A DNA stretch of 64,000 bases from Synechococcus sp. MEDNS5 (GTDB lineage Bacteria > Cyanobacteriota > Cyanobacteriia > PCC-6307 > Cyanobiaceae). Both the position numbers and the translations under genes were made by a program. Below the pieces are notes generated by a model. The model was not told the origin of the DNA. It was given only the letters and a program-made list of their open reading frames with translations, and ran no database searches. Below, in pieces: positions 1 through 64,000 of this stretch; positions within the stretch are counted from its first letter, which is position 1; the number at the start of each line of letters is the position of its first letter. The DNA is taken from assembly GCF_014279875.1 (NCBI RefSeq), contig NZ_CP047952.1, positions 806,001 through 870,000 of the forward strand, read 5' to 3'.

Positions 1-538
1 TGGTGGCATGCACTGTGGTCATCAGACCACTGACGATTTCGAAGTTGTCGTGCACCACCTTGGCCAGAGGAGCCAGGCAGTTGGTGGTGCAGCTGGCGTT
101 GGACACGATTGCTTGGCCGGCGTAGTTGGTGTGATTCACACCCATCACGAACATCGGGGTGTCGTCCTTGGATGGAGCACTCATCACCACACGATGGGCG
201 CCGGCCTCGAGATGGGCTTTCGCAAGCTCGCTGGTGAGGAAGAATCCTGTGCTCTCGAGCACGTAATCTGCGCCGACCTCGTTCCAGCGCAGATGGCTGG
301 GATCCCGTTCAGCGGTGATCCGGATGGATTGGCCATTCACAACAAGCGCCCCGTTCTCCACGCGGATGTCGCCCTGAAACTGGCGATGGGTGGAGTCGTA
401 GCGCAGCAGGTAGGCCAGGTAATCGACCTCGATCAGATCATTGATTCCCACAACCTTCACATCCGGGCAGGTCATGGCCTGACGAAAGGCGAGCCGGCCA
501 ATGCGGCCAAATCCATTGATGCCGATGCGGATGGCCAT
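1..538 (-). CDS. gap1: Glyceraldehyde-3-phosphate dehydrogenase, GapA/Gap1 type (partial, C-terminus off the left edge)
   Basis: About 179 N-terminal residues of a protein that is normally near 335. The Rossmann motif INGFGRIGR is at residues 7-15, and the catalytic motif SNASCTTNC has its nucleophile at Cys150. The paired catalytic His lies in TTVHATT near the cut end. The sequence follows the E. coli GapA pattern (INDL with Asp34, [14 protein letters not shown]). In this family such an acidic residue after the second strand favours NAD over NADP, so a catabolic Gap1 role is more likely than the Calvin-cycle Gap2 role. Cofactor preference is inferred. It lies 72 bases downstream of the phosphoesterase gene on the same strand. 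Confidence 0.93.
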
Positions 539-610
539 GGAGCGATGGAAAGCAGATCCTCTCCGGCTTATAGAACGATCAGGAGGGCCTGGGCATGGCC
601 CTTGCGGGGA

Positions 611-1681
611 TCAGAACAGGCGACGCGTCCATTGCGAGCTGCGCCGCCGCGCTTCTGCGAAACCGGGCACCAAAATTCTCTCGGGAAGCATCGCGGTCTG
701 CATCGGAGTGAGGTCGTTGAGGTTCAGGGTCGTTTCCTTGGTGGTTTGATCGGTCTCCGACCAATCGATCAACGTCAGGGATGGAGGTGAGATGCGGTCG
801 CTTCCGATCAATCGCCTGGGTCCACTGCCCATCGCACCGAGGCTCAGCAGTCGTAGGCCCAGTGCCTCGGCGGGATACCAGGCATGGTGATGACCTGAGA
901 TCAGAAGATCCACCTGGGCCTGGCGCAGTTCGTCAGCCAGTGATGCGGCGTCGTGAATGCATTCGCCAGCGCGTGCCCGGCCCTGGCTGAAGGCCGTCAA
1001 GGGGAGGTGGCCCACAACAAGGCAAAGGTCATTTTTCTGACGCTGTGATGACTTCAACGTGCGGGAGAGCCATTGCCGCTGAGCTCTGCTCACGCTTGCG
1101 GATGAGGCATCCATCACCACGATGAACAGTCCGGGGCGTCGCCAGGCGTACTGGAACGGAACGTTCTTCGCTTCCGTCAGCCCCGGTGTCAGCGCGTCCC
1201 GATGTCTGTTCCAGAACCGTGAGGCCTGCTGCCGCTCCCGTGCATAGATCCAGCGGCCCTGAGATCGCTGGCTTGAGGCGTCGTGATTCCCCATCGCCGG
1301 CAGAAGTGGTATGCCGGCTGCCTGCAGTGGCCCTCGCACGGAGGTCTCAAAGCCCTCCCACATCGCTGCAAGCTGGCGGTCAGTGAGCGACGTCTTCTGG
1401 CCCGCGACCATATCGCCGGCGCAAATCACGAGATCGGGCTTCTGCTGCAACAGAAGATTCACGCCCCGTGCAACGGTCGCGCCGTAGCTGGTGCTGCCGT
1501 ACGACCTGTTCAGATCACTGATCAGCCCAATCCTTAGAGGCTCGGCCTGGGTTTGGGACCTGTTCTGTTCTGAATCCAGTGGTTGCGACGCCGCGTGCCT
1601 CAGCAGAATCTCCAGGGCCGTGCCCGACACGGTGGCGCCGGCCATGAGACGCAGAACTTGTCGCCGTCCGGGCTGTTTCAT
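611..1681 (-). CDS. Calcineurin-like metallophosphoesterase, probably exported
   Basis: 356 residues. The N-terminus carries RRQVLRLM and then a weakly hydrophobic stretch, which suggests a Tat or Sec signal. Family metal-binding blocks appear in order: ISDLN, CAGDMV, MGNHD, GHLPL and SGHHHAW. The first block normally reads D-x-H; here Asn replaces His, which may change metal binding. It probably hydrolyses phosphomonoesters or diesters outside the cytoplasm; the substrate is unknown. It is divergent from psbA across about 150 bases and precedes gap1 on the same strand. Confidence 0.85.
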   Translation of the reverse strand: MKQPGRRQVLRLMAGATVSGTALEILLRHAASQPLDSEQNRSQTQAEPLRIGLISDLNRSYGSTSYGATVARGVNLLLQQKPDLVICAGDMVAGQKTSLTDRQLAAMWEGFETSVRGPLQAAGIPLLPAMGNHDASSQRSQGRWIYARERQQASRFWNRHRDALTPGLTEAKNVPFQYAWRRPGLFIVVMDASSASVSRAQRQWLSRTLKSSQRQKNDLCLVVGHLPLTAFSQGRARAGECIHDAASLADELRQAQVDLLISGHHHAWYPAEALGLRLLSLGAMGSGPRRLIGSDRISPPSLTLIDWSETDQTTKETTLNLNDLTPMQTAMLPERILVPGFAEARRRSSQWTRRLF

Positions 1682-1737
1682 CAGCTGAGGTTATGCATGC
1701 GATGAGGGATGGTCACGCCCCGGTTTCGTGAACTTCG

Positions 1738-1765
1738 TTGTCGATGCGCAAAATTCCTTTACATT
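1738..1765 (+). promoter_or_regulatory. Possible psbA promoter (-35 TTGTCG, -10 TACATT)
   Basis: TTGTCG at 1738-1743 and TACATT at 1760-1765 are separated by 16 bases; each matches four of six sigma-70 consensus positions. This would give a 5' UTR of roughly 60 nucleotides. No clear Shine-Dalgarno sequence precedes the psbA start codon. The choice is by eye and other hexamers are possible. Confidence 0.3.
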
Positions 1766-1834
1766 GGTTATGCCGGTATTCCGGCTTTCTTTACCGCCGA
1801 AGGGTTTTCCCTGACGCTTTTTTCTCCCGTACTC

Positions 1835-2914
1835 ATGACCACCACCATTCAGCAGCGCTCCGGCGCCAATGGCTGGCAGTCCTTCTGCGAGTGGGTCACC
1901 TCCACCAACAACCGCCTGTATGTGGGCTGGTTCGGTGTGCTGATGATCCCCACCCTGCTGGCTGCCACCACCTGCTTCATCGTTGCTTTCATCGCAGCGC
2001 CCCCCGTCGACATCGACGGCATCCGTGAGCCCGTCGCCGGCTCCCTGATCTATGGCAACAACATCATCTCCGGTGCTGTTGTGCCTTCCTCGAACGCCAT
2101 CGGCCTTCACTTCTATCCCATCTGGGAAGCTGCCTCCCTCGACGAGTGGCTGTACAACGGCGGTCCTTACCAGCTGGTTGTCTTCCACTTCCTGATCGGC
2201 ATCTTCTGCTACATGGGCCGCGAGTGGGAACTTTCCTACCGCCTCGGCATGCGCCCCTGGATCTGCGTTGCTTACAGCGCACCTGTGGCTGCTGCCTCCG
2301 CCGTGTTCCTGGTGTACCCCTTCGGTCAGGGTTCCTTCTCTGACGGCATGCCCCTGGGCATCTCCGGCACCTTCAACTTCATGCTGGTGTTCCAGGCAGA
2401 GCACAACATCCTGATGCACCCCTTCCACATGATGGGCGTCGCAGGTGTGTTCGGTGGCTCCCTGTTCTCCGCCATGCACGGCTCCCTGGTGACCTCCTCC
2501 CTGGTGCGTGAAACCACCGAGAGCGAGTCCCAGAACTACGGCTACAAGTTTGGTCAAGAGGAAGAGACCTACAACATCGTGGCTGCCCACGGTTACTTCG
2601 GTCGCCTGATCTTCCAATACGCCTCCTTCAACAACAGCCGCAGCCTTCACTTCTTCCTGGCTGCCTGGCCTGTGGTCGGCATCTGGTTCACTGCCCTGGG
2701 CGTCAGCACCATGGCTTTCAACCTGAACGGTTTCAACTTCAACCAGTCCATCCTTGATGGTCAGGGCCGCGTCCTGAACACCTGGGCTGATGTGCTGAAC
2801 CGCGCCAACCTCGGCATGGAAGTGATGCACGAGCGCAACGCTCACAACTTCCCCCTCGACCTGGCAGCTGCTGAGTCCACTCCTGTGGCTCTGCAAGCAC
2901 CCGCCATCGGCTGA
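1835..2914 (+). CDS. psbA: Photosystem II D1 protein, form D1:2 (Glu130)
   Basis: 359 residues, the normal D1 length. It is the reaction-centre core subunit carrying pheophytin, QB and Mn-cluster ligands. All key residues are in place: Tyr161, Asp170, Glu189, His190, His198, His215, Ser264, His272, His332, Glu333, His337, Asp342 and Ala344, followed by a 15-residue C-terminal extension for CtpA processing. Residue 130 is Glu (GREWELS), the mark of the high-light isoform; the low-light form has Gln. The ATG at 1835 gives the standard MTTTIQQ start, although the frame is open further upstream. A strong terminator follows. Confidence 0.99.
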
Positions 2915-2956
2915 GGCTGAAGTCTCTACCAAAAGATTCAGCGTCAGTTGAATCGG

Positions 2957-2986
2957 AAAGCCCTCACCTCAAAGTGGGGGCTTTTT
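2957..2986 (+). terminator. Rho-independent terminator of psbA
   Basis: An 11-bp stem (2957-2967 with 2974-2984, one G-T pair) with a 6-base loop, ending in a T-run. It begins about 40 bases after the psbA stop. Confidence 0.9.
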
Positions 2987-3024
2987 GTTGCGCTGGTTCA
3001 GGCTGAATGCTCTGGTGATTGCTG

Positions 3025-3516
3025 ATGATGAGACCTGCCCCTCCTCCCGTTGAGCCAACCTGCGCAATCTGTGCGCTGCATCAGAACTCACCTCAGCTCG
3101 AACCCATGGAGATCTGGAGAAGTGAGCATTGGTTGCTGCGTCACCACCCACATCCCAGTCCTCTCGCAGGTTGGTGTTTGCTCGATGCCCGTCGCCACTG
3201 CGGAGGACCGCTTGATTTCAGTGCTGCGGAAGCGGAGGAATGGGGCCTCATGGTGCAACGGGCCTCGCTCCTGGTGAAGCAGACCAGCTGTTGCGAGCGC
3301 GTGTATGCCATTGCCTTCGGGGAGGGAGCGCGCCACCTCCATCTGCATCTCATCCCTCGTTGCAGTGGCATCCCCGAGACGGAAGCGTGGGCCGTTGCAG
3401 ACCTCTACCGCGATGTGCAGGGCAAGCGCCTCTCAGCGGCAGCTGAATCCGAGGTCGATGCCTGGATTCAGACGGCACGCCATTGGGCCCCCAGCCTGAT
3501 GGCCTCAGCTGTGTAG
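3025..3516 (+). CDS. HIT (histidine triad) family protein
   Basis: About 163 residues. The triad HLHLHLIPR is in the second half, and the N-terminal CAIC pair is common in this nucleotide hydrolase/transferase superfamily. It probably cleaves a nucleotide-linked phosphate bond; the exact substrate cannot be read. Start: ATG at 3025 or 3028; a TTG six bases earlier is also in frame. Its last 12 bases overlap the end of the convergent katG gene. Confidence 0.85.
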
Positions 3517-5700
3517 GTCGAATCGGTCGAGCTCCATCACCTTCACCCAGGCTTTCACGAAGTCGGCCACAAAGCGGCTGCCGCCGTCGTTCTGGGCGTA
3601 CACCTCAGCGATGGCGCGAAGCTGGCTGTTGGATCCAAACACCAGATCGGCACGGCTGGCGCTCCAGCGCTCGGCACCAGTTGCTTTGTCGCGACCGATG
3701 TAGGCATCCTGCGCCTCGCTGGTTGGCGTCCAGTGGGTCGTCATGTCCAGCAGGTTCACGCAGAAGTCGTTGCTGAGCACGCCGATGTTTTGAGTGAACG
3801 CGCCTTGACGGTTGCCGGCAGTGTTGGCTCCCATCACACGCAGACCCGCAAGCAGCACGGTCATTTCAGGGGCGCTGAGCGTGAGCAGCTGGGCTTTGTC
3901 AATGAGCAACTCCTCGGCTCGAAGGGGAAGGCCGCTGCGCTGCCAGTTGCGGAACCCGTCTGCCAAGGGCTTGAGAACATTGAACGACGCCGTGTCGGTT
4001 TGTTCCGGGCCCGCATCGCTGCGGCCGGGCCGGAAGGGCACCATCACGGTGTGTCCGCCATCGGCGGCTGCCTTCTCCACTGCTGCACACCCGCCCAGCA
4101 CGATCAGATCAGCGATCGACACCGCTTTGCCACCGGAGGAGCTGCTGTTGAACTGGGCCTGAATTGTTTCCAAGGCCGCAAGAACACCATTGAGTTGTTG
4201 GGGGTCGTTCACCTCCCACGTGCGTTGGGGCAGGAGCCGGATGCGTCCGCCATTGGCGCCGCCTCGGCGATCGGAGCCACGGAACGTGGATGCTGAGCCC
4301 CAGGCCGCTGCCACGAGGGCGGACACGCTCTGGCCACTGGCCAGGATTTGCTGCTTGAGGTTGCTGACGTCAGCGTCGTCGATCAGGGGATGGGTGACGG
4401 GCGGAACAGGGTCCTGCCAGATCTGCACCTCCTCGGGAACGTCTGGACCGAGGTAGAGCGCGCGGGGCCCTAAATCGCGATGGGTGAGTTTGAACCAGGC
4501 CCGGGCAAAAGCATCCGCGAAGGCTTCCTGGTCGAGATGGAAGCGCCGGGCCACCGGTTCCATGATGGCGTCGTGCCTCATGGATAGATCAGCGGTGGTC
4601 ATGATCGGCGCTGATGACTTCCCGGCCACATGGGCATCGGGAATCATGTGCTCGGGCTTCACATCCTTGGCCGTCCACTGCCAGGCGCCTGCTGGACTTT
4701 TGGTGAGCTCCCACTCGTAGGTAAACATCATCTGGAAGTAGCCCTGATCCCAGCGAGTGGGGTTCGGTTTCCAGGCGCCTTCGATGCCACTGGTGATGGT
4801 GTGCTCGCCTTTGCCCGATTCGTAGGTGTTTCGCCATCCAAGGCCCTGCTCATGGAGAGCAGCACCTTCCGGTTCGGCTTCAAGGTTGCTGTCCGGAGCG
4901 GCTCCGTGGCACTTGCCGAAGGTGTGCCCCCCGGCCACAAGAGCCACGGTTTCTTCCACGGTCATGCCCATGCGCGCAAAGGTCTCACGCACGTCGCGTC
5001 CTGATGCCACGGGATCCGGTTCACCATGTGGACCTTCGGGATTCACGTAGATGAGCCCCATCTCCACAGCGGCCAGAGGCTGGTCAAGCTCACCTTTGTC
5101 GTTGCGGCGCTCATCCTTGAGCCAGCCGGTTTCCTTTCCCCAGAACACATCCTCTTCCGGCTGCCAGATATCCACCCGGCCGCCGGCGAAGCCGAAGGTG
5201 CGGAAGCCCATGGATTCCAGGGCCACATTGCCCGAAAGGATGATCAGATCAGCCCAGGAGATGGCATTGCCGTACTTGCGCTTGATCGGCCACAGCAGCC
5301 GCCGGGCTTTGTCGAGGTTGGTGTTGTCAGGCCAGCTGTTGAGGGGGGCAAAGCGTTGATTGCCGTGGCCGGCACCGCCACGACCATCGCCCGTGCGATA
5401 GGTGCCGGCGCTGTGCCAGGCCAGACGGATGAACAGTGCTCCGTAGTGGCCCCAGTCGGCGGGCCACCAGTCTTGAGAATCGGTCATCAGAGCCTGAAGG
5501 TCTGCCTTCAGGGCGCTGTAATCCAGTGCGGCGAATGCCGACGGGTAATCGAATTCGTCACCGAGGGGATTGGAGGCCGGGTGATGCTGGTGCAGGACCC
5601 CGAGGTTGATCTGATTGGGCCACCAATCGCCGTTGCTTGTGTTGCCGGCTGGTGTGACCGCACCGGTGTGGCCACTGAAGGGGCATTTCAGATCAGACAT
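3505..5700 (-). CDS. katG: Catalase-peroxidase KatG
   Basis: 731 residues, full length for KatG. It decomposes H2O2 as a catalase with added peroxidase activity, using haem. The distal site [11 protein letters not shown] gives Arg92, Trp95 and His96. The Tyr and Met of the Met-Tyr-Trp cross-link fit [16 protein letters not shown] and the later MMFTYEWEL block. The proximal His is in [10 protein letters not shown]. The second, degenerate peroxidase domain is also present. The start MSDLKCPF is typical. It lies near psbA and an hli gene, which fits photo-oxidative stress. Confidence 0.98.
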
Positions 5701-5807
5701 TCGAGGCGAACAACAGGCTCTTTCTGGACCTTATTCATTGGATCCGATCGCCGCCAGCGATCCTGAGCACATTGGAAGGGACTGAAGCGGCTGCAGGGCA
5801 GCTGAAC

Positions 5808-6338
5808 TCAGGAGCTGCTTAATTGCATTCCCAGAAAATCACGCTTGCCGATGTTGACGCCGTTATGCCGAAGGATGGCGTAGGCCGTCGTGGTGTGGAA
5901 ATACACGTTGGGCAGGAGGAAGTCGGTGAGGAACTCGAGGGCGTTGAAGGTGAGTTTGCCGCCACCGAAGCTCTTGGGGATCGGCATGGTCACGGTGGTT
6001 TGTTCTTTGCCGATGAACGCTTCTGCAGGGAATGCCTCCAGTTGGGAGAGGGTGGTGTCGATGCGGGCGATCAGCCCCTCAAAACTGGGGGCATTGTCGG
6101 GAAGGGATGACGGCTCCTCGCCAATGAGCCGTGCTGCTCCTCGCCGGGCGATGTCGGTGGCAGCCTGCACCTGTTGCTGAAGGTCGAACATGTCGGGATA
6201 CAGCCGGCTAGCGAGCAATACAGATTCATCGATTCCCCTTGCTTCAAGATCCTTGGCTGCCAGGCGCAGGATCATCTGAAGATTGGTGAGGACTCGTCTG
6301 AGCTGCCGGATGGCCAGGGTGTGCAGATCGGTGCTCAT
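5808..6338 (-). CDS. DUF1993 domain protein
   Basis: 176 residues from the ATG giving MSTDLHTLA. The pattern LRRVLTNLQ, FDLQQQV, a middle GLIARIDTTLSQLE and FLLPNVYFHTTTAYAILRHNG is characteristic of DUF1993, an all-helical family distantly like DinB. Function unknown. An in-frame ATG at 6371 would overlap the upstream kinase stop; I prefer the shorter start because it matches the usual family N-terminus. Probably co-transcribed with the PfkB-type gene. Confidence 0.85.
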   Translation of the reverse strand: MSTDLHTLAIRQLRRVLTNLQMILRLAAKDLEARGIDESVLLASRLYPDMFDLQQQVQAATDIARRGAARLIGEEPSSLPDNAPSFEGLIARIDTTLSQLEAFPAEAFIGKEQTTVTMPIPKSFGGGKLTFNALEFLTDFLLPNVYFHTTTAYAILRHNGVNIGKRDFLGMQLSSS

Positions 6339-6363
6339 GCCCGGTGCTGAGGGAATCCCACTC

Positions 6364-7212
6364 CTAGCCATAGGGACCGAAACGCGTGGCGCAGGCAGCA
6401 CCACAGCGCGCACCGAGTCGCACCGCATCAGCAACCTCCCATCCCGCGGCCAGGCCAGCAGTTACCCCTGCAGCAAAACTGTCGCCGCAGCCATAGGACT
6501 CGACCATGGGGCCAGGAAGAGGTTCCGGTGCGTAGCGACCTCCAGGAATCAGGAGGCCACCATCGGCACCTTCCGTGGCGATTCGCAGCATGGGGGCGGG
6601 ATCAGGGCTCCCCTCGGGCAGCTGTTCGCTGGGATCAAGGCCACTGCCGATCAAGGCATCCAGTGGAACCGATGCCTCCTGAAGCACCGGCAGACGCAGT
6701 CTTGGCGTGGCTGTCAGCACCCTGGCTTGTCGGGCAAGGCGCAGGCCAGCGGCATCGGTCGCTGATACGAACACGCCATCGCAGTCCGCGAGTCGTTCCC
6801 AGCCGAGGGCATCCTGCGCGCAGGGGGTGAGTCGATCACCGATCACGGTGATCGCCCGGTCGCCGCCTGGATCCATCAGGCTGATGCCACGCCGGCTCGG
6901 GATGTCGCGCCAGGCGATCACAGGCTCTACCCCCAGCTCCCTGAGGCGTTGTTCACTGCGTTGACCGATGGCATCGGAGCCGAGAGCGGTAAAAAACAGC
7001 ACCCGGCGCCCAGTGAGACGCGCCAGCTGAACAGCAACAACGGCTCCCGCGCCGGCCGGTTCCTCGAGGGATCGGCAGGCACGGCTGATGCGGCCTGGCT
7101 GGGGCAGGCAATCCACCTCCAGAAAGGTGACCCATTCCTGATGACCGATCACAGCCAGGTTCAGCGCGGAGAGGTTCAACGCGGAGAGGTCTGGCAGGTC
7201 GCTCAAAGCCAC
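6364..7212 (-). CDS. PfkB-family carbohydrate kinase
   Basis: About 282 residues. The PfkB fold is shown by the early GAGAVVAVQLARLTG block, FFTALGSDAIG, and the C-terminal signature YGCGDSFAAGVTAGLA, where Asp is the catalytic base. It phosphorylates a sugar or nucleoside; the substrate is unclear. The GTG at 7212 avoids overlap with the upstream gene; ATGs at 7248 and 7263 would overlap it by 32-47 bases. The N-terminus contains a duplicated LSALN from a 15-bp tandem repeat. Confidence 0.87.
   Translation of the reverse strand: MALSDLPDLSALNLSALNLAVIGHQEWVTFLEVDCLPQPGRISRACRSLEEPAGAGAVVAVQLARLTGRRVLFFTALGSDAIGQRSEQRLRELGVEPVIAWRDIPSRRGISLMDPGGDRAITVIGDRLTPCAQDALGWERLADCDGVFVSATDAAGLRLARQARVLTATPRLRLPVLQEASVPLDALIGSGLDPSEQLPEGSPDPAPMLRIATEGADGGLLIPGGRYAPEPLPGPMVESYGCGDSFAAGVTAGLAAGWEVADAVRLGARCGAACATRFGPYG
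7158..7187. repeat. 15-bp tandem duplication, two copies
   Basis: Two adjacent 15-base units differing at one base (7158-7172 and 7173-7187). They lie in frame near the 5' end of the PfkB gene, so they duplicate five residues without breaking the frame. Confidence 0.85.
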
Positions 7213-7216
7213 AGAA

Positions 7217-7792
7217 TTAAGGGGTGGGCAGGAGGGATTGGGCCGCATCACGCAAGCGCACATTGATCTTGCCGCCCACGGAGTTCACTTTCACTCCGCC
7301 GATGATGTTGAGCGTCTCCCCGTCAGGGGTGCTCACCTGCAGTGTTTCGCCATCCACCGCCCGAATCGAGACGGGATTGGAGACCTCTGAGACGACAATG
7401 GGGCTGTCGACGTTCACATCACTGTTGACCTCCAGCGGCGTGCTGGTGTCTACCTGAATCGGCCGGCTTAACGCGACTCCCTCCGGCACTTTGACGCTGC
7501 CGCTCACTGGAAGAGCCTTGATGGCTTCAACGGAGAGCGCTCCTTCACTTTTGACGCGGACTGGGACTTTGAACTGTTCCACGCTCACCCCACCGACGAG
7601 CTTCACCGGCAGGGGCTGACTGAGGGGCAGACCAATGGGGATGGGCTTTTTCAGAATCTGGACGGCAGCGATGGCCACGGCCCAGGCCGCCAGGACGACG
7701 GCCAGGGGCCAGCGACTGGCCATCAGCAGGTCGAACCAGCGGGGATCGTTCGCTTGCGTTCCCGTGTCGCCGCGCTCGGTCATGGCTGCCAT
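7217..7792 (-). CDS. Single-pass membrane protein of unknown function
   Basis: 191 residues. One transmembrane segment is visible at about residues 28-46 (WPLAVVLAAWAVAIAAVQI). The long tail is rich in valine and beta-strand patterns (VKVPEGVALSRPIQVDTSTP, INVRLRD), suggesting an extracytoplasmic beta-rich domain. I do not recognise the family. It ends just before the start chosen for the PfkB gene, so the two may share a transcript. Confidence 0.75.
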   Translation of the reverse strand: MAAMTERGDTGTQANDPRWFDLLMASRWPLAVVLAAWAVAIAAVQILKKPIPIGLPLSQPLPVKLVGGVSVEQFKVPVRVKSEGALSVEAIKALPVSGSVKVPEGVALSRPIQVDTSTPLEVNSDVNVDSPIVVSEVSNPVSIRAVDGETLQVSTPDGETLNIIGGVKVNSVGGKINVRLRDAAQSLLPTP

Positions 7793-7862
7793 CTAACGAA
7801 ATCAACCTGGTTGTACCGGGTTCTGGGAGCGCCAGCATGACTTTGACCGCCTGCTCAGGCGA

Positions 7863-8132
7863 TCAGAGTTCGTATTCTTCCTCGAATTGGGTCAGCAACC
7901 CCTTGTAGAGGGCAAGGGTTCCCTCGCTTTCTTCTGTGACACCCTCGGTTTCATAGAGCTGGGCCAGATGGGCGCTGGCCACGTGCACGCGGGAAAACGC
8001 TTCCGCGTACTCGTTCTGGATGTCTTCTTCCCGGATATCTCGAATCATCGCGGAGATGAACTCCACTTTTTTCTGGGCGGCTTTGATGTCAGCCTCCATC
8101 TCCTTACTGAGCTTGCGGCGCTTGCGAGGCAT
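7863..8132 (-). CDS. Small conserved hypothetical protein
   Basis: 89 residues. It starts with a basic tract (PRKRRKLSKE) and is otherwise helical and acidic, ending QFEEEYEL. No cysteine, signal or membrane segment. Codon use is like its neighbours, so I take it as a real gene. Function not recognised. Confidence 0.7.
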   Translation of the reverse strand: MPRKRRKLSKEMEADIKAAQKKVEFISAMIRDIREEDIQNEYAEAFSRVHVASAHLAQLYETEGVTEESEGTLALYKGLLTQFEEEYEL

Positions 8133-8147
8133 GCCTCTGATCTGACA

Positions 8148-8171
8148 GCCCTCAACCCTAGGGCTGAGGGC
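8148..8171. other. Intergenic hairpin downstream of hli
   Basis: A 7-bp inverted repeat, GCCCTCA with TGAGGGC, and a 10-base loop that can pair further. It sits between the hli stop and the next minus-strand gene. There is no T-run on either side, so it could be a weak terminator or an RNA stability element. Confidence 0.4.
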
Positions 8172-8186
8172 GGAAGGTGGTGTCGA

Positions 8187-8423
8187 TCAGAAGCAGAAGG
8201 GTAAGTATTGGGCGCTGCAAGCGGCATAGCCATCAACCAGAGGGCCCAGGCCGATCTGATGCAGGATCCCTTGACCGGTCAACCCTTCGGTAATCACGCC
8301 GATCACAAACCCGAGCATGGCGGCGCGGCCGTTGAAGCGCTCGACCCGTGCCAGCTGCTCTTCATGAATGGCTCGGGCTGCCGAGCCTTGGAACCAGCTG
8401 TCTTGTGCGGAATTGCGTTCCAT
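8187..8423 (-). CDS. High-light-inducible protein (Hli/Scp)
   Basis: 78 residues with one chlorophyll-binding helix. The motif ERFNGRAAMLGF carries the Glu-x-x-Asn-x-Arg ligands of the Lhc superfamily. These thylakoid proteins bind chlorophyll and carotenoid and protect photosystem II under light stress. The ATG at 8423 has GAGAG about 7 bases upstream. The C-terminal tail after the helix (GYAACSAQYLPFCF) is Cys-containing and longer than in the shortest Hli proteins. Confidence 0.93.
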   Translation of the reverse strand: MERNSAQDSWFQGSAARAIHEEQLARVERFNGRAAMLGFVIGVITEGLTGQGILHQIGLGPLVDGYAACSAQYLPFCF

Positions 8424-8480
8424 GATCTGCTCTCGATGTAATACAACAAATCGTAACAGTGGTTTGACGATTGGCCTCAA

Positions 8481-9134
8481 TTAGGGCTTTTTCCACTCCA
8501 CTGGCTTTTTGCGCCTGGGGTAAAGCTCACGGCAGAGCGGGCACACCGTGCCGTCGCAGCCTCGAGCGGTGCAATGGTCCCGCCCGTAAAAAATGATCTG
8601 CAGATGCAGCTTGTTCCAGGAGTCTCTGGGAAACAAGCTCTTGAGATCCTTTTCGGTTGTCGCCACCGACTCTCCGCTGCTTAGCCCCCAGCGCTGGGCC
8701 AGGCGGTGGATGTGGGTGTCGACTGGGAATGCCGGCACGCCGAATGCCTGAGCCATCACCACGCTGGCGGTTTTGTGACCCACGCCCGGCAGCGCTTCAA
8801 GCTCCTCGAAGCTGGTCGGAACTTGGCCTGCGTGCACATTCACAAGGATGTGGGCCAGCTTGTGAACGTTCCTTGACTTGGTTTTGGCCAGGCCAAGCTG
8901 GCGGATATGGGAAAGGATCTCTTTTTCATCAAGGGCTGCCATCGCCTCTGGGGTGGGGCCTGCGGCAAAGAGTGCCGGTGTGACCTCGTTGACCTTCTTA
9001 TCGGTGCACTGGGCGCTGAGCAGGACCGCGATCAGCAGGGTGAAGGGATCGCTGTGATCGAGGGGGATCGGAGGTTCGGGATAGTGCGCGTTCAATCGCT
9101 CCAGAACCACGGCCGCCCGCTCGCGCTTCTTCAT
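8481..9134 (-). CDS. nth: Endonuclease III (DNA glycosylase/AP lyase)
   Basis: 217 residues. It removes oxidised pyrimidines and cuts the abasic site. The helix-hairpin-helix LPGVGHKTASVV contains the catalytic Lys, and PVDTHIHR the catalytic Asp. Near the C-terminus four Cys lie in CTARGCDGTVCPLC. Classical Nth has C-x6-C-x2-C-x5-C for the 4Fe-4S cluster, so the spacing here is different. The ATG at 9134 (MKKRERAAVV) gives the family start. hli follows 57 bases downstream. Confidence 0.95.
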   Translation of the reverse strand: MKKRERAAVVLERLNAHYPEPPIPLDHSDPFTLLIAVLLSAQCTDKKVNEVTPALFAAGPTPEAMAALDEKEILSHIRQLGLAKTKSRNVHKLAHILVNVHAGQVPTSFEELEALPGVGHKTASVVMAQAFGVPAFPVDTHIHRLAQRWGLSSGESVATTEKDLKSLFPRDSWNKLHLQIIFYGRDHCTARGCDGTVCPLCRELYPRRKKPVEWKKP

Positions 9135-9211
9135 GACGCTGAAACGAAAGCGCCATCGTTGCAGCGCTTTCTTCCTGATGCGAGCATCAAGGAATGCTGA
9201 CGGCACAGTTG

Positions 9212-9385
9212 ATGAGCTCCCAGGAGTCCAGACCCGAATCCGACACGCTGAACGCCTATGAACGGGTGGTGCAGAAAGAAGAGGAAGCGGCGGAGAAGAG
9301 AGCGAAGGCTGGAGATGCCAAGGAGGATGATCCCAGCGATCTCTACCGACAGCACAGCCATCAGCAGTCGATGGAGGGGGGCTGA
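9212..9385 (+). CDS. Small charged hypothetical protein
   Basis: 57 residues from MSSQESRPES; an ATG at 9194 would add six. Highly charged and probably helical in the middle (QKEEEAAEKRAKAGDAKEDD). No known domain. Divergent from nth. Confidence 0.55.
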   Translation: MSSQESRPESDTLNAYERVVQKEEEAAEKRAKAGDAKEDDPSDLYRQHSHQQSMEGG

Positions 9386-9392
9386 CGCTGAA

Positions 9393-9635
9393 TCAGGACC
9401 CCGGTTGAATCGCTTTCTTCACAGACTCGACACCCTTCTGGATTGCTTCAGCTGGTGCCTTGATCATCTGCTGCTTGGTGTTTGACCAGATGTTGATGGC
9501 GTATATGATGGATCCTCCGATGATCAGCGCGGCCACCACCAAGCCGATGCCGTTGCCTCCCTGCTTGATCACCACGGGTTGTTGCTGATCCTGTTCGCTC
9601 ATGGCCGAGGTCGTTCCTGGAATGGTTGTAGCCAT
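9393..9635 (-). CDS. Small single-pass membrane protein
   Basis: 80 residues, or 69 if it starts at the second ATG (9602). A Gln-rich N-terminus precedes one transmembrane helix (GIGLVVAALIIGGSIIYAI) and an amphipathic Lys-rich tail. Function unknown. Confidence 0.65.
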   Translation of the reverse strand: MATTIPGTTSAMSEQDQQQPVVIKQGGNGIGLVVAALIIGGSIIYAINIWSNTKQQMIKAPAEAIQKGVESVKKAIQPGS

Positions 9636-9700
9636 GGAATTGTGCTCAAGCAGCTGAGTGGATTTGATCTACGGTCACACCCGATGTCGCCTTCAGCTCC

Positions 9701-9928
9701 TTGAACAGCACAACCCGGGGAGTGATCTACGTGTCGGTGTGGGTGGTGATCTGGGGCACTGCTTCGTCGCTTGTTGACTGGCTTCTGCTCAATGCCGATC
9801 TTTATGAGACCGGCAGTTTCGGTCAGGTGGCCACCTTTGTCGGCTATGGAGCGGCCGCTGCTGTTCTGGCCGTGAAGACGTCGGGACGATTCTTAAGCAC
9901 TGGTGGTCAGGATGACCCTGAAGCCTGA
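9701..9928 (+). CDS. Small two-helix membrane protein, TTG start
   Basis: 75 residues with two hydrophobic helices, near residues 8-28 (VIYVSVWVVIWGTASSLVDW) and 43-58. No ATG or GTG is available before the first helix, so TTG at 9701 is used. Its end overlaps the convergent rhomboid gene by 22 bases. Function not recognised. Confidence 0.6.
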   Translation: MNSTTRGVIYVSVWVVIWGTASSLVDWLLLNADLYETGSFGQVATFVGYGAAAAVLAVKTSGRFLSTGGQDDPEA

Positions 9929-10446
9929 GGCTCTTTTTGAACGACTTTCGCTGCGATCAGTCCGGCGATGAATCCTGTGGCATGGCCAATCCAGCTCACG
10001 CCAGCGGGTGAAGCCCAGGGCAGAAGTCCGGGCAAGGCACTGCCGAACAGCAACAGCGTGATCAGGCTCAACAGGAGGGCCAGAGGCCGCCGTTCGAGAA
10101 AGCCGATCAACAACAGGTAGCCGATGAGTCCGTACACCACGCCCGAGAGGCCATGGGCTCCGACGGGCCAGAAAAGCCACACCGGGATCTCCATCAGAAT
10201 GACCGCGATCCAAACAGCGACATAGGCCCTGGTGCTGCGTGCCAGCACCAGGTAGCTGAGGGGAAGAAACACCAGGCTGTTGGCGAGCAGATGCCCGAAG
10301 CCCCCATGGCTGAAGGGGGCTGTGAATAGTGACCACCAAGGAGTCCCCGGCCCCATGGCCAGGTTCAAGCGACCGGCGAACACCAGTTGATCGATCAGCT
10401 CCTGGAGCCAGGCGATGCCAAGGAGGATCAGCGGAAGCGCGATCAC
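9907..10446 (-). CDS. Rhomboid-family intramembrane serine protease
   Basis: About 179 residues with six predicted membrane helices. The catalytic Ser is in GAHGLSGVVYG and the catalytic His in WIGHATGFIAG. HGGFGHLLANS, before the catalytic helix, is the typical rhomboid HxxxxHxxxN-type block. It should cleave transmembrane substrates within the membrane. The GTG at 10446 overlaps the upstream stop as GTGA, implying coupling to the SIMPL gene. Confidence 0.88.
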   Translation of the reverse strand: MIALPLILLGIAWLQELIDQLVFAGRLNLAMGPGTPWWSLFTAPFSHGGFGHLLANSLVFLPLSYLVLARSTRAYVAVWIAVILMEIPVWLFWPVGAHGLSGVVYGLIGYLLLIGFLERRPLALLLSLITLLLFGSALPGLLPWASPAGVSWIGHATGFIAGLIAAKVVQKEPQASGSS

Positions 10447-11219
10447 TGCACGCGGAACGTCACACCCATCACTGCGGTGATGTCTTTGTTGATCGTGCGA
10501 GTGTCGTACGAGCCGTAGCGGCCCATGTCCGTTGAGTTCGGAACTGTGATCTGAAACGTGCCCGTATCGGCTTTGGTGATTGCCCCAATTCCGGATCCTG
10601 CCTGCCCTGCAATGGCCACTGCGCGTTTGCGTGCATCGGCTGTGGCTTTGGCGAGCATGTCGACCCGCTTGTCGGCCAATTTTGTGTAGGTGTAGGCGGG
10701 CGGCTGAATTGTGAGCGAGACGCCATCTCCCACCAGTGAACCGATGGATCGGGACACCTTGCTGATGAGGTTCACATCGGGGGTGCTGATGCGGATCGGC
10801 TGCCGGGCCGACCACTCGGTTTTGATCAAGGCCCCGTTCACGCGGTTGCGGATGTCGTTGCTCGACGATTCGAGCACCGCGAGCTGAACCGAGCCATCGG
10901 GGACGCCTTGCGTACGAAGAAACGCCAGTGTTCGCTGAAGATCAGGCTGCACAGCCTGATAAGCGGCCTGCTGGCTTGCTCCGCTGCCTTGAACCACCAC
11001 GGTCCAGTCGGCAAAGTCACTGCGGATGCGTTCTGTGCTGGCTCCCGTCACGGTAATGGTGTCTGCGGCTGTGCGGATCCCTTTCACGGCCACAGCACCG
11101 GCCACCACCAGTCCGGCACTGAGCACCACCATGGGCAGCACCAGCGGAGGTGTCCGGCGGATCCATCCCAGGAGGCCGCTGGCTGGCTCGCGACGGGACC
11201 GGCTTTCTGTTTCGCTCAC
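10443..11219 (-). CDS. SIMPL (DUF541) domain protein, membrane-anchored
   Basis: 258 residues. One membrane helix lies near residues 27-47 (LVLPMVVLSAGLVVAGAVAV). The tail begins TITVTGASTERIRSDFADWTV, the typical SIMPL opening, and includes the later DARKRAVAIAGQAG block. SIMPL proteins form periplasmic oligomers; their role is not settled. It is translationally coupled to the rhomboid gene. Confidence 0.88.
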   Translation of the reverse strand: MSETESRSRREPASGLLGWIRRTPPLVLPMVVLSAGLVVAGAVAVKGIRTAADTITVTGASTERIRSDFADWTVVVQGSGASQQAAYQAVQPDLQRTLAFLRTQGVPDGSVQLAVLESSSNDIRNRVNGALIKTEWSARQPIRISTPDVNLISKVSRSIGSLVGDGVSLTIQPPAYTYTKLADKRVDMLAKATADARKRAVAIAGQAGSGIGAITKADTGTFQITVPNSTDMGRYGSYDTRTINKDITAVMGVTFRVQ

Positions 11220-11333
11220 TGAATATCAGTTGTTCGTATCAAAAACCTAGGGACTGTGGTGTCTCAGGGCATGTCCGCAACGGTCGGAGCTGTGACCGGC
11301 TATGAATCCATCACCGATCTTCTGCATCTCCCC

Positions 11334-12869
11334 ATGACCACCAAAACCGAGGTGATCGTGATTGGCAGCGGCATCGGTGGTTTGTGTTGTGCAGCCCTCT
11401 GTGCCCGTGCTGGCCATGAGGTGCTCCTCCTGGAGGCCCATGGGGCACCCGGTGGTGCTGCCCACGGCTTTCAGCGCCAGGGCTATCACTTCGAATCCGG
11501 TCCATCGCTGTGGAGTGGCCTGGGCCGGTGGCCCAGCAACAATCCTCTCGCTCAGATTCTTCGAGCTCTTGATGAACCGATCGAGGTGATGTCCTATCGG
11601 GACTGGGACGTTCTCTTCCCGGAAGGTCACCTTCGGATCGGCGTCGGCGCAGACGGTTTTGAGCAGGTGGTGCAACAGCTACGTGGTGATGCAGCTTTGG
11701 AGGAATGGAGGCATTTCGCCAGAACGCTGCAGCCGATCGCAGCGGCGGCTGATGCTCTGCCCCTTCTGGCGCTTCCAGCGGGAGGGGGCGATGGAATCGG
11801 GCCCCTACTCAGACGCAGCGGCCGTTTGTTGCCGCATCTTCCGGCTCTTCGGCATCTCAGCGGTGCCTTTGGTCCGCTTGTGGACCGTCATCTGACGGAC
11901 CCCTTCCTGCGGCACTGGGTTGACCTTCTCTGCTTTCTGATCAGCGGGATGCCGATGGCGGATACCAACGCTGCGGCCATGGCCACGCTGTTCGGGGAGT
12001 GGTTTGACCCTGAGGCCTGTCTTGACTTCCCCAAGGGTGGAAGCGCCGGTGTTGTGAACGCCTTGGTGCGGGGCCTGCAAAAGCACGGCGGAACCTTGCG
12101 ACTGGGTGCCCGGGTCAAGCAGATCAGGCTTGATGGCGATCGGGTGATCGGCGTGGAACTCACCAACGGAGAGCAACTGGATGCGGATCATGTTGTGAGC
12201 AATGCCGATGCCTGGAGCACGGCGGCGTTGCTGCCAGAGAACGGAACGTCGCGATGGCGGCAGGACCGTTTGAACACGCCCGCTTGCGGTTCATTCCTGC
12301 ATCTTCATCTTGGTTTCGATGCCGCCGGGTTGGACGACCTGCCGATTCACACCGTTTGGGTTGGGGACTGGGAGCGTGGCATCACAGCGGAGCGCAACGC
12401 GGTGGTGGTGTCAGTTCCATCGGTGCTTGATCCAGGGATGGCCCCTCCCGGTCAGCATGTGTTGCATGCCTACACGCCAGCGAATGAACCCTGGGAGCAC
12501 TGGAGCGGGTTGGATCGATCCACGCCTGACTACGACCGCCAGCGTGCTGATCGCTGTCAGGTGTTCTGGCGTGTGCTGGAGCAGCGCATTCCAGATCTCC
12601 GCAGCCGTTGCCAGGTAGTGATGGAGGGCACGCCGCTGACGCACCGCCATTACCTGTCGGTTCATCACGGCAGCTATGGCCCAGCGCTCTCGGCGGCTCG
12701 GGGATTGTTCCCTGGGGTGCAGACCCCGGTGAAGGGGCTTCTGCAGTGCGGTGCCAGCACGTTTCCTGGAATCGGCATTCCTCCGGTGGCCGCCAGCGGT
12801 GCGATGGCGGCCCATGCCATTACCGGAAAGAGAGCCCAGTCCGAGCTGCTCGAGAGCCTGGCGCTCTGA
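11334..12869 (+). CDS. CrtISO/phytoene-desaturase-like FAD oxidoreductase
   Basis: 511 residues from MTTKTEVIV. The N-terminal dinucleotide motif GSGIGGLCCAALCARAGH is followed by EAHGAPGGAAHGF and HFESGPSLW, as in carotenoid desaturase/isomerase proteins. The C-terminal FAD block is CGASTFPGIGIPPVAASGAMA. It probably oxidises or isomerises a polyene or related lipid. Whether it is a true CrtISO or a paralogue cannot be decided from sequence alone. Confidence 0.85.
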   Translation: MTTKTEVIVIGSGIGGLCCAALCARAGHEVLLLEAHGAPGGAAHGFQRQGYHFESGPSLWSGLGRWPSNNPLAQILRALDEPIEVMSYRDWDVLFPEGHLRIGVGADGFEQVVQQLRGDAALEEWRHFARTLQPIAAAADALPLLALPAGGGDGIGPLLRRSGRLLPHLPALRHLSGAFGPLVDRHLTDPFLRHWVDLLCFLISGMPMADTNAAAMATLFGEWFDPEACLDFPKGGSAGVVNALVRGLQKHGGTLRLGARVKQIRLDGDRVIGVELTNGEQLDADHVVSNADAWSTAALLPENGTSRWRQDRLNTPACGSFLHLHLGFDAAGLDDLPIHTVWVGDWERGITAERNAVVVSVPSVLDPGMAPPGQHVLHAYTPANEPWEHWSGLDRSTPDYDRQRADRCQVFWRVLEQRIPDLRSRCQVVMEGTPLTHRHYLSVHHGSYGPALSAARGLFPGVQTPVKGLLQCGASTFPGIGIPPVAASGAMAAHAITGKRAQSELLESLAL

Positions 12870-12884
12870 CGCTCTTGGTCCGTC

Positions 12885-12983
12885 TCAGTGGGTGCGACGG
12901 CCTCTAGCCAGCACAGCTAGCACGGTCGGGCCACCCAGAAGAACTCCTCCGGCCGCTGCAATCGCTACGGCGACCAGCTGCAA
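12885..12983 (-). CDS. Psb30/Ycf12-like single-helix peptide, TTG start
   Basis: 32 residues with a single membrane helix followed by GGPTVLAVLARGRR, comparable to the GP-x(4)-LL-x-RRG end of Psb30, a photosystem II subunit of about 33 residues. TTG at 12983 is preceded by GGGAG at good spacing; a GTG at 13028 would give 47 residues. The match is short, so the assignment is tentative. Confidence 0.45.
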   Translation of the reverse strand: MQLVAVAIAAAGGVLLGGPTVLAVLARGRRTH

Positions 12984-13059
12984 GGGATCTCCCGCGCACT
13001 TGCGCCGAATTGCCCTGGTGTGACGCACTTTCCCGTTTCTTTCTCTAGGTTCCGCCCGG

Positions 13060-13746
13060 ATGTCAGCGGGCAGTGCAGTGGTCGTTCAGGTTCTCAGTGC
13101 CAACGAGCGCTACAAGTTGGATGGCAGTGATGATGCTCTCTTCTACAGCGAACCCCGGTTCGTTCAGCACCTCGATGGCGGCTTCAGAGGGCGACTGACC
13201 CAGCTCTACAGCGAACGCATCCCCACATGTGCCGTGGTGCTTGATCTGATGAGCAGCTGGGTGAGCCACCTTCCCGACGATCAGCGTTACGAGCAGGTCA
13301 TCGGCCATGGCCTCAACGCCCAGGAGTTGCAGGCCAATCCCCGCCTCGATCGTCATTGGGTGCAGAACCTCAACCAGTCGCAGGTGTTGCCTCTTGAAGA
13401 CAGCAGCGTCGACTGCACTTTGATCGTGGCGGGATGGCAATACCTGCAGCAACCGGAAGCCATTGCCGAGGAGCTTTTCCGGATCACCCGCCCCAATGGC
13501 CAGGTGATCGTGGCGTTCAGCAATCGCATGTTTTTCACCAAAGCTCCCCAGATCTGGACCGATGGTGCCGATGGCGATCATCTTCGCTACGTCGCTGAGG
13601 TGCTGATGGCTCAGGGATGGCCCAAGCCGGAACTGATTGCGGAGGAAACCCCCAAGCCTGGGCCCATGGGATGGGTTGGCGGCAAGGGCGACCCCTTCTT
13701 TGCGGTGATTGCCACCAAACCCTTGCCGTCAGCTGTCTCCCTCTGA
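13060..13746 (+). CDS. SAM-dependent methyltransferase-like protein
   Basis: 228 residues. VVLDLMSSWVSHLP occupies the place of the usual SAM-binding E/DxGxG loop but lacks the glycines. LPLEDSSVDCTLIVAGWQYL and EELFRITRPNGQVIVAFSNRM match class I methyltransferase motifs after strand 4 and strand 5. Its cofactor site may be altered. The substrate is unknown. The end overlaps the convergent gene by 18 bases. Confidence 0.75.
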   Translation: MSAGSAVVVQVLSANERYKLDGSDDALFYSEPRFVQHLDGGFRGRLTQLYSERIPTCAVVLDLMSSWVSHLPDDQRYEQVIGHGLNAQELQANPRLDRHWVQNLNQSQVLPLEDSSVDCTLIVAGWQYLQQPEAIAEELFRITRPNGQVIVAFSNRMFFTKAPQIWTDGADGDHLRYVAEVLMAQGWPKPELIAEETPKPGPMGWVGGKGDPFFAVIATKPLPSAVSL

Positions 13747-13959
13747 GGCGTCAGGGGGAATCGACTGCCAGCCACTGTCCCAGCGCGACCGGTCGCGGAG
13801 CTCGCTCCAGCTGAGGCGAAGCCGAATCTCAGGAGTGAGAACGGAACTCAGCTCCACCCATCGCTCGGCTCCCCGCCCTCCCTGGAGCACCAGGCGGAAG
13901 TGGCGTCGTCCCTCCCTCGGAGTGCGGCTTGTCCATGCCTTGGCTGCTTTCCAGCTCAC
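13729..13959 (-). CDS. Small tryptophan-rich protein, TIGR02450-like
   Basis: 76 residues with five Trp. The layout KAWTSRTPREGRRHFRLV, then WVELSSVLTPEIRLRLSW and WDSGWQSI, resembles the short Trp-rich TIGR02450 family. Function unknown. Convergent with the methyltransferase gene and overlapping it slightly. Confidence 0.7.
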   Translation of the reverse strand: MSWKAAKAWTSRTPREGRRHFRLVLQGGRGAERWVELSSVLTPEIRLRLSWSELRDRSRWDSGWQSIPPDASEGDS

Positions 13960-13986
13960 CTAGCGTTAACTGATTGCTCGTAGACC

Positions 13987-14565
13987 ATGATGCCGCTGCT
14001 TTGGGGTCGCCTGCTGGTGCCCGTGGTCAGCAGCCTGGCCTTGCTGGGGTCAGCTGGGGTTCTGGAGTGCACCCATCTACGGGTCGCCTCCGCCCAAACA
14101 GCCTCCTCTCAAACAGCCTCCGCCCAAACAGCCTCCGCCCAAACAGCCTCCGCAAACACCCAGGCCCTGAAGGGTTACATCCGCCAGTGGGTGTCGCCGA
14201 TGACGGTTGCGGAGACGGTGCAACGTCTGCGTGCCGGCCTGATCCAGCGGGGGTTTCAGATTCGGGCTGAGCTGAACCACCAGCGCATGGCTCGCAACCA
14301 GGGGCGGCGGATCCCGGCCAACACGGCCTTGCTCGTCAGCAAACCTTCCCTCGACGCCGTGGTGATGGCCGCCAATCCGCTCGCCAATCTGTTCATACCG
14401 TTCACCATCGCCGTATGGGATCAGTCGGGAACCACTCGGATCGGCTACTGGGATCCCCAAACGGATATCGCCGCATTGCTGGAGATCAAGGAGGGAGAGG
14501 CTGCTGCAGCCTTGGCAGACTTGCAGGAGATCCTGGTTGATGTGATCAAGGAGACCCTGCCATGA
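13987..14565 (+). CDS. Secreted DUF302-like protein with TASAQ repeats
   Basis: 192 residues. Signal-like N-terminus (LLVPVVSSLALLGSAGVLE), then a short repeat TASSQ-TASAQ-TASAQ-TASAN, then a DUF302-type domain (TVAETVQRLRAGLIQRGFQI, and later LFIPFTIAVWDQSG). DUF302 has no fixed function. The ATGA overlap with the next gene indicates translational coupling. Confidence 0.75.
   Translation: MMPLLWGRLLVPVVSSLALLGSAGVLECTHLRVASAQTASSQTASAQTASAQTASANTQALKGYIRQWVSPMTVAETVQRLRAGLIQRGFQIRAELNHQRMARNQGRRIPANTALLVSKPSLDAVVMAANPLANLFIPFTIAVWDQSGTTRIGYWDPQTDIAALLEIKEGEAAAALADLQEILVDVIKETLP
14095..14154. repeat. Four 15-bp tandem repeats inside a coding region
   Basis: Four near-identical 15-base units at 14095, 14110, 14125 and 14140. 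The phase is a multiple of three, so gain or loss of units changes the linker by five residues without a frameshift. A 9-base partial copy precedes them. Confidence 0.9.
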
Positions 14566-15266
14566 GCCCACGCACGATCGCCATCAGTGGAGCGTCTGGC
14601 AAGACCGGGTTTCGAATCGCCGAAGAGGTGCTGGCCGCCGGAGATCAACCGCGGCTGCTGCTGCGCGCCGACTCACAGATCCCCGCTTCCCTGGAGGGTT
14701 GTGAGCAGCACCGTTTGAGCTTGCTGGACCCCTCCGCCCTGGATCACGCCCTCCTTGGCGCGGATGCTCTCGTGATCGCCACCGGAGCGCGGCCGTCTGT
14801 GGATCTCACCGGTCCGATGCGCGTGGATGCCTGGGGTGTGCAGCGGCAGCTGGAGAGTTGCCAACGGGTGGGTCTGCGCCGTGTGGTGCTGGTGAGCTCC
14901 CTCTGCAGCGGACGCTGGCGCCATCCACTCAACTTGTTCGGGCTGATTCTGGTGTGGAAGCGCGTGGGGGAACGCAGTCTTGAACGCAGCGGCTTGGACT
15001 GGACCGTGATCCGCCCGGGGGGGCTGTCGGAACGGGAGGAGGCGCTCGAGAGTGAGGGCGTTTTCTGGACAGGGCCGGATCAACAGGAGAGTCAATCCAT
15101 CCCCCGTCGCTTGGTGGCGCGTTGCTGCCTTGAGGCATTGAATACTCAGGGATCGATTGGCCGGATCCTTGAGGTCACCAGCAACGCCGAGCAACCCCCC
15201 CAACCGTTGTCAGAGGTGCTGTTGAGTATCGATGCCTACGGCGCTGCTGCGTCGACCGCGCGATAA
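14562..15266 (+). CDS. NAD(P)-binding atypical SDR (NmrA-like)
   Basis: 234 residues. ISGASGKTGFRIAEEVLAAG is the dinucleotide-binding loop. ADALVIATGARP, RRVVLVSSLCSG and LDWTVIRPGGL follow the atypical SDR5 pattern. In cyanobacteria and plants such proteins include pigment-related or chaperone-like members. The active-site Tyr-x3-Lys is not obvious, so it may bind rather than reduce. Overlaps the upstream gene by 4 bases. Confidence 0.82.
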   Translation: MSPRTIAISGASGKTGFRIAEEVLAAGDQPRLLLRADSQIPASLEGCEQHRLSLLDPSALDHALLGADALVIATGARPSVDLTGPMRVDAWGVQRQLESCQRVGLRRVVLVSSLCSGRWRHPLNLFGLILVWKRVGERSLERSGLDWTVIRPGGLSEREEALESEGVFWTGPDQQESQSIPRRLVARCCLEALNTQGSIGRILEVTSNAEQPPQPLSEVLLSIDAYGAAASTAR

Positions 15267-15312
15267 AGAACGCGTCGGAGGGCATTGCTCTGGGACGCCA
15301 ATCGGGAGATCC

Positions 15313-15338
15313 AAGACGGGCCGCCACCCGTCTTTTTT
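15313..15338 (+). terminator. Rho-independent terminator after the SDR gene
   Basis: A perfect 8-bp stem (15313-15320 with 15327-15334), a 6-base loop and a T-run. It lies 47 bases after the SDR stop and only 31 bases before the next start codon. Confidence 0.9.
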
Positions 15339-15369
15339 ATTCAGACTCTCCGCAGAGAATGGCGAGCTC

Positions 15370-16485
15370 ATGGCTGATGTGGATCTGGCGGTGATCGGTG
15401 CGGGGCTTTCGGCCTGTGCTCTGGCGTCGGCTCTTCGCCGCAACCAAACAGTCGATTCCCTGGTGATCCTCGAGGCTGGACGCGGGCCGGGAGGTCGTTG
15501 TGCAACGCGACGCCGGCGGGATGATGGCCTCTGGCGGCTGGACCATGGCGCGCCGACCCTCAGCTTCAGCGCTGCACCGCAGGGACGCTTGGGCGCGCTT
15601 GTCGACGATCTTTGTGATCGCGGGGTTCTGGCGCCGGATGCTGCTCCTGTGGTCGGTCTCGATGGGGAAGGCGCGCTGTGTGAGCCTCCCGCTCATCCGT
15701 TGCTTTGCGGTCCGCGCTGGCGTGGCCAGCCCACCATGGCTGCCGTGGCCGAAACGCTGTTGGCCGACGCCGGAGACGCTGTGTTCACCAGCTTCGGGGA
15801 GCGGATCAGCAAGCTCAGCTGGGAGGACGGACGTTGGTTGCTGCCTGGCGGCTGGCGGGCACACACGCTGGTGCTGAGTGGAACACTGCTGGCCCATCCG
15901 CGCTCGCTGGCGATGCTGGGCTGGCCAGATGTTCCATTGCGCAGCGCGGTGGCCGTTGGGGTCGATCCCGGCCTTGATGCAGCTCTGGAGTCGATTGCCG
16001 TGATGACGGCCAGCGTGCGCTGGAACCTGATGCTGGAGTTGCCTCCGGTCACCGGTGATCCGCTCCCTCGACAGATCTGGCTCACAGAGGAGGTCCAGGA
16101 TCGCTGCGGTGTCGAACGGCTGGTCCTGCACCAACAGAGCGATGGCCGCCTCGGCTTGGTGGTGCATGGCCTCGATGATGGTGCTGAGATCAGGCCAGAC
16201 ACCCAACCGGATCTGCTGGTGCATCACGAGAAGCGCTTGCTGGCGGCCTTGCCCCAGCTGCTTGTGCCTTGGCCTGCCTTGCAGGCGGCACTTCCCGAGG
16301 CGCGCAGCCTCGGGGTGATGCGCTGGGGTGCGGCGCAACCCCTTGACCATGCGTTGCCCAGGCATCTGCAGTGGTGTCCGCAGGCCCGGGTGGGGTTCTG
16401 TGGCGACTGGATCGACGGTGCAGGCTTCGGGATGGCGGAGGGCGCTCTGCAGAGTGCGCTGGAATTGGCAGAAATGCTGCAGTGA
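15370..16485 (+). CDS. Renalase-like FAD/NAD(P) oxidoreductase
   Basis: 371 residues from MADVDLAVIG. The FAD motif is AVIGAGLSACALASALRR, followed by EAGRGPGGRCATRR, the characteristic second block of the renalase/amine-oxidase family. The C-terminal FAD block is FCGDWIDGAGFGMAEGALQSA. Substrate unknown. The reading frame is open back to 15232, but the start after the terminator fits the family. Confidence 0.85.
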   Translation: MADVDLAVIGAGLSACALASALRRNQTVDSLVILEAGRGPGGRCATRRRRDDGLWRLDHGAPTLSFSAAPQGRLGALVDDLCDRGVLAPDAAPVVGLDGEGALCEPPAHPLLCGPRWRGQPTMAAVAETLLADAGDAVFTSFGERISKLSWEDGRWLLPGGWRAHTLVLSGTLLAHPRSLAMLGWPDVPLRSAVAVGVDPGLDAALESIAVMTASVRWNLMLELPPVTGDPLPRQIWLTEEVQDRCGVERLVLHQQSDGRLGLVVHGLDDGAEIRPDTQPDLLVHHEKRLLAALPQLLVPWPALQAALPEARSLGVMRWGAAQPLDHALPRHLQWCPQARVGFCGDWIDGAGFGMAEGALQSALELAEMLQ

Positions 16486-16607
16486 TGCGTCCGATTGCCG
16501 AAGCAGCGCTCAGATTTGTTTCATCAGCTAAAAAAAACCCCGAAATTGTTCGCTGATGCTGGCTGTGTTCCCGATTGCGCGTCAGAACTGAGGAAAGGCT
16601 TCTTTCC

Positions 16608-16769
16608 ATGCGATCGCACTTTCAGCCTGTTCGGCCTCATGCCAGCGTCCACGACGACGACCCCTGCCAGTGCGCTGCCTGCGTGGCCTTTCGAGGTCGC
16701 CTGCAGGCCATGGTTTTGTCGGCACCGGGGAGATCGATATCGAGGCGTCCCAGCGCCGAACAACGCTGA
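16608..16769 (+). CDS. Small Cys-containing hypothetical protein
   Basis: 53 residues from MRSHFQPVRP. It has a possible metal site CQCAAC in its middle. GGAAAGG lies about 10 bases before the ATG. The opposite strand is also open here, so it is a moderate call. Confidence 0.45.
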   Translation: MRSHFQPVRPHASVHDDDPCQCAACVAFRGRLQAMVLSAPGRSISRRPSAEQR

Positions 16770-16780
16770 GCGTTGGAGAG

Positions 16781-17200
16781 TCATGGTTTGTTGAAGCCTT
16801 GATTCTCCAAACCCTGGGCCAGGGTCTGCAGGCGCTGACCGTTCACTCCAAGGTCGGAGTCACCCAAGCGTGAAACAGATCGGGCTTCGAGCAGTTCGGG
16901 GGCGGCTGCATTGAGCTCTAGATCATCGACAAAGCCGAAGATGCGGCTGCTGAAGGTGGCATGGAGGTAGCCATCCTCCCGATTGATCACCTCAGCCTGC
17001 GGTGTTGATTCGATCAGTGTGGTGAGGCTCTCCAGTGCTGCGCTGGAATCCGTCACCGCCCAGTCGAACCGCGCGCAGTGCGCGGGCCCGGGGCAGGGGC
17101 TGAGGTGACCGCCGTGAACTCCAAGATCCTCCGGGACAGGGCCCACCAAATGAAACAGGGCGAGAACCAGGGGTAGGGCGAAGAGAGCGAACGAGGGCAT
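16781..17200 (-). CDS. DUF1499 protein
   Basis: 139 residues with an N-terminal hydrophobic segment (FALFALPLVLALFHLV). The DUF1499 pattern is clear: CPGPAHCARF, DGYLHATFSSRIFGFVDDLE and RSVSRLGDSDLGVNGQR. Cyanobacterial members are found at the thylakoid or periplasm, but the function is unknown. It is downstream of the bestrophin gene on the same strand, 26 bases away. Confidence 0.85.
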   Translation of the reverse strand: MPSFALFALPLVLALFHLVGPVPEDLGVHGGHLSPCPGPAHCARFDWAVTDSSAALESLTTLIESTPQAEVINREDGYLHATFSSRIFGFVDDLELNAAAPELLEARSVSRLGDSDLGVNGQRLQTLAQGLENQGFNKP

Positions 17201-17226
17201 GACGTAAGGGGGAGCGGGTGGGCGGC

Positions 17227-18159
17227 TCAGGTCCAGCGCACTGGATCCTTGGAGTTCAGATGCTGCACATGGTCAGTGTCACCATCGAGAAGATCGCGGC
17301 TGATCGTGAGGCAGATGCTGTCGAGCGGGAGGGAGAAGCTGCTGCCGTCAGCGTCGAAGGGACCCTCGACATAGGCGCCAATGCGTTCCGCCATGAGAAA
17401 CAGCAGCACGATCAACACTCCACTGATCGGGATTCGGGACTCGGGCCCGAGGTCGTGAAAGTACAGGAGCAGAAGCAGTCCGAACAGCCAGGTGAGCAAG
17501 CGCACGAAGACGTCGTAAGACGCGGGCAGCGGCGTGTTGCGGATCCGTTCCAATCCGCCGATGGCATCGGTGCAGGCATTGGCCACTTGCATCAGCTGCA
17601 TGCGTCCGAAACTGTCGATGTGCCCGTGCTGATGTAGGGCCCGGATCCACTCGGCCCGCTGCAGACCGAGCTGGCGCAGGCTGCTGCTGCGGGGCAGCTT
17701 GAGGCCATCGAGAAGCTGCCCTTGCAGCTCCCTGAGCTCCCGGTGCCAGAAGTTTCGCAGCTGGAAATTCAGCTGCCACACCAGAGCCACCTGCAACTGC
17801 AGAAGCTGGCGTTCCTGTTTGTTGTTGATTCGGTCGCTGCTCATGTGGGCGCGGAGGGTGTCGGACCAGCTCCGGCTCACATTCACGATCGATCCCCAAA
17901 GTTTCCTCGCTTCCCACCAGCGCCCGATGGCCTGGGTGTTGCGGAAGCCAATGAAGATCGAGGCCGCGATGCCGAGAATCCTCACCACATCGCCATCGGC
18001 TGTCCAGCCTCCGGGAATCACCTCGCTTTCGATCAGCACCGCAATTGTGAGCAGCAGCAGCAACTCCAGGCGCATGCGTTTCATCAGCTGCAGCAGCACC
18101 AGGGAATAGTCCCGGCGCCGGGTGCTGGGCGGATGGCCGTAGTCCCCGAGTTCAATCAT
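17227..18159 (-). CDS. Bestrophin-like (UPF0187) membrane protein
   Basis: 310 residues. The hydrophobic N-terminal third (LELLLLLTIAVLIESEV, ILGIAASIFIGFRNTQAIGR) and the following WWEARKLWGSIVN are typical of bestrophin homologues. Two more helices follow near residues 225-260. In phototrophs related proteins can be chloride/bicarbonate channels at thylakoids; the transported ion here is an inference. Confidence 0.87.
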   Translation of the reverse strand: MIELGDYGHPPSTRRRDYSLVLLQLMKRMRLELLLLLTIAVLIESEVIPGGWTADGDVVRILGIAASIFIGFRNTQAIGRWWEARKLWGSIVNVSRSWSDTLRAHMSSDRINNKQERQLLQLQVALVWQLNFQLRNFWHRELRELQGQLLDGLKLPRSSSLRQLGLQRAEWIRALHQHGHIDSFGRMQLMQVANACTDAIGGLERIRNTPLPASYDVFVRLLTWLFGLLLLLYFHDLGPESRIPISGVLIVLLFLMAERIGAYVEGPFDADGSSFSLPLDSICLTISRDLLDGDTDHVQHLNSKDPVRWT

Positions 18160-18197
18160 TGCTTTGAAGTCACAGACGTTGCTCCGAGACAGCGATC

Positions 18198-19544
18198 ATG
18201 ACGGCACTCGTGCACGGATCCATGCATGCCAGCTGGACGGAGCAGTGGTGGCCGGTTGCCTATTTGCGCGATCTCGATCCTGGACGACCACAGCGTTTCA
18301 CGCTTCTCGAGCGGGATCTCGTTCTGTGGTGGGATGCCGCGTCCAGTGGCTGGCGTGCCTTTGATGACGTTTGCCCTCATCGGTTGGTGCCTCTGAGTGA
18401 GGGACGCATCAATGCGTCCGGGGAGCTGGAGTGTCCCTATCACGGCTGGACTTTCAATGGAGAGGGCCGTTGCACGCGCATCCCTCAGATGGGCGAGGGG
18501 GGAAGCCCATCGGGGCGTCGGTCCAGCTGCACGAGCCTCCCCACCTGTTCAGGACAGGGACTTCTGTTCGTGTGGACCGGTGATCCGGAGATGGCTGGGG
18601 CCAAAGACCCCCCGCTGGTTCCTTTGCTTCAGGAGCAGGGGGATGGATGGGCCGATGGATGGATCGTGCAGGACACGTTCCGCGACCTCCCCATGGATGC
18701 GCTCACCCTGCTCGAAAATGTGCTGGATGTGAGTCATGTGCCGTTCACACATCACAAAACCGTCGGCAACCGGGAGAACGCCGCACCTGTGCTGGCTGTG
18801 ATTCAGTCGGAGGGCGATTCGGGATTTGAAGCTCTTTGGGAAGAGGGTCCCCGCCGGGGGCGGCTGGGCTCCCAGTTCACCCATTTCCGCGCACCTCAGT
18901 TGATGTGGCATGACCTGAATGCCAAGGGGTTCGCGCGGATTCTCACCGTGGTCTACGCCGTGCCGATTCGCCGCGGTGAGTGCCGTCTGTTTGCCAGGTT
19001 CCCATTCCAGTTCAAGTCCGCGTTGCCCAGGGTGCTTGTGGGCTTGCGACCCCGATGGCTGCAACACATCGGCAACCACAAAGTTTTGGAAGACGACCAG
19101 GTGTTTCTGCATTGGCAGGAGCGGGTGCTGGAGGCTGCCGGCGGCAGCGCTGCCGCCGAGCGCGCGTTTTTCTTGCCAACCGAGGCGGATGTGTACGTGG
19201 CCGCGTTGCATCGCTGGATCAACAGCCACGGCGGAGAGCCTTTTGCAGGCCAGCCGTTACCGGCCAGGCAGGGGATGGCCTCGCTCATGGACCGGTACAA
19301 CAGCCATACCGTGAATTGCCGCAGTTGTTCGACCGCTCTGCGCTGGATTCGTCGGGGGCAGCCCTGGTGTTGGGTTGTCCTCTGGACTGCGGCGGTGTTG
19401 ATCGGTGTTGGCCAGATGGGCTGGTTGAGCGCCTGTGGAGCGCTGCTGGCCGTTCTCGCTGTTCTCCTGCTTCAGCGTCTGCAGCGTTGGGAACGGGGAT
19501 TGACGGTCGGCGACGGACTGGCGCCGCGTAATTATGGGACTTGA
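18198..19544 (+). CDS. Rieske oxygenase, pheophorbide-a-oxygenase-like
   Basis: 448 residues. The Rieske 2Fe-2S motif is CPHRL and CPYHGW. The mononuclear iron site is in NVLDVSHVPFTHH. The C-terminus has CRSC, as in the PaO/Tic55/Ptc52 group, then two membrane helices (WCWVVLWTAAVLIGVGQM and the next). Such enzymes oxygenate tetrapyrroles in plants; the substrate in cyanobacteria is not established. A second ATG at 18219 is possible. Divergent from the bestrophin gene. Confidence 0.88.
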   Translation: MTALVHGSMHASWTEQWWPVAYLRDLDPGRPQRFTLLERDLVLWWDAASSGWRAFDDVCPHRLVPLSEGRINASGELECPYHGWTFNGEGRCTRIPQMGEGGSPSGRRSSCTSLPTCSGQGLLFVWTGDPEMAGAKDPPLVPLLQEQGDGWADGWIVQDTFRDLPMDALTLLENVLDVSHVPFTHHKTVGNRENAAPVLAVIQSEGDSGFEALWEEGPRRGRLGSQFTHFRAPQLMWHDLNAKGFARILTVVYAVPIRRGECRLFARFPFQFKSALPRVLVGLRPRWLQHIGNHKVLEDDQVFLHWQERVLEAAGGSAAAERAFFLPTEADVYVAALHRWINSHGGEPFAGQPLPARQGMASLMDRYNSHTVNCRSCSTALRWIRRGQPWCWVVLWTAAVLIGVGQMGWLSACGALLAVLAVLLLQRLQRWERGLTVGDGLAPRNYGT

Positions 19545-19567
19545 TTGATGACATCATCTGCTCGGAG

Positions 19568-19837
19568 ATGATTCGTGTGACCTCCCCTTGCCCTGACAGC
19601 GTGATCGTGGCGCTGGGGGCCCGTGAATGGCCCATCTGGGCCTGTGAAGTGAGTGAATTCCCCTGGCACTACGACCAGAGGGAAACCTGTCTGTTGCTGG
19701 AAGGTGACGTGACGGTGACGCCCGAATCCGGTACGCCCGTGCACATCAAGGGCGGTGATCTGGTGGAATTCCCAGCCGGGCTGAGGTGTACGTGGAGCGT
19801 GCATCAACCCGTTCGCAAGCATTACCAGTTCGGTTGA
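19568..19837 (+). CDS. Small single-domain cupin
   Basis: 89 residues from MIRVTSPCP. The cupin pattern WHYDQRETCLLLEGDVTVTP, then GGDLVEFPAGLRCTWSV, matches the DUF861/EutQ-like group. A shared transcript with the Rieske gene is likely (23 bases apart). The substrate is unknown. TTG at 19541 would extend it by nine residues. Confidence 0.82.
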   Translation: MIRVTSPCPDSVIVALGAREWPIWACEVSEFPWHYDQRETCLLLEGDVTVTPESGTPVHIKGGDLVEFPAGLRCTWSVHQPVRKHYQFG

Positions 19838-19869
19838 CCCTGGAAATCCCCGGTGAAGCGCTTCACTTT

Positions 19870-20118
19870 TCAGACATCCACATCAGCTCCCCACTGGGGC
19901 CTGCAGGGTTGCCAGCCCACCCGTAGAAGCTCCTTCCAGAGTTGCTCCGCCGTTTCTCGCCGTAGGTGCACCCGCGTGGTCAGCAGCGGGGGCTGGTTTG
20001 GAAAAGGTCTCCCTGAATCCACAAACACGCGCGGGTCGCGGTTCCAGTTTTTTTCATCGGGGTGGAAGCGTTTCGTGTCCTGGGTGCTTGGGTCCTGGAT
20101 CCAGCCGTGACGGGGCAT
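19870..20118 (-). CDS. DUF1651 protein
   Basis: 82 residues from MPRHGWIQDP; a GTG at 20214 would add 32. The order GWIQD, WNRDPRVFVDSG, PLLTTRVHLRRETAEQLW, LLRVGWQPCRPQWG is the DUF1651 pattern, a family largely restricted to marine picocyanobacteria. Function unknown. Confidence 0.8.
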   Translation of the reverse strand: MPRHGWIQDPSTQDTKRFHPDEKNWNRDPRVFVDSGRPFPNQPPLLTTRVHLRRETAEQLWKELLRVGWQPCRPQWGADVDV

Positions 20119-20308
20119 CGCTTTCGGGGGGTGATCAGGGAAGCGCGCATCCACTCCTCCGCCTTGAAGGGTGCGTAGGGCGAACTCGGAGCCATGGGTA
20201 CGCTGCTGGTACACCTGTTCTAATTGTGTAGTACAGATGTGTCAATGCGCTGTGGCGTTGCTCGTGCGGCACGACTAAAGACAAGGGAGCACTGTTGCTG
20301 ATCCCGCT

Positions 20309-21301
20309 GTGATCTCTGTCTGGCAAGCACCATCTGCGGGGGCCCCTCTTGAGCGCGGCCAGCGGCCTGCTCTCGAGCCTGCTGCCGATGAGCTGCTGCT
20401 GGAGGTGATGCACTGCGGCCTCTGCCACAGCGACCTTTCAATGATCGGCAATCACTGGGGCGTCAGCCGATATCCCCTGGTGCCAGGTCATGAAGTGATC
20501 GGTAAGGTCACGGCTGTGGGCGAGGGAGTGGATCCCGGCTTGATCGGCGAGGTTCGCGGTTTGGGGTGGATCAGCGGTAGTTGCAACCATTGCAGCCTCT
20601 GTCTCGGCGGTGATCAGAACCTCTGCAACTCCCTGGAGGCCACGATCGTGGGACGGCAGGGGGGCTTCGCCAGTCATGTGGTGGCTCGGCAGGACTGGGC
20701 GATTCCGCTGCCGCCAGGCCTGGATCCTGCTGATGCAGGTCCCTTGTTCTGCGGGGGCGTGACCGTGTTTGCGCCGTTGGTGGATGAAGCGGTGTCGCCC
20801 ACTGCCCATGTGGCGGTGGTTGGCATCGGTGGGCTGGGCCATATCGCCCTGCAATTTGCGCGGGCTTGGGGGTGTGAAGTCACCGCCATCACCACCAATC
20901 TCGCCAAGGCCGAACAGGCGCGAGGTTTTGGAGCGCATCACGTGGAGGAACTGGAGGCGCTTCCCGATCTTCAGAATCGGTTTGATCTTGTGATCAATAC
21001 GGTCAACCACCCCCTCGACTGGAGTGCGGTGATGGCTTCGCTCAGACCCCTGGGACGCCTTCATCAGCTTGGGGCCGTGCTGGAACCGATTCAGGTCGGT
21101 GCCTTCGATCTGATCCCCGGGCGGCGGTCGATCACCGGCAGCCCCTTGTCCTCTCCGGCCAGTCTGCTGACAATGGTGGACTTCTGTGTTCGCCACAACA
21201 TCCGCCCCCTGGTGGAGCATCTGCCGATGGATCAGGTGAATGTGGCGATCCAAAGGCTTGCGCAGGGTGATGTGCGCTATCGCTTTGTGCTGGATGCTTG
21301 A
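20309..21301 (+). CDS. Zinc-dependent alcohol dehydrogenase (MDR, CAD/YahK-like)
   Basis: 330 residues with a GTG start. The catalytic zinc site is CGLCHSD and GHEVIG; the structural zinc has four Cys in CNHCSLCLGGDQNLC. The cofactor loop GIGGLGHIALQFA is intact. This subgroup reduces aldehydes with NADPH. It is separate from the two alcohol dehydrogenases further on. Followed closely by the peroxiredoxin-like gene. Confidence 0.9.
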   Translation: MISVWQAPSAGAPLERGQRPALEPAADELLLEVMHCGLCHSDLSMIGNHWGVSRYPLVPGHEVIGKVTAVGEGVDPGLIGEVRGLGWISGSCNHCSLCLGGDQNLCNSLEATIVGRQGGFASHVVARQDWAIPLPPGLDPADAGPLFCGGVTVFAPLVDEAVSPTAHVAVVGIGGLGHIALQFARAWGCEVTAITTNLAKAEQARGFGAHHVEELEALPDLQNRFDLVINTVNHPLDWSAVMASLRPLGRLHQLGAVLEPIQVGAFDLIPGRRSITGSPLSSPASLLTMVDFCVRHNIRPLVEHLPMDQVNVAIQRLAQGDVRYRFVLDA

Positions 21302-21325
21302 AGCGGTGTGCGATTGGAAAAAAGC

Positions 21326-22060
21326 ATGAAAGCCCCCGAGTCTTTGCTGAAGCGCATCGCTGGTGTTCCTGGGATGGGTCGAGGCTGCCGGCGTCTGGTG
21401 GTGCTGCTCACCCAGCTTGGTGATTTCGACTCCATGGAGTACGCCCAGGCTCTGGTGCCTGCGCTGCCTCAGCTGGACCAGGCCGGGATCCAGCTTTTGG
21501 CGATTGCGATCGGAAGCCAGGAGGGTGCCGATCGTTTCTGCGGGTTCTCCGGCTTTCCGGTTGAGCGCTTGCAGGTGGAGCCGAATGCCCTCCTGCACCA
21601 GGCCCTGGGGCTGTCGCCAGGGCTGAAGGCCCCAGGCGGAGCATGGCCCTCATTGCTGCTCATGTGTGCAGGCATCGGTTCTCCGGGCACCCTGGCGGAA
21701 GTGTTGCGTGGGTACACCGGCGATCGCACTGCGCCCCAGCGCTTCAGCGACGATGAGGTGATCAGCACCGGTGTGCTGCCTGAGATCCGTGCCGGGATGT
21801 TCCGCCGGGCCGGCGGCGGCGGGTTTCAACGCCCGTTCGAACTGGCCACGGTGCGCTTGCGCAACATGAATGAAGTGCTGCGCCACTGGGGTACGTATGT
21901 CCCCGATGATCGCTACATCACCCAGCGGGGAGGCACGTTCCTGCTGGAGGAGGACGACTCCCTGCTGTACGTCCATCGGGATCGCGGCATTCTCGGGTTT
22001 TCCGAAACGATGAACCGTCCGCTGGCTTTTCTCGATCCCTGGATGCCAGATGCCGGTTGA
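21326..22060 (+). CDS. AhpC/TSA-like (peroxiredoxin-like) protein
   Basis: 244 residues from MKAPESLLKR; GGA is about 10 bases upstream. It has the cyanobacterial AhpC/TSA-like pattern RRLVVLLTQLGDFDSMEYAQ, GIQLLAIAIGS, and a long C-terminus ending HRDRGILGFSETMNRPL. There is no clear peroxidatic Cys in the usual TxxC place, so peroxidase activity is doubtful. It overlaps the next gene by 11 bases. Confidence 0.75.
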   Translation: MKAPESLLKRIAGVPGMGRGCRRLVVLLTQLGDFDSMEYAQALVPALPQLDQAGIQLLAIAIGSQEGADRFCGFSGFPVERLQVEPNALLHQALGLSPGLKAPGGAWPSLLLMCAGIGSPGTLAEVLRGYTGDRTAPQRFSDDEVISTGVLPEIRAGMFRRAGGGGFQRPFELATVRLRNMNEVLRHWGTYVPDDRYITQRGGTFLLEEDDSLLYVHRDRGILGFSETMNRPLAFLDPWMPDAG

Positions 22061-22634
22061 TCCCATCCATTCGATGTCGTTGCCCCCCTGGCGGCCTTTG
22101 CTGCGGGCAGCCCGCCAGCGGGAGGGACGGGCACCAGGGGCCAGCTGGCTCCAGTTGGCCAGCGTGGCGGCCGATGGCACGCCGCGGGTGCGCACCTTGG
22201 TGTTTCGAGGCTGGAGTGATGAGGGTGCCCTCGAGCTGCTCACCGATGCCCGTAGCGAGAAACCAGTCGAACTCAGTGGGCAGGGGCAGGTGGAGCTGTG
22301 CTGGTTGTTCCGCAAGGCCAGAGAACAGTTCCGCCTGCGTGGGATCGCTCAGTTGTTGAGTGATGGCGACGATCCTGAGGCCCTGAACGCCCACTGGCAG
22401 CGGTTGACGCCCGGTGGTCGCTGCGTCTGGGCCTGGCCCCATCCAGGGAAGCCTTTTGAGGCCGCTGGCCCCTGGCCTGAGGCGATCGCCGATGGGGAGC
22501 TACCACCGCCCCATCTGCTGTTGATCCGCATTCAGCTTCAGCGTGTGGAGCAACTCGATCTCAAAGCGCATCCCCATCGGCGCCGCTGCTGGGACCGTGG
22601 GGACGACTGGATCGAGCGACGCCTTAATCCCTGA
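22050..22634 (+). CDS. PPOX-type FMN flavoprotein (pyridoxamine oxidase-like)
   Basis: 194 residues. The family pattern WLQLASVAADGTPRVRTLVF, then EKPVELSGQGQVELCWLF, matches the Alr4036/Pyridox_oxase_2 group of putative FMN flavoproteins. The C-terminal PHRRRCW is also typical. Start 22050 overlaps the previous gene; ATG at 22074 is an alternative. Its substrate is not known. Confidence 0.85.
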   Translation: MPVDPIHSMSLPPWRPLLRAARQREGRAPGASWLQLASVAADGTPRVRTLVFRGWSDEGALELLTDARSEKPVELSGQGQVELCWLFRKAREQFRLRGIAQLLSDGDDPEALNAHWQRLTPGGRCVWAWPHPGKPFEAAGPWPEAIADGELPPPHLLLIRIQLQRVEQLDLKAHPHRRRCWDRGDDWIERRLNP

Positions 22635-23109
22635 GCGTCCAGAGGGCGAGCCCACCTCCCCGCCCCCGAGCCGCCAGCCAGCCGCTTGCATCCCTGTGGA
22701 TCAAAGCGAAGAACGGTTTGCGCATGGCGGCTGGAGCTGGCAGCGACCGTTGCAGCAGGGTGATGGCGCCAAGCGTCAGCCTGACCTGCTCGAAGTGGAA
22801 GCTCAGTAGAGGTCTGCCTCCGCTTAGCTCCCCAGGTCCGCTGAACTGCAGGGTCACCGGGCCGAGGTTGACGGCATTGCGAAGGCGCAGATGGTCATCG
22901 CCGGCTTCACGGATCTCCAGGCAGGCGCCGAGGCTGCGCAGCAGCCATCCGTTGAATGCGTTGGCTTCGCTGCGCCCCTTGGGCCAGATGGTCTGCAGCT
23001 GCCAGCAACCGATCACGTCTCCGGCGTTGATCCCACTTCCCTGATGGCGAACCTGCCGCTCGCGCGTCAGCAGATCGTTCCCTGTCGCGGTGGTGCTTGG
23101 AATCGACAA
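22624..23109 (-). CDS. Conserved cyanobacterial hypothetical protein
   Basis: 161 residues with a TTG start at 23109 preceded by GAGGA at short spacing. It reads GDVIGCWQLQTIWPKG, LLRSLGACLEI, then PFFALIHRD and WLAARGRGGGLALW. The layout (a GxW opening and a beta-rich body) recalls PAP/fibrillin-type lipid-binding proteins, but I cannot assign it. Convergent with the flavoprotein gene and overlapping it by 11 bases. Confidence 0.7.
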   Translation of the reverse strand: MSIPSTTATGNDLLTRERQVRHQGSGINAGDVIGCWQLQTIWPKGRSEANAFNGWLLRSLGACLEIREAGDDHLRLRNAVNLGPVTLQFSGPGELSGGRPLLSFHFEQVRLTLGAITLLQRSLPAPAAMRKPFFALIHRDASGWLAARGRGGGLALWTLRD

Positions 23110-23189
23110 GGAATCCTCGGAGCTGTCGCCGACATGCTGTCGGATCGAGCGCAGGCGTGCTAACTGAGAACGCCCTTATTTGTGATTCC

Positions 23190-23462
23190 ATGTTGTTCCT
23201 CATGCACTGGCACTTCAAGACCGGCTTTCACGAGAAGGCGGCTCGCAAGTTCATGCAGACCGGTGCTCCCATGCCAGCTTGCAAGTCGTGGAAGCGCTAT
23301 CACGCACCCGGATCGGTTCAGGGCTGGATCCTGGTGGAAACCGATGATGCCGGCGTCTGCTATGAGCACGCCGCTGAATGGGCGGAATGCCTCGACTGGA
23401 CTGTGACACCTGTGTTCACCGATGAGCAGGCCGGTCCCCTGATGGGCAAGGTCTACAGCTGA
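23190..23462 (+). CDS. DUF3303-like small protein
   Basis: 90 residues. The start LFLMHWHFKTGFHEKAARKF, the centre SWKRYHAPGSVQGWILVETDD and the end fit DUF3303, a small alpha/beta-barrel-like family. Function unknown. ATG at 23190 is the only sensible start before the conserved MHWHF block. Confidence 0.75.
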   Translation: MLFLMHWHFKTGFHEKAARKFMQTGAPMPACKSWKRYHAPGSVQGWILVETDDAGVCYEHAAEWAECLDWTVTPVFTDEQAGPLMGKVYS

Positions 23463-23491
23463 TCGCTCGGCTCAAACCGGCGTTCGTCTCC

Positions 23492-23517
23492 GTCTTGCCG
23501 CCAAACTGCGGCAAGAC
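23492..23517. other. Strong hairpin without a T-run
   Basis: A perfect 9-bp inverted repeat (23492-23500 with 23509-23517) and an 8-base loop, just before the GST gene. No T-run follows on either strand, so it may be a weak terminator or an RNA element in the GST leader. Confidence 0.5.
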
Positions 23518-23528
23518 CTGGGGACGTG

Positions 23529-24779
23529 ATGACTGAGGAGTCGGCGAAGGCGGAGGCGCTCTCCTGGGCTGCCCTCGAGGCTCTGGCACCGGCTGCAGCC
23601 GAGCGGGTGGAAGGCCCCACCAACGCTCAGGCCAGCTTGCGTCTGTTCGGGCACTCCGTGGCGGATGTGCAGGTGACGTTGTTCCGGGACCACCACGCCT
23701 GGTGCCCGTACTGCCAGAAAGTGTGGCTCTGGCTTGAGCTGCGCCGGGTGCCTTACCGGATCCGCAAGGTCACCATGCGCTGTTATGGCCCGAAGGAGCC
23801 CTGGTTCACGGCACTGGTTCCCTCAGGAATGCTGCCGGCTCTGGAACTCAATGGACGCCTGATCACCGAGAGCGATCGCATCCTCGAAGCCCTCGAACGC
23901 GCCTTCGGACCGGTGGGAGCCGGCATGAATGACCGGCGGGTGAGGCGCCTGCGCGAGCTGGAACGGTTGCTGTTCCGTGCCTGGTGTGTGTGGCTCTGCT
24001 CTCCTGGCCTGCGTGAGGATCAGGAACGGCGCGCCCGGGATCAGTTCCAGCGGGTGGCCGCCCAGATGGAGGAGGCGATCGCCCTTGGTGGTGGGCCTTG
24101 GCTGGATCCTGATGATCCGATGGGGGCAACACCCGGCACTGCGGATCTGGTGTTCATTCCCTACGTGGAGCGCATGAACGCATCGCTGGCCTATTTCAAG
24201 GGGTTTGCCCTGCGCGAAGCCCATGGCGGCATCGACCGTTGGCTTTCAGCCCTTGAGCAGCTTGAGACCTACCGCGGCACCCAGAGTGATGTGCACACCC
24301 ATGCTCACGATCTACCTCCGCAGATGGGCGGATGCTGGTCTGACGGCAGTGCCCAGCAGCAGCGCATGGCCGCGGAGGTGGATCAGGGTGAGGGGCTGGG
24401 TGCCCTGGAATGCCGCTGGTCACCGTCTGAAGGAGAGGTGACTCCCCAGGCCAGAGCCCTCGAGCGTGTGTTGCGCCATCGCAGCACACTGATGGCACGC
24501 AGCCCTCTCGGGGAGGGTTTTGATCAGCCCTTGCGCGCAGCACTCACCACTTTGATGGGTGCTGGACCGGTGCTGCCGGCTGCAGGCTCAGCGGCAGCTC
24601 TGCGTTATCTGCGCGACCGGATTTCGGTGCCTCGCGACATGCCTCTGCACAGCGCCCGGCTGCTGAGGCAAGCCCTGGAGAGCACAGCGGCTCTGGCAGG
24701 CCACGACCAACCGACTCCGCTGCCCTTTGAGCATCGCTTCGATCAGGATCCCAGACCCTTTGTCGGCTCGGGCACCTGA
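23529..24779 (+). CDS. Glutathione S-transferase-like protein, long C-terminal extension
   Basis: 416 residues. A thioredoxin-like GST N-domain is present: FRDHHAWCPYCQKVWLWLE with the redox-type WCPYC, LVPSGMLPALELNG and the conserved TESDRILEALE. The helical C-domain follows. Normal GSTs have 200-250 residues; the last 150 or so residues here are a lineage-type extension without a recognised motif. It may reduce or conjugate a glutathione adduct; the substrate is unknown. Confidence 0.85.
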   Translation: MTEESAKAEALSWAALEALAPAAAERVEGPTNAQASLRLFGHSVADVQVTLFRDHHAWCPYCQKVWLWLELRRVPYRIRKVTMRCYGPKEPWFTALVPSGMLPALELNGRLITESDRILEALERAFGPVGAGMNDRRVRRLRELERLLFRAWCVWLCSPGLREDQERRARDQFQRVAAQMEEAIALGGGPWLDPDDPMGATPGTADLVFIPYVERMNASLAYFKGFALREAHGGIDRWLSALEQLETYRGTQSDVHTHAHDLPPQMGGCWSDGSAQQQRMAAEVDQGEGLGALECRWSPSEGEVTPQARALERVLRHRSTLMARSPLGEGFDQPLRAALTTLMGAGPVLPAAGSAAALRYLRDRISVPRDMPLHSARLLRQALESTAALAGHDQPTPLPFEHRFDQDPRPFVGSGT

Positions 24780-24829
24780 TCAGTGATCGGCGATCGAGCA
24801 AGGTGGGAAGCCATTGTTCCCGTGAGTTG

Positions 24830-25153
24830 ATGGCTGGAGATGGATTCGGAGCGAAAGGCTCTTCTGCCGCTGGCGGGAAACGCAGCAGCTCCAAACGCAA
24901 GCCTCGGCAGGCCAATCATCAGCGGGAACGCTGTCCCCTCGGTCGGGATCCCGGTTTCGAGGCGATCTGTGCGCGCCAGACCCTTGGCTTGGCCTTGTCC
25001 GGTCGCCTGACTGAGCAGGCTGTGAAGCGGGCTCACAAAGCCCTGGCCGTTCAGCATCACCCTGACAAAGGCGGTGATCCCGAGATGATGACCAGGCTCA
25101 ACAACGCCCGCGATTTGCTCCTGGAGCCAGAAATGGAGACGATTCCAGCCTGA
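24830..25153 (+). CDS. Short J-domain protein
   Basis: 107 residues. A basic N-terminal tail (GGKRSSSKRKPRQ) precedes a J-domain-like segment with AVQHHPDKGGDPEMMTRLN. The HPD triad needed to stimulate Hsp70 ATPase is present. No zinc-finger or C-terminal DnaJ domains. It overlaps the start of the next gene by one base. Confidence 0.85.
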   Translation: MAGDGFGAKGSSAAGGKRSSSKRKPRQANHQRERCPLGRDPGFEAICARQTLGLALSGRLTEQAVKRAHKALAVQHHPDKGGDPEMMTRLNNARDLLLEPEMETIPA

Positions 25154-26019
25154 TGGTCAAGGTTGTTCTTCTTGGGACTGGCCTCCTTGGATCTGCCATT
25201 GGCCACCGCCTGTTGACGGTTGGCTGTTCGCTGCGGGTTTGGAACAGGGATCCAGCCCGCTGTGAACCGCTGGTTTCCGCCGGTGCCCAGCTCTTGGAGG
25301 ATCCTGCCCAGGCCATCGAGGGAGCCTGCACGGTGATCACGGTGCTGCGGGATGGCCCGATCACCTCTGAGGTGGTGGCGTCGTTGGGCGGATTGAAACA
25401 GTGTTGCGTGATGCCGATGGGCACCATGGGCATCAGCGAAAGCGTGGCCCTGGAGACCCAGGTGCAGGATCAGGGCGGTGTTTATCTTGAAGCCCCTGTG
25501 CTGGGAAGCCGTCCTGAAGCATTGGCTGGCCGGTTGCTGGTCATGGCAGGCGGAGATCAGGCGGTGTTTGATCAGCAGTGCGCTCTGCTGAAGCACCTCG
25601 CTTTGGAGCCGAAGCGGATGGGCGCCGTGGGAACTGGCGCGGCATCAAAGTTGGCTCTCAACCAGTTGATTGCCAGCCTCACCCATGGCTACTCGCTGGC
25701 CCTGAGGCTGATTCAGGCCTCAGGTCTGGACGTGGAGCGTTTCATGGAGGTGCTGCGCCCGTCGGCGCTTTATGCGCCAACGGTGGACAAAAAGCTCAAG
25801 CGGATGCTGACGCATGACTACAGCGATCCCAACTTCAGCACCAGCCTTCTGCGCAAGGACCTGAACCTGTTTCTTCGAGAGGCCGGTCTGGCTGGGTTGG
25901 ATGCCGGAGGTCTAGAAGGGTTGGCATGTTTGCTGATGCGCGCAGAGGGGACGGATTTGGACGCTGGTGACTACAGCGCCCTGCACGAGCTCACGGCCGC
26001 CGACCCAAGTTTCAACTGA
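25153..26019 (+). CDS. NAD(P)-dependent beta-hydroxyacid dehydrogenase family protein
   Basis: 288 residues. The N-terminal loop is LLGTGLLGSAIGHRLL, and the catalytic block GTGAASKLALNQL keeps the G-x-x-x-K-x-x-x-N layout. It belongs to the 3-hydroxyisobutyrate/glyoxylate-succinic semialdehyde reductase group. The substrate cannot be fixed. Its stop overlaps the next, convergent hli gene by 8 bases. Confidence 0.9.
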   Translation: MVKVVLLGTGLLGSAIGHRLLTVGCSLRVWNRDPARCEPLVSAGAQLLEDPAQAIEGACTVITVLRDGPITSEVVASLGGLKQCCVMPMGTMGISESVALETQVQDQGGVYLEAPVLGSRPEALAGRLLVMAGGDQAVFDQQCALLKHLALEPKRMGAVGTGAASKLALNQLIASLTHGYSLALRLIQASGLDVERFMEVLRPSALYAPTVDKKLKRMLTHDYSDPNFSTSLLRKDLNLFLREAGLAGLDAGGLEGLACLLMRAEGTDLDAGDYSALHELTAADPSFN

Positions 26020-26227
26020 GATACCAGCGGATCAGTGCCATCACCTGACCGGCAGGGCCATACCCCGTGATCCATTCGCCGATCACGGCAGCGGCAAAAC
26101 CCACCATGGCTGTGCGACCGTTCAGCCTCTCCACTCCGGCCAGAGCGCTGGTGTTCCAGGGACGGTTGGTGGTGAGGCCTTCGCCGAACTTTTCAACGGG
26201 CTCGTAGCGGTAGCTCGGTTCGGACAT
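26012..26227 (-). CDS. High-light-inducible protein (Hli/Scp)
   Basis: 71 residues. The helix motif is GVERLNGRTAMVGFAAAVIG with the Glu-x-x-Asn-x-Arg chlorophyll ligands. The N-terminal part has the longer soluble arm (YRYEPVEKFGEGLTTNRPWN) seen in several Hli proteins. It is a thylakoid photoprotection protein, and the second in this window. Confidence 0.93.
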   Translation of the reverse strand: MSEPSYRYEPVEKFGEGLTTNRPWNTSALAGVERLNGRTAMVGFAAAVIGEWITGYGPAGQVMALIRWYLS

Positions 26228-26310
26228 GGCGTTGGCTCAAGGTGTGCTGGAGCCTATGCAGAGACTGTTGATTTACGCATAGGGTTCAACCGGTTATTGC
26301 GACGTCATCC

Positions 26311-26730
26311 GTGGACGCAGAGCGCCTCCGATCCCTGTTCACCAAGCCTTACGGCATGGCAGCACCCACCGAAGATCAATGGCGGGAGCTGTATGACGAC
26401 AACGTGCACTTTCAAGACCCAACTCAGGAGCGCAGCGGCATCAAGGCTTACATCGAGGCGCAGGATGGCTTGATGCGTCGCTGCGATGACGTGTATCTCA
26501 CCGCAAGCGCCATTGCCGTCGACGGGGACATGGCCTTCATCGAATGGGAGATGGGGCTCAAGATCAAAGGCATCGAATTCATCTACCCAGGAACCAGCCG
26601 CTTGCGCTTTAACAGCGACGGGAAGGTTTGCGATCACCGCGATTACTTCGACTTCGTTGGACCGACCTTTGCGCCCGTGCCTGTGGTGGGTGGGTTCGTG
26701 CGCTGGCTTTACAAGCGGTTTGTCGACTGA
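26311..26730 (+). CDS. SnoaL-like (NTF2-fold) protein
   Basis: 139 residues with a GTG start. DNVHFQDPTQERSGIKAYIEA and the end block KVCDHRDYFDFVG fit the SnoaL-like polyketide-cyclase/NTF2 fold common in cyanobacteria. Enzymatic role unknown. Its 3' end overlaps a possible small gene on the opposite strand. Confidence 0.8.
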   Translation: MDAERLRSLFTKPYGMAAPTEDQWRELYDDNVHFQDPTQERSGIKAYIEAQDGLMRRCDDVYLTASAIAVDGDMAFIEWEMGLKIKGIEFIYPGTSRLRFNSDGKVCDHRDYFDFVGPTFAPVPVVGGFVRWLYKRFVD

Positions 26731-26813
26731 TAGCGACTCAGCTTCCAGAAAGCCAGGCTGGTTAAGGCTGCGCCGAAACCAAGGAAGAGTGTGAGAAGGG
26801 CTTCGCTGCTCAT
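26709..26813 (-). CDS. Possible 34-residue membrane peptide
   Basis: 34 residues with one transmembrane helix (LLTLFLGFGAALTSLAFW) and a basic tail. No family is recognised and the coding case rests on the helix alone. It overlaps the convergent SnoaL-like gene by 22 bases. Confidence 0.35.
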   Translation of the reverse strand: MSSEALLTLFLGFGAALTSLAFWKLSRYQSTNRL

Positions 26814-26980
26814 GTCAAGTGCACTTTATCTTTGTAAACATTGTGGCGGCTTCACGCGTGCAGTGTGGCCCGAGCATGGGGTTGTTCTAAGTATTTCTGC
26901 TCAAAGTCGAGTGGATTGACTGCTCAGCTCGCGAGCCTGCAGATTAATTCGTTACATTCTCGAAACATACGGGTTACGAC

Positions 26981-27478
26981 GTGCTCAGAGCGATTCTTTC
27001 GAAGCCATTTCTCGCCGACGTGGGCTTACTTGTTCTTCGTGTCTTCACAGGAGCACTTCTGATTCATCACGGTTACGAGAAACTTGCCAATATCGAGAAT
27101 TTTGCTGATGCCTTCGTGCGTCCGCTGCACCTTCCATTTCCGATCGTGCTTTCTTACATCGCTGCTTTCTCCGAAATTGGTGGTAGCTGGCTCCTCATCA
27201 CCGGGCTTCTTACCCGCTTCGGTGCCCTTGCGATTCTGGGAACGATCACAGTGGCGATTTATCACGCAGTGATTACTGCAGGATTCAACATTTACCTGCT
27301 TGAGCTTCTCGGTCTTTACTTTGCGGCGGCTGCGGCCGTGCTCACAGTTGGTCCTGGTCGCCTGGCCATCGATGAATTGATCGTCCGCCGGTTCAATCCC
27401 GAAATGCGTCCTGAGACCAAAACTGCAGACGATGCTTTCGCCTCTTCGGACACGCTCGCTCAAGGTGCAGAAGCCTGA
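26981..27478 (+). CDS. DoxX-family membrane protein
   Basis: 165 residues, GTG start. Four hydrophobic helices. VLRVFTGALLIHHGYEKLAN and GGSWLLITGLLTRFGALAI fit DoxX. These are oxidoreductase-associated membrane proteins of loosely defined role. About 150 bases of intergenic sequence before it hold no gene. A strong terminator follows. Confidence 0.87.
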   Translation: MLRAILSKPFLADVGLLVLRVFTGALLIHHGYEKLANIENFADAFVRPLHLPFPIVLSYIAAFSEIGGSWLLITGLLTRFGALAILGTITVAIYHAVITAGFNIYLLELLGLYFAAAAAVLTVGPGRLAIDELIVRRFNPEMRPETKTADDAFASSDTLAQGAEA

Positions 27479-27512
27479 TGCCACCACTGGCTTTTTGAAC
27501 TAACCATTGACT

Positions 27513-27544
27513 GGACTGAAGTTCTTGCTTCAGTCCTTTTTTTT
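27513..27544 (+). terminator. Rho-independent terminator after the DoxX gene
   Basis: A perfect 9-bp stem (27513-27521 with 27528-27536), a 6-base loop, and eight T residues. Confidence 0.93.
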
Positions 27545-27552
27545 CGATTGGA

Positions 27553-27735
27553 ATGATGGACTCGATGAATGCTCCCACGATCAGCTTGCTGATCTTCGGT
27601 GCGCTCTTCGCTGCATTGCAGATCTGGTGGATCGGTTCGCTGATGGTGAGAAATCGGCGACGTGCGGGCGAGCGGCCCCTCACGACATCACAATTCCGAC
27701 AAGATCTTGAACGCATCTTCAAGAACAAAGCTTGA
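27553..27735 (+). CDS. Small single-pass membrane protein
   Basis: 60 residues with one helix (ISLLIFGALFAALQIWWIGSL) and a basic cytoplasmic tail. The start ATG is 9 bases after the T-run of the preceding terminator, so its promoter either overlaps the terminator or reads through it. Function unknown. Confidence 0.6.
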   Translation: MMDSMNAPTISLLIFGALFAALQIWWIGSLMVRNRRRAGERPLTTSQFRQDLERIFKNKA

Positions 27736-27747
27736 AGAGGCTTCCCG

Positions 27748-27903
27748 TCAGTAACTCGACTGAGGCAGGGTGAAGCCAGAGTTCATGTGCTGAACGTCGA
27801 GCATGACCCAGGTGAGCCACACCAGAAGAGCCACCACACCCGACCCAGCGGCGAAGCGTCCCAGATTGCGGATCAGAAGTTCAAAGACGCTGACTTCCTT
27901 CAT
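27748..27903 (-). CDS. Small single-pass membrane protein
   Basis: 51 residues from MKEVSVFELL with one helix (GSGVVALLVWLTWVML). It is divergent from the SRAP gene. Function unknown. Confidence 0.55.
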   Translation of the reverse strand: MKEVSVFELLIRNLGRFAAGSGVVALLVWLTWVMLDVQHMNSGFTLPQSSY

Positions 27904-27945
27904 CGAATCCGATCGTGTGATCACATCTTGCTCGATCGTGGTCTG

Positions 27946-28581
27946 ATGTGCGGTCGCTTCGCTCTCTCGATTCCGGTGTCGGACTTGCCGTTGCCCTTGC
28001 AGCAGCATCTCAGCCCGGAGCATCGGGAACGCTATGCACCCCGAGATCGGATCGCTCCCGGAGAACCTCTTCTGGTGCTCCGCCGGGACGAAAGGGACAC
28101 TTCTGCTGCCCTGATGCTCTGGGGCCTGATTCCCTCCTGGAGCAAGGACCCGGGAGGCGGGCCGAGACCCTTCAATGCCCGTGTGGAAACACTCGACGAC
28201 AAGGCCATGTTCCGGGGGGCCTGGCGTCACCGACGTTGTTTGATTCCAGCCAGTTGTTTCTTTGAAAAAGGCTGGCGGATTCGGAGGGTCGACCATCAAC
28301 CGTTCTGGCTTGCAGGCCTCTGGGAGCGCTGGCTCGGTGCTGATGGCAGCGAAATCGACAGTGTCACGATTCTCACCACCACTCCCAATGCGCTGATTCG
28401 ACCTCTGCACCCGCGCATGCCAGTGGTGATCCCTGCTGGGCTGGAGGATGGATGGATGGCGGCTGTTGATGGAGCGGGCTTAAGGGCTTTGCAGCCTTTG
28501 CTGGGTTGTTGGGATCCCACGGGTTGGATCAGGGATCGGCCTGCAGACAGGGACCAGCTCTCTCTCTTTGAGAGTCCCTAG
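27946..28581 (+). CDS. SRAP-domain protein (YedK/HMCES-like)
   Basis: 211 residues. The catalytic Cys2 is in MCGRF, followed by FNARVET, CLIPASCFFE and HPRMPVV, the standard SRAP residues. These proteins form a covalent thiazolidine crosslink with abasic sites in single-stranded DNA and protect them. Start chosen so that Cys is residue 2 after Met removal. The coding frame upstream is open but not family-like. Confidence 0.95.
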   Translation: MCGRFALSIPVSDLPLPLQQHLSPEHRERYAPRDRIAPGEPLLVLRRDERDTSAALMLWGLIPSWSKDPGGGPRPFNARVETLDDKAMFRGAWRHRRCLIPASCFFEKGWRIRRVDHQPFWLAGLWERWLGADGSEIDSVTILTTTPNALIRPLHPRMPVVIPAGLEDGWMAAVDGAGLRALQPLLGCWDPTGWIRDRPADRDQLSLFESP

Positions 28582-28649
28582 CCGTGTCGCAAGACACCGT
28601 TGCGAGCGTTGGCTGCCCTTAGGTTTTTGCGGCAGAGATTCGAAGAACC

Positions 28650-28964
28650 ATGCAGCTCTATTTCGTGATCGGCACGATTCCCGATATCGACAGTCAGCTT
28701 GATGTGTACAGGGAATTCATCAACTATTTCGAAGGAGGTTGTCAGAACGACTGTTTTGAAGGCTTTGAATTGATTCAGCGGGCTCACCTCCCTGGCCAAG
28801 GGCAGGTGGTAGCTCTGATGAAAGCCCGCGGTACAGAGGAACTGTTTCGCCACCTCGCCCCTTGGCGTGCCCAATTCGGCGTCGAGATGGAGATCACTCC
28901 CGCGATCAGTGATGCCGAGGTCGTCGCCAGTCACAAAGTGCTGTTCGCTTCGATGGAAGACTGA
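28650..28964 (+). CDS. Conserved hypothetical protein, DUF3303-like
   Basis: 104 residues. It reads FVIGTIPDIDSQLDVYREF, LMKARGTEELFRHLAPWR and the end SHKVLFASMED. The size and pattern recall small dimeric alpha/beta-barrel proteins such as DUF3303, but this is a weak similarity. Function unknown. Confidence 0.65.
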   Translation: MQLYFVIGTIPDIDSQLDVYREFINYFEGGCQNDCFEGFELIQRAHLPGQGQVVALMKARGTEELFRHLAPWRAQFGVEMEITPAISDAEVVASHKVLFASMED

Positions 28965-28965
28965 T

Positions 28966-29490
28966 TCAGTCTTTGCCCGGATGGGCCCGTGGGGCCTGAG
29001 ATTCGAGGAATCGATGACGCCAGCTGCGCTCCTGAAGTTCGGCTTCAGGAGTCCGTTCTTGGGGGAAGCTTTGGAGAAAGTCTTTGTCTTGGCAAGGAAC
29101 ATAGGGTCCTTGCTTCAGTTCGAAAATCACGGAGTCGCGCTCAAGAGCCACCAGCGTGTGGAATTGACCTTCGGCCACCTCCACCCCGCGGACAGGCCCG
29201 GATGCTGAGAGCGTCTCCGTCTGAAGAATCTCTCCCTCAGGGCTGAAGATCAGCAGGCCGATCGCTCCCTGCAGAACAAGAAAGCACTCGAAACCTGCCC
29301 CCTCCTGATCGCGAAGATGACGATGGGGACAGACGTAGGTGCCGGGTTGCAGCACGTTGAGAAAGCGCTGAACCGGTTCAGTCTCCTTGTGGAAGTTGTG
29401 GTTGAAACGTTGCCGTGGTCGCTGGGCGGCTTCCTCGGAAAGAGCGTTGAACAAGGTCTGATCGATGCGCTGGATCGGAGATCGGCTCAT
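28966..29490 (-). CDS. WbuC-family cupin metalloprotein
   Basis: 174 residues. The cupin metal site starts with CPHRH, and the second cupin block ends in QFHTLVALERDSVIFELK. The opening RQRFNHNFH and VQRFLNVLQPGTYV is typical of the WbuC family, known beside polysaccharide genes but enzymatically unassigned. Its ATG overlaps the upstream stop (ATGA). Confidence 0.88.
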   Translation of the reverse strand: MSRSPIQRIDQTLFNALSEEAAQRPRQRFNHNFHKETEPVQRFLNVLQPGTYVCPHRHLRDQEGAGFECFLVLQGAIGLLIFSPEGEILQTETLSASGPVRGVEVAEGQFHTLVALERDSVIFELKQGPYVPCQDKDFLQSFPQERTPEAELQERSWRHRFLESQAPRAHPGKD

Positions 29491-29657
29491 TGGCGCTGCT
29501 CCCGCAAGCGGCGCATGGAATTGCGGGGCATCAGTCTGTTGTCTTTCAGGGACGGCATCCCGTCGTTGGGACGTTTGGCGCGTGGGTGATAACCGATGAG
29601 GGCAATGCCGATCAGCATCAGCAGAATCGCTGCGCCGGCCCGAAACACCCGAAACAT
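29487..29657 (-). CDS. Small single-pass membrane protein between phosphatase and cupin
   Basis: 56 residues with one N-terminal helix (AGAAILLMLIGIALIGY) and a highly basic tail. It overlaps the cupin by 4 bases (ATGA) and the phosphatase stop by one base (TGATG), so all three are translationally coupled. This linkage makes it a convincing gene in spite of its size. Confidence 0.65.
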   Translation of the reverse strand: MFRVFRAGAAILLMLIGIALIGYHPRAKRPNDGMPSLKDNRLMPRNSMRRLREQRQ

Positions 29658-30109
29658 CAGTGGCCTGTGATCAACGCGTTGATGAGTTGATCGACCTGGT
29701 GTTGCAGAAGCGCGATCGGATCATCACCGGCGACGACCTCGTCGAGATCCTTCACGCTCCAGAAGCGGATCTTTGCTTCCAGATCTGGGAACAACTCACG
29801 CACCATCGGTCTGTGGGCATCGGCATCCACGGCCACCACCACATCGGCTTGTTCCACGTCATCTCGGCTTACCTGACGGGGCATCGCCAGTTGGGTTGGA
29901 TCAATGGCTACACCATGTTGCTGCAATGCAATCTGGGCCTCGACGGCCATCGCTCCGATGTTGCCGTTGTCGGATGTCACCTTCAGACCGGCTGATACGG
30001 CGTGAACGTCATCGTCATGGCCCTGGAGGACGATCTGATGGTTGAACCAGAGTTCCGAGAAGCGGCTGCGGAAATAATTGCCGGTGCAGAGGAAGAGAAC
30101 GGTTCGCAT
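29657..30109 (-). CDS. Low-molecular-weight protein phosphatase family protein
   Basis: 150 residues. The P-loop CTGNYFRSR at residues 8-16 gives the CX5R signature. The general-acid DP motif expected near residue 120 is not clear: the region reads SVKDLDE. It may be a phosphatase or a related ArsC-like enzyme with altered chemistry. First gene of the phosphatase/TM/WbuC operon. Confidence 0.88.
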   Translation of the reverse strand: MRTVLFLCTGNYFRSRFSELWFNHQIVLQGHDDDVHAVSAGLKVTSDNGNIGAMAVEAQIALQQHGVAIDPTQLAMPRQVSRDDVEQADVVVAVDADAHRPMVRELFPDLEAKIRFWSVKDLDEVVAGDDPIALLQHQVDQLINALITGH

Positions 30110-30117
30110 CGCCGCGT

Positions 30118-30627
30118 TCAGGAGAGAGGGTCTGCAGGAGATGCGCGCACCACGCCCTGTTCCAGGGGAAGCAGGTCATCGTCATCGGTGGCCCGACTGC
30201 GAACCGGTGCGCTGAATCCCCTGGCGCGGGCATTCTTGACCTCAAAAGGCCCCGGAGTGCCGGTGGGGACGGCCAATCGCAAAGCAAAGGGATGCTCTCC
30301 AGGCTCCACATCACCGATGGATCCCACCCGGGTGCGGTTCTGAAGAACGGGCTCGCCGCTGCGGTCGAGGATCCGGGCATACACGTCGGTATCAACGACC
30401 GCACGCCGTCCGGGGTTGTTCACCATGCCGCTCAGCACGTAGCAGCTGGCCCCTTCCGGACTGGTGATGGTGGGCCTGCTGGCCGCTGAGGGACTGGGCT
30501 GGGCCCCCGGATCCGCGGCATCACAGGGAGCCAGCGAAACGCCCGTGAGGGGCAGGTCTGCGGCGAGGGCCGGCTGAGCCACAAGCATTAACAGCGCGAT
30601 CACTCCGGCAGCAAGAACTTTGGCCAT
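30118..30627 (-). CDS. Secreted hypothetical protein
   Basis: 169 residues with a clean signal peptide (VLAAGVIALLMLVAQPALAA). The mature part has two Cys and a beta-rich domain (CYVLSGMVNNPGRRAVVDTD). Related to nothing I recognise. It follows the previous minus-strand gene after 3 bases. Confidence 0.75.
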   Translation of the reverse strand: MAKVLAAGVIALLMLVAQPALAADLPLTGVSLAPCDAADPGAQPSPSAASRPTITSPEGASCYVLSGMVNNPGRRAVVDTDVYARILDRSGEPVLQNRTRVGSIGDVEPGEHPFALRLAVPTGTPGPFEVKNARARGFSAPVRSRATDDDDLLPLEQGVVRASPADPLS

Positions 30628-30630
30628 GGC

Positions 30631-30873
30631 TCAGCGCTGCAGGCCGGCCACGGTGTCGGTGAGCTCAGCCACATCGGAAAGACCGTTCACGTCGAACCAG
30701 GGAGCTGTGGCCCAGCTGAATCCCTCCCCGAAGGTGTTGTCCGGCGCTGTGATGTACCAATGACAGTTCACATCAGGGACGTCAACAGCGCACTGGGACC
30801 AATCGTTCTGCCACTGAGGGACCTGCACCCACATCACAGCGGCGAAGAGCAGGGAGAGAAGGCTTCTCAGCAC
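30631..30873 (-). CDS. Small exported hypothetical protein, GTG start
   Basis: 80 residues from GTG at 30873. The short hydrophobic start (LRSLLSLLFAAVMWV) would be lost if the internal ATG were used. A CAVDVPDVNCHW block gives two Cys. It is directly followed by another secreted-protein gene. Function unknown. Confidence 0.65.
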   Translation of the reverse strand: MLRSLLSLLFAAVMWVQVPQWQNDWSQCAVDVPDVNCHWYITAPDNTFGEGFSWATAPWFDVNGLSDVAELTDTVAGLQR

Positions 30874-30985
30874 GGGACCCAAGCAGGATGGCTGGACGCT
30901 ACCAGGGTTCTGCTGGGCCTGCGAGCACTGCGGCATTCCTCTCGCTAGGACTTGTGAAGTGATTCGTCTCCGACGCCACCCCCGC

Positions 30986-31792
30986 ATGCAAAGTCCATCG
31001 CCGATGCGTTCTGTCAACTCCGGAGGTCCGGAGGGGGGCTTGGTGGCCATCGTGGCCCTTGTTCTGGCTGGGCTGCTGCTGCTTGCGCAGTCTCTTTTTG
31101 TGGTTCCCGCCGGCGAAGTGGCGGTGATCACCACCCTGGGCAAGGTGAGCGGGACGCCGCGGCAACCGGGGCTGAATGTGAAAGCGCCCCTGGTTCAGCA
31201 GGTGTGGCCGTTCAGCATCCGCACCCAGGTGCGGCCTGAGAATTTCGCCACGCTCACGAAGGATCTTCAGGTGATCCAGGCCACAGCCACCATCAAGTAC
31301 GCCCTGCGCCCTGATGAAGCGGGTCGGGTTTACAGCACGATTGCCAGCAGCGACCGGGATGTGTATCCGCGGATCATTCAGCCCTCCCTCTTGAAAGCGC
31401 TCAAGTCTGTGTTCTCGCAGTACGAGTTGGTCACGATCGCTTCGGAGTGGAACGACATCTCTGCACTGGTGGCCAGCACCGTGGCCGAGGAACTTGATCA
31501 GTTCGATTACGTGAAAGTGGTGGGACTTGATCTCACCGGTCTTGAGATCGCCGAGGAATACCGGGCGGCGATTGAGCAGAAGCAGATCGCTGAACAGCAG
31601 CTTCTGCGGGCGCAGACCGAGGTGAAGATCGCTGAACAGGAGGCCCTTCGCTACGACACGTTGAACAAAAGCCTTGATGACCAGGTGTTGTACAAGCTCT
31701 TCCTTGACAAGTGGGATGGTCAGACTCAAGTGGTTCCTGGGCTGCCGGGAGTTGCCGGAGGGACTCCGCCGGTGATCGTTGGCCGGCGATGA
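30986..31792 (+). CDS. SPFH/prohibitin-family membrane protein
   Basis: 268 residues. N-terminal helix (GLVAIVALVLAGLLLLAQSL), then the PHB domain with VPAGEVAVITTLGKVSG and VQATATIKYALRP-like strands, then a helical EQQLLRAQTEVKIAEQEAL region. These proteins oligomerise as membrane scaffolds near proteases. Other starts: GTG at 30959, ATG at 31004. Confidence 0.9.
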   Translation: MQSPSPMRSVNSGGPEGGLVAIVALVLAGLLLLAQSLFVVPAGEVAVITTLGKVSGTPRQPGLNVKAPLVQQVWPFSIRTQVRPENFATLTKDLQVIQATATIKYALRPDEAGRVYSTIASSDRDVYPRIIQPSLLKALKSVFSQYELVTIASEWNDISALVASTVAEELDQFDYVKVVGLDLTGLEIAEEYRAAIEQKQIAEQQLLRAQTEVKIAEQEALRYDTLNKSLDDQVLYKLFLDKWDGQTQVVPGLPGVAGGTPPVIVGRR

Positions 31793-31806
31793 ATCGCTTG
31801 TAGCGC

Positions 31807-32280
31807 ATGCCTCGTCTTGACCCAGGGCTGATTCTTCCGCCTCTCATCACCAATGTGTTTCCAGGGCGTCGTCTGGCGCTCTGGTTGTTCATCCCGCTGA
31901 TGCTGGTGACCCTTTGGCGCAGTCAGCATCACCTGCTGGCTGCCGATGGTGGTGCGCAGTCGATCGCCCACATTCCCCTGAATGCCTACTCAGAACCTGC
32001 GGCTGCCACCATCGTGGGGCTGTTCGCTCTCTGGGGTCTAAGTCAGCTGATTCTGGCGTTTCTGCAACTGCTGGTTCTGCTGCGCTACCGAGGCATGATT
32101 CCCCTGTTTTATCTGCTCACATTGATCGAATACGGCGTGAGAGCCCTTTACATGCCGGCGTTGCGTCCGATCCCGACCACGGCCACAGCTCCGGGCGCCG
32201 TGATCAATGGCCCCATGGCCGCCGTTTCTCTTGCGCTGTTGCTTCTCAGCATCTGGCCCAGGCGAGAGGTCTCCGCATGA
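31807..32280 (+). CDS. Polytopic membrane protein of unknown function
   Basis: 157 residues with four hydrophobic helices (LALWLFIPLMLVTLW, TIVGLFALWGLSQLILAFLQ and others). Downstream of the SPFH gene and overlapping the next small gene by 4 bases. Function unknown. Confidence 0.75.
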   Translation: MPRLDPGLILPPLITNVFPGRRLALWLFIPLMLVTLWRSQHHLLAADGGAQSIAHIPLNAYSEPAAATIVGLFALWGLSQLILAFLQLLVLLRYRGMIPLFYLLTLIEYGVRALYMPALRPIPTTATAPGAVINGPMAAVSLALLLLSIWPRREVSA

Positions 32281-32453
32281 CGCAGCGCACAGCCACCGGT
32301 CTTGTTTTGGTGCTCCTGGTGGGTCTGATCACCCACTGCGCATCCCAGGTGCAGACGCGCGTGCGCTACCGAGTGCTGCCTCAGCAGGGTCCAGGCAGGC
32401 CTCTTCCGGTTCCTGTGCGTCATCCATCGCCCAAGCCCGGTTTGCTCCTGTGA
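32277..32453 (+). CDS. Small exported hypothetical protein
   Basis: 58 residues with an N-terminal hydrophobic segment ending near a Cys (VLVLLVGLITHCASQ), so it may be a small lipoprotein. The ATGA overlap with the upstream membrane protein supports it. Function unknown. Confidence 0.6.
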   Translation: MTQRTATGLVLVLLVGLITHCASQVQTRVRYRVLPQQGPGRPLPVPVRHPSPKPGLLL

Positions 32454-32521
32454 GGGGGCCTTGGGCACGGGAAGAAATTCCAACGTATCTCCCGATACAC
32501 GGCTGGTGCTCCTACTGATGA

Positions 32522-32542
32522 AGAACCCCTTCTGGAGGTTCT
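32522..32542 (+). promoter_or_regulatory. Leader hairpin covering the ribosome binding site of the Nif11-like gene
   Basis: A 6-bp stem (32522-32527 with 32537-32542) extends past one mismatch by another pair. The GGAGG Shine-Dalgarno at 32534-32538 lies partly in the right arm and ends 8 bases before the ATG. Folding could limit translation. Confidence 0.4.
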
Positions 32543-32546
32543 GACC

Positions 32547-32720
32547 ATGTCGATGAAACAGCTGGAGACGTTCTTGGCTAAAGCCAGTGGCAATGACGAC
32601 ATCCGACGCGAATTGGACCATTGCGATGGCGACACGATCTGTGTCGCCAAAGTGGGTCTGCGCCATGGCCACAAGTTTTCTGCCGCCAACTACAGCCGCT
32701 GGCAGAGAGAACACGGCTGA
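32547..32720 (+). CDS. Nif11-like small protein
   Basis: 57 residues. The N-terminal MSMKQLETFLAKASGND and the later HGHKFSAANYSRWQREH fit the Nif11 domain seen in leader peptides and in free-standing marine Synechococcus proteins. There is no double-Gly cleavage site and no modification enzyme nearby, so a ribosomal-natural-product precursor role is not supported. Strong GGAGG ribosome binding site. Confidence 0.75.
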   Translation: MSMKQLETFLAKASGNDDIRRELDHCDGDTICVAKVGLRHGHKFSAANYSRWQREHG

Positions 32721-32806
32721 AGTCCATCTGTGACGGCACGTTGACACAATCCACGGCAGCTGAAACAGCTCACTTACAACTGATGAGTCCCTGATTGAGA
32801 CCCCAT

Positions 32807-32965
32807 ATGGAGACCAGCTTCGGCAGGGACCTTGCCCGTTCGCTTGCGTTGATGCTTTTGGAATTGCAGGCTGAACTTGAGGAGTTCGCTCACCAAGTTG
32901 ACCTTCACCCAGATGCAGTGTCGTCAGCTGTTGAGAAGAGCCTGAGTTCTCAGGCTCCGCGGTAA
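32807..32965 (+). CDS. Possible small helical protein
   Basis: 52 residues, mainly helical (RSLALMLLELQAELEEFAHQ). Ends inside the 3' end of the convergent DCC protein gene (16-base overlap). No family recognised. Confidence 0.4.
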   Translation: METSFGRDLARSLALMLLELQAELEEFAHQVDLHPDAVSSAVEKSLSSQAPR

Positions 32966-33333
32966 TCGGGGTCGAGGGGAAGTCCCTTCAGGCCCAAGGC
33001 GATCTGCCGAGCTGCGAGGAGCCCTGGATAGAGAAGGTTCGCTCGCTTTGAATTGCTGAACACGCCATGAAGAACCCGCAGGAGTGGATCGCTCGGGGTG
33101 AGATTCCGGCACAGCATGGTGATGGCTTCGCTGCCATGCCAGATCTGCTCACCGTCCATCAGTACGGCGCCGTTGCTGATGTTGTAACCGCGCCTCCTGA
33201 GCATGGCTCTGAGTTCATGATCGCTGCGGCCGTCACGGATCACGAGGTCGGGCACACCCCCGAGCAGCTCGCTGCGAAGGGCAAAATGCCGACAGAACGG
33301 ACAACCGCCGTCGTAAACAAGAGTGAAAGGCAT
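32950..33333 (-). CDS. DCC-family thiol-disulfide oxidoreductase-like protein (DUF393)
   Basis: 127 residues. LVYDGGCPFCRHFA contains the YDG-x-CPFC motif that names the family. The rest matches the DUF393 layout with a C-terminal LLYPGLLAARQIALG. Likely a redox protein; the partner is unknown. Confidence 0.9.
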   Translation of the reverse strand: MPFTLVYDGGCPFCRHFALRSELLGGVPDLVIRDGRSDHELRAMLRRRGYNISNGAVLMDGEQIWHGSEAITMLCRNLTPSDPLLRVLHGVFSNSKRANLLYPGLLAARQIALGLKGLPLDPDYRGA

Positions 33334-33461
33334 GAAGCCATTCTGACGTGCTCTGCGAGCTTTCAGCCGCTGCTCATCCAGTTTTCAGTGCCATTTCTCT
33401 AGGGCGGGTCGAGGCTCAAGCCACGGGGACGATCGCTCCCCGATCTGTTCGGGAGCCTCCC

Positions 33462-33626
33462 ATGACTGACTACGAAGTTCATCTACGCCGCTACGGCGGT
33501 TCCATGCACGGCCCGATGATCATCAGGCTGGAAGCAGCAGACCCCGTGCAGGCCCAGCGTGCTGCCCGCGATCTCTGCCCCGGTGCGGTGGTCACTCGCG
33601 TTGAGCCGACCTTTTCAATCCGCTGA
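33462..33626 (+). CDS. Small conserved hypothetical protein
   Basis: 54 residues from MTDYEVHLRRYGG. GGGAG lies upstream at good spacing. An alpha/beta pattern, one Cys. Function unknown. Confidence 0.6.
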   Translation: MTDYEVHLRRYGGSMHGPMIIRLEAADPVQAQRAARDLCPGAVVTRVEPTFSIR

Positions 33627-33691
33627 ACGGCCTGTTTCACCCTGAACGGTAGGTTGAGCTCATTACAACGATCGGATCGCTCGTCCCTGGA

Positions 33692-34009
33692 ATGGCAGAC
33701 AAGGAACTCCTCAGAGAAGTGGCGCTTGAGCTCTGGAGCTCGGTGAAAAAGCTGCGCCCGGGTCTGCCACGGGAATCACGACTGGAGCTCACCCTCAAGG
33801 CTCTGATGGTGATTGGCGATCTGAGCGATCAGATTCAGGCCGCGGTGGTGGTGGGGCTGATTGCCGAGCAGGAGCCTCCTGAGAGTGAGCCCGAGGGACA
33901 GGATGTCACCCTCAATGAGGAGAGCTCCGCCTCCAGTGCTGGTTCTGAAGTTGAGCAGACCCCTGACGGGCGCAGGGTTGTGCGCCGTCGATCCAGGTCT
34001 GGGAGCTGA
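33692..34009 (+). CDS. Conserved marine picocyanobacterial protein, TIGR03894-like
   Basis: 105 residues. A helical N-terminus (KELLREVALELWSSVKKLR, LTLKALMVIGDLSDQIQA) and a disordered acidic tail ending in RRRSRSGS. I think it resembles TIGR03894, a picocyanobacterial family without known function, but this is from memory of the pattern. Confidence 0.65.
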   Translation: MADKELLREVALELWSSVKKLRPGLPRESRLELTLKALMVIGDLSDQIQAAVVVGLIAEQEPPESEPEGQDVTLNEESSASSAGSEVEQTPDGRRVVRRRSRSGS

Positions 34010-34021
34010 GCCCACAGGTTG

Positions 34022-35530
34022 TTATGGCATGGAAGCCAGTACGGCTTCCCCCTGACGGTTGATCTCCTGGGCAAATTCGGTCCATAGGCCCTGACCCCAG
34101 TAGCGGAAGCAACTGGTTTCCAGCAGCAACACATGCAACAGGGCCTGTTGATAGGCAGAGCTGGCGGTCACCGATGGATCCGCTGCAACAGTCGCGTCGA
34201 AGCGCTGATGAAAGCGTGCGCTCAAGGCCTGCATCGGGTCCAGCACATTGCTGTAGCCATCCACCCAGCTGAGGTTGCTGGTCCAGGACGCTCCTTCCAT
34301 CGAAAACCCTTCCCCAAGGGATGTGAGCTTCGCAATCGCTGAGGTCATCGCTTCAGGTTGAACGGCATCACCGACCTCCTGCCAAAGCCTGTGCTGCTGC
34401 ACGGCCTGAATCCGGGGAAAGTCCTTGTCTTCCACGCCGATGGCATCGAGATGCGCCAGATACTCCGACCCATTGAGCGCTGTGACGTTGCCTTCCCCAT
34501 CCCGGACCCGGCGGCTGGCCTGACGGAACGCCTCGGGAAACTCGTTCATCATCACGCCGCCGTTCTCCCCATCGGCGATCTGGCTCACCAGTGATGGCAC
34601 GGTCTTGCCACTGAGCTGCTGCGATCCCAGCCCCATGGCTTCGTAACACGGCTGCATCTGGCCCACCAACTTGGTGTCGGATCCCTGGGTCTTGATCAGC
34701 ACTGTGATGCTGAGCTCTTCGCCGCGGGAGTTTCTGGCAATGAGCTGATTGGGGAGGTAACGCTGGGCATGATCGAGGGGGGTGCCGTTGCACTGCTCCA
34801 CGCTGTGCTCCTGCACCAACATCCAGCGATAACCGGATTCCTTCAGAGCCTTCACCAGAGCAAAAAGGGTGTCGGGGTGATTGGGGAGGTGCATCTCCGG
34901 AAGGGAGAACCCCTGCACCCGCTGCAACGCCTCGTCGCCAAAGAGATCGGCGAATTGGTGGTGCCAGGCGCTGATCTGCAAGGCCAGATCCGGAATCGGG
35001 GTGGAGGGTGCGACGGCATGGCTCCAGAACGTGCCGAGCCACTCCACATGGCCCTGCATCTGGTGATCACAGGCGAGGTAGCGGAGGGCCTCGGTGATGT
35101 CATCACGGCCCATTTGCTCCACGCCCCAGAGCAGATTGCCGGAATAATCGAGCATGATTTTGGGATTGCAGCCTTCGCTGATCAGTTCGGGGATCAGCTC
35201 TGCCATGCGCCGGTAGCACTGAGCGAAGGGCTCGGCGTTGTGGTTGTCCCCCTCCCCTGGTCGATCGAACATGTACTGAAGGTGGGAGAGCAGAGCTCCA
35301 TCCGCTCCTGCCGGCACTGTGGGTTGATGCATGTGCAGGGCACAGGCGAAGGCGGCCTGTTGGCCTTCGAGAGTGCTGTTGATTTGTGAAATCCATGGCC
35401 TGGAGCGATTCAGCCTGAGGGACTGGATGGTCTGCTCCCGCCCGGCGATTGGTGGCAACTGGTCAGGGTGCATGGAGTTTGAGAAAGGAATGCGGATGAG
35501 GCTCGGTTGGGCTGCGTTGGTGCTCCCCAT
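34022..35530 (-). CDS. Glycoside hydrolase family 57 protein
   Basis: 502 residues. CALHMHQPTVP gives the GH57 HQP opening motif, followed by SEGCNPKIMLDYSGNLLW and WLGTFWSHAVAP (the His-containing region 2 or 3). GH57 includes alpha-amylase, 4-alpha-glucanotransferase and branching enzymes, so a glycogen-related role is likely but unproved. An internal ATG at 35473 is also plausible as the start. Confidence 0.88.
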   Translation of the reverse strand: MGSTNAAQPSLIRIPFSNSMHPDQLPPIAGREQTIQSLRLNRSRPWISQINSTLEGQQAAFACALHMHQPTVPAGADGALLSHLQYMFDRPGEGDNHNAEPFAQCYRRMAELIPELISEGCNPKIMLDYSGNLLWGVEQMGRDDITEALRYLACDHQMQGHVEWLGTFWSHAVAPSTPIPDLALQISAWHHQFADLFGDEALQRVQGFSLPEMHLPNHPDTLFALVKALKESGYRWMLVQEHSVEQCNGTPLDHAQRYLPNQLIARNSRGEELSITVLIKTQGSDTKLVGQMQPCYEAMGLGSQQLSGKTVPSLVSQIADGENGGVMMNEFPEAFRQASRRVRDGEGNVTALNGSEYLAHLDAIGVEDKDFPRIQAVQQHRLWQEVGDAVQPEAMTSAIAKLTSLGEGFSMEGASWTSNLSWVDGYSNVLDPMQALSARFHQRFDATVAADPSVTASSAYQQALLHVLLLETSCFRYWGQGLWTEFAQEINRQGEAVLASMP

Positions 35531-35634
35531 CGGGTAGCGCAGAAGAAGAATCCGCCAGGCCTGCCTCGGAACGTCAACCTGAGCGTGAATGCGTGTCTAA
35601 GTCTGTAAGTGAGTAGGTCAGTGGAGCTTGATCG

Positions 35635-36141
35635 ATGCGTCGGTTGCGGATTGGGTTGAAAATTCTGCTGTTGAGCCTTCTGGGTTTGCAGGGGCCTTCC
35701 ACGTCTTCTGTCTGGGCTGGTCACCACTACCACGGAGGTGGCTACCACCATGGCGGTGGTTATCACCATGGCGGTGGTTATCACTATCACCACCGTTACA
35801 GCAAGGGCCACTGGTATGGCCATCACGGTCGTTGGTATGGGCCCGGGTTTGCCAACCGCTGGAGTTGGAATACCTTCGGCGCTCTTGCTGGCGCTGCCGT
35901 GATTAGTGACCTTGTGAGTCGTGCCTTCGAGGCCAGCAGCTCAACCATTGTTGTGCCCGACAGTTCGTATGCGCTGGATTACGACAGCATTCGCGCCAAT
36001 GGCAATGTGATCACGTTCAAGGTTGATGGCGCGCCGATGCGTGCCGACTGCAGGAGCGGCACTCTCGATGGTCATTCCCCTGAGAGTCGCGGGGAGGCGC
36101 AATTGGTGAATGCAGCCTGCACGGTGGCTTTCGGTTTCTGA
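35635..36141 (+). CDS. Secreted histidine/glycine-rich protein
   Basis: 168 residues. Signal peptide (KILLLSLLGLQGPSTSSVWA), then a His-rich block with repeated YHHGGG and later HHYH and GHHGRWYG; then a glycine/alanine-rich segment and a C-terminal domain with two Cys. The clustered His could bind metal ions outside the cell; this is inference. A 105-base gap separates it from the divergent GH57 gene. Confidence 0.72.
   Translation: MRRLRIGLKILLLSLLGLQGPSTSSVWAGHHYHGGGYHHGGGYHHGGGYHYHHRYSKGHWYGHHGRWYGPGFANRWSWNTFGALAGAAVISDLVSRAFEASSSTIVVPDSSYALDYDSIRANGNVITFKVDGAPMRADCRSGTLDGHSPESRGEAQLVNAACTVAFGF
35728..35778. repeat. 18-bp tandem repeats coding YHHGGG
   Basis: Two 18-base units at 35743-35760 and 35761-35778 differ at one base, and a degenerate 15-base version precedes them from 35728. 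In frame with the His-rich protein gene. Confidence 0.85.
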
Positions 36142-36153
36142 GCTGTGGTGCCC

Positions 36154-36384
36154 TCAGGCCACTTCCGGTGCCCATCCAGCCTGACGATGCCAGCGCGGAG
36201 CCCACTGCAGGCAGTGGTGGGTGAGGTGTGTGCCCTGAGGGAGTTGCTGATGCTGCCGGTCGCAGCCCAGCAGCGTGCGTCCCTGTTGGTCACAGCTGTA
36301 GCGGAAGTGCTGGCAAGTGATGCAAACGCTTGATCCGCGACTGGGTTGCAGGTCGTTGACACTGAGGACACTCCAGAACTCCAT
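36154..36384 (-). CDS. Small Cys-containing hypothetical protein
   Basis: 76 residues from MEFWSVLSVND. CITCQHFRYSC and LLGC then HHCLQW give five Cys with His, a likely metal or Fe-S site. The frame remains open upstream to 36606 (a 150-residue version), so the start is uncertain; I prefer 36384 because a LexA-like box lies 13 bases upstream. Function unknown. Confidence 0.6.
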   Translation of the reverse strand: MEFWSVLSVNDLQPSRGSSVCITCQHFRYSCDQQGRTLLGCDRQHQQLPQGTHLTHHCLQWAPRWHRQAGWAPEVA

Positions 36385-36397
36385 CACTCGATAGCGC

Positions 36398-36411
36398 AGT
36401 ACATCTGTACT
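36398..36411. promoter_or_regulatory. LexA-box-like palindrome
   Basis: AGTACATCTGTACT: a perfect 6-bp inverted repeat with two central bases. It matches the cyanobacterial LexA consensus RGTACNNNDGTWCB at every position and lies 13 bases upstream of the ATG at 36384. If the longer reading frame is used, the box would lie inside coding sequence. Confidence 0.55.
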
Positions 36412-36653
36412 AGCCGCAAGAGTGGCTTTGGTCAAGAAATGGCAAGCAATGGTGCTGTTGCCTCGGAAGGGGTCGATGCTCATCCCATGGGAATACTTCA
36501 CTGCCCAATCTGTGTTGGCCTCGCTGTGCTCTCGGCGCTGCGTTTCTTCGCCCATGGCGTGATGTTGGTGCAGCTCGAAATCGGCCGGGAAGATCGTTTC
36601 GCTCATCCGGCCGACCTTTTGGGAACCGTGTTTGAGCTCTGAAGGGGCGTGGC

Positions 36654-36827
36654 TCAGGCGTTGCAGGTGCAGCCGCAGGCCCCGTTGCCGTGGCAGGGTT
36701 CCTGGTTTTTGTGTCCGCTGGCGCAGGCCTCCGAGCAGAAAGTACTGCCATCAATGAGGACGGCTTCGCTTTCGGACACGGTGCAGATGCAATCTGGGCA
36801 TGCGCAAGCGCTTGTTAAAGGTGTCAT
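36654..36827 (-). CDS. smtA: Bacterial metallothionein (SmtA/BmtA type)
   Basis: 57 residues with ten Cys: SACACPDCICTV, STFCSEACASGH, EPCHG and ACGCTCNA. The spacing follows the cyanobacterial SmtA zinc/cadmium-binding fold. It sequesters zinc and buffers the cytoplasm. An AGGAG ribosome binding site precedes the ATG at 36827. No SmtB repressor gene is present in the window. It was not visible to a search limited to longer reading frames. Confidence 0.93.
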   Translation of the reverse strand: MTPLTSACACPDCICTVSESEAVLIDGSTFCSEACASGHKNQEPCHGNGACGCTCNA

Positions 36828-36916
36828 CGCGTGACTCCTGAAGAATTGGATATGTCTGTCTTACGCCTGCTGGAATGGGGGTGCAAGGGGAGATCCGTAC
36901 TCCAGCATCGGCTTGC

Positions 36917-37390
36917 TCAGCGGCGGCTGGAAGTCAGAAAGCCCCTGATGTAGTCCAGGCCCCAGTCGAGGGTGTGCACGGGCAGTTCATAGCAATCGTT
37001 GAACAAGCGGCGTTTGGCCTGCTCCAGTCGGGGCAAGCCAATGGCTTGGAGGTTGGCGCTTGAAGCCAGGAAAAATTCCTCTCGTGCCGCCGGGTCGTTG
37101 CGTTTCATGCCATTGACATACAGCGTGCGGATGTCCTGGAAGAGGTCAGCCGTCTCGCCTTCGAAGCGGATGATCTCGTCGCCAAGGGGGATTTCCATGG
37201 ATTTGATGCAGCGCATCGAGAAGGCCATCGCCGCCCGTGTTTCCTCAGGGGAGAGGGCGTCCTCATGGCCATCGCGGAACTGATGTTGAATCACCCCGTT
37301 GCTGCATTCGAGCAAGCGGAGCAGTGCGAGTTTCTCGAGCTCAGCGTCGGGAAGCTGACTGAAGAGGCTGTACCAGTTGCGTCGTTTCAT
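36917..37390 (-). CDS. Conserved hypothetical helical protein
   Basis: 157 residues, mostly helical, with no Cys motif or membrane segment. Pattern RNWYSLFSQLPDAELEKLAL, MKRNDPAAREEFF. I do not recognise it. Its start overlaps the upstream small gene's stop by 4 bases (37387-37390). Confidence 0.7.
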   Translation of the reverse strand: MKRRNWYSLFSQLPDAELEKLALLRLLECSNGVIQHQFRDGHEDALSPEETRAAMAFSMRCIKSMEIPLGDEIIRFEGETADLFQDIRTLYVNGMKRNDPAAREEFFLASSANLQAIGLPRLEQAKRRLFNDCYELPVHTLDWGLDYIRGFLTSSRR

Positions 37391-37545
37391 TGTTCTGCGA
37401 TCACCCAGGCGGTGGCTGCGCGTTGGCGCATGTACAGGTCGGCAAGCTCGCGAGCGAGGGACCGTAACTCCTGAACGTTGTCGGTGGTGTCGATCAAGCG
37501 CTTGAGCGACTCGACCTCGAATTTTTGGCTGAGGGACAGCTGCAT
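37387..37545 (-). CDS. NblA-like small helical protein (copy 1)
   Basis: 52 residues from MQLSLSQKFEVES. The pattern LSLSQKFEVE-x-LKR-x-ID, then ELRSLARELADLYMRQ, resembles phycobilisome-degradation protein NblA and is clearly paralogous to the protein at 59277-59453. NblA binds phycobiliproteins and Clp to start antenna breakdown. The assignment is by pattern, so the role is inferred. Another ATG at 37569 is in frame. Confidence 0.55.
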   Translation of the reverse strand: MQLSLSQKFEVESLKRLIDTTDNVQELRSLARELADLYMRQRAATAWVIAEQ

Positions 37546-37682
37546 GGAACAGCGCTTAAGTAACAACACCTTAAAAAAAGTTCACGATCGTCGGCTGTTG
37601 TTTCTGCTGCAAAAAGGAAAAACCGATCCCGCGATGCGCTTTGGCACCTGCCAGGATGTAACAAATTCGTTACATCGGGCTG

Positions 37683-37934
37683 ATGACCGTCGGAGAGCTT
37701 TTTCTCGAATCCCTGTCCACGGGCGTGATCACGGAAGATGAGATGCAGTGGCTCACATCCCATCAACACGGATTCTCCCGGACGGAAGAAGCCGCTGCGG
37801 TGCGCCTCGGTCGGCTGGTGGATGAGGGGATCGTCAATCTCGGTTGCAGGGTGTCCAATCGCGTGCTGCAGCACCGCGTGGTTCGCGACCACTGGATCGA
37901 GCCTTTGGGTCGTCGTCGCGGGCAACAATTCTGA
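37683..37934 (+). CDS. Small hypothetical protein
   Basis: 83 residues, helical (TVGELFLESLSTGVITEDEM), basic at the C-terminus. No known domain. About 140 bases upstream are without a gene. Confidence 0.6.
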   Translation: MTVGELFLESLSTGVITEDEMQWLTSHQHGFSRTEEAAAVRLGRLVDEGIVNLGCRVSNRVLQHRVVRDHWIEPLGRRRGQQF

Positions 37935-37963
37935 GAGGATGCGCCAAGACTCGCTCCAATCTC

Positions 37964-38263
37964 ATGGCGGACTTCCTCAATTGTGTTCGCGTCGTAGTGA
38001 AGCAGGGGTGCGATAAGCAGTACCTCGGTGCTGTGGAGGCCTGGGTCTCTCCCAAAGGAATGCGTGAGCGGTATCTGGCGCGAACAGGCGAGCGCGCCTA
38101 CTGCTTCGTGGCTCTCTGGGACAGCCAGGAGTCTCTTGTGGCGGCACGTCCGCTGATGATTGAACACCTGAATTCAGTGAGGGATCTGCTCGAGGAGCTT
38201 TCCCCGGAACTGGGCGTTACCGATCCGGTTTCCGGGCTTGTGGTCCACACCGTGAAGGGCTGA
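37964..38263 (+). CDS. Alpha/beta-barrel (ABM-like) hypothetical protein
   Basis: 99 residues from MADFLNCVRVVVKQG. Layout as in small dimeric barrel proteins (RTGERAYCFVALWDS, ARPLMIEHLNSVRDLLEEL). Function unknown. A convergent gene follows 6 bases after its stop. Confidence 0.7.
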   Translation: MADFLNCVRVVVKQGCDKQYLGAVEAWVSPKGMRERYLARTGERAYCFVALWDSQESLVAARPLMIEHLNSVRDLLEELSPELGVTDPVSGLVVHTVKG

Positions 38264-38269
38264 AGAGCA

Positions 38270-38509
38270 TCAGCTCTTCGGCGAATCCTGGCGTTCGCGA
38301 ATGCGCTGTTCAAACTGCCTCACGTGCCGGCGTCGCCTGGCGATGGGCACCCCCACCGCCAGTGCAAGTACGCCAACCAGCAAGAGAGTGGCGAGCAGCT
38401 GCGCCAGCGTTGCTTGGGGAAACACATTGGACGACAGGCGGTCTACGGCGTTCTGCACAGTGCTGCCGTCTTCGGTGATCAGGACCGGTGGGATCGAGAC
38501 AAGCCTCAC
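38270..38509 (-). CDS. Single-pass membrane protein
   Basis: 79 residues. One helix (LAQLLATLLLVGVLALAVGV) followed by a strongly basic tail (PIARRRRHVRQFEQRIRERQ). It is downstream of the acyl-CoA-dehydrogenase-like gene on the same strand. Function unknown. Confidence 0.6.
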   Translation of the reverse strand: MRLVSIPPVLITEDGSTVQNAVDRLSSNVFPQATLAQLLATLLLVGVLALAVGVPIARRRRHVRQFEQRIRERQDSPKS

Positions 38510-38525
38510 AGGTGGTCGTCAATTA

Positions 38526-39653
38526 TCAGAGCTGTTCACAGTGTGGCTTGAGGTGAGCTGAATAATCTCGGCCTGCGATCAAGCGGTCCTGAACCGGTGT
38601 GATCAAGGCCTGCACCTGAAGGAACAGAGCCTCACGCAAACGCCGGCCGCTGGGGTGACCATCACGAAGGGCTCCACCGGCATGGCTCACCAACGCGGCG
38701 CGACAGCAGCGCTCCGCCATCTCCAACGCTGAAGCACGCAGGTCGTGATGAGCCTTGTCGCTGAGGTTGTCCGGATCGTCGGCGGCCACATAGCAACGCC
38801 TGCGCAGCTCTGTAGCGTCTTCCATCAGGGTCTGAGCTGCGGTGATCCATCCGTCCGCCCGGCGATGTTGGGCCTGCTGCTGCAGATCGCCCAGCCCTGC
38901 CCGGATCAGGCCGAAGGCGGCTGGGTTGGCCAGGCGCGTGCGGGCTTGATCGGCCTGCGTCCACGCAGCGATCGGAGTGATTCCGATCACCCAGTCTGCG
39001 GGGATCCGGCAGTGGTTCAGGTTCACCGGCCGGCTCCAGGTGCCGCCCATGGCCAGCAGTTCCAGGGGTGGTTCCGGTGTGAGTCCACGGGGCAGGGAGA
39101 TGGGCGCCTGCTTGTCGAGCAGCAGCGCCAGCACAGGGGCGTGGGGCGCTTGGCCGGCGCGCACCTGCACGGCGACGACATCGGCCAGATCCCAACCGGT
39201 GATCCAGTCGAGATGGCCCTGCAGCTCCCAGCCATCGCTGCAGGGGGAGGCCACGGGGGTGGCGGGACCCGGACGGCGCAGGTGTGCAAAAGCCGTGGCG
39301 CCAACTGCGCTTCCCGAAGCCAGACGTGTCAGCCAGCGCTGTCTGAGCGTTTGATTCGTGGAGGCCTGCAGCAGGCGCAGAGGCGACTGGTGCTGTGACC
39401 AGCAGAACCACACAGCTGCGTCGGCCATGGCCAGCCGCTCGGCCCGCTCCCGTTGCTGCGGGGCAGCCGCCACCGGCCCCAGCCAGCCGATGCCACTGAG
39501 CTGGTCCATCACGGACCGAGGCACGCCGAGGCGTTCGTGGTCAGCGGCTGCTGCCGTGATGCGCGCCAGCATCGCCTCCTCATCCGCGCTGACGGCGGCA
39601 TCCGGTGTGTGCGGGCCCAGGGGGTCAGGACCCAGCATCAGGCCGAAAGCCAC
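38526..39653 (-). CDS. Acyl-CoA-dehydrogenase-like flavoprotein
   Basis: 375 residues. The acyl-CoA dehydrogenase fold is suggested by GATAFAHLRRPGP, LQGHLDWITGWDLADVVAVQ, and the helical C-domain with QVQALITPVQDRLIAGRDY. The catalytic Glu is not evident. Marine Synechococcus lack a standard beta-oxidation route, so the true reaction is unclear. Overlaps the YjbQ gene by 16 bases. Confidence 0.78.
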   Translation of the reverse strand: MAFGLMLGPDPLGPHTPDAAVSADEEAMLARITAAAADHERLGVPRSVMDQLSGIGWLGPVAAAPQQRERAERLAMADAAVWFCWSQHQSPLRLLQASTNQTLRQRWLTRLASGSAVGATAFAHLRRPGPATPVASPCSDGWELQGHLDWITGWDLADVVAVQVRAGQAPHAPVLALLLDKQAPISLPRGLTPEPPLELLAMGGTWSRPVNLNHCRIPADWVIGITPIAAWTQADQARTRLANPAAFGLIRAGLGDLQQQAQHRRADGWITAAQTLMEDATELRRRCYVAADDPDNLSDKAHHDLRASALEMAERCCRAALVSHAGGALRDGHPSGRRLREALFLQVQALITPVQDRLIAGRDYSAHLKPHCEQL

Positions 39654-40072
39654 TGCAGCGCCACGCTGCGCTGGCGCGGGCCATCCAGCTCCACCAGGAT
39701 CACGTCCTGGTAACGGCCCAGCTGCAGCGCGCCGTTGCGCACCGTCACCGTTGTCTGATGGCCGAGCAGCAGGGCCTGCAGGTGGGCATGGGCGTTTCGG
39801 GGTTCATCGTCGGGAATGCCCGGCCGGAGCTCCAGGTCGTTGTGTTTCCAGGACGAGGTGGGAGGTGCCAGCTGCCGGAGCCACTGCTGCAGATCCAGCA
39901 GGAGCCTCTCCTCCAGTTCGTTCACGATCACGGCGGTGGTGGTGTGTTGCGCTGCCACCACAACGGCTCCGTCGCGTTCGCCATGCACCTGCACAAATCG
40001 ATGCAGATCGGCGGTGAGCGACAGGCACTGGAAGGGGGCTTCGGTGCTGAGCTGGAGGAGCTGGGGGGTCAT
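39638..40072 (-). CDS. YjbQ/UPF0047 family protein
   Basis: 144 residues. The signature HTTTAVIVNELEERLLLDLQ and the later HAHLQALLLGHQTTVTVRNG, LGRYQDVILVELDGPRQR match YjbQ. The family may have secondary thiamine phosphate synthase activity. Its 3' end overlaps the acyl-CoA-dehydrogenase-like gene. Confidence 0.93.
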   Translation of the reverse strand: MTPQLLQLSTEAPFQCLSLTADLHRFVQVHGERDGAVVVAAQHTTTAVIVNELEERLLLDLQQWLRQLAPPTSSWKHNDLELRPGIPDDEPRNAHAHLQALLLGHQTTVTVRNGALQLGRYQDVILVELDGPRQRSVALQWLSA

Positions 40073-40148
40073 GGAGTCATGCTGCCTGCAAATTGCCGCT
40101 ACGTCTTGGGCGCAAGGGAGCTAAAAATGCGATCAACGACCTGGATCC

Positions 40149-40325
40149 ATGGCTCTCCTCCCGCGCTGGCAGTACATGACCGATGAAAGCAAGGCGCTTG
40201 TGAAGCGCACGGCTGTGAGTGTGCTGGTGCTGTTCCTGGCGGCGCTCCTGCTGCGGGCTCTGTTGCCCTGGGTGCTGCTGGCGTTGATCGTTTGGTTGGC
40301 ATGGAGCTGGATCAGCCGCCGTTGA
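40149..40325 (+). CDS. Small single- or double-pass membrane protein
   Basis: 58 residues with a helix from VSVLVLFLAALLLRALL to LLALIVWLAWSWI. Tight codon use like neighbours. Function unknown; no family. Confidence 0.6.
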   Translation: MALLPRWQYMTDESKALVKRTAVSVLVLFLAALLLRALLPWVLLALIVWLAWSWISRR

Positions 40326-40354
40326 CAGTGGGATGCCTGTAGGTAGGTGAGGTA

Positions 40355-41137
40355 TTACACCTGGATGCTGCCGCTCAGGTAGGGAATCACCCGCCCACTG
40401 ATCAGCACACGCTCTCCCTGCAGCGTGCAGCGCAGCGAGCCGCCGCGAGCGGACAACTGACGGGCGTTGAGCACAGTCTTGCCGAGTCTTTCGCACCAGT
40501 AGGGGGTGAGGCTGCAGTGGGCGGATCCGGTCACGGGGTCTTCAGGAATGCCGCACCCCGGAGCGAAGAAACGGCTCACGATGTCAACGTGTTTGCCTGG
40601 AGCGGTGGCGATCAAGCCTCGCCCCGGGAGGGCGGCCACGCGCTCCGGATCCGGATGCAATGTTCGAATCGTGTCTTCATCGGCGAACACGGCGATCAGA
40701 TCCACCCCCTGCAGGCAGCTCTGGGGTGTGGCGCCGATGGCCTCCTGCAGGCCTGCTGGCGGCAGGCATGGGTGAGCCCGCTGCACGGGAAAGTCGAGGG
40801 TGATTTGATCCTCCTCGCGGTGCACGCTGAGGGGACCACTGCGGGATTGAAACTGCAGGATGTTTCGTTGCGGTTCCCGGCGGAACACCACAGCGGCGGC
40901 TGCCAGGGTGGCGTGGCCACAGAGCTCCACCTCACAGCTCGGGGTAAACCAGCGCAGTTGATAGTCCCCTTCGCTGCCGACGAGGAACGCCGTTTCCGAC
41001 AGGTTGTTTTCCGTGGCGATCGCCTGCATCAGCTGATCCGGCAGCCAGGCGTCCAGGCAACAAACGGCGGCGGGATTTCCCTGAAACGGCGCCTCCGCGA
41101 AGGCGGCCAGCTGCTCGATCGGAATCCGGGTGCTCAT
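40355..41137 (-). CDS. PhzF-family isomerase
   Basis: 260 residues. NPAAVCCLDAW, the catalytic Glu in NNLSETAFL, and CGHATLAAAAVVF are the standard PhzF blocks. C-terminal half has GCGIPEDPVTGSAHC. It probably isomerises a small hydroxy-diene or amino acid; the phenazine route itself is absent. Overlaps the upstream gene by ATGA. Confidence 0.9.
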   Translation of the reverse strand: MSTRIPIEQLAAFAEAPFQGNPAAVCCLDAWLPDQLMQAIATENNLSETAFLVGSEGDYQLRWFTPSCEVELCGHATLAAAAVVFRREPQRNILQFQSRSGPLSVHREEDQITLDFPVQRAHPCLPPAGLQEAIGATPQSCLQGVDLIAVFADEDTIRTLHPDPERVAALPGRGLIATAPGKHVDIVSRFFAPGCGIPEDPVTGSAHCSLTPYWCERLGKTVLNARQLSARGGSLRCTLQGERVLISGRVIPYLSGSIQV

Positions 41138-41337
41138 GGGTCGCTCGGCTCCACTGTGTCGCTTGCAGCCCGGGACCGTTCCACCTGAAGGAACACCAGC
41201 CAGGCCAGGCCGGCCAGCCCCGCACCCAGCCAGTCATTGCGGAGCGCTTCCACCAGGGCCGCGGTGCTGGCGGCAATGCGCAGTGCCCGCAGCAGCAGCT
41301 TGATCAGCGGAGGTCGGGCAGGTGGTTCAACGGTCAT
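41134..41337 (-). CDS. Small membrane-associated hypothetical protein
   Basis: 67 residues from MTVEPPARPP; an ATG at 41361 would add eight. One hydrophobic segment (WLGAGLAGLAWLVFLQ). Its stop overlaps the PhzF start, suggesting a shared operon. Function unknown. Confidence 0.6.
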   Translation of the reverse strand: MTVEPPARPPLIKLLLRALRIAASTAALVEALRNDWLGAGLAGLAWLVFLQVERSRAASDTVEPSDP

Positions 41338-41425
41338 CAATCCAGGCCTGGATCGCGCCATTCAAGCCGTCTTCAGGCGATGGAGCCGCTGCATGGGCAG
41401 GATGTGGGTGGGTTGCTTCTGGTTG

Positions 41426-42091
41426 ATGGCGTCGGTTCTTGTCACAGGATCCAATCGCGGCATCGGCCTGGAGTACTGCCGCCAGTTGCGGGACCGTGGC
41501 TTCGATGTGATTGCTGCCTGCCGTGAGCCTTCGCTGGAGCTGCAGGCTCTTGATGTGCGCATCGAGGCCGGTTTGGATCAGGCGGACCCGGGGATGCCCG
41601 CGGACTTAACCCGCCGTCTCGATGGCCTGCCTCTGCACTGGGTGATTCTCAATGCCGGCGTTCTGGAGTCGATCGGGTTCGACCAGCTGAACGAGGCCTC
41701 CATCCGCCATCAGTTCGAGGTGAATGCTCTCGCCCCTCTGCGGCTGGTGCGAGCGCTGGTGGGACAGATGCCCAGCGGCGGCAAGCTGGCGTTGATGAGC
41801 AGCCGCATGGCCTCCATCGATGACAACACCTCCGGAGGCTCCTACGGCTACCGCATGTCGAAGGCGGCGCTCAACAGCGCTGGCAAGTCGCTGGCGCATG
41901 ACCTGCGATCGCGAGGCATCGCCGTGGCAATCCTGCATCCAGGTTTGGTGAGCACTCGCATGATCGGCTTCAACCCCAGGGGCATCAGTCCTGAACAGGC
42001 CGTGAGCGGTCTTCTGGCGCGCATCGATGCGCTCAATCTTGACACCAGCGGCACCTTCTGGCACGCCAATGGTGAGGTGCTCCCTTGGTGA
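41426..42091 (+). CDS. Short-chain dehydrogenase/reductase
   Basis: 221 residues. VLVTGSNRGIGLEYCRQL is the cofactor loop, LNAGVLES the NAG motif, SSRMASIDDN holds the catalytic Ser, and YGYRMSKAALN the YxxxK pair. It probably reduces a carbonyl group; the substrate is unknown. ATG at 41426 gives the family start. Confidence 0.92.
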   Translation: MASVLVTGSNRGIGLEYCRQLRDRGFDVIAACREPSLELQALDVRIEAGLDQADPGMPADLTRRLDGLPLHWVILNAGVLESIGFDQLNEASIRHQFEVNALAPLRLVRALVGQMPSGGKLALMSSRMASIDDNTSGGSYGYRMSKAALNSAGKSLAHDLRSRGIAVAILHPGLVSTRMIGFNPRGISPEQAVSGLLARIDALNLDTSGTFWHANGEVLPW

Positions 42092-42107
42092 GCTGAGTTC
42101 GCAAGTC

Positions 42108-42839
42108 ATGGGTTTTGATCCGCGCCACTGGACCCCGCACAAGGTGACCAGCAATGTGCAGGCGCTTCTGCGTGAGAACGATGCCCTGCGAAGGGACATC
42201 AAGCGTTTAGAGCAGGAACTCGAGCGCGTGCGTCGTTCCCAGTGGCAGCAGCCCTCAGCCCAGGCTCCTGCGCGGATCAGTGCGGGGCAGGTGCAGGCCT
42301 GGGGTGCGGCCCTGGCCAGGCAGCCGGGATGGAGTCAGCTGCGTCAGGGTGCGCTTGAGGGGCTGATTGATGAGCTCAACCGCAACAGCTTCCCGTCGCG
42401 CTTGAGCCTGCAGCAGCGACTGGATCGACTGGTGAGCGGCTTGGGGACCGATCTGCTTGCTGCCGTTGGACCGAGAACAACCAAGAAAACGGCTGCGGTG
42501 ATGGCCGCTTTCGCGCTTTACGGCGTGCGCGCCAGCGAATGGCTTGATGAGGATCCGGCGCGGGTTGTGAGCGAGCTTCGTCAGCGCCAGACACAGGCCA
42601 GTCGCCGCCAGACCCGGCGCACCCGCAGTGACCGGCGCACAACGGATCGCGAGCCTGCAGCTGCTTCAGTGAGCGCGGAGGAAGAGGCGTTGGCGGTTTT
42701 GGGCTTGAGGGTGGGTGCCACCCAGGAGCAGATCAAGCAGGCCTTCCGCCGTCTGGTGAAGCGCCATCATCCGGATGTGGGTGGATCGGCGAGTGCTTTT
42801 CGCCGCGTGAACGAGGCGTATCAGCAGTTGGTGGCCTGA
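42108..42839 (+). CDS. J-domain protein with coiled-coil N-terminus
   Basis: 243 residues. N-terminal coiled coil (LLRENDALRRDIKRLEQELE), a middle helical domain, an Arg-rich linker, then a C-terminal J-domain with RHHPDVGGSASAF (HPD triad) and AYQQLVA. The C-terminal place of the J-domain is unusual. It probably recruits DnaK to a specific client. Convergent overlap of 19 bases with the hydrolase gene. Confidence 0.88.
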   Translation: MGFDPRHWTPHKVTSNVQALLRENDALRRDIKRLEQELERVRRSQWQQPSAQAPARISAGQVQAWGAALARQPGWSQLRQGALEGLIDELNRNSFPSRLSLQQRLDRLVSGLGTDLLAAVGPRTTKKTAAVMAAFALYGVRASEWLDEDPARVVSELRQRQTQASRRQTRRTRSDRRTTDREPAAASVSAEEEALAVLGLRVGATQEQIKQAFRRLVKRHHPDVGGSASAFRRVNEAYQQLVA

Positions 42840-43645
42840 AGCCAGCCCTGCACGCAGGCCACGCAGGCAGCACTGGATTCGTAGGGCAGCACGTTGCGGC
42901 CATCGAGCGTGGCGATGGCTGCGTTTGGAAGCTTGCGGCGGTAGGTGTCCAGGCGTTCTGAGACATCATCCCAGCTGCGGGAGCGGCCGATGCCTGTGGC
43001 CGACTGACCGAACACCACCTGCACCGGGACCGTGAGACCTGTGAACTGGGGTTCCCAGTTGCGCCGCCAGAAGCCCGCCAGAAAGGAGAATACGGCCCAA
43101 CGGCTCTCCATGGCTCGCGAGCCGGCCTGCAACGTCTCCAACCATTCGTCGTCGACCGCGTCCGGCTCAGCGAAGAGATTTTTCCGCGAGAACGATGCGA
43201 GGAAATCGCGGCGGCGGGCATAGCGATAGAACAAACCGCCCAGTGGACCACTGAACAGCAGCGTCCACAGCTGCTGGGCTCGCTTCTGCGGGAAAGGTTC
43301 CGACAGCACGCGCCAGCCTGGCGGGCTGATGGCCACCAGTGCCGCCACCAGCTCAGGCGCTTGCGCCTGCAGGGCGAGGGCAATCGGCAGGGACGCTCCC
43401 TGGGAGACGAGCACCACAGGCTGGGTTCCACGTTCCCTCAGGCTGGCGATCAGAGGTTGCGCCCAGTCGTCGGGGGTGAGTGGCTGCGGCGGGCAGGGAG
43501 CGCTGCCGCAACCCAGGAGGTCCGGTGCCAGCAGCGTGCGCTCAGGTTCTAAGGCTCTCCAGTGCTGGATGAATCGGTCCCAGAAGCGGCTGGAGAGCCC
43601 AACGCCAATTGGATGGATCAGCAGAAGCGGTGTGGCGCTACCCAG
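42821..43645 (-). CDS. Alpha/beta-hydrolase-fold protein with a probable CTG start
   Basis: 274 residues if CTG at 43645 is used. LLLIHPIGVGLSSRFW and LLAPDLLGCG are the normal N-terminal strands of the fold, yet no ATG, GTG or TTG precedes them before the upstream stop; the first GTG (43417) would cut off the first 76 residues. AGGAG sits 7 bases before the CTG. The nucleophile elbow reads LVSQGASLP, with Gly where Ser is expected. It overlaps the upstream 54-codon gene by 8 bases. Confidence 0.72.
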   Translation of the reverse strand: MGSATPLLLIHPIGVGLSSRFWDRFIQHWRALEPERTLLAPDLLGCGSAPCPPQPLTPDDWAQPLIASLRERGTQPVVLVSQGASLPIALALQAQAPELVAALVAISPPGWRVLSEPFPQKRAQQLWTLLFSGPLGGLFYRYARRRDFLASFSRKNLFAEPDAVDDEWLETLQAGSRAMESRWAVFSFLAGFWRRNWEPQFTGLTVPVQVVFGQSATGIGRSRSWDDVSERLDTYRRKLPNAAIATLDGRNVLPYESSAACVACVQGWLQATNC

Positions 43646-43802
43646 GGCGCTGCTCCTGCTGGCGCAGGGTTTCGTAGGCCTGCCAGAGACCGTTCACTTC
43701 CGCGCAATGGGAGTCGCGGTCGCAGACGCGGTAGCGACCATTGCCGACGGCATCGATGGTGGATCCGCGGGAGGTGGCGCAGATGCGGCTGACAAACGCC
43801 AT
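43638..43802 (-). CDS. 54-residue conserved-looking protein upstream of the hydrolase
   Basis: 54 residues: MAFVSRICATSRGSTID opening, then NGRYRVCDRDSHC and a helical end. Three Cys. It overlaps the hydrolase start, so the two are probably translated together. Function unknown. Confidence 0.6.
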   Translation of the reverse strand: MAFVSRICATSRGSTIDAVGNGRYRVCDRDSHCAEVNGLWQAYETLRQQEQRPG

Positions 43803-43935
43803 GGGCTTGAAGCGAATGCAACCGGTTTAAGCGTTGGTCTGATTCTTTCCTCAAGGAAATTTCATTTCGACATCACTCCTGGAAACGAAAAATCCCCAGG
43901 TTGGGGAGGATCGCTCGCCGGCGACGCGGTTCACA

Positions 43936-44226
43936 ATGAACCCAACGCTTCTGCTCGAGATGTCCAACACCCGCGACATGATCAACGCCCATCTGTTCCC
44001 GGTGCTGGGCCTCATTGCCACAGCCAGTTCGGTATCGATCGCACTGTCGTTGCGGCCGATCGCCGAACAATCCTCCCGTTGGAACACCTGCTACAGCGAC
44101 AGCCTGGCCTGGTACGAGGCCAACAAGCCTGATTGGACGATTCAGGACAAGGAGGTGTTCGCCTCGAATTTCTGTAATGGCGGTGTGCCAGTGCAGCCAG
44201 GAGCCGGCTTCCAGTTGGCGCGCTGA
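43936..44226 (+). CDS. Small hypothetical protein with hydrophobic N-terminus
   Basis: 96 residues from ATG at 43936; ATG at 43960 is an alternative. A hydrophobic segment (LFPVLGLIATASSVSIAL) and two Cys in the mature part. Possibly secreted. Function unknown. Confidence 0.6.
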   Translation: MNPTLLLEMSNTRDMINAHLFPVLGLIATASSVSIALSLRPIAEQSSRWNTCYSDSLAWYEANKPDWTIQDKEVFASNFCNGGVPVQPGAGFQLAR

Positions 44227-44232
44227 GTTCTG

Positions 44233-44622
44233 TTACACCCGGCTGTACCCCAGTTGGGATTCAAAAATCTTCAGGGGGAGGCCGAAGGATTGCATCAAGG
44301 TGCGGCATTCGTCTCCCACCGTTCCGTACACCTCCACCCTGAAGTCGTCGCCCAGTTCGGCGTGCTTCTGCAGGTACTCCTGAACCGGAGGATTCGACAC
44401 GTGCGCGGCAAAGGCGGCGTCGTTGGCGTACAGCTCTGACCACACAAAGGCCTGCGGGTCATCGGGATCCCGATCAAAGGTGTGATGGAGCATTCCTGGT
44501 TCGCTCGCCTGCACTGCAGCGTCGGTGGCGCGCGCCAGCTCGAGATAGGCGTCGACGCAGTCAGGTTTTACGTGAATGCGTGCCAGCAGCATGAAGGGAG
44601 TGCTCTTGTCGAAGCTGGCCAT
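44233..44622 (-). CDS. Antibiotic-biosynthesis-monooxygenase (ABM) domain protein
   Basis: 129 residues. LLARIHVKPDCVDAYLELA, SEPGMLHHTFDRDPDDP and FVWSELYANDAAFAAHV are ABM-domain blocks. Small dimeric barrel. Likely a quinone-modifying or stress-response monooxygenase; the exact function is open. Confidence 0.87.
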   Translation of the reverse strand: MASFDKSTPFMLLARIHVKPDCVDAYLELARATDAAVQASEPGMLHHTFDRDPDDPQAFVWSELYANDAAFAAHVSNPPVQEYLQKHAELGDDFRVEVYGTVGDECRTLMQSFGLPLKIFESQLGYSRV

Positions 44623-44713
44623 GATTTCAGAACAGGTGCATCGATCATCGCCCGACTTCGTATTTCAGGCCCGTAGGCCACACTGCACCGGACCGTTGAC
44701 AATCTTCAAGCAG

Positions 44714-45199
44714 ATGCTGCATCGACTGCTCTCCACCCTTGCTGTGTGCTCGATCACGGCTGCTGCGGTCTCCGGATGTACGGGTGGATCGCAGCAGGCC
44801 GGCAAACCCGAGAAAGCAGCGTCTGCCCCAGGTGAGGTTCAGATCAAGGAGGTGTTCAGCGGCAGTGAATCGCTGAACGGCACTCCGCTGCAATACCCCG
44901 AAGGCAAGCCGGAACTGCGTCTGTTCCGGGTGGAGATCCCTGTGGGCGGCAAGATTCCACTGCATACTCACCCTGCACCGATGTTGGTGTATGTGCAGGC
45001 GGAGAATTCAGGTGATCTGCTCAACACCCGGGTGCAAGCCGATGGATCGAAGGTGAGCAGTGTGTTCAAGCCCGGGGAGTCATTCATCGAGGGGATGTCG
45101 GAACCCCATTACGTGGAGAACGAGGGGGATCAGCCCACTGTGGTTTGGGTGATGGTGGCCTCCGTGGAAGGACTCCCCACCACGGAATGGATCAAGTGA
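44714..45199 (+). CDS. Cupin-domain lipoprotein
   Basis: 161 residues. Lipobox VSGC at the end of the signal sequence. The cupin site IPLHTHPAPMLVYVQAE and the second block EGMSEPHYVENEGDQP carry the metal His. It probably sits in the inner or outer membrane facing the periplasm. Ligand unknown. Confidence 0.85.
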   Translation: MLHRLLSTLAVCSITAAAVSGCTGGSQQAGKPEKAASAPGEVQIKEVFSGSESLNGTPLQYPEGKPELRLFRVEIPVGGKIPLHTHPAPMLVYVQAENSGDLLNTRVQADGSKVSSVFKPGESFIEGMSEPHYVENEGDQPTVVWVMVASVEGLPTTEWIK

Positions 45200-45225
45200 A
45201 ACCCTGCTGATGGATGAAAGTTCTG

Positions 45226-45591
45226 TCAGCGCTTGCGGCCGAGCACCGTGCGCTTCACTACGCCGTCCTCCTTCTGGTAGAGCACCAGATCGTCGTTCTC
45301 GAGGGTGTAGAAACGCCGGACTCCATCGATGCGGTACTCGCGGTTGAAGGGCACCACCCAGGAGGTGCCCATTGCCAACACGTAGATCAGCTCCGACTGA
45401 TCGGCACTAATGCAGAAGCGCACCTTCTGTTCCTTGTAAAGCCCCACATCGCTCAAAAAGGGCGCCTGGAAGTAGTCGCAGGTGTGGGCCCGCTGGTATT
45501 CCTCCTTGATGTTCGCCAGAGCCTGTTCAGGCACAGCCGCGCCGAGCAGCAGAGTCCCGAGCAGGAAGGGGAGGAACGGGGATCGCCCCAT
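45226..45591 (-). CDS. Secreted hypothetical protein
   Basis: 121 residues with a signal peptide (LPFLLGTLLLGAAVPEQALA). The mature domain has Cys pairs (HTCDYFQAPF, VRFCISADQ) and ends RRFYTLENDDLVLYQKEDG. No known domain. Convergent with the cupin lipoprotein gene. Confidence 0.75.
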   Translation of the reverse strand: MGRSPFLPFLLGTLLLGAAVPEQALANIKEEYQRAHTCDYFQAPFLSDVGLYKEQKVRFCISADQSELIYVLAMGTSWVVPFNREYRIDGVRRFYTLENDDLVLYQKEDGVVKRTVLGRKR

Positions 45592-45714
45592 GGCATTGAC
45601 AGTGCAAGGGATTTGCGCCTTTGTAGCGGCTTCTGCTGCTGCCTGCATTGAGGCAGGGCCGGGTTCTAGGGTTCGATCCGCTACAAATCCGGTTGGTCCG
45701 GTTTCCTGATCGAG

Positions 45715-46140
45715 ATGTTCCATCCCCTGGCCCTCTCCAAGGCGCTCGACTTCCTGGGCCGGCTGTGTTTGGCAGCGGTGTTCGTGAATGCCTTGCCTGG
45801 CAAGTTCAGCAACTTTTCGGCCACCGCTGCCTCGATCACAGCCAAGGGAGTTGCCGAGCCCCTGGCCGGAGCGCTGCTGGTGGCTGCGATCGTGATCCTG
45901 ATCGCTGGCTCGTTGCTTTTGGTGTTTGGCACGAACACCCGTCTGGGTGCCTCCTTGCTGTTGGTGTTTCTGGTGCCCACCACCCTGATTTTTCACACCT
46001 TTCCGATCGATGCCAGCTTCTTCATGAACCTGGCCCTGATCGGCGCTCTGATCCTGGCGATCACGCGCTCCACCGGCGCAGCCGTTCCCAATTTCCGCGA
46101 TGTTCGGGTTCGGGACGGCATGCGGGCGCTACGTCGCTGA
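45715..46140 (+). CDS. DoxX-family membrane protein
   Basis: 141 residues, four helices. LGRLCLAAVFVNALPGKFSN and AGSLLLVFGTNTRLGASLLL fit DoxX. A second DoxX-type gene in the window, not close to the first in sequence. Confidence 0.87.
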   Translation: MFHPLALSKALDFLGRLCLAAVFVNALPGKFSNFSATAASITAKGVAEPLAGALLVAAIVILIAGSLLLVFGTNTRLGASLLLVFLVPTTLIFHTFPIDASFFMNLALIGALILAITRSTGAAVPNFRDVRVRDGMRALRR

Positions 46141-46217
46141 CTCACGCTGCTGACCCTCCCGTTTGGCGAGCCCAAACCCAGCGATGGCTTGCGCTAATCG
46201 CGGGAGCGCCATGGGCC

Positions 46218-47960
46218 TCAGGGCAGGGCCAGGGCTGTTCCTTCCCGGCGGGGGTCAGCAGCTCCATGCCAGCGATCGCCGATCCGTTGCACCAGGCCAA
46301 TGCCGCTGCCCAGCCTTTGGAGGCGCAATGTGCGGCCAGGTATTTCGAGCTGATCGGGATCGATGGGCCAGGGAAGCGGCGGCTCTTTCTCGATCACCAG
46401 GGTGTCTCCCTGGGGAGAGAGCAGGGGCAGCCCGACCGATTGGGCCGGTGGCTCCTGCCATTGTAGTGCTGCCAGCAGCACCCGGCTGATGTAGTGGGGG
46501 ATCCGCTTTCCCCCCGGGCTGCCCAGCGCCAGAACAGGCTGGTTTGCGTTGAAAACGATCGTTGGCGCCATTGACGACACCGGCCTGCGCCCTGGACGGC
46601 GGCGGTTGGCCACAGGGAGGCCCCCGACCACGGGCCGCCAGTCGAAATCGGTGAGCTGGTTGTTCATCACCATGCCCTCCACCAGATTGCGGCTGCCGAA
46701 GACGGTCTCCACGGTTGTGGTGTAGCTGGCGAGGTTGCCTAAAGCGTCCACGATCGTGACGTGGGAGGTGCCCAGCTCCGGCCCGGGCCCCGGGCGACCG
46801 AAGGGAAACCGCTTCATTCCCGGGGGCAGACCGGGCTGTGGCAAGCGCGCGGGTGAGGTCTGCATAGCCTGCACACGGGCCCGGATGTAGGCCGGATCCA
46901 GCAATCCCTCGGTGGGGATGGGGCCATCGATCGGATCGTGAACCCAGTAGAGGCGATCGGCATCGGCCCAGGATTCCGCCAGGGCCAGATGGCGCCAGCT
47001 TTGTGGGATGGATGGATCGTTGAAGCCGCCGGTCGCATCGAGCAGGGCCAGGGTCTGCAACACCGCCAGTCCGCCGCTGCTCGGTGGGGGCACCGTGCAG
47101 ACGCGGTGCTTCATCTCCACCCGGCAGAGGGGGGCTCGGCGCACCACGGCGTAGGAGGCCAGATCCGTTGCGGTCCAACCCTTGAACGCCGGGGCCTGAA
47201 CCTTCAGGGCGTTGACCCCGCGCTGGATCCTTTGGGCTAACGGCCCCTCGTAAAAGGCACGACCCCCCTGCTGGGCCAGGGTCTCCAGGGTGCGGGCCAG
47301 GGCAGGGTTGCGGAACAGACGGCCTGCTGGCAACGGTTTCCCGCCAGGCAGGTAGAGCTGCTGGAAGGCCGGGTTGTGGGTGGTGCCGAGGCGCTTGGCC
47401 AGGGCGATGGATCTGCGCAGTCGCGGGCTGGGCAGGAACCCTTCGCGGGCCAGACCGATGGCGGGCTGAAGGTTGCTGGACCAGGGCCGATGCCCCAGTT
47501 GCTGATGAGCCTCCCAGAGCAGGGCCACGGTGCCAGGAACGCCGATCGCATCCGGATTGCGGGTGGCCGCCCGATAGGAGAGCGGTTCACCGGAAGGCTG
47601 GAGCAGGTCGTCGCGGCGGCTGCGCTCCGGTGCTGTTTCACGGCCATCGAACACCTCCAGGGCCTGGCGACGGGCATCCCAGTGCAACAGGAAGCCTCCG
47701 CCTCCGAGTCCGGAACTCTGCGGTTCCGCCACGGCCAGTACTGCCTGTGCTGCAACCAGGGCATCCACGGCATGGCCACCGCCGGCGAGAACGCTCAGAG
47801 CGGCCTTGCTGGCTAGGGGGTTGGCGGTGACGACCACGGCCGAACCGGCGGCCGTGGAAATGCTTTTTTTGCGGGTGTCTGCTTGTTCGGGATCGTCGCG
47901 ACTCACCGGAGCTGCGCTCAAAGGGCTGAGGGAGAGCAACAGCAGCAGGGCGGTGATCAT
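46218..47960 (-). CDS. ggt: Gamma-glutamyltransferase
   Basis: 580 residues with a signal peptide. It hydrolyses or transfers the gamma-glutamyl group of glutathione in the periplasm. SSGLGGGGFLLHWD opens the large subunit. The autocatalytic cleavage and nucleophile site ELGTSHVTIVD gives the Thr at the small-subunit start, and later PVSSMAPTIVF holds family Ser-Ser residues. It could recycle glutathione-derived amino acids. Confidence 0.95.
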   Translation of the reverse strand: MITALLLLLSLSPLSAAPVSRDDPEQADTRKKSISTAAGSAVVVTANPLASKAALSVLAGGGHAVDALVAAQAVLAVAEPQSSGLGGGGFLLHWDARRQALEVFDGRETAPERSRRDDLLQPSGEPLSYRAATRNPDAIGVPGTVALLWEAHQQLGHRPWSSNLQPAIGLAREGFLPSPRLRRSIALAKRLGTTHNPAFQQLYLPGGKPLPAGRLFRNPALARTLETLAQQGGRAFYEGPLAQRIQRGVNALKVQAPAFKGWTATDLASYAVVRRAPLCRVEMKHRVCTVPPPSSGGLAVLQTLALLDATGGFNDPSIPQSWRHLALAESWADADRLYWVHDPIDGPIPTEGLLDPAYIRARVQAMQTSPARLPQPGLPPGMKRFPFGRPGPGPELGTSHVTIVDALGNLASYTTTVETVFGSRNLVEGMVMNNQLTDFDWRPVVGGLPVANRRRPGRRPVSSMAPTIVFNANQPVLALGSPGGKRIPHYISRVLLAALQWQEPPAQSVGLPLLSPQGDTLVIEKEPPLPWPIDPDQLEIPGRTLRLQRLGSGIGLVQRIGDRWHGAADPRREGTALALP

Positions 47961-48058
47961 CAGGTGGGGCGGGATCTGGAAAAGCTTGTGTGGAGTCTGG
48001 CGAGGCTGACGCCGGCACTGCCTAGCGTGGGGGCTGGGATCGGCTGCAGGAGCGGACC

Positions 48059-49690
48059 ATGACAGATGCAGGTCCAGCGACTCCCAGTTCGTCGCACGTG
48101 GTGGTGATCGGCGCCGGCTGGGCCGGCTGGGGTGCCGCCAAGGCCCTCTGTGAAGCAGGTTTGCGCGTGACGCTGCTGGATGGGGTGGAGGACCCTACAG
48201 GCAGCACGCCCCTCACCACCAGCAGCGGCAAACCCTTTGAAGCCGGCACCCGCGGGTTCTGGAAGGACTACCCCAACATCAATGCCCTCACTGCTGAACT
48301 AGGGCTCAGCGATGTGTTCACGGAGTTCACCACCAGCGCCTTCTGGTCACCCGATGGGCTGGAGGCCACAGCGCCGGTGTTCGGCGATGCGTTGCTCTGG
48401 CCCAGTCCCATCGGGCAGGTGCTGGCCACCACCACCAACTTCAAGCGGCTGCCCGTGGCTGATCGCCTCAGCATTGCCGGGCTCCTCTACGCAATGCTCG
48501 ATCTCAACCGCAGTGAGGCGGTATTTGAGCGCTACGACAACCTCGATGCGCTGACCCTGTTCCGAAGCCTCGGAATCAGTGAGCGGATGATCAACGACTT
48601 CCTTCGCCCCACGCTTCTGGTGGGCTTGTTCAAGCCGCCGGAGGAACTGTCGGCGGCAGTGACCATGGAGCTTCTCTATTACTACTCCTTTGCCCATCAG
48701 GATTCCTTCGATGTGCGTTGGATCCGGGCCAGAAGCATCGCGGAACAGTTGATTGCGCCATTGGCGCAGCGGCTGATCGATCGCCATGGCCTGCAGGTGC
48801 TGGGCGGCACGCTGGCCACAGGTTTGAACCTCCATCCAGACACCAAGGCCATTGCGTCAGTGCAAACCCGTGCTTTGGCTACGGGTGAGAACGCCGTGAT
48901 CGACGGAGTGGATGCGGTGGTGCTCACGGTGGGTGCCAAGGGGATGGGAGCACTGATGGCGAACTCACCGGCCTGTGCTGCCGCAGCTCCGGAACTGGTG
49001 GATGCCGGCAGTCTCGGAGCCATTGATGTGGTGTCGGTGCGGTTGTGGTTAGACACCTACCTGGAGGTTGCTGACCCAGCCAACGTGTTCTCCCGTTTTG
49101 AGGCGTTGCAGGGGGCTGGAGGCACCTTCTTCATGCTCGATCAGTTGCAGAAGGAAACGGAAGCTGCGCTGTGGGCAGGAGAGCAACCCCAGGGATCGGT
49201 GATCGCCAGCGACTTCTACAACGCCACGGCGATCGCGGCCCTCAGCGATGAGGAGATCGTGGCGTTGCTGATGCGCGAGTTGTTGCCGGTGGCCAATCCC
49301 GCCTTTCACACCGCCAACGTGCTGGAGGCTGAGGTACGACGCTACCCGGGGTCGGTGGCCTGGTTCTCTCCAGGGAGCTTCCGGCAGCGGCCGCCGCTGG
49401 AGACGGCGATCCCTTCGTTGGTGTGCGCCGGTGACTGGGTGCGGATGGGGCCGCGGGAATTCGGTGCCAAGGGGCTTTGCCAGGAGCGGGCCTATGTGTG
49501 CGGCTTGGAAGCGGCCAATTCCCTGCTGCGGCGCGGGGTGGTGCGCTGCGCTGATCCTGCCGGCAGGGCTCAGCACCGGGTAATTCCGATCCGGCCCGAT
49601 GAACCCCAGGTGCTGCTGGGGCGCTCCCTGAATGCCCAGGTGATGAACACGGCGGACGCCCTGGGGCTGCGTTGGCCGTGGTTGTCATGA
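48059..49690 (+). CDS. FAD-dependent amine-oxidase/carotene-desaturase-like protein
   Basis: 543 residues. VVVIGAGWAGWGAAKALCEAG is the FAD loop; the following blocks and the end VCAGDWVRMGPREFGAKGLC are those of the zeta-carotene-desaturase/HpnE-like group. AGGAG lies about 7 bases before the ATG. Its next gene starts one base after the stop, and the decarboxylase 33 bases after that, which suggests one operon. Substrate unknown. Confidence 0.87.
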   Translation: MTDAGPATPSSSHVVVIGAGWAGWGAAKALCEAGLRVTLLDGVEDPTGSTPLTTSSGKPFEAGTRGFWKDYPNINALTAELGLSDVFTEFTTSAFWSPDGLEATAPVFGDALLWPSPIGQVLATTTNFKRLPVADRLSIAGLLYAMLDLNRSEAVFERYDNLDALTLFRSLGISERMINDFLRPTLLVGLFKPPEELSAAVTMELLYYYSFAHQDSFDVRWIRARSIAEQLIAPLAQRLIDRHGLQVLGGTLATGLNLHPDTKAIASVQTRALATGENAVIDGVDAVVLTVGAKGMGALMANSPACAAAAPELVDAGSLGAIDVVSVRLWLDTYLEVADPANVFSRFEALQGAGGTFFMLDQLQKETEAALWAGEQPQGSVIASDFYNATAIAALSDEEIVALLMRELLPVANPAFHTANVLEAEVRRYPGSVAWFSPGSFRQRPPLETAIPSLVCAGDWVRMGPREFGAKGLCQERAYVCGLEAANSLLRRGVVRCADPAGRAQHRVIPIRPDEPQVLLGRSLNAQVMNTADALGLRWPWLS

Positions 49691-49691
49691 A

Positions 49692-50663
49692 ATGGCTGGC
49701 ATGAAGCGGATCCTGATCACTGGGGCGAGTTCCGGCATCGGCCTGGAGGCCGCCCGCCGGTTGGTCTCCAGTGGTCATCAACTCACACTTCTCTGCCGCA
49801 GCTCTGAGCGCGGCCAGCAGACTCGCGCGCAATTGCTTGCTGCCGGTGCAACGTCCAGCCAGGTGACCTGCCTGGTTGCCGATCTGGCCGACCTTGGCAG
49901 TGTGCAGAGCGCCTGTGATCAGCTGCAGGAGCGGGCTGAACCCCTTGATGCCCTGGTGCTGAATGCCGGGCAGCAACGGGCGGGGGCCGGGGCGCCGGTG
50001 TTCTCGCCCCAGGGCATCGAAATCACCTTTGCTGTGAATCAGCTGGCTCACCAACTGATCGCCACGGGCTTGCTGCCGCTGTTGCGGGCTGGATCGCAGC
50101 CGCGGGTGGTGATCACCGCCTCCGATGTGCACAACCCCGCCACTGGGGGCGGGCGTGTGGGCCAACCGGCGGATTTGGGCGATCTGGCAGGACTGCGGGC
50201 CGGCACGGGGTTTGTGATGCTTGATGGCAAAGCCCGTTTTGATGGCGACAAGGCCTACAAAGACAGCAAGCTCTGCAATGTGTTGTTGGGGCGCGAAATG
50301 GATCGCCAGCTCGCGGGCGCCATGCCTGTGCTCACCTGGAGCCCAGGCCTGGTGATCCAGCGCAGCCGTGAGGGTTTCTTCCGCCACAACCGCCAGAGCA
50401 ATCCTCTGGGGATGGCGTTGTTCGCGTTGGTGGCGCGGGATCTGCTGCGGGTGACAGAATCGGTTGCATCGGCTGGCGGTTTGCTGGCAGACCTGATCAC
50501 AGACTCTGCCTACGCTTCCCCTGGATTCAGCTACTGGAGCAACCGGTTGGTGCGACCCGGCATGCATCGTTTCTCTGCAGCGCAGACCAGTGCAGAGGCT
50601 GCCGATCTGGCGAAGGCTGGAGAGCTCTGGCGTCTCTCGGAGCTGTTGATCCGCACGGCGTAG
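49692..50663 (+). CDS. SDR related to light-dependent protochlorophyllide reductase
   Basis: 323 residues (or 320 from ATG at 49701). ILITGASSGIGLEAARRLVSS is the NADPH loop; the catalytic AYKDSKLCN keeps Tyr-x-x-x-Lys and matches the AYKDSKVCN of POR. Overall insertions fit POR more than general SDRs. The true por is likely elsewhere, so this is a paralogue of unknown substrate. It sits between the FAD protein and the decarboxylase. Confidence 0.82.
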   Translation: MAGMKRILITGASSGIGLEAARRLVSSGHQLTLLCRSSERGQQTRAQLLAAGATSSQVTCLVADLADLGSVQSACDQLQERAEPLDALVLNAGQQRAGAGAPVFSPQGIEITFAVNQLAHQLIATGLLPLLRAGSQPRVVITASDVHNPATGGGRVGQPADLGDLAGLRAGTGFVMLDGKARFDGDKAYKDSKLCNVLLGREMDRQLAGAMPVLTWSPGLVIQRSREGFFRHNRQSNPLGMALFALVARDLLRVTESVASAGGLLADLITDSAYASPGFSYWSNRLVRPGMHRFSAAQTSAEAADLAKAGELWRLSELLIRTA

Positions 50664-50696
50664 GCGCCACACTGAGGCAAATGTGCCACGGCGCTG

Positions 50697-52403
50697 ATGC
50701 CTCCTTCGGTTGTCACCTACGTGCTGGATCGGCTTGCGGATCTCGGCATCGGCCATGTGTTCGGCGTGCCGGGCGACTATTCCTTTCCTCTGAACGACGC
50801 GGTGGAAGTGCATCCGCGGCTGCAGTGGGTTCCGTCTGCCAATGAACTGAATGCGGCTTACGCCGCCGATGGCTATGCCCGTCGCCGTGGTGCAGGGATC
50901 CTTTGCACCACCTACGGCGTGGGTGAACTCAGTGCCCTTAATGGCGTGATGGGCTCCATGGCCGAGCGCTTGCCTGTGTTCCACTTGGTGGGAACCCCGA
51001 GCGTGCGCATTGTGCGCCAGGGATTGATCTGCCATCACACCCTTGGTGACACCCGCTACGACCGCTTCGAGGCGATTTCGGCTGCGGCCGGTTGTGTGAG
51101 TGCGCGGCTCACGCCCGAGAACGTGGTGGTGGAGCTGGAGCGGGTGATCGACAAGGCCCTTGAGGATTCACGGCCCGCCTATCTCACCGTGCCCATGGAC
51201 CTGGCGCTGATGCCGATCACCGGCACGCCGATCCAGGGGACGCCGATCGGCAGCATCGATCAACACGCCAGTGTGGCGGTGGAGCTGGAGGCTGTACTCG
51301 ATCTGGTGATGGAGCGCATGGCGGAGGCATCCTGTCCGCTGGTGATGCCCACGGTCACTCTCAAGCGTTTCGGACTGGTGGAGACGTTTGCAACGTTCCT
51401 CGAGGTTTCAGGGTTGGCCTATGCCACCACGCCGATGGACAAGGCCCTGCTCAGTGAAGGGCATCCCGCCTTCCTTGGGATGTACAACGGCGTGCGCTCC
51501 ACTCCTGCTGCTTTGCAGGGTGTGGTGGAAGACGCCGATCTGCTCATCGACGTGGGCGGACTGGTGATGGAGGACCTCAACACCGGTCTCTGGAGCGGTC
51601 ATCTGGACACAAGGCGGGTGATTTCCCTGCATGCCGACTGGGTGCAGGCCGGTGATCAGGTGTTCACCAGCGTGAGCCTCAGCGAAGTGCTAGCTGGGCT
51701 GATCAAGCGCTTTCAGGCGGCTGACTCAAGAGCCAGCCACTGGGGGGAGCAGCGGCCGGTGCAGCCAGAGCCCCTGCTTCCTCTGAGTGGTGAGGGGGAT
51801 CAGCCCACGGCATCGGCGAATGTCTATCCACGCCTGCAGCGGTTTCTGCGCCCCACCGATCTGCTGATCACCGACACCGGCACCTCTCTGCTCAAGCTCA
51901 ACGCCATGCGATTGCCTGACGGGGTGGCCATCGAAACGCAGACCCTCTGGGGATCGATCGGCTGGGCGACGCCCGCTGCCCTCGGCTGTGCCCTAGCCGA
52001 TGCCGAACGCCGGGTGGTGCTGGTCACCGGTGATGGGGCCCACCAGCTCACGGTGCAGGAGGTCGCTGTGATGGGCTTCACCGGGGCCAAGCCAGTGGTG
52101 ATCGTTCTCAACAACGGCCTCTATGGGGTGGAGGCCTTGCTCAGCGAAACCGGTCATGCCTACAACGATCTGCCTCCCTGGCGTTATGCCCAGCTTCCCG
52201 AGGCTTTCGGTTGCCAGGGATGGTGGTGCGGCCGCGTGTCAACGGTGGCGGAGCTGGAGCAGGCGCTGGCGGCCATCAATGCCCACGATGGCGCTGCTTA
52301 CCTCGAGGTGATGATTCCCCCGGAGGAGAGCCAGCCTCTGCCGGAGGCGTTGATTGAAACCATGCACCAGACGGCGACGCCGCATCAGGAAGCAGCTGGG
52401 TGA
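50697..52403 (+). CDS. Pyruvate/indolepyruvate decarboxylase-like ThDP enzyme
   Basis: 568 residues, full length. GVPGDYSFPL and ANELNAAYAADGYARRRG give the catalytic Glu; CHHTLGD is the His-His pair of the pyruvate/indolepyruvate decarboxylase class; GDGAHQLTVQEVAVM with NNGLYGVE is the ThDP-Mg site. It decarboxylates a 2-keto acid to an aldehyde. Pyruvate, indolepyruvate and phenylpyruvate are all possible. Its end overlaps the convergent iron alcohol dehydrogenase by 128 bases. Confidence 0.9.
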   Translation: MPPSVVTYVLDRLADLGIGHVFGVPGDYSFPLNDAVEVHPRLQWVPSANELNAAYAADGYARRRGAGILCTTYGVGELSALNGVMGSMAERLPVFHLVGTPSVRIVRQGLICHHTLGDTRYDRFEAISAAAGCVSARLTPENVVVELERVIDKALEDSRPAYLTVPMDLALMPITGTPIQGTPIGSIDQHASVAVELEAVLDLVMERMAEASCPLVMPTVTLKRFGLVETFATFLEVSGLAYATTPMDKALLSEGHPAFLGMYNGVRSTPAALQGVVEDADLLIDVGGLVMEDLNTGLWSGHLDTRRVISLHADWVQAGDQVFTSVSLSEVLAGLIKRFQAADSRASHWGEQRPVQPEPLLPLSGEGDQPTASANVYPRLQRFLRPTDLLITDTGTSLLKLNAMRLPDGVAIETQTLWGSIGWATPAALGCALADAERRVVLVTGDGAHQLTVQEVAVMGFTGAKPVVIVLNNGLYGVEALLSETGHAYNDLPPWRYAQLPEAFGCQGWWCGRVSTVAELEQALAAINAHDGAAYLEVMIPPEESQPLPEALIETMHQTATPHQEAAG

Positions 52404-53577
52404 GCAGGGCTTCACAATCGCTGCGGCGCATCACACGCGGGACCGGATAAGCGGGATGGGCCTCTTTGAAGGCATCGGCGCTGATTCGGGGAATGTCGAC
52501 GCTGCGTAGCGGTTGAATGGAAGAAGGCACTCCCAGCTGCTGGTTGAGTGCGACCACCCAGCTGATGAAGCCCAACGCGAGATCGTGATCGCTGGTCTGG
52601 TCTGTGCCCAGCTCTGCAGCGCGGGCCAGAGCGGCCAGCCTGTGCTCGCAGGCCGGAAGGGAAAAGCGCAGCACACTCGGCAACACCAGCGCATTGGCAA
52701 GGCCATGGGGGATGCCGTAGAAGCAGCCGAGGGCATGGGCCAGGGCATGGGCATAGCCCACATTGGTGCGGGTGAAAGCCTCACCGGCGGCATGGGCGGC
52801 AAGGGCCATCTGCAGGCGGGCCTCGAGGTCGTCCCCGTTGGCGTGGGCCCGGGGCAACCAGCGGGTAATGGCGCTGATCGCATCAATGGCGCGACGATTG
52901 CTGAAGGGGGTGCCGCTGCAGCCGATGTAGGCCTCCACCGCATGGGTGAGGGCATCGAGGCCACCGGCGGCCGTGATCGCGGGCGGCAGGCCGAGCATCA
53001 ACTCCGGGTCGATCACCGTGATCGCAGGCAGCAGCTTGAGATCGGCAATGGCGAGTTTGCGTTGCCGATCTCCATCGGTGAGTACCGCTGCGATCGACGC
53101 TTCTGATCCGGAGCCGGCGGTGGTGGGCACGCAGGCCAGAGGCGGTGGCGGCAGGATCACCCGGAAGAGCCCCTCCATGGCCCGGCAGCTCAGCCAGGGG
53201 TTGGCCGCGCGCGCGCCGATGGCCTTGGCGCAGTCGATCACTGAGCCGCCCCCAACGGCCACAAGGCTGTCGCAGTGGCCTGCGCGGTAGGCCTGCAGTC
53301 CGGCCTCCACGCTGGCAATGGTGGGATTCTCCGGGACTCGATCAAACACCCAGCAGGGTCGCCCCGCCCGTTCGAGTTCCGCCAGCAGGGGCTGGGGCAA
53401 CCGCAGCTGCAGGAGTTGCTTGTTGGTGACCAGCAGCGGCCGGCGCCAGCGGCGGCCGCGCATCTGCGGCGGCAGCAACCGCAGGGCACCGGCGCCGATG
53501 AGCTTGCGGGGCTGGGGAAAGGGCAACACCAATGCCAGGCCCTGGAGCAGCCGCTGATAAGCCCGCATCAGCAGCAT
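52276..53577 (-). CDS. Iron-type (group III) alcohol dehydrogenase
   Basis: 433 residues. VAVGGGSVIDCAKAIG is the cofactor motif, PTTAGSGSEAS the second, and GLDALTHAVEAY plus HALGCFYGIPHGLANAL give the iron-binding His residues. It probably reduces an aldehyde to an alcohol. The last 40 residues (after LLTQLLPDA) are of low-complexity type and coincide with the overlap on the decarboxylase gene, so the functional end may be earlier. Confidence 0.9.
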   Translation of the reverse strand: MLLMRAYQRLLQGLALVLPFPQPRKLIGAGALRLLPPQMRGRRWRRPLLVTNKQLLQLRLPQPLLAELERAGRPCWVFDRVPENPTIASVEAGLQAYRAGHCDSLVAVGGGSVIDCAKAIGARAANPWLSCRAMEGLFRVILPPPPLACVPTTAGSGSEASIAAVLTDGDRQRKLAIADLKLLPAITVIDPELMLGLPPAITAAGGLDALTHAVEAYIGCSGTPFSNRRAIDAISAITRWLPRAHANGDDLEARLQMALAAHAAGEAFTRTNVGYAHALAHALGCFYGIPHGLANALVLPSVLRFSLPACEHRLAALARAAELGTDQTSDHDLALGFISWVVALNQQLGVPSSIQPLRSVDIPRISADAFKEAHPAYPVPRVMRRSDCEALLTQLLPDAASPSGAWFQSTPPAEAGSPPGESSPRGKQRHRGH

Positions 53578-53648
53578 GGGTGGGGGGCGTACTTGGCTTC
53601 AGTCTGAAGGGTCTGCAGGATGAAGAAAGCCATCGCCTGCAAGCTCAG

Positions 53649-54068
53649 ATGCGCGCCTCTGCCCCCCTCCCTCTGGTTCTCGCCGCTTCGCTCCTGTGTC
53701 TGCTGCCTCCCGCAACGCGGGCCTCTGAGGGGTGCTCCTCAGCGCAGAGCACCGTGGAGGAAACGGGTTGTGTGATTGCGGCTTTGAAGGCGATGGACCA
53801 GCGCCTGGAGCAGGCTCTTGAAGCGGTGGCGCAGGAGGCCCGTGCGGTGCCCAGTGAGGTGTTTCAGACCCTCTGGCGCGACAATCTCACCGGTTTCTAC
53901 AACACCAGTGCTGATCCAGCGGCACAGGCCGCGGCATTTCGGGACGAACGCCGCAAAGTGTGTGCCTATGCCAAATCTGTCGCGTTTCAGGGCACGGGCT
54001 ACGGCATCTTCACGACGCGCTGCGAGTTGGCGCTGACCCGCGCCCTGTTGGATCAGTTGAAGCCCTGA
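53649..54068 (+). CDS. Secreted LprI-like (DUF1311) protein
   Basis: 139 residues from MRASAPLPL. Signal peptide ends near PPATRAS. The mature domain has Cys in CSSAQSTVEETGCVI and later KVCAYAKSV and TRCELALTR, like lysozyme-inhibitor LprI N-terminal domains. The function in cyanobacteria is unknown. Confidence 0.7.
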   Translation: MRASAPLPLVLAASLLCLLPPATRASEGCSSAQSTVEETGCVIAALKAMDQRLEQALEAVAQEARAVPSEVFQTLWRDNLTGFYNTSADPAAQAAAFRDERRKVCAYAKSVAFQGTGYGIFTTRCELALTRALLDQLKP

Positions 54069-54077
54069 GGCCTTGAC

Positions 54078-54953
54078 TCATCCGTTGAAGAGCCCCAGCC
54101 CCCGGGCGTGATGGCGCAGGTGGGTGTCGATCACACTGGCCACAAAGAAGTAGCTGTGGTCGTAGCCCTCATGCACAGTGAGCGTGAGCGGCTGGCCGCA
54201 GCGCTCGGCCGCTGCCTTGAGGTCGCTCGGGCGCAGCTGTTCTTCCAGAAAGGGATCGGCGGAGCCGACATCCACGAGCAGGCAGTCCTCCCGGCGATGA
54301 CCATCCTCGAGCAGGGCCACGCCATCCCAGGCTCGCCAGCGGGCCTGGGCCTCGGCGCTGTTTCCGAGGAAATGGGTGAAGGCCTTCTGCCCCCAGGGGC
54401 AGGCGCTGGGATGGCAGATCGGTGCCACCGCCGAAACGGAACGGAAGCGCTGCGGGTGACGCAAGCCCAGCACCAGGGCTCCATGACCGCCCATGGAATG
54501 ACCAGCCAGCCCCAGGCGGTTGGGGTCCAGGGGCAAGGCTGCGCTGAGCCGGGCCGGGAGCTCTTCGACCACGTAGCTGTGCATGCGGTAGTGCTGGTGC
54601 CATGGCTCCTGCTCGGCATCCAGATAGAAGCCGGCGCCATGGCCGAAATCCCAGTGTCCCCCTGGATCACTGGGCACCGCATCACCACGGGGGCTGGTGT
54701 CGGGCATGACCAGGGCCAGCCCGAGCTCGGAGGCCAGTCGCTGGGCTCCCGCCTTCTGCACCGCGTTTTCATCGCTGCAGGTGAGACCTGACAGCCAGAT
54801 CAGGGCGGGCAGGGCAGCGACACTCGACTCTGCGCTGAGCGCGGCGGGGGGCAGATACACGCTCACCGTGGTGTCACTGTGCAGCGTTTCGGCGTGCAGT
54901 CGGTAGCGCCGTTGTTCGCCGCCAAAGCAGTGATGGGAGCTGATCAGTTCCAT
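54078..54953 (-). CDS. fghA: S-formylglutathione hydrolase
   Basis: 291 residues. It hydrolyses S-formylglutathione to formate and glutathione. SGLTCSDENAVQKAG, the nucleophile in GHSMGGHGA and GYDHSYFF (the catalytic His) are standard. It lies 24 bases downstream of the class III alcohol dehydrogenase, giving the two-step glutathione-dependent formaldehyde pathway in one operon. Confidence 0.95.
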   Translation of the reverse strand: MELISSHHCFGGEQRRYRLHAETLHSDTTVSVYLPPAALSAESSVAALPALIWLSGLTCSDENAVQKAGAQRLASELGLALVMPDTSPRGDAVPSDPGGHWDFGHGAGFYLDAEQEPWHQHYRMHSYVVEELPARLSAALPLDPNRLGLAGHSMGGHGALVLGLRHPQRFRSVSAVAPICHPSACPWGQKAFTHFLGNSAEAQARWRAWDGVALLEDGHRREDCLLVDVGSADPFLEEQLRPSDLKAAAERCGQPLTLTVHEGYDHSYFFVASVIDTHLRHHARGLGLFNG

Positions 54954-54977
54954 GGCGATGGGTTGGGGACGGGACCT

Positions 54978-56153
<1,176 letters not shown>

Positions 56154-56175
56154 TCAGCGCCGAACGCCTTGGTCT

Positions 56176-58356
56176 TCAGCCATCATCCCTCTGGATTTCG
56201 ATGGCGGTGGGGAAGGGAATCACGATCTCAGCCGCTGCCAGCTCGTGCAACAGCTCACGATTGATCACATCAATCGAATCCTTGAACTGCTTGTAGCTCA
56301 GGGTCTGACAGAAGAGATGACATTTGAAGTTGTAACTGAACTCGGCGATGTCCAGCAGCCGGCATGCTCTGAGTTCAAACCCTTTCGTTCGCTGGATGAT
56401 CCCGCGAAGGATTCCGGGAATGGCCGCAAGCTGTTGATCTGAGCTGTCGTACGACACCCCAAGCACGAAGTGAGAAAGATCGACCCTGTCGATGAGCTGG
56501 CTGAAAGCCAGCGACAGTGATTCCTGCAGGGCGATGTAGTCACGCCAGTTCACAACGTGAATCAAAGCGATGCAACGCAAGCGCTGCGGCGATCCTGGGT
56601 TCAGCTCAACAGTGAGGCAGGGGTTGATCAGATCCGGCCGGTTCTCGGCGTAGCTCCTTGCCAGAGCCAGGAGATCAGCCATCTGATCGGGACTGAACGG
56701 TGCTTTGGTGTCGAGCTCCAGGCTCAGATCCAAGCCTTGGAGTTGGGGAGATCCGGGTTCCGCATGATTGCGGGAGAGGTTGTTGACGATGCAGTCTTCA
56801 GCCACGGCATTGGGGATCGTGACTTTGCCGGTGGCGGTTGCGATCTCCACCGAACGCAGCCCGATCTTTGTGAGAAAGCCCTGCTTGTCGCCGATCTCGC
56901 AGAACTCTCCGACCCTCAGCGGCCGATCGGTCTGCAGAGATAGCCCGGCAAACAGATTGCTCAGCAGCTTGGAGGCGCCGAGGCCGATCGCCAGGCCCGG
57001 AACGGTGGAGAGTGCGAGCACCAGCGTGGGCGAGAGCCCCAGCTGCAGCAGCAGTTTGTAAATCAGGGCAACGGCCACCACGCCGGAGATGATCCTGCAG
57101 GTGGGCATCACCCGGTTGCTGGTTCTCGACAGTTGCCAGATGTCCTGATCCCCCGAGAGACGCACCAAGCCCTCCGACAATGAGCGCCCCAGCGCTTCAA
57201 AAAAGAGGAACACGAGCACAACGAACAGGCTGAAATAGGCCGCTTCGAATAGCACAGTGAGCACCACCAGCGGTGTGCCGGTGAAGTTCAGGTAGAGGTC
57301 AATGAACAGTTCAACCGCTTTGGTGGCGACCACCATCGGCAGCACCAGCACAACCCGTGTCCAGGCCAGGGAATCGCGCGTCCAGATCTGCGCCGCATCA
57401 TTCGCTCCAGGCTTGTAGGAGCGGATCAGCAAGCGTGCAAGAGCCCCAATAAGCAGCAATAGCAGCAGAATGGCGACAATCGAAAGCGCCAGCCGGAAGA
57501 GGGTCTGATCGAACAGCACTTCGGTTTCAAGCCTGGCGCGAACTCCAGCTGGGAGATTCAAGTACCACTTGGGCGGAAACAGGCGACCGGGAGTGTGGAC
57601 AAAATCCTGGTAGAAGGAGCGGGTGAAGAACTCCTGGTCGTTGAGATCTTCAACCTGCTGCTCGACCTGCTCGTACATGGCACCGACATTCGCCACTGTG
57701 GCGGCCGAGAACAGAAAATTGCTGTTGATCGGATTGTCAGCCAGCTCACTGGTGAGAACGATGGAAGATCCAGGAAGAGTCCACGACTGGGTGTCTTTGG
57801 AGCGCTCATCATTGAGCGCTTTCATGGCATTGGCGTCTGGAATGGAGATGATCTGGCGGCTGCTGTTCAAGATGAAATCGAGAACATGCTTCAGCTGAAT
57901 GGCTGCTTCGTCTTTGAGGTAGGGGCGAACGCCGAGCGGAAATGACGAGCCATCGAGAGCGTCCACCGCCGCATTGAAGAGCACCTCCACCTCCTCGATC
58001 TCGGCCCTGGCCTGACGGTTCCAGAACAGCCCGGGGTCATTGCGATGGGAGGTTTCAACATCTTCGATCAGAAGGCCGACGTCGGCCATGACGGCATAGA
58101 AGTTGAGCAGGGTCTCTTGGGGTGAATTCCCCACCACCTGTCCCAGGGGGGTATGCCGCCAGAGGTCAGCACGTTGCACTAACTCGGGATAAAACGGCTG
58201 ATCCTCAAGGGGAATCACCGGAAGGGAACTTTCGTAGCGCAGATCAAGGGGTTGATGGTTCGTACGCTGAGGTTCAGCCCATAACGGAACCCCAGAGATC
58301 AGGATGACGCCAAGAAGGCCTGCCATGAAGGCAACCAACCGCTTGCTTGTGCGCAC
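56176..58356 (-). CDS. MscS-family mechanosensitive channel with large N-terminal domain
   Basis: 726 residues. N-terminal hydrophobic segment (LVAFMAGLLGVILISGV), a large helical extracytoplasmic domain, then membrane helices and the MscS pore/beta core: GLGASKLLSNLFAGLSLQ, DRPLRVGEFCEIGDKQGFL and SVEIATATGKVTIPN. It probably opens on hypo-osmotic shock. The long periplasmic domain distinguishes it from the small MscS. Confidence 0.9.
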   Translation of the reverse strand: MRTSKRLVAFMAGLLGVILISGVPLWAEPQRTNHQPLDLRYESSLPVIPLEDQPFYPELVQRADLWRHTPLGQVVGNSPQETLLNFYAVMADVGLLIEDVETSHRNDPGLFWNRQARAEIEEVEVLFNAAVDALDGSSFPLGVRPYLKDEAAIQLKHVLDFILNSSRQIISIPDANAMKALNDERSKDTQSWTLPGSSIVLTSELADNPINSNFLFSAATVANVGAMYEQVEQQVEDLNDQEFFTRSFYQDFVHTPGRLFPPKWYLNLPAGVRARLETEVLFDQTLFRLALSIVAILLLLLLIGALARLLIRSYKPGANDAAQIWTRDSLAWTRVVLVLPMVVATKAVELFIDLYLNFTGTPLVVLTVLFEAAYFSLFVVLVFLFFEALGRSLSEGLVRLSGDQDIWQLSRTSNRVMPTCRIISGVVAVALIYKLLLQLGLSPTLVLALSTVPGLAIGLGASKLLSNLFAGLSLQTDRPLRVGEFCEIGDKQGFLTKIGLRSVEIATATGKVTIPNAVAEDCIVNNLSRNHAEPGSPQLQGLDLSLELDTKAPFSPDQMADLLALARSYAENRPDLINPCLTVELNPGSPQRLRCIALIHVVNWRDYIALQESLSLAFSQLIDRVDLSHFVLGVSYDSSDQQLAAIPGILRGIIQRTKGFELRACRLLDIAEFSYNFKCHLFCQTLSYKQFKDSIDVINRELLHELAAAEIVIPFPTAIEIQRDDG

Positions 58357-58513
58357 GCCAAGATTTGAGATGATCGTTCACAACCTAATGAGGGCTTTGG
58401 CATTCAGCAGTCATGGCTGAGAGGACGCTCCACACACGTCTCTGCTCATGGTGCTGCCGGCTAACCTTCTATGCCTTTCAGCAGAAATCAGTGATGCGTC
58501 GGGAATCTCCCTG

Positions 58514-58903
58514 ATGAGCCGTCAACGTTTCAGGGGTTTGTATCTTCAGAACACAGGTCATCCCCTGTGTTTCGCGTTTGTGACGTATACACCGCAAACA
58601 AGAGAACAGATGGTGGCTTGCGGTGATCTGCGTGCGGATGAAGAGTATTTCAGCCCGGTGCTGTTTGATTTTCTTCTGTTTGTTTCCGAGGGCATTCTTG
58701 GCGCTTCGCCGGATGCTGCGTTTGCACTTGGTTACGACGACGTATCGATTGTGGCGTCACGCATCAGGGGAACTGGCGTGCAACATGAATATCTGATCGC
58801 GATCAATCAGCTTGCTTGGAATGACAACAAGCAAGCGGTGCTCCAGTTACTCAGAGACATCCTCGCGAGTGATCTGTGGGATGGGGCTCGGCTGCGCAGG
58901 TGA
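58514..58903 (+). CDS. Hypothetical protein
   Basis: 129 residues from MSRQRFRGLYLQ; 151 if the ATG at 58448 is used. It contains several aromatic residues (EYFSPVLFDFLLFVSEG) and no clear domain. Start of a run of small, poorly assigned genes. Confidence 0.6.
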   Translation: MSRQRFRGLYLQNTGHPLCFAFVTYTPQTREQMVACGDLRADEEYFSPVLFDFLLFVSEGILGASPDAAFALGYDDVSIVASRIRGTGVQHEYLIAINQLAWNDNKQAVLQLLRDILASDLWDGARLRR

Positions 58904-58979
58904 TCACCTCGGGTTCTGAGCCCATTTCTGTTCTCCGGGTCTGCCTTCAAACTGGCAACGGTTGATTGTTTTGCCCATG

Positions 58980-59014
58980 GACAGGTTCCCAACATCTTGC
59001 CGTTGGAACCTGTC
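58980..59014. other. Extended intergenic hairpin
   Basis: A 10-bp stem (58980-58989 with 59005-59014) extended by three more pairs past a bulge; an 8-base loop. No T-run follows, so it may be a regulatory or processing structure rather than a simple terminator. Confidence 0.6.
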
Positions 59015-59043
59015 TATCAACCCGGTGCTATTTTCTGGATCCT

Positions 59044-59220
59044 TCAGATCGAACCGCAGTCGAGGAGATGATCCATCAAGGCTGCATACAGCTGGGTTTT
59101 CATCTTGAGCAGGCAGGCCTGCTCGTTGGGATCGCCGCCGGGCCAGTTTGCGTAAGCTTCTGCCACAGAACGGTGAAGTAGACGCAATGCATCAATTTCC
59201 ATCGTGATTGTGGTGACCAT
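59044..59220 (-). CDS. Small helical hypothetical protein
   Basis: 58 residues from MVTTITMEID; an ATG at 59235 is also in frame. Helical (EIDALRLLHRSVAEAYANW, LLKMKTQLYAALMDHLLDC). Function unknown. Confidence 0.5.
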   Translation of the reverse strand: MVTTITMEIDALRLLHRSVAEAYANWPGGDPNEQACLLKMKTQLYAALMDHLLDCGSI

Positions 59221-59276
59221 TTGATTGTTGTTCAATGTTCTTCGAAACGGAGAAATCGGAATGGTGAGAACAGAAT

Positions 59277-59453
59277 TCAGAGTCCCTGGGTCTGACGCAG
59301 AGCCCAGGCTGAGGCGGCTTGCTGCTGTTGCCAGGCGACTAAAAGGTCTTTGGCAATACTGCGCAATGCCTGCAGATCGTCGGAGTTGTCAATCTCGCGT
59401 GAGAACTTTTCGATTTCAAATTTCTGGCCCAGAGTCAACGCGATCGGTTCCAT
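59277..59453 (-). CDS. NblA-like small helical protein (copy 2)
   Basis: 58 residues from MEPIALTLGQKFE. It shares the pattern LTLGQKFEIE, EIDNSDDLQALRSIAKDL, AASAWAL with the protein at 37387-37545, including the DN-x-x-x-LRS core. The comparison with NblA (LSLEQ opening, short amphipathic helices) is a guess from pattern. Confidence 0.55.
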   Translation of the reverse strand: MEPIALTLGQKFEIEKFSREIDNSDDLQALRSIAKDLLVAWQQQQAASAWALRQTQGL

Positions 59454-59649
59454 TGGCTTGTGGCTTTGCAAGCGGAACGTAATCCAGAACTCTGGATGCA
59501 GCAAATTAAAAACGTAGTGGTTGCAACCAATGGCAGGGAATCATGGTCAGCTCAATACATTGCTGTCATTACGGAAGGTTTCTGAGTGCGGCTGATCACT
59601 CACATCGGAAGAGCTGATCGGTTTATAAATGCTCTGACGACTGGGCTTC

Positions 59650-59820
59650 ATGCATTTTTCTTGGGAAAAACATCTGGAGTTGTCTCGGAATGTAGCGGTT
59701 GCGTCTGACGGCAATCAGGGTTCGGCTCTTGCCCTGATGGGTGTTGCCCTCACCCTTCTGGCCAAGGATTTGCTTGCGCATGAGATGCGGTCTACAGCTC
59801 AACGGTCATCTAAGGCTTGA
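59650..59820 (+). CDS. Small hypothetical protein
   Basis: 56 residues, MHFSWEKHLELS opening and a hydrophobic helix (ALALMGVALTLLAKDLLA). The stretch between this gene and the NblA-like one (about 200 bases) shows nothing I can identify. Confidence 0.5.
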   Translation: MHFSWEKHLELSRNVAVASDGNQGSALALMGVALTLLAKDLLAHEMRSTAQRSSKA

Positions 59821-59911
59821 TGCAGCAGAGTTGATCAGCCATTCAGTCATCACTGACACATCAGTTGTCGGATGAAAGTGACTACGACTGAGGGAGCATT
59901 CGCTTTTGGTT

Positions 59912-60064
59912 ATGTCATTCGACAAGTTTGACCGCACAACGCAGTACATCCACACCGCAAAAAGTCGTGCCACCTCCGTGCTGAATGAGACAGCACCAAA
60001 GCTGACTGCGCTGGAGAAAGCGATCTGGTTGCAATTGAAGCGGAATCAACACACCAGCCGATGA
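59912..60064 (+). CDS. Small hypothetical protein
   Basis: 50 residues, MSFDKFDRTTQYIH opening, helical, Trp near the end (LEKAIWLQLK). No family. The gap to the next gene (135 bases) shows no feature I can support. Confidence 0.45.
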   Translation: MSFDKFDRTTQYIHTAKSRATSVLNETAPKLTALEKAIWLQLKRNQHTSR

Positions 60065-60198
60065 CAGGAATGACCTTGGCTTTGATTTCGAGAGTTTTGA
60101 GCGATAGGCATAATCACTTAAGGCTTCAAGCTTGTATTGGCTGCCACAACAACGGTTGTTGAGCCGAAGCCATAACGAAAGTTCTCCATCACCTGGTT

Positions 60199-60639
60199 AT
60201 GGATTCTCTAACGGCGTTTGCAGCTGTGGGGTTTGCAGCTGTGTCCTGGGACAGTCATTTCACAAAAGCGGGCACGCGGGCCTTTCGTCATGCCTTGGAT
60301 TATCGCGAGCCTTTTTGTCGAATGGCTGATGGCGAAATGATTGCTCTGTTGGATGAACTCCTGGAGTTACGACGCTCTGTCGGGGCTCATCAAATGATGC
60401 TTCAGGCAGCGAAGTGTCTTACGAAAGCGCAGTGCATGACGGCCTATGCGATGGCCTCAGAACTGATGCGTTCCGATGGCCCCTTTGAACCAGAGGAGCG
60501 ACGCTTCCTTGATCACCTCGCTGTGACATTGGAAATCTCTAAGTTTGAAGCGCAGCGTATCGATACGGTGTTTGAAATTTTTCATGCCAGCCTCACCTTA
60601 AGCAGCACGATCGAAATGACTCCTTCAGTTGTTGTCTAG
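60199..60639 (+). CDS. TerB-like helical protein
   Basis: 146 residues. AYAMASELMRSDGPFEPEERRFLDHLAVTL has the all-helical TerB-like pattern (RSDGPFEPEE resembles its acidic metal-binding loop). A hydrophobic N-terminal stretch (AFAAVGFAAVSW) precedes it. Role unknown. Confidence 0.7.
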   Translation: MDSLTAFAAVGFAAVSWDSHFTKAGTRAFRHALDYREPFCRMADGEMIALLDELLELRRSVGAHQMMLQAAKCLTKAQCMTAYAMASELMRSDGPFEPEERRFLDHLAVTLEISKFEAQRIDTVFEIFHASLTLSSTIEMTPSVVV

Positions 60640-60686
60640 GGGTGATGTCGGCACCCGAGGAGGATGACCAATAGCCCACAACGCGA

Positions 60687-60896
60687 TCACTGTGCTGCAC
60701 GCAGCAACAGCCAAATAGCCAGGGCTCCCAGCCCCACTCCCTTGAAGAACTGCGCCCAGATCAACCCGTAGGTGTCCAGCCCGAACGTTCGCATCATCCA
60801 ATTGAGCACTTCTTTGTGCTTGCGGATCACGACTGAGCTGTCGGCCGTATTCAGCTTTTGAACACGTTTGAGCTTGAGTTCTGCAAGCTTGGCCAT
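60687..60896 (-). CDS. Small single-pass membrane protein
   Basis: 69 residues; helix at the C-terminus (FFKGVGLGALAIWLLLRAA), basic N-terminus. Convergent with the TerB-like gene. Function unknown. Confidence 0.6.
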   Translation of the reverse strand: MAKLAELKLKRVQKLNTADSSVVIRKHKEVLNWMMRTFGLDTYGLIWAQFFKGVGLGALAIWLLLRAAQ

Positions 60897-61003
60897 GGGC
60901 TGTGTGCTGTTGGCAGAGACTGTAAGGAAGGCAGCCGCGCTGCATCAGCTTGTTTCTGCTCTTGAGGGTTCAATGGTTCAGTGTTGCGCAAGCTGATGCT
61001 TTG

Positions 61004-62077
61004 ATGCCGGTTCTTCCTTCTGGCGATGCCATTGATTCGGAGTGGCTCAGCGCGCACTTAAATATCGGCGTTGAGGCACTCGACATTGAACCTCTGGGAG
61101 TGCCTCAGGGCTTTGTGTCCAACACGATGCGCCTCAAGCCGCGAGGAGCCTCCGATGCTCTGCCGGACTCGTTGATTCTCAAGATCGACAGTGAGAATCC
61201 TGTTGGTCGGGAACTGGCCCTTCATCTCAATTCCTTCGGCAGGGAGGTGGGTTTTTATCGCTCGTTGGCTCCTCAGCTGGCGTCGTTGGTGCCTCACGCC
61301 TACGCAACGGGCAATGGCTCCAGCGATGCGGGGCGCTGGTTGCTGCTGGAGGATCTCTCGGCAATGGCGGTCGGGAACCAGGTCCGCGGTGTCAACGCCA
61401 AGGACTGTTCCCGAGTTCTCGATGCCATTGCCAGGGTGCATGCCCGATTCTGGACGTCCTCAGCCTTACTGAACCACGACTGGTTGCCTCGTCATCAGTT
61501 CTGGTTCAAGGGCAGCAGCGAAACGCTGTCAGCCTTCTATCGCAGCTTCCTCGATGATTACGAGCTGCGTGTTGAACCTGAGGCGCTCAAGGCGATCGCT
61601 CTGGTGATCGAGCACTCGCAGGCCATCGATGCGGCCATCGCCCAGCGGCCGGCAACCCTGGTTCACGCCGATCTGCGGGTTGAAAATGTGTTGTTCGCCA
61701 GGAATGTCTCGCAGCGTGACGTCGTGTTGCTCGACTGGGGCACCCCCACCCGCTCGATGGCTGCGATGGATCTCGCCTTCCTCATCGGCGGCAGCGTGCC
61801 GATGCCCGCCAGGCGGGGACAGCTGCGCGAGCTCTGTGCCCTCTGGCATCAGAGTTTGAGGACTCATGGCGTGAAGGACTACACCCTCAGCGATGCCTGG
61901 GCTGATGTTCAACTCGCTGCTTTGCGTTGCCTGAGTTCCGTTCTCTTTCTCCACAACTGGCAGATGGATCCCAACATCACGTCCCGAGCGATGCTGCTCG
62001 ATGATGAATGGATTGAGCGATGCTGCGCTCTCGTTGTGGAGCTGGATGCGCTTGAGGTGCTGGAGTCGCTCGGCTGA
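61004..62077 (+). CDS. APH/ecdysteroid-kinase-like phosphotransferase
   Basis: 357 residues from MPVLPSGDAID. A protein-kinase-like fold: SLILKIDSE for the ATP-binding Lys, LVHADLRVENVLF the catalytic loop (HxD-x4-N), and VVLLDWG the metal-binding DFG-equivalent. It phosphorylates a small-molecule hydroxyl group; substrate unknown. The frame is open upstream to 60950. Confidence 0.87.
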   Translation: MPVLPSGDAIDSEWLSAHLNIGVEALDIEPLGVPQGFVSNTMRLKPRGASDALPDSLILKIDSENPVGRELALHLNSFGREVGFYRSLAPQLASLVPHAYATGNGSSDAGRWLLLEDLSAMAVGNQVRGVNAKDCSRVLDAIARVHARFWTSSALLNHDWLPRHQFWFKGSSETLSAFYRSFLDDYELRVEPEALKAIALVIEHSQAIDAAIAQRPATLVHADLRVENVLFARNVSQRDVVLLDWGTPTRSMAAMDLAFLIGGSVPMPARRGQLRELCALWHQSLRTHGVKDYTLSDAWADVQLAALRCLSSVLFLHNWQMDPNITSRAMLLDDEWIERCCALVVELDALEVLESLG

Positions 62078-62096
62078 GTGCCCCTGCCCTTTGCTC

Positions 62097-62771
62097 TTAT
62101 TGGCGATTCGCCAAGGCTGCCTCCTCCAGGGTGCAGTCGCCATTGGGCTGGGCCTGCCTGGCTCTGAGCGCCTCCACTTCCTGACGTGCTGCCTGGAGAT
62201 CAGCCTGGAAGACAGGATCAGCGTGAAGCCTGGCGGTGGTCGCCGAGGCCATCAACTCACCGGCCTGCACATCGCTGTGCCAGTGCACGTTGCAGATGCT
62301 GCGGCTTTCACCGAACGCCCGGCCTCTGGCAATCAGTTCGTCGCTGCGTTCCGGCGCGATCGTGCTCAGGATCAATCCCCACCCCCAGCCCACCGCAGTG
62401 TGGCCCGAGGGATAGGAGCCGTCGCCGCGTAAGCCCTGTTCATCCGCAGGCGTGCAGATGGGTTGGTTGTTGACCATGAACGGGCGCTGGCGCTGGTAGC
62501 GGTTCTTGGCGGGGTAGGTGGCGAGCCCCAGGTCCGTCATGCTGCGGCGCATCAGCAGCAGCAGTCTGGGCGTGTCCGTTGCATTGATCGGTACGCCCAA
62601 AGAGCAGGAGAAGCTGATGGCCGCTTCCGGGAACTGCAGATCGGCATCTCTGGCGGCGAGCGTCCAGCGGGGCGAGTCGCGCAGCGCAAAGCTGGCGTTG
62701 GCCTTGGCTTGATCCAGGGCTGCAGCGGCGCTGCCCGGACGCGGTGGACCATCCAGCAGGGCCAGGGCCAT
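62097..62771 (-). CDS. Class A acid phosphatase (PhoN-like), N-terminus disturbed
   Basis: 224 residues from MALALLDGPPRPG. The three PAP2/class A motifs are clear: KNRYQRQRP, GSYPSGHT and SRSICNVHWHSD. It should be a periplasmic non-specific phosphomonoesterase, but the ATG chosen leaves no signal peptide. The frame upstream is open to 62996 but reads as low-complexity; another frame fits better. A run of seven G lies at 62778-62784, so a frameshift is possible. Confidence 0.82.
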   Translation of the reverse strand: MALALLDGPPRPGSAAAALDQAKANASFALRDSPRWTLAARDADLQFPEAAISFSCSLGVPINATDTPRLLLLMRRSMTDLGLATYPAKNRYQRQRPFMVNNQPICTPADEQGLRGDGSYPSGHTAVGWGWGLILSTIAPERSDELIARGRAFGESRSICNVHWHSDVQAGELMASATTARLHADPVFQADLQAARQEVEALRARQAQPNGDCTLEEAALANRQ

Positions 62772-63025
62772 ACCACCGGGGGGGTGTGGTCTCCCCTGGC
62801 GGTGTCGATGCCTGAAGCGCCCTTGAATCTCACCAGAGGGTTTGGCAAGGGAAGGTGGAGAGCTGTGGGTCGGCGGTGGGGTTGGCTGTAACCGCCAGCG
62901 CGCAGGCCATGGTGGTGCTTGAGGCTGGCGATGGTCGTGGGCGGGATCTGCCAGAGGGCCTGTTGAGGATTGATGTCCTCTCCCATGGCCCACCACACGG
63001 CAGAGCCCGCATCTTCAGACCTCAA

Positions 63026-63757
63026 TCATTCGAGGTTTAATCCATAGATGTTTGCAAATTCATCCTGGAATGGAGAGGTTTTCAGGAGCTCACTGAGTCC
63101 CAGTTCATCCTGCCAATCGGTGATCGGCCTTTCCCAGCCTTCTTCCCAGCGAGGCGAGAACAGTTCAGGAACCTCCTGGCCAATTGCAATGCCGAAACCG
63201 ATTGCATCCCAGATCAGCCTGCGCTCACCTGGTTCGTAGGCACCACGCAGCATCCAAGATGAAAGAATTCCGATATGAAAGGGGCTTGAGCCAGTGCTTG
63301 CATAAAACGCCGTCGCAGCAGCTTCGCCGGCCACTGTGATCGGTAGACCAAGAATCGTGTGGTGAATTTCGTGCAAACGCGTACTTCTCGTTATGACGAA
63401 CTCTTCATCCGTTTGGGATTCGGGCACCTGAGACTGATCAACTAAAAAAGAGATCCCAAGCTTCTCCAATCGGCGATGCACGCACCATCCAAGACTCCCT
63501 TTGGGCATGGCAGCCATTTGCTCAAGATCTGGCCATGTTTGTGAAGGCCGGTTGGCCAGTAGGTTCTTCACTTCTGGGGTGGCCAGAGCCCTCTCAAAAG
63601 TGTCTTTTGCCAGTTTGGTATTGGCTGGAATTCCAAAATATCGGCCGTGTTGAAATGCTCTTTCAGGCTGCTTTGCTGTCTGCAGAATTGAAATCCCTAG
63701 CTTTGTGACACCCTTGGAAAATGATGAGCGTGCGTAGTGCTTTTGTTCTGTAGCCAT
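63026..63757 (-). CDS. Coq4-like protein
   Basis: 243 residues from MATEQKHYARS; the frame is open upstream to 63976. The Coq4 metal-binding block HEIHHTILGLPITVAGE (H-x-x-H-H and downstream Glu) and EFVITRSTRLHEIHH are present. Coq4 acts in ubiquinone synthesis in other organisms; cyanobacteria make plastoquinone, so the role here is open. Confidence 0.87.
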   Translation of the reverse strand: MATEQKHYARSSFSKGVTKLGISILQTAKQPERAFQHGRYFGIPANTKLAKDTFERALATPEVKNLLANRPSQTWPDLEQMAAMPKGSLGWCVHRRLEKLGISFLVDQSQVPESQTDEEFVITRSTRLHEIHHTILGLPITVAGEAAATAFYASTGSSPFHIGILSSWMLRGAYEPGERRLIWDAIGFGIAIGQEVPELFSPRWEEGWERPITDWQDELGLSELLKTSPFQDEFANIYGLNLE

Positions 63758-63830
63758 AAGTTGATGAAGTTCTGCAATCAATGTCGCTGGAACCCCAGGC
63801 GATTTCCTCCCCCGAATGGGTGATTTGTTT

Positions 63831-64000
63831 CTAAGACTTTGCTGAGTCAACAAGGATTGGCTTGACCAGTCGGTCGGCATCAGTCGTGGCGCCAATGGCG
63901 AAGGCCACATCTGCGCTGACTGCTGTTTCTTCAGGCACGCCGTTCTGACTTTCGCCGGTTTCAGGGGTGGAGGCAATGAGCGTTAAGGCTGGTAGCCAAG
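63831..64000 (-). CDS. C-terminal end of an unidentified protein (partial)
   Basis: About 55 C-terminal residues enter from the right edge: TLIASTPETGESQNGVPEE, then AFAIGATTDADRLVKPILVD and the stop at 63831. Too short to name. This frame has better codon use than the competing upstream extension of the Coq4-like gene. Confidence 0.55.
   Translation of the reverse strand, partial: WLPALTLIASTPETGESQNGVPEETAVSADVAFAIGATTDADRLVKPILVDSAKS

Follow-up and report, generated by a model that had tools for sequence, protein, structure and literature searches.

Gene Content of the Locus

The window, a stretch of 64,000 nucleotides from the 2.44-Mb genome of Synechococcus sp. MEDNS5, a strain close to Synechococcus WH7803, contains a run of three plus-strand genes facing a fourth gene on the minus strand. 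The run opens with an FAD-dependent oxidoreductase of the amine-oxidase/phytoene-desaturase fold (48059..49690, +; 543 aa), which is separated by 1 base from an LPOR-family SDR paralog that is not itself an LPOR (49692..50663, +; 323 aa) and is followed, after a further 33 bases, by a ThDP-dependent 2-oxo acid decarboxylase of the PDC/IPDC/KdcA superfamily belonging to a picocyanobacterial subclade (50697..52403, +; 568 aa). The decarboxylase is convergent with an iron-type alcohol dehydrogenase (Fe-ADH; 52276..53577, −; 433 aa), their 3′ ends overlapping by 128 bases, a feature absent from the original prediction. Flanking genes are a gamma-glutamyltranspeptidase (GGT) divergent from the FAD gene (46218..47960, −; Pfam G_glu_transpept, 389.4 bits) and, beyond the Fe-ADH, an S-formylglutathione hydrolase (54078..54953, −; TIGR02821, 370.9 bits, above the cut-off of 281.7) and an S-(hydroxymethyl)glutathione dehydrogenase (54978..56090, −; TIGR02818, 691.8 bits, above the cut-off of 543.95). 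The original prediction had named four genes spaced in this way; the ORF positions agree with it, and Pfam, NCBIfam, and PDB sequence comparison back all four families. Long homologs of all four proteins are found in related genomes, so they are not chance ORFs. The decarboxylase shares 94% identity with its WH7803 counterpart (L003).

The FAD Oxidoreductase and a Paralog of LPOR

The FAD enzyme scores above the cut-off for Pfam Amino_oxidase (62.1 bits; cut-off 19.8) and below those for the NCBIfam models HpnE (82.2 bits; cut-off 283.05) and PDS (67.7 bits; cut-off 569.4). Its structure model, which is of moderate confidence (pLDDT 72.5), matched phytoene desaturase 5mog best in Foldseek (E 2.7e-16, TM 0.66/0.76), followed by protoporphyrinogen oxidase and amine oxidases. 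The SDR falls in Pfam adh_short, and its best NCBIfam model is LPOR (TIGR01289), on which it scores 154.4 bits, below the cut-off of 331.35; two orthologs from small genomes score 142.8 and 115.3 bits. A true POR encoded elsewhere in the same genome passes the cut-off with 434 bits, and the five POR controls tested, of 11, gave 433–488 bits. The AlphaFold model of the SDR (pLDDT 93.9) has LPOR chains as all ten of its best Foldseek PDB matches, with E-values of 8e-22 or better compared with 2e-17 for the next PDB match.

We aligned 50 paralog rows, in which the window gene and that of G204 each appear twice, against 12 POR rows that included the T. elongatus structure; the POR comparison took only matches of at least 280 residues without stops. 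Position 226 is Leu in 50/50 paralogs and Cys in 12/12 PORs, and position 89 is Leu in 50/50 paralogs and Cys in 9/12 PORs; position 37 does not discriminate between the groups (Cys in 49/50 paralogs and 4/12 PORs). The L, T, and T found at positions 143, 145, and 147 of POR are replaced by T, S, and V in all paralogs, and the paralogs have a three-residue insertion relative to LPOR. Tyr193 and Lys197 are retained in 50/50 paralogs, and Cys199 is also kept. We reject a role for the SDR as an additional protochlorophyllide reductase on the grounds of the substitution of Leu for the active-site Cys226 in all 50 rows, the failed LPOR cut-off, and the presence of a separate true POR. An actinobacterial SDR that is 33% identical is described as inactive as an LPOR in a passage of PMC7947762, which would make fold and distant identity insufficient for assigning LPOR function.

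The two genes differ in their distribution. In a sample of 201 genomes from the family, the FAD gene was found in 45 (E ≤ 1e-60). Searching with the SDR at E ≤ 1e-30 gave matches in 176 of the 201, a figure that includes true POR; the POR-like SDR clade itself accounts for 132, with rows down to E = 8.5e-55 and the next row at 1.7e-43. An SDR of this clade accompanies the FAD gene in 40 of its 45 genomes and is missing from the other 5; the FAD gene also occurs without the SDR outside the family, a pattern that counts against the pairing of the two. Across the phylum, the SDR clade was detected in 54/386 genomes (E ≤ 1e-45), 53 of them from the family of the window, and this POR paralog is thus nearly confined to picocyanobacteria. 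The single match outside the family (G484, 41%) is not among the 38 outside-family genomes that carry the FAD gene at 38–42% identity, out of 52/283 genomes with that gene. The FAD gene is older than the SDR clade, and at 20 of its loci in other cyanobacteria we detected no widely kept neighbors. Among the matches listed, the SDR gene is present in all 16 genomes from a genus with genomes of 1.6–1.7 Mb (g18), and no g18 genome appears among the listed genomes without an SDR match, a list ordered by kinship. In 7/8 of the small-genome loci examined, probably from Prochlorococcus, the same gene cluster runs divergently from the SDR, and a member of that cluster (L085) scores as a lycopene cyclase.

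The Decarboxylase

Three ThDP-enzyme domains (Pfam) are present in the decarboxylase, and its best PDB matches are 8zk6/1ovm; on the IPDC equivalog TIGR03393 it scores 424.9 bits, below the cut-off of 946. In the alignment it retains D27, E50, H113, H114, and E479, the catalytic Asp, Glu, His-His, and Glu of ThDP-dependent 2-oxo acid decarboxylases, and these residues are present in all 13 clade-A rows from the genus. Judged by these residues, the protein is predicted to work like a 2-oxo acid decarboxylase. The pocket is altered. T394/L398/L399 align with the pocket positions Q383/A387/F388 of 1ovm and with T388/A392/F393 of yeast PDC, and the residue after L399 is Lys where both reference enzymes have Gly. 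Leu294 lies at the position of yeast F292, a site at which the pairing with 1ovm varies between alignments; F292 and F393, the aromatic pocket residues of yeast PDC, are therefore both absent, their places being taken by L294 and L399. Thirteen other clade-A rows are alike (Leu/Met at 398, Lys/Gln at 400), and a decarboxylase clade at 51–53% identity has Met-Thr-His or similar in the pocket. Specificity for pyruvate or indolepyruvate was considered and set aside as unproven, the pocket being unlike that of either enzyme type. In the phylogenetic tree, 27 cyanobacterial rows form one strongly supported branch apart from the IPDC and PDC rows and from those of a family of small genomes (f31), of which 5 of 18 were included, with a warning that long branches may join; one incomplete f31 row (L114) was left out of alignment and tree.

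The route from keto acid to alcohol had been called uncommon in cyanobacteria in the original prediction, and the searches with the decarboxylase agree: at E ≤ 1e-60 it was found in 17/201 genomes of the family and in 69/386 of the phylum. By hand count, 28 of the 69 lie within the class of the window and 41 outside it, and 40 of those 41 belong to f31, presumably Gastranaerophilales. Its surroundings were mapped at 27 loci, comprising the window and 26 stretches of up to 19 kb, some of them ended by contig ends. In G205 genes for phosphoketolase and acetate kinase precede it on the same strand, a pair absent (E ≤ 1e-15) from every other fetched decarboxylase locus; as one of 27 loci, this run is only a lead toward an acetyl-phosphate or fermentation role. 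Five genomes have a multicopper oxidase no more than 5 kb from the decarboxylase; these oxidases, together with a tyrosinase in G215, are a lead toward phenol oxidation. In G210 the decarboxylase adjoins sulfatase/FGE.

The Alcohol Dehydrogenase and Its Glutathione–Formaldehyde Neighbors

The Fe-ADH passes the cut-offs for Pfam Fe-ADH (PF00465; 144.3 bits, cut-off 31.3) and ADH_Fe_C (PF25137; 137.0 bits, cut-off 27) and is under the cut-off for every NCBIfam model listed, including the FucO lactaldehyde reductase model TIGR02638 (292.8 bits; cut-off 523.15). Its best PDB match is the NAD-dependent methanol dehydrogenase 8zrl, followed by other methanol, propanediol, and lactaldehyde enzymes. 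The C-terminal tail of the 433-aa protein differs from that of the 415-aa WH7803 protein and is partly encoded antisense to the 3′ end of the decarboxylase gene (128 bp).

The Fe-ADH might belong with the glutathione–formaldehyde genes, in a route from methanol through formaldehyde to formate, rather than with the decarboxylase. Its best PDB match fits that assignment, as does the minus-strand orientation in the window of the Fe-ADH, formylglutathione hydrolase, hydroxymethylglutathione dehydrogenase, and GGT, and in G075 (L053) the Fe-ADH adjoins GGT, with the dehydrogenase on the same strand at a distance of ~7.7 kb. However, an LprI-like gene on the opposite strand intervenes in the window, none of the glutathione–formaldehyde genes or GGT was found in the 19-kb stretches of G156 and G169, where the Fe-ADH lies between the FAD and SDR genes, and Fe-ADHs are so broad that a best PDB match cannot fix the substrate. 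We regard this assignment as very unlikely.

Gene Linkage within the Genus

Each of the four genes was searched for in 31 genomes of the genus, 24 of them near-complete, and the FAD gene was detected in 30, the SDR in 28 (split in G218 into two fragments on separate contigs), the decarboxylase in 15, and the Fe-ADH in 9. The FAD and SDR genes, whose enzymes the original prediction had suggested may act on the same compound, probably belong together: they are adjacent on the same strand (≤700 bp) in 15/28 genomes and in two gene orders, FAD-SDR in eight (G000, G202, G203, G204, G213, G218, G181, and G193) and SDR-FAD in seven (G206, G207, G211, G212, G217, G220, and G221). Elsewhere a tyrosinase gene lies between them (G215), or the Fe-ADH does, together with small ORFs, some of which are doubtful in these neighborhood maps, and an SdiA-regulated-type propeller gene (G156 and G169). 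Against linkage, a gap of ~10 kb separates them in G216 and G141 and one of 285–386 kb in G201, G101, G075, and G123, and they lie on separate contigs in G205, G209, G210, and G219. In G213 there is a second copy of the site, consisting of an FAD remnant and a second SDR, with the decarboxylase ~3 kb further on.

The decarboxylase follows the SDR directly in only 4/15 genomes (G000, G202, G203, and G215), all of the WH7803-like lineage and with a gap of 36–48 bp as measured between alignment ends; G202 is taken to be Synechococcus WH7803 itself. In 7/9 genomes the Fe-ADH and the SDR are no more than 5.2 kb apart, and the Fe-ADH is less than 10 kb from the decarboxylase in 6/8 of the genomes that have both. 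Counting genomes with both Fe-ADH and decarboxylase, Fe-ADH only, decarboxylase only, and neither gave 8, 1, 7, and 15 for the 31 genomes (Fisher P = 0.006) and 8, 1, 7, and 8 for the 24 near-complete genomes (P = 0.08), kinship being ignored in both tests.

The original prediction went further and placed the four enzymes in one pathway whose substrate would be a single small compound, either aromatic or isoprenoid-related. The tight spacing in the window and the FAD-SDR linkage are in its favor, as is G156, in which all four genes lie on one contig within ~11 kb, and the tyrosinase interrupting the run in G215 would fit aromatic chemistry. Against this, all four genes are found in only 8/31 genomes of the genus. 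Among the 28 genomes that carry both FAD and SDR, those 8 have all four, 7 have the decarboxylase only in addition, 1 has the Fe-ADH only, and 12 have neither. In G075 the genes are scattered, in G210 they occupy three contigs, and in G216 they are split. A single four-gene pathway is unsupported because the decarboxylase is so seldom directly beside the SDR, because the Fe-ADH occurs at the SDR/FAD site without any decarboxylase (G169) or 3.8 kb from the SDR with the decarboxylase ~500 kb away (G216), and because, in the family sample (E ≤ 1e-60), the FAD gene is present in all 6 Fe-ADH genomes but in only 7/17 decarboxylase genomes, being absent from the other 10. The proposed refutation by lack of co-occurrence thus applies to the set of four and not to the pairs. 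We consider the single pathway unlikely.

A gene-gain hot spot, in which neighbors share no function, would be another explanation. Genes for large DUF1254 and DUF4347/DUF4114 proteins, tyrosinase, sulfatase, and multicopper oxidase vary around the locus, and the decarboxylase is patchy, occurring in four or more settings. Yet FAD-SDR adjacency in two gene orders exceeds what random insertion would easily give, and the proximity of the Fe-ADH to the SDR in three arrangements (WH7803-like, G156/G169, and G216) is likewise hard to obtain by random insertion. This explanation is rather unlikely, although it deserves more weight than the single pathway.

A Possible Composite of Two Modules

Comparison with relatives suggests instead that two modules meet at this locus, a conserved FAD-SDR module of pigment-like enzymes and a more mobile decarboxylase/Fe-ADH module, rather than one fixed pathway, and we put the chances of this composite reading at about even. 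In the first module, the FAD oxidoreductase and the NADPH-type SDR would most likely each carry out a redox step on one and the same large, hydrophobic compound, the FAD enzyme oxidizing, desaturating, or isomerizing it and the SDR reducing it with NADPH; a first guess at the substrate would be a carotenoid, an apocarotenoid, or another isoprenoid. In the second module, the decarboxylase would release CO2 from a 2-oxo acid, and the aldehyde may be handed over to the nearby Fe-ADH for reduction to an alcohol, in an Ehrlich-type overflow or as dark NADH disposal. The route from keto acid through aldehyde to alcohol had been predicted before and is in part upheld: a decarboxylase with its catalytic residues kept and its pocket changed makes such a step plausible, and the two genes tend to lie close together, but their weak association in the near-complete genomes speaks somewhat against the two-module reading. 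In the WH7803-like lineage the decarboxylase would have come to lie directly after the SDR, with the 33-base spacing of the window, and the two are probably cotranscribed; the Fe-ADH neighbors the FAD-SDR site outside this lineage as well. A decarboxylase of this kind would let some marine Synechococcus release aldehydes or alcohols, with a bearing on marine volatiles and dark survival.

The POR paralog is the most interesting part of the locus and deserves testing. We tentatively propose that a second LPOR-family enzyme, which cannot be an ordinary LPOR, has been retained in picocyanobacteria, even where the genome is smallest, and that it modifies carotenoids, apocarotenoids, or chlorophyll-type pigments in an undescribed NADPH-dependent reaction, together with a phytoene-desaturase-like FAD enzyme in Synechococcus or beside a lycopene cyclase in small-genome relatives; among the possibilities for the SDR this is a minority bet. 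The isoprenoid link, part of the original prediction, is weakly hinted at by the resemblance of the modeled FAD enzyme to phytoene desaturase and by one neighbor in other genomes, the cluster with the lycopene cyclase; the lack of conserved neighbors at the 20 FAD loci in other cyanobacteria speaks against it. A literature search covering titles, abstract openings, and some passages found no description of these genes in picocyanobacteria or of the POR paralog. If the SDR is a near-core picocyanobacterial enzyme that arose from the POR fold and has a different reaction, some of the sea's most abundant photosynthetic cells carry a conserved gene of this kind.

Comparison with Known Enzymes and Pathways

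The genes of the locus are variants of known families. A decarboxylase and an alcohol dehydrogenase together make up the Ehrlich pathway and PDC-ADH alcohol fermentation; the same enzyme pair is found here, but the genes are convergent and overlapping, and their linkage is inconsistent among relatives. The decarboxylase has full-length homology and shared ThDP domains with 1ovm, 1qpb, and 2vbf (IPDC, PDC, and branched-chain 2-keto acid decarboxylase), the last compared by score alone. It shares all catalytic residues with 1ovm and 1qpb, whereas their pocket motif TSAFG is T-S/C-L/M-L-K/Q in clade A. The Fe-ADH shares both Fe-ADH domains with FucO and NAD-dependent methanol dehydrogenase, along with an aligned metal-site pattern of Asp and His positions, yet it is below the NCBIfam cut-offs of the Fe-ADH equivalogs such as FucO. 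The FAD enzyme has the FAD motif and overall fold of 15-cis-phytoene desaturase and HpnE and is far under both equivalog cut-offs. Finally, the SDR shares with LPOR (6l1h and 7jk9) the fold, the NADPH motif, the Tyr193-Lys197 pair, and Cys199, and it departs from LPOR in Leu226, Leu89, the replaced residues at 143–147, and the three-residue insertion.

Variation around the FAD oxidoreductase, SDR, and ADH genes

In the close relative G215, the genes for the FAD oxidoreductase and the POR-like SDR are separated by a gene on the same strand as both (L118:5327-7837, contig C1), which encodes an 836-aa protein with a Pfam Tyrosinase domain (68.5 bits) and a weak DUF4114 match at its end. The FAD oxidoreductase–SDR site is present as a second copy in genome G213 (L120:3233-5914), where the FAD oxidoreductase is a remnant of about half of the protein, the SDR is full-length, and the decarboxylase lies downstream. 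Both WH7803 and G215 encode large DUF1254/DUF1214 proteins between the decarboxylase and the iron-type alcohol dehydrogenase (ADH), on the plus strand in WH7803 (L003:11830-14880) and on the minus strand in G215 (L118:10520-13297). In the window, a small LprI-like gene (53532-54068) adjoins the ADH gene, and genes related to it adjoin the decarboxylase gene in G045 and lie close to the SDR gene in G193.

A lycopene cyclase gene cluster is divergent to the POR-like SDR at seven of eight loci from small-genome picocyanobacteria (L083-L088 and L091; L092 is without it), the lycopene cyclase label for the seven being taken from a domain scan of one member. The genus SDR search also returned, besides POR and the POR-like gene, an extra match in G207, G208, G217, G220, and G221 (40-46% identity, frame of ~309 aa, E values 1e-25 to 1e-27), which is perhaps a third LPOR-family member.

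Other settings of the decarboxylase

A Synechococcus-like decarboxylase (77%) was detected on two contigs, NZVR01000027 and NZVR01000002, of a MAG titled Blastopirellula; the listed gene order is identical in the two stretches (L006 and L007), and these contigs are probably cyanobacterial contamination of the bin. The ~52%-identity decarboxylase clade (L046, L048, L051, and L044) adjoins two amidohydrolase-like genes, the one scanned being Amidohydro_3, together with an MFS-type transporter gene, so classed by sequence inspection alone. At L126 and L127, a transporter-like gene immediately precedes the decarboxylase. Phosphoketolase, acetate kinase, and decarboxylase genes follow one another in that order on one strand in G205 (L121:8094-13524, contig C1), with gaps of ~100 bases, a run that may represent a C2 or dark-energy operon.
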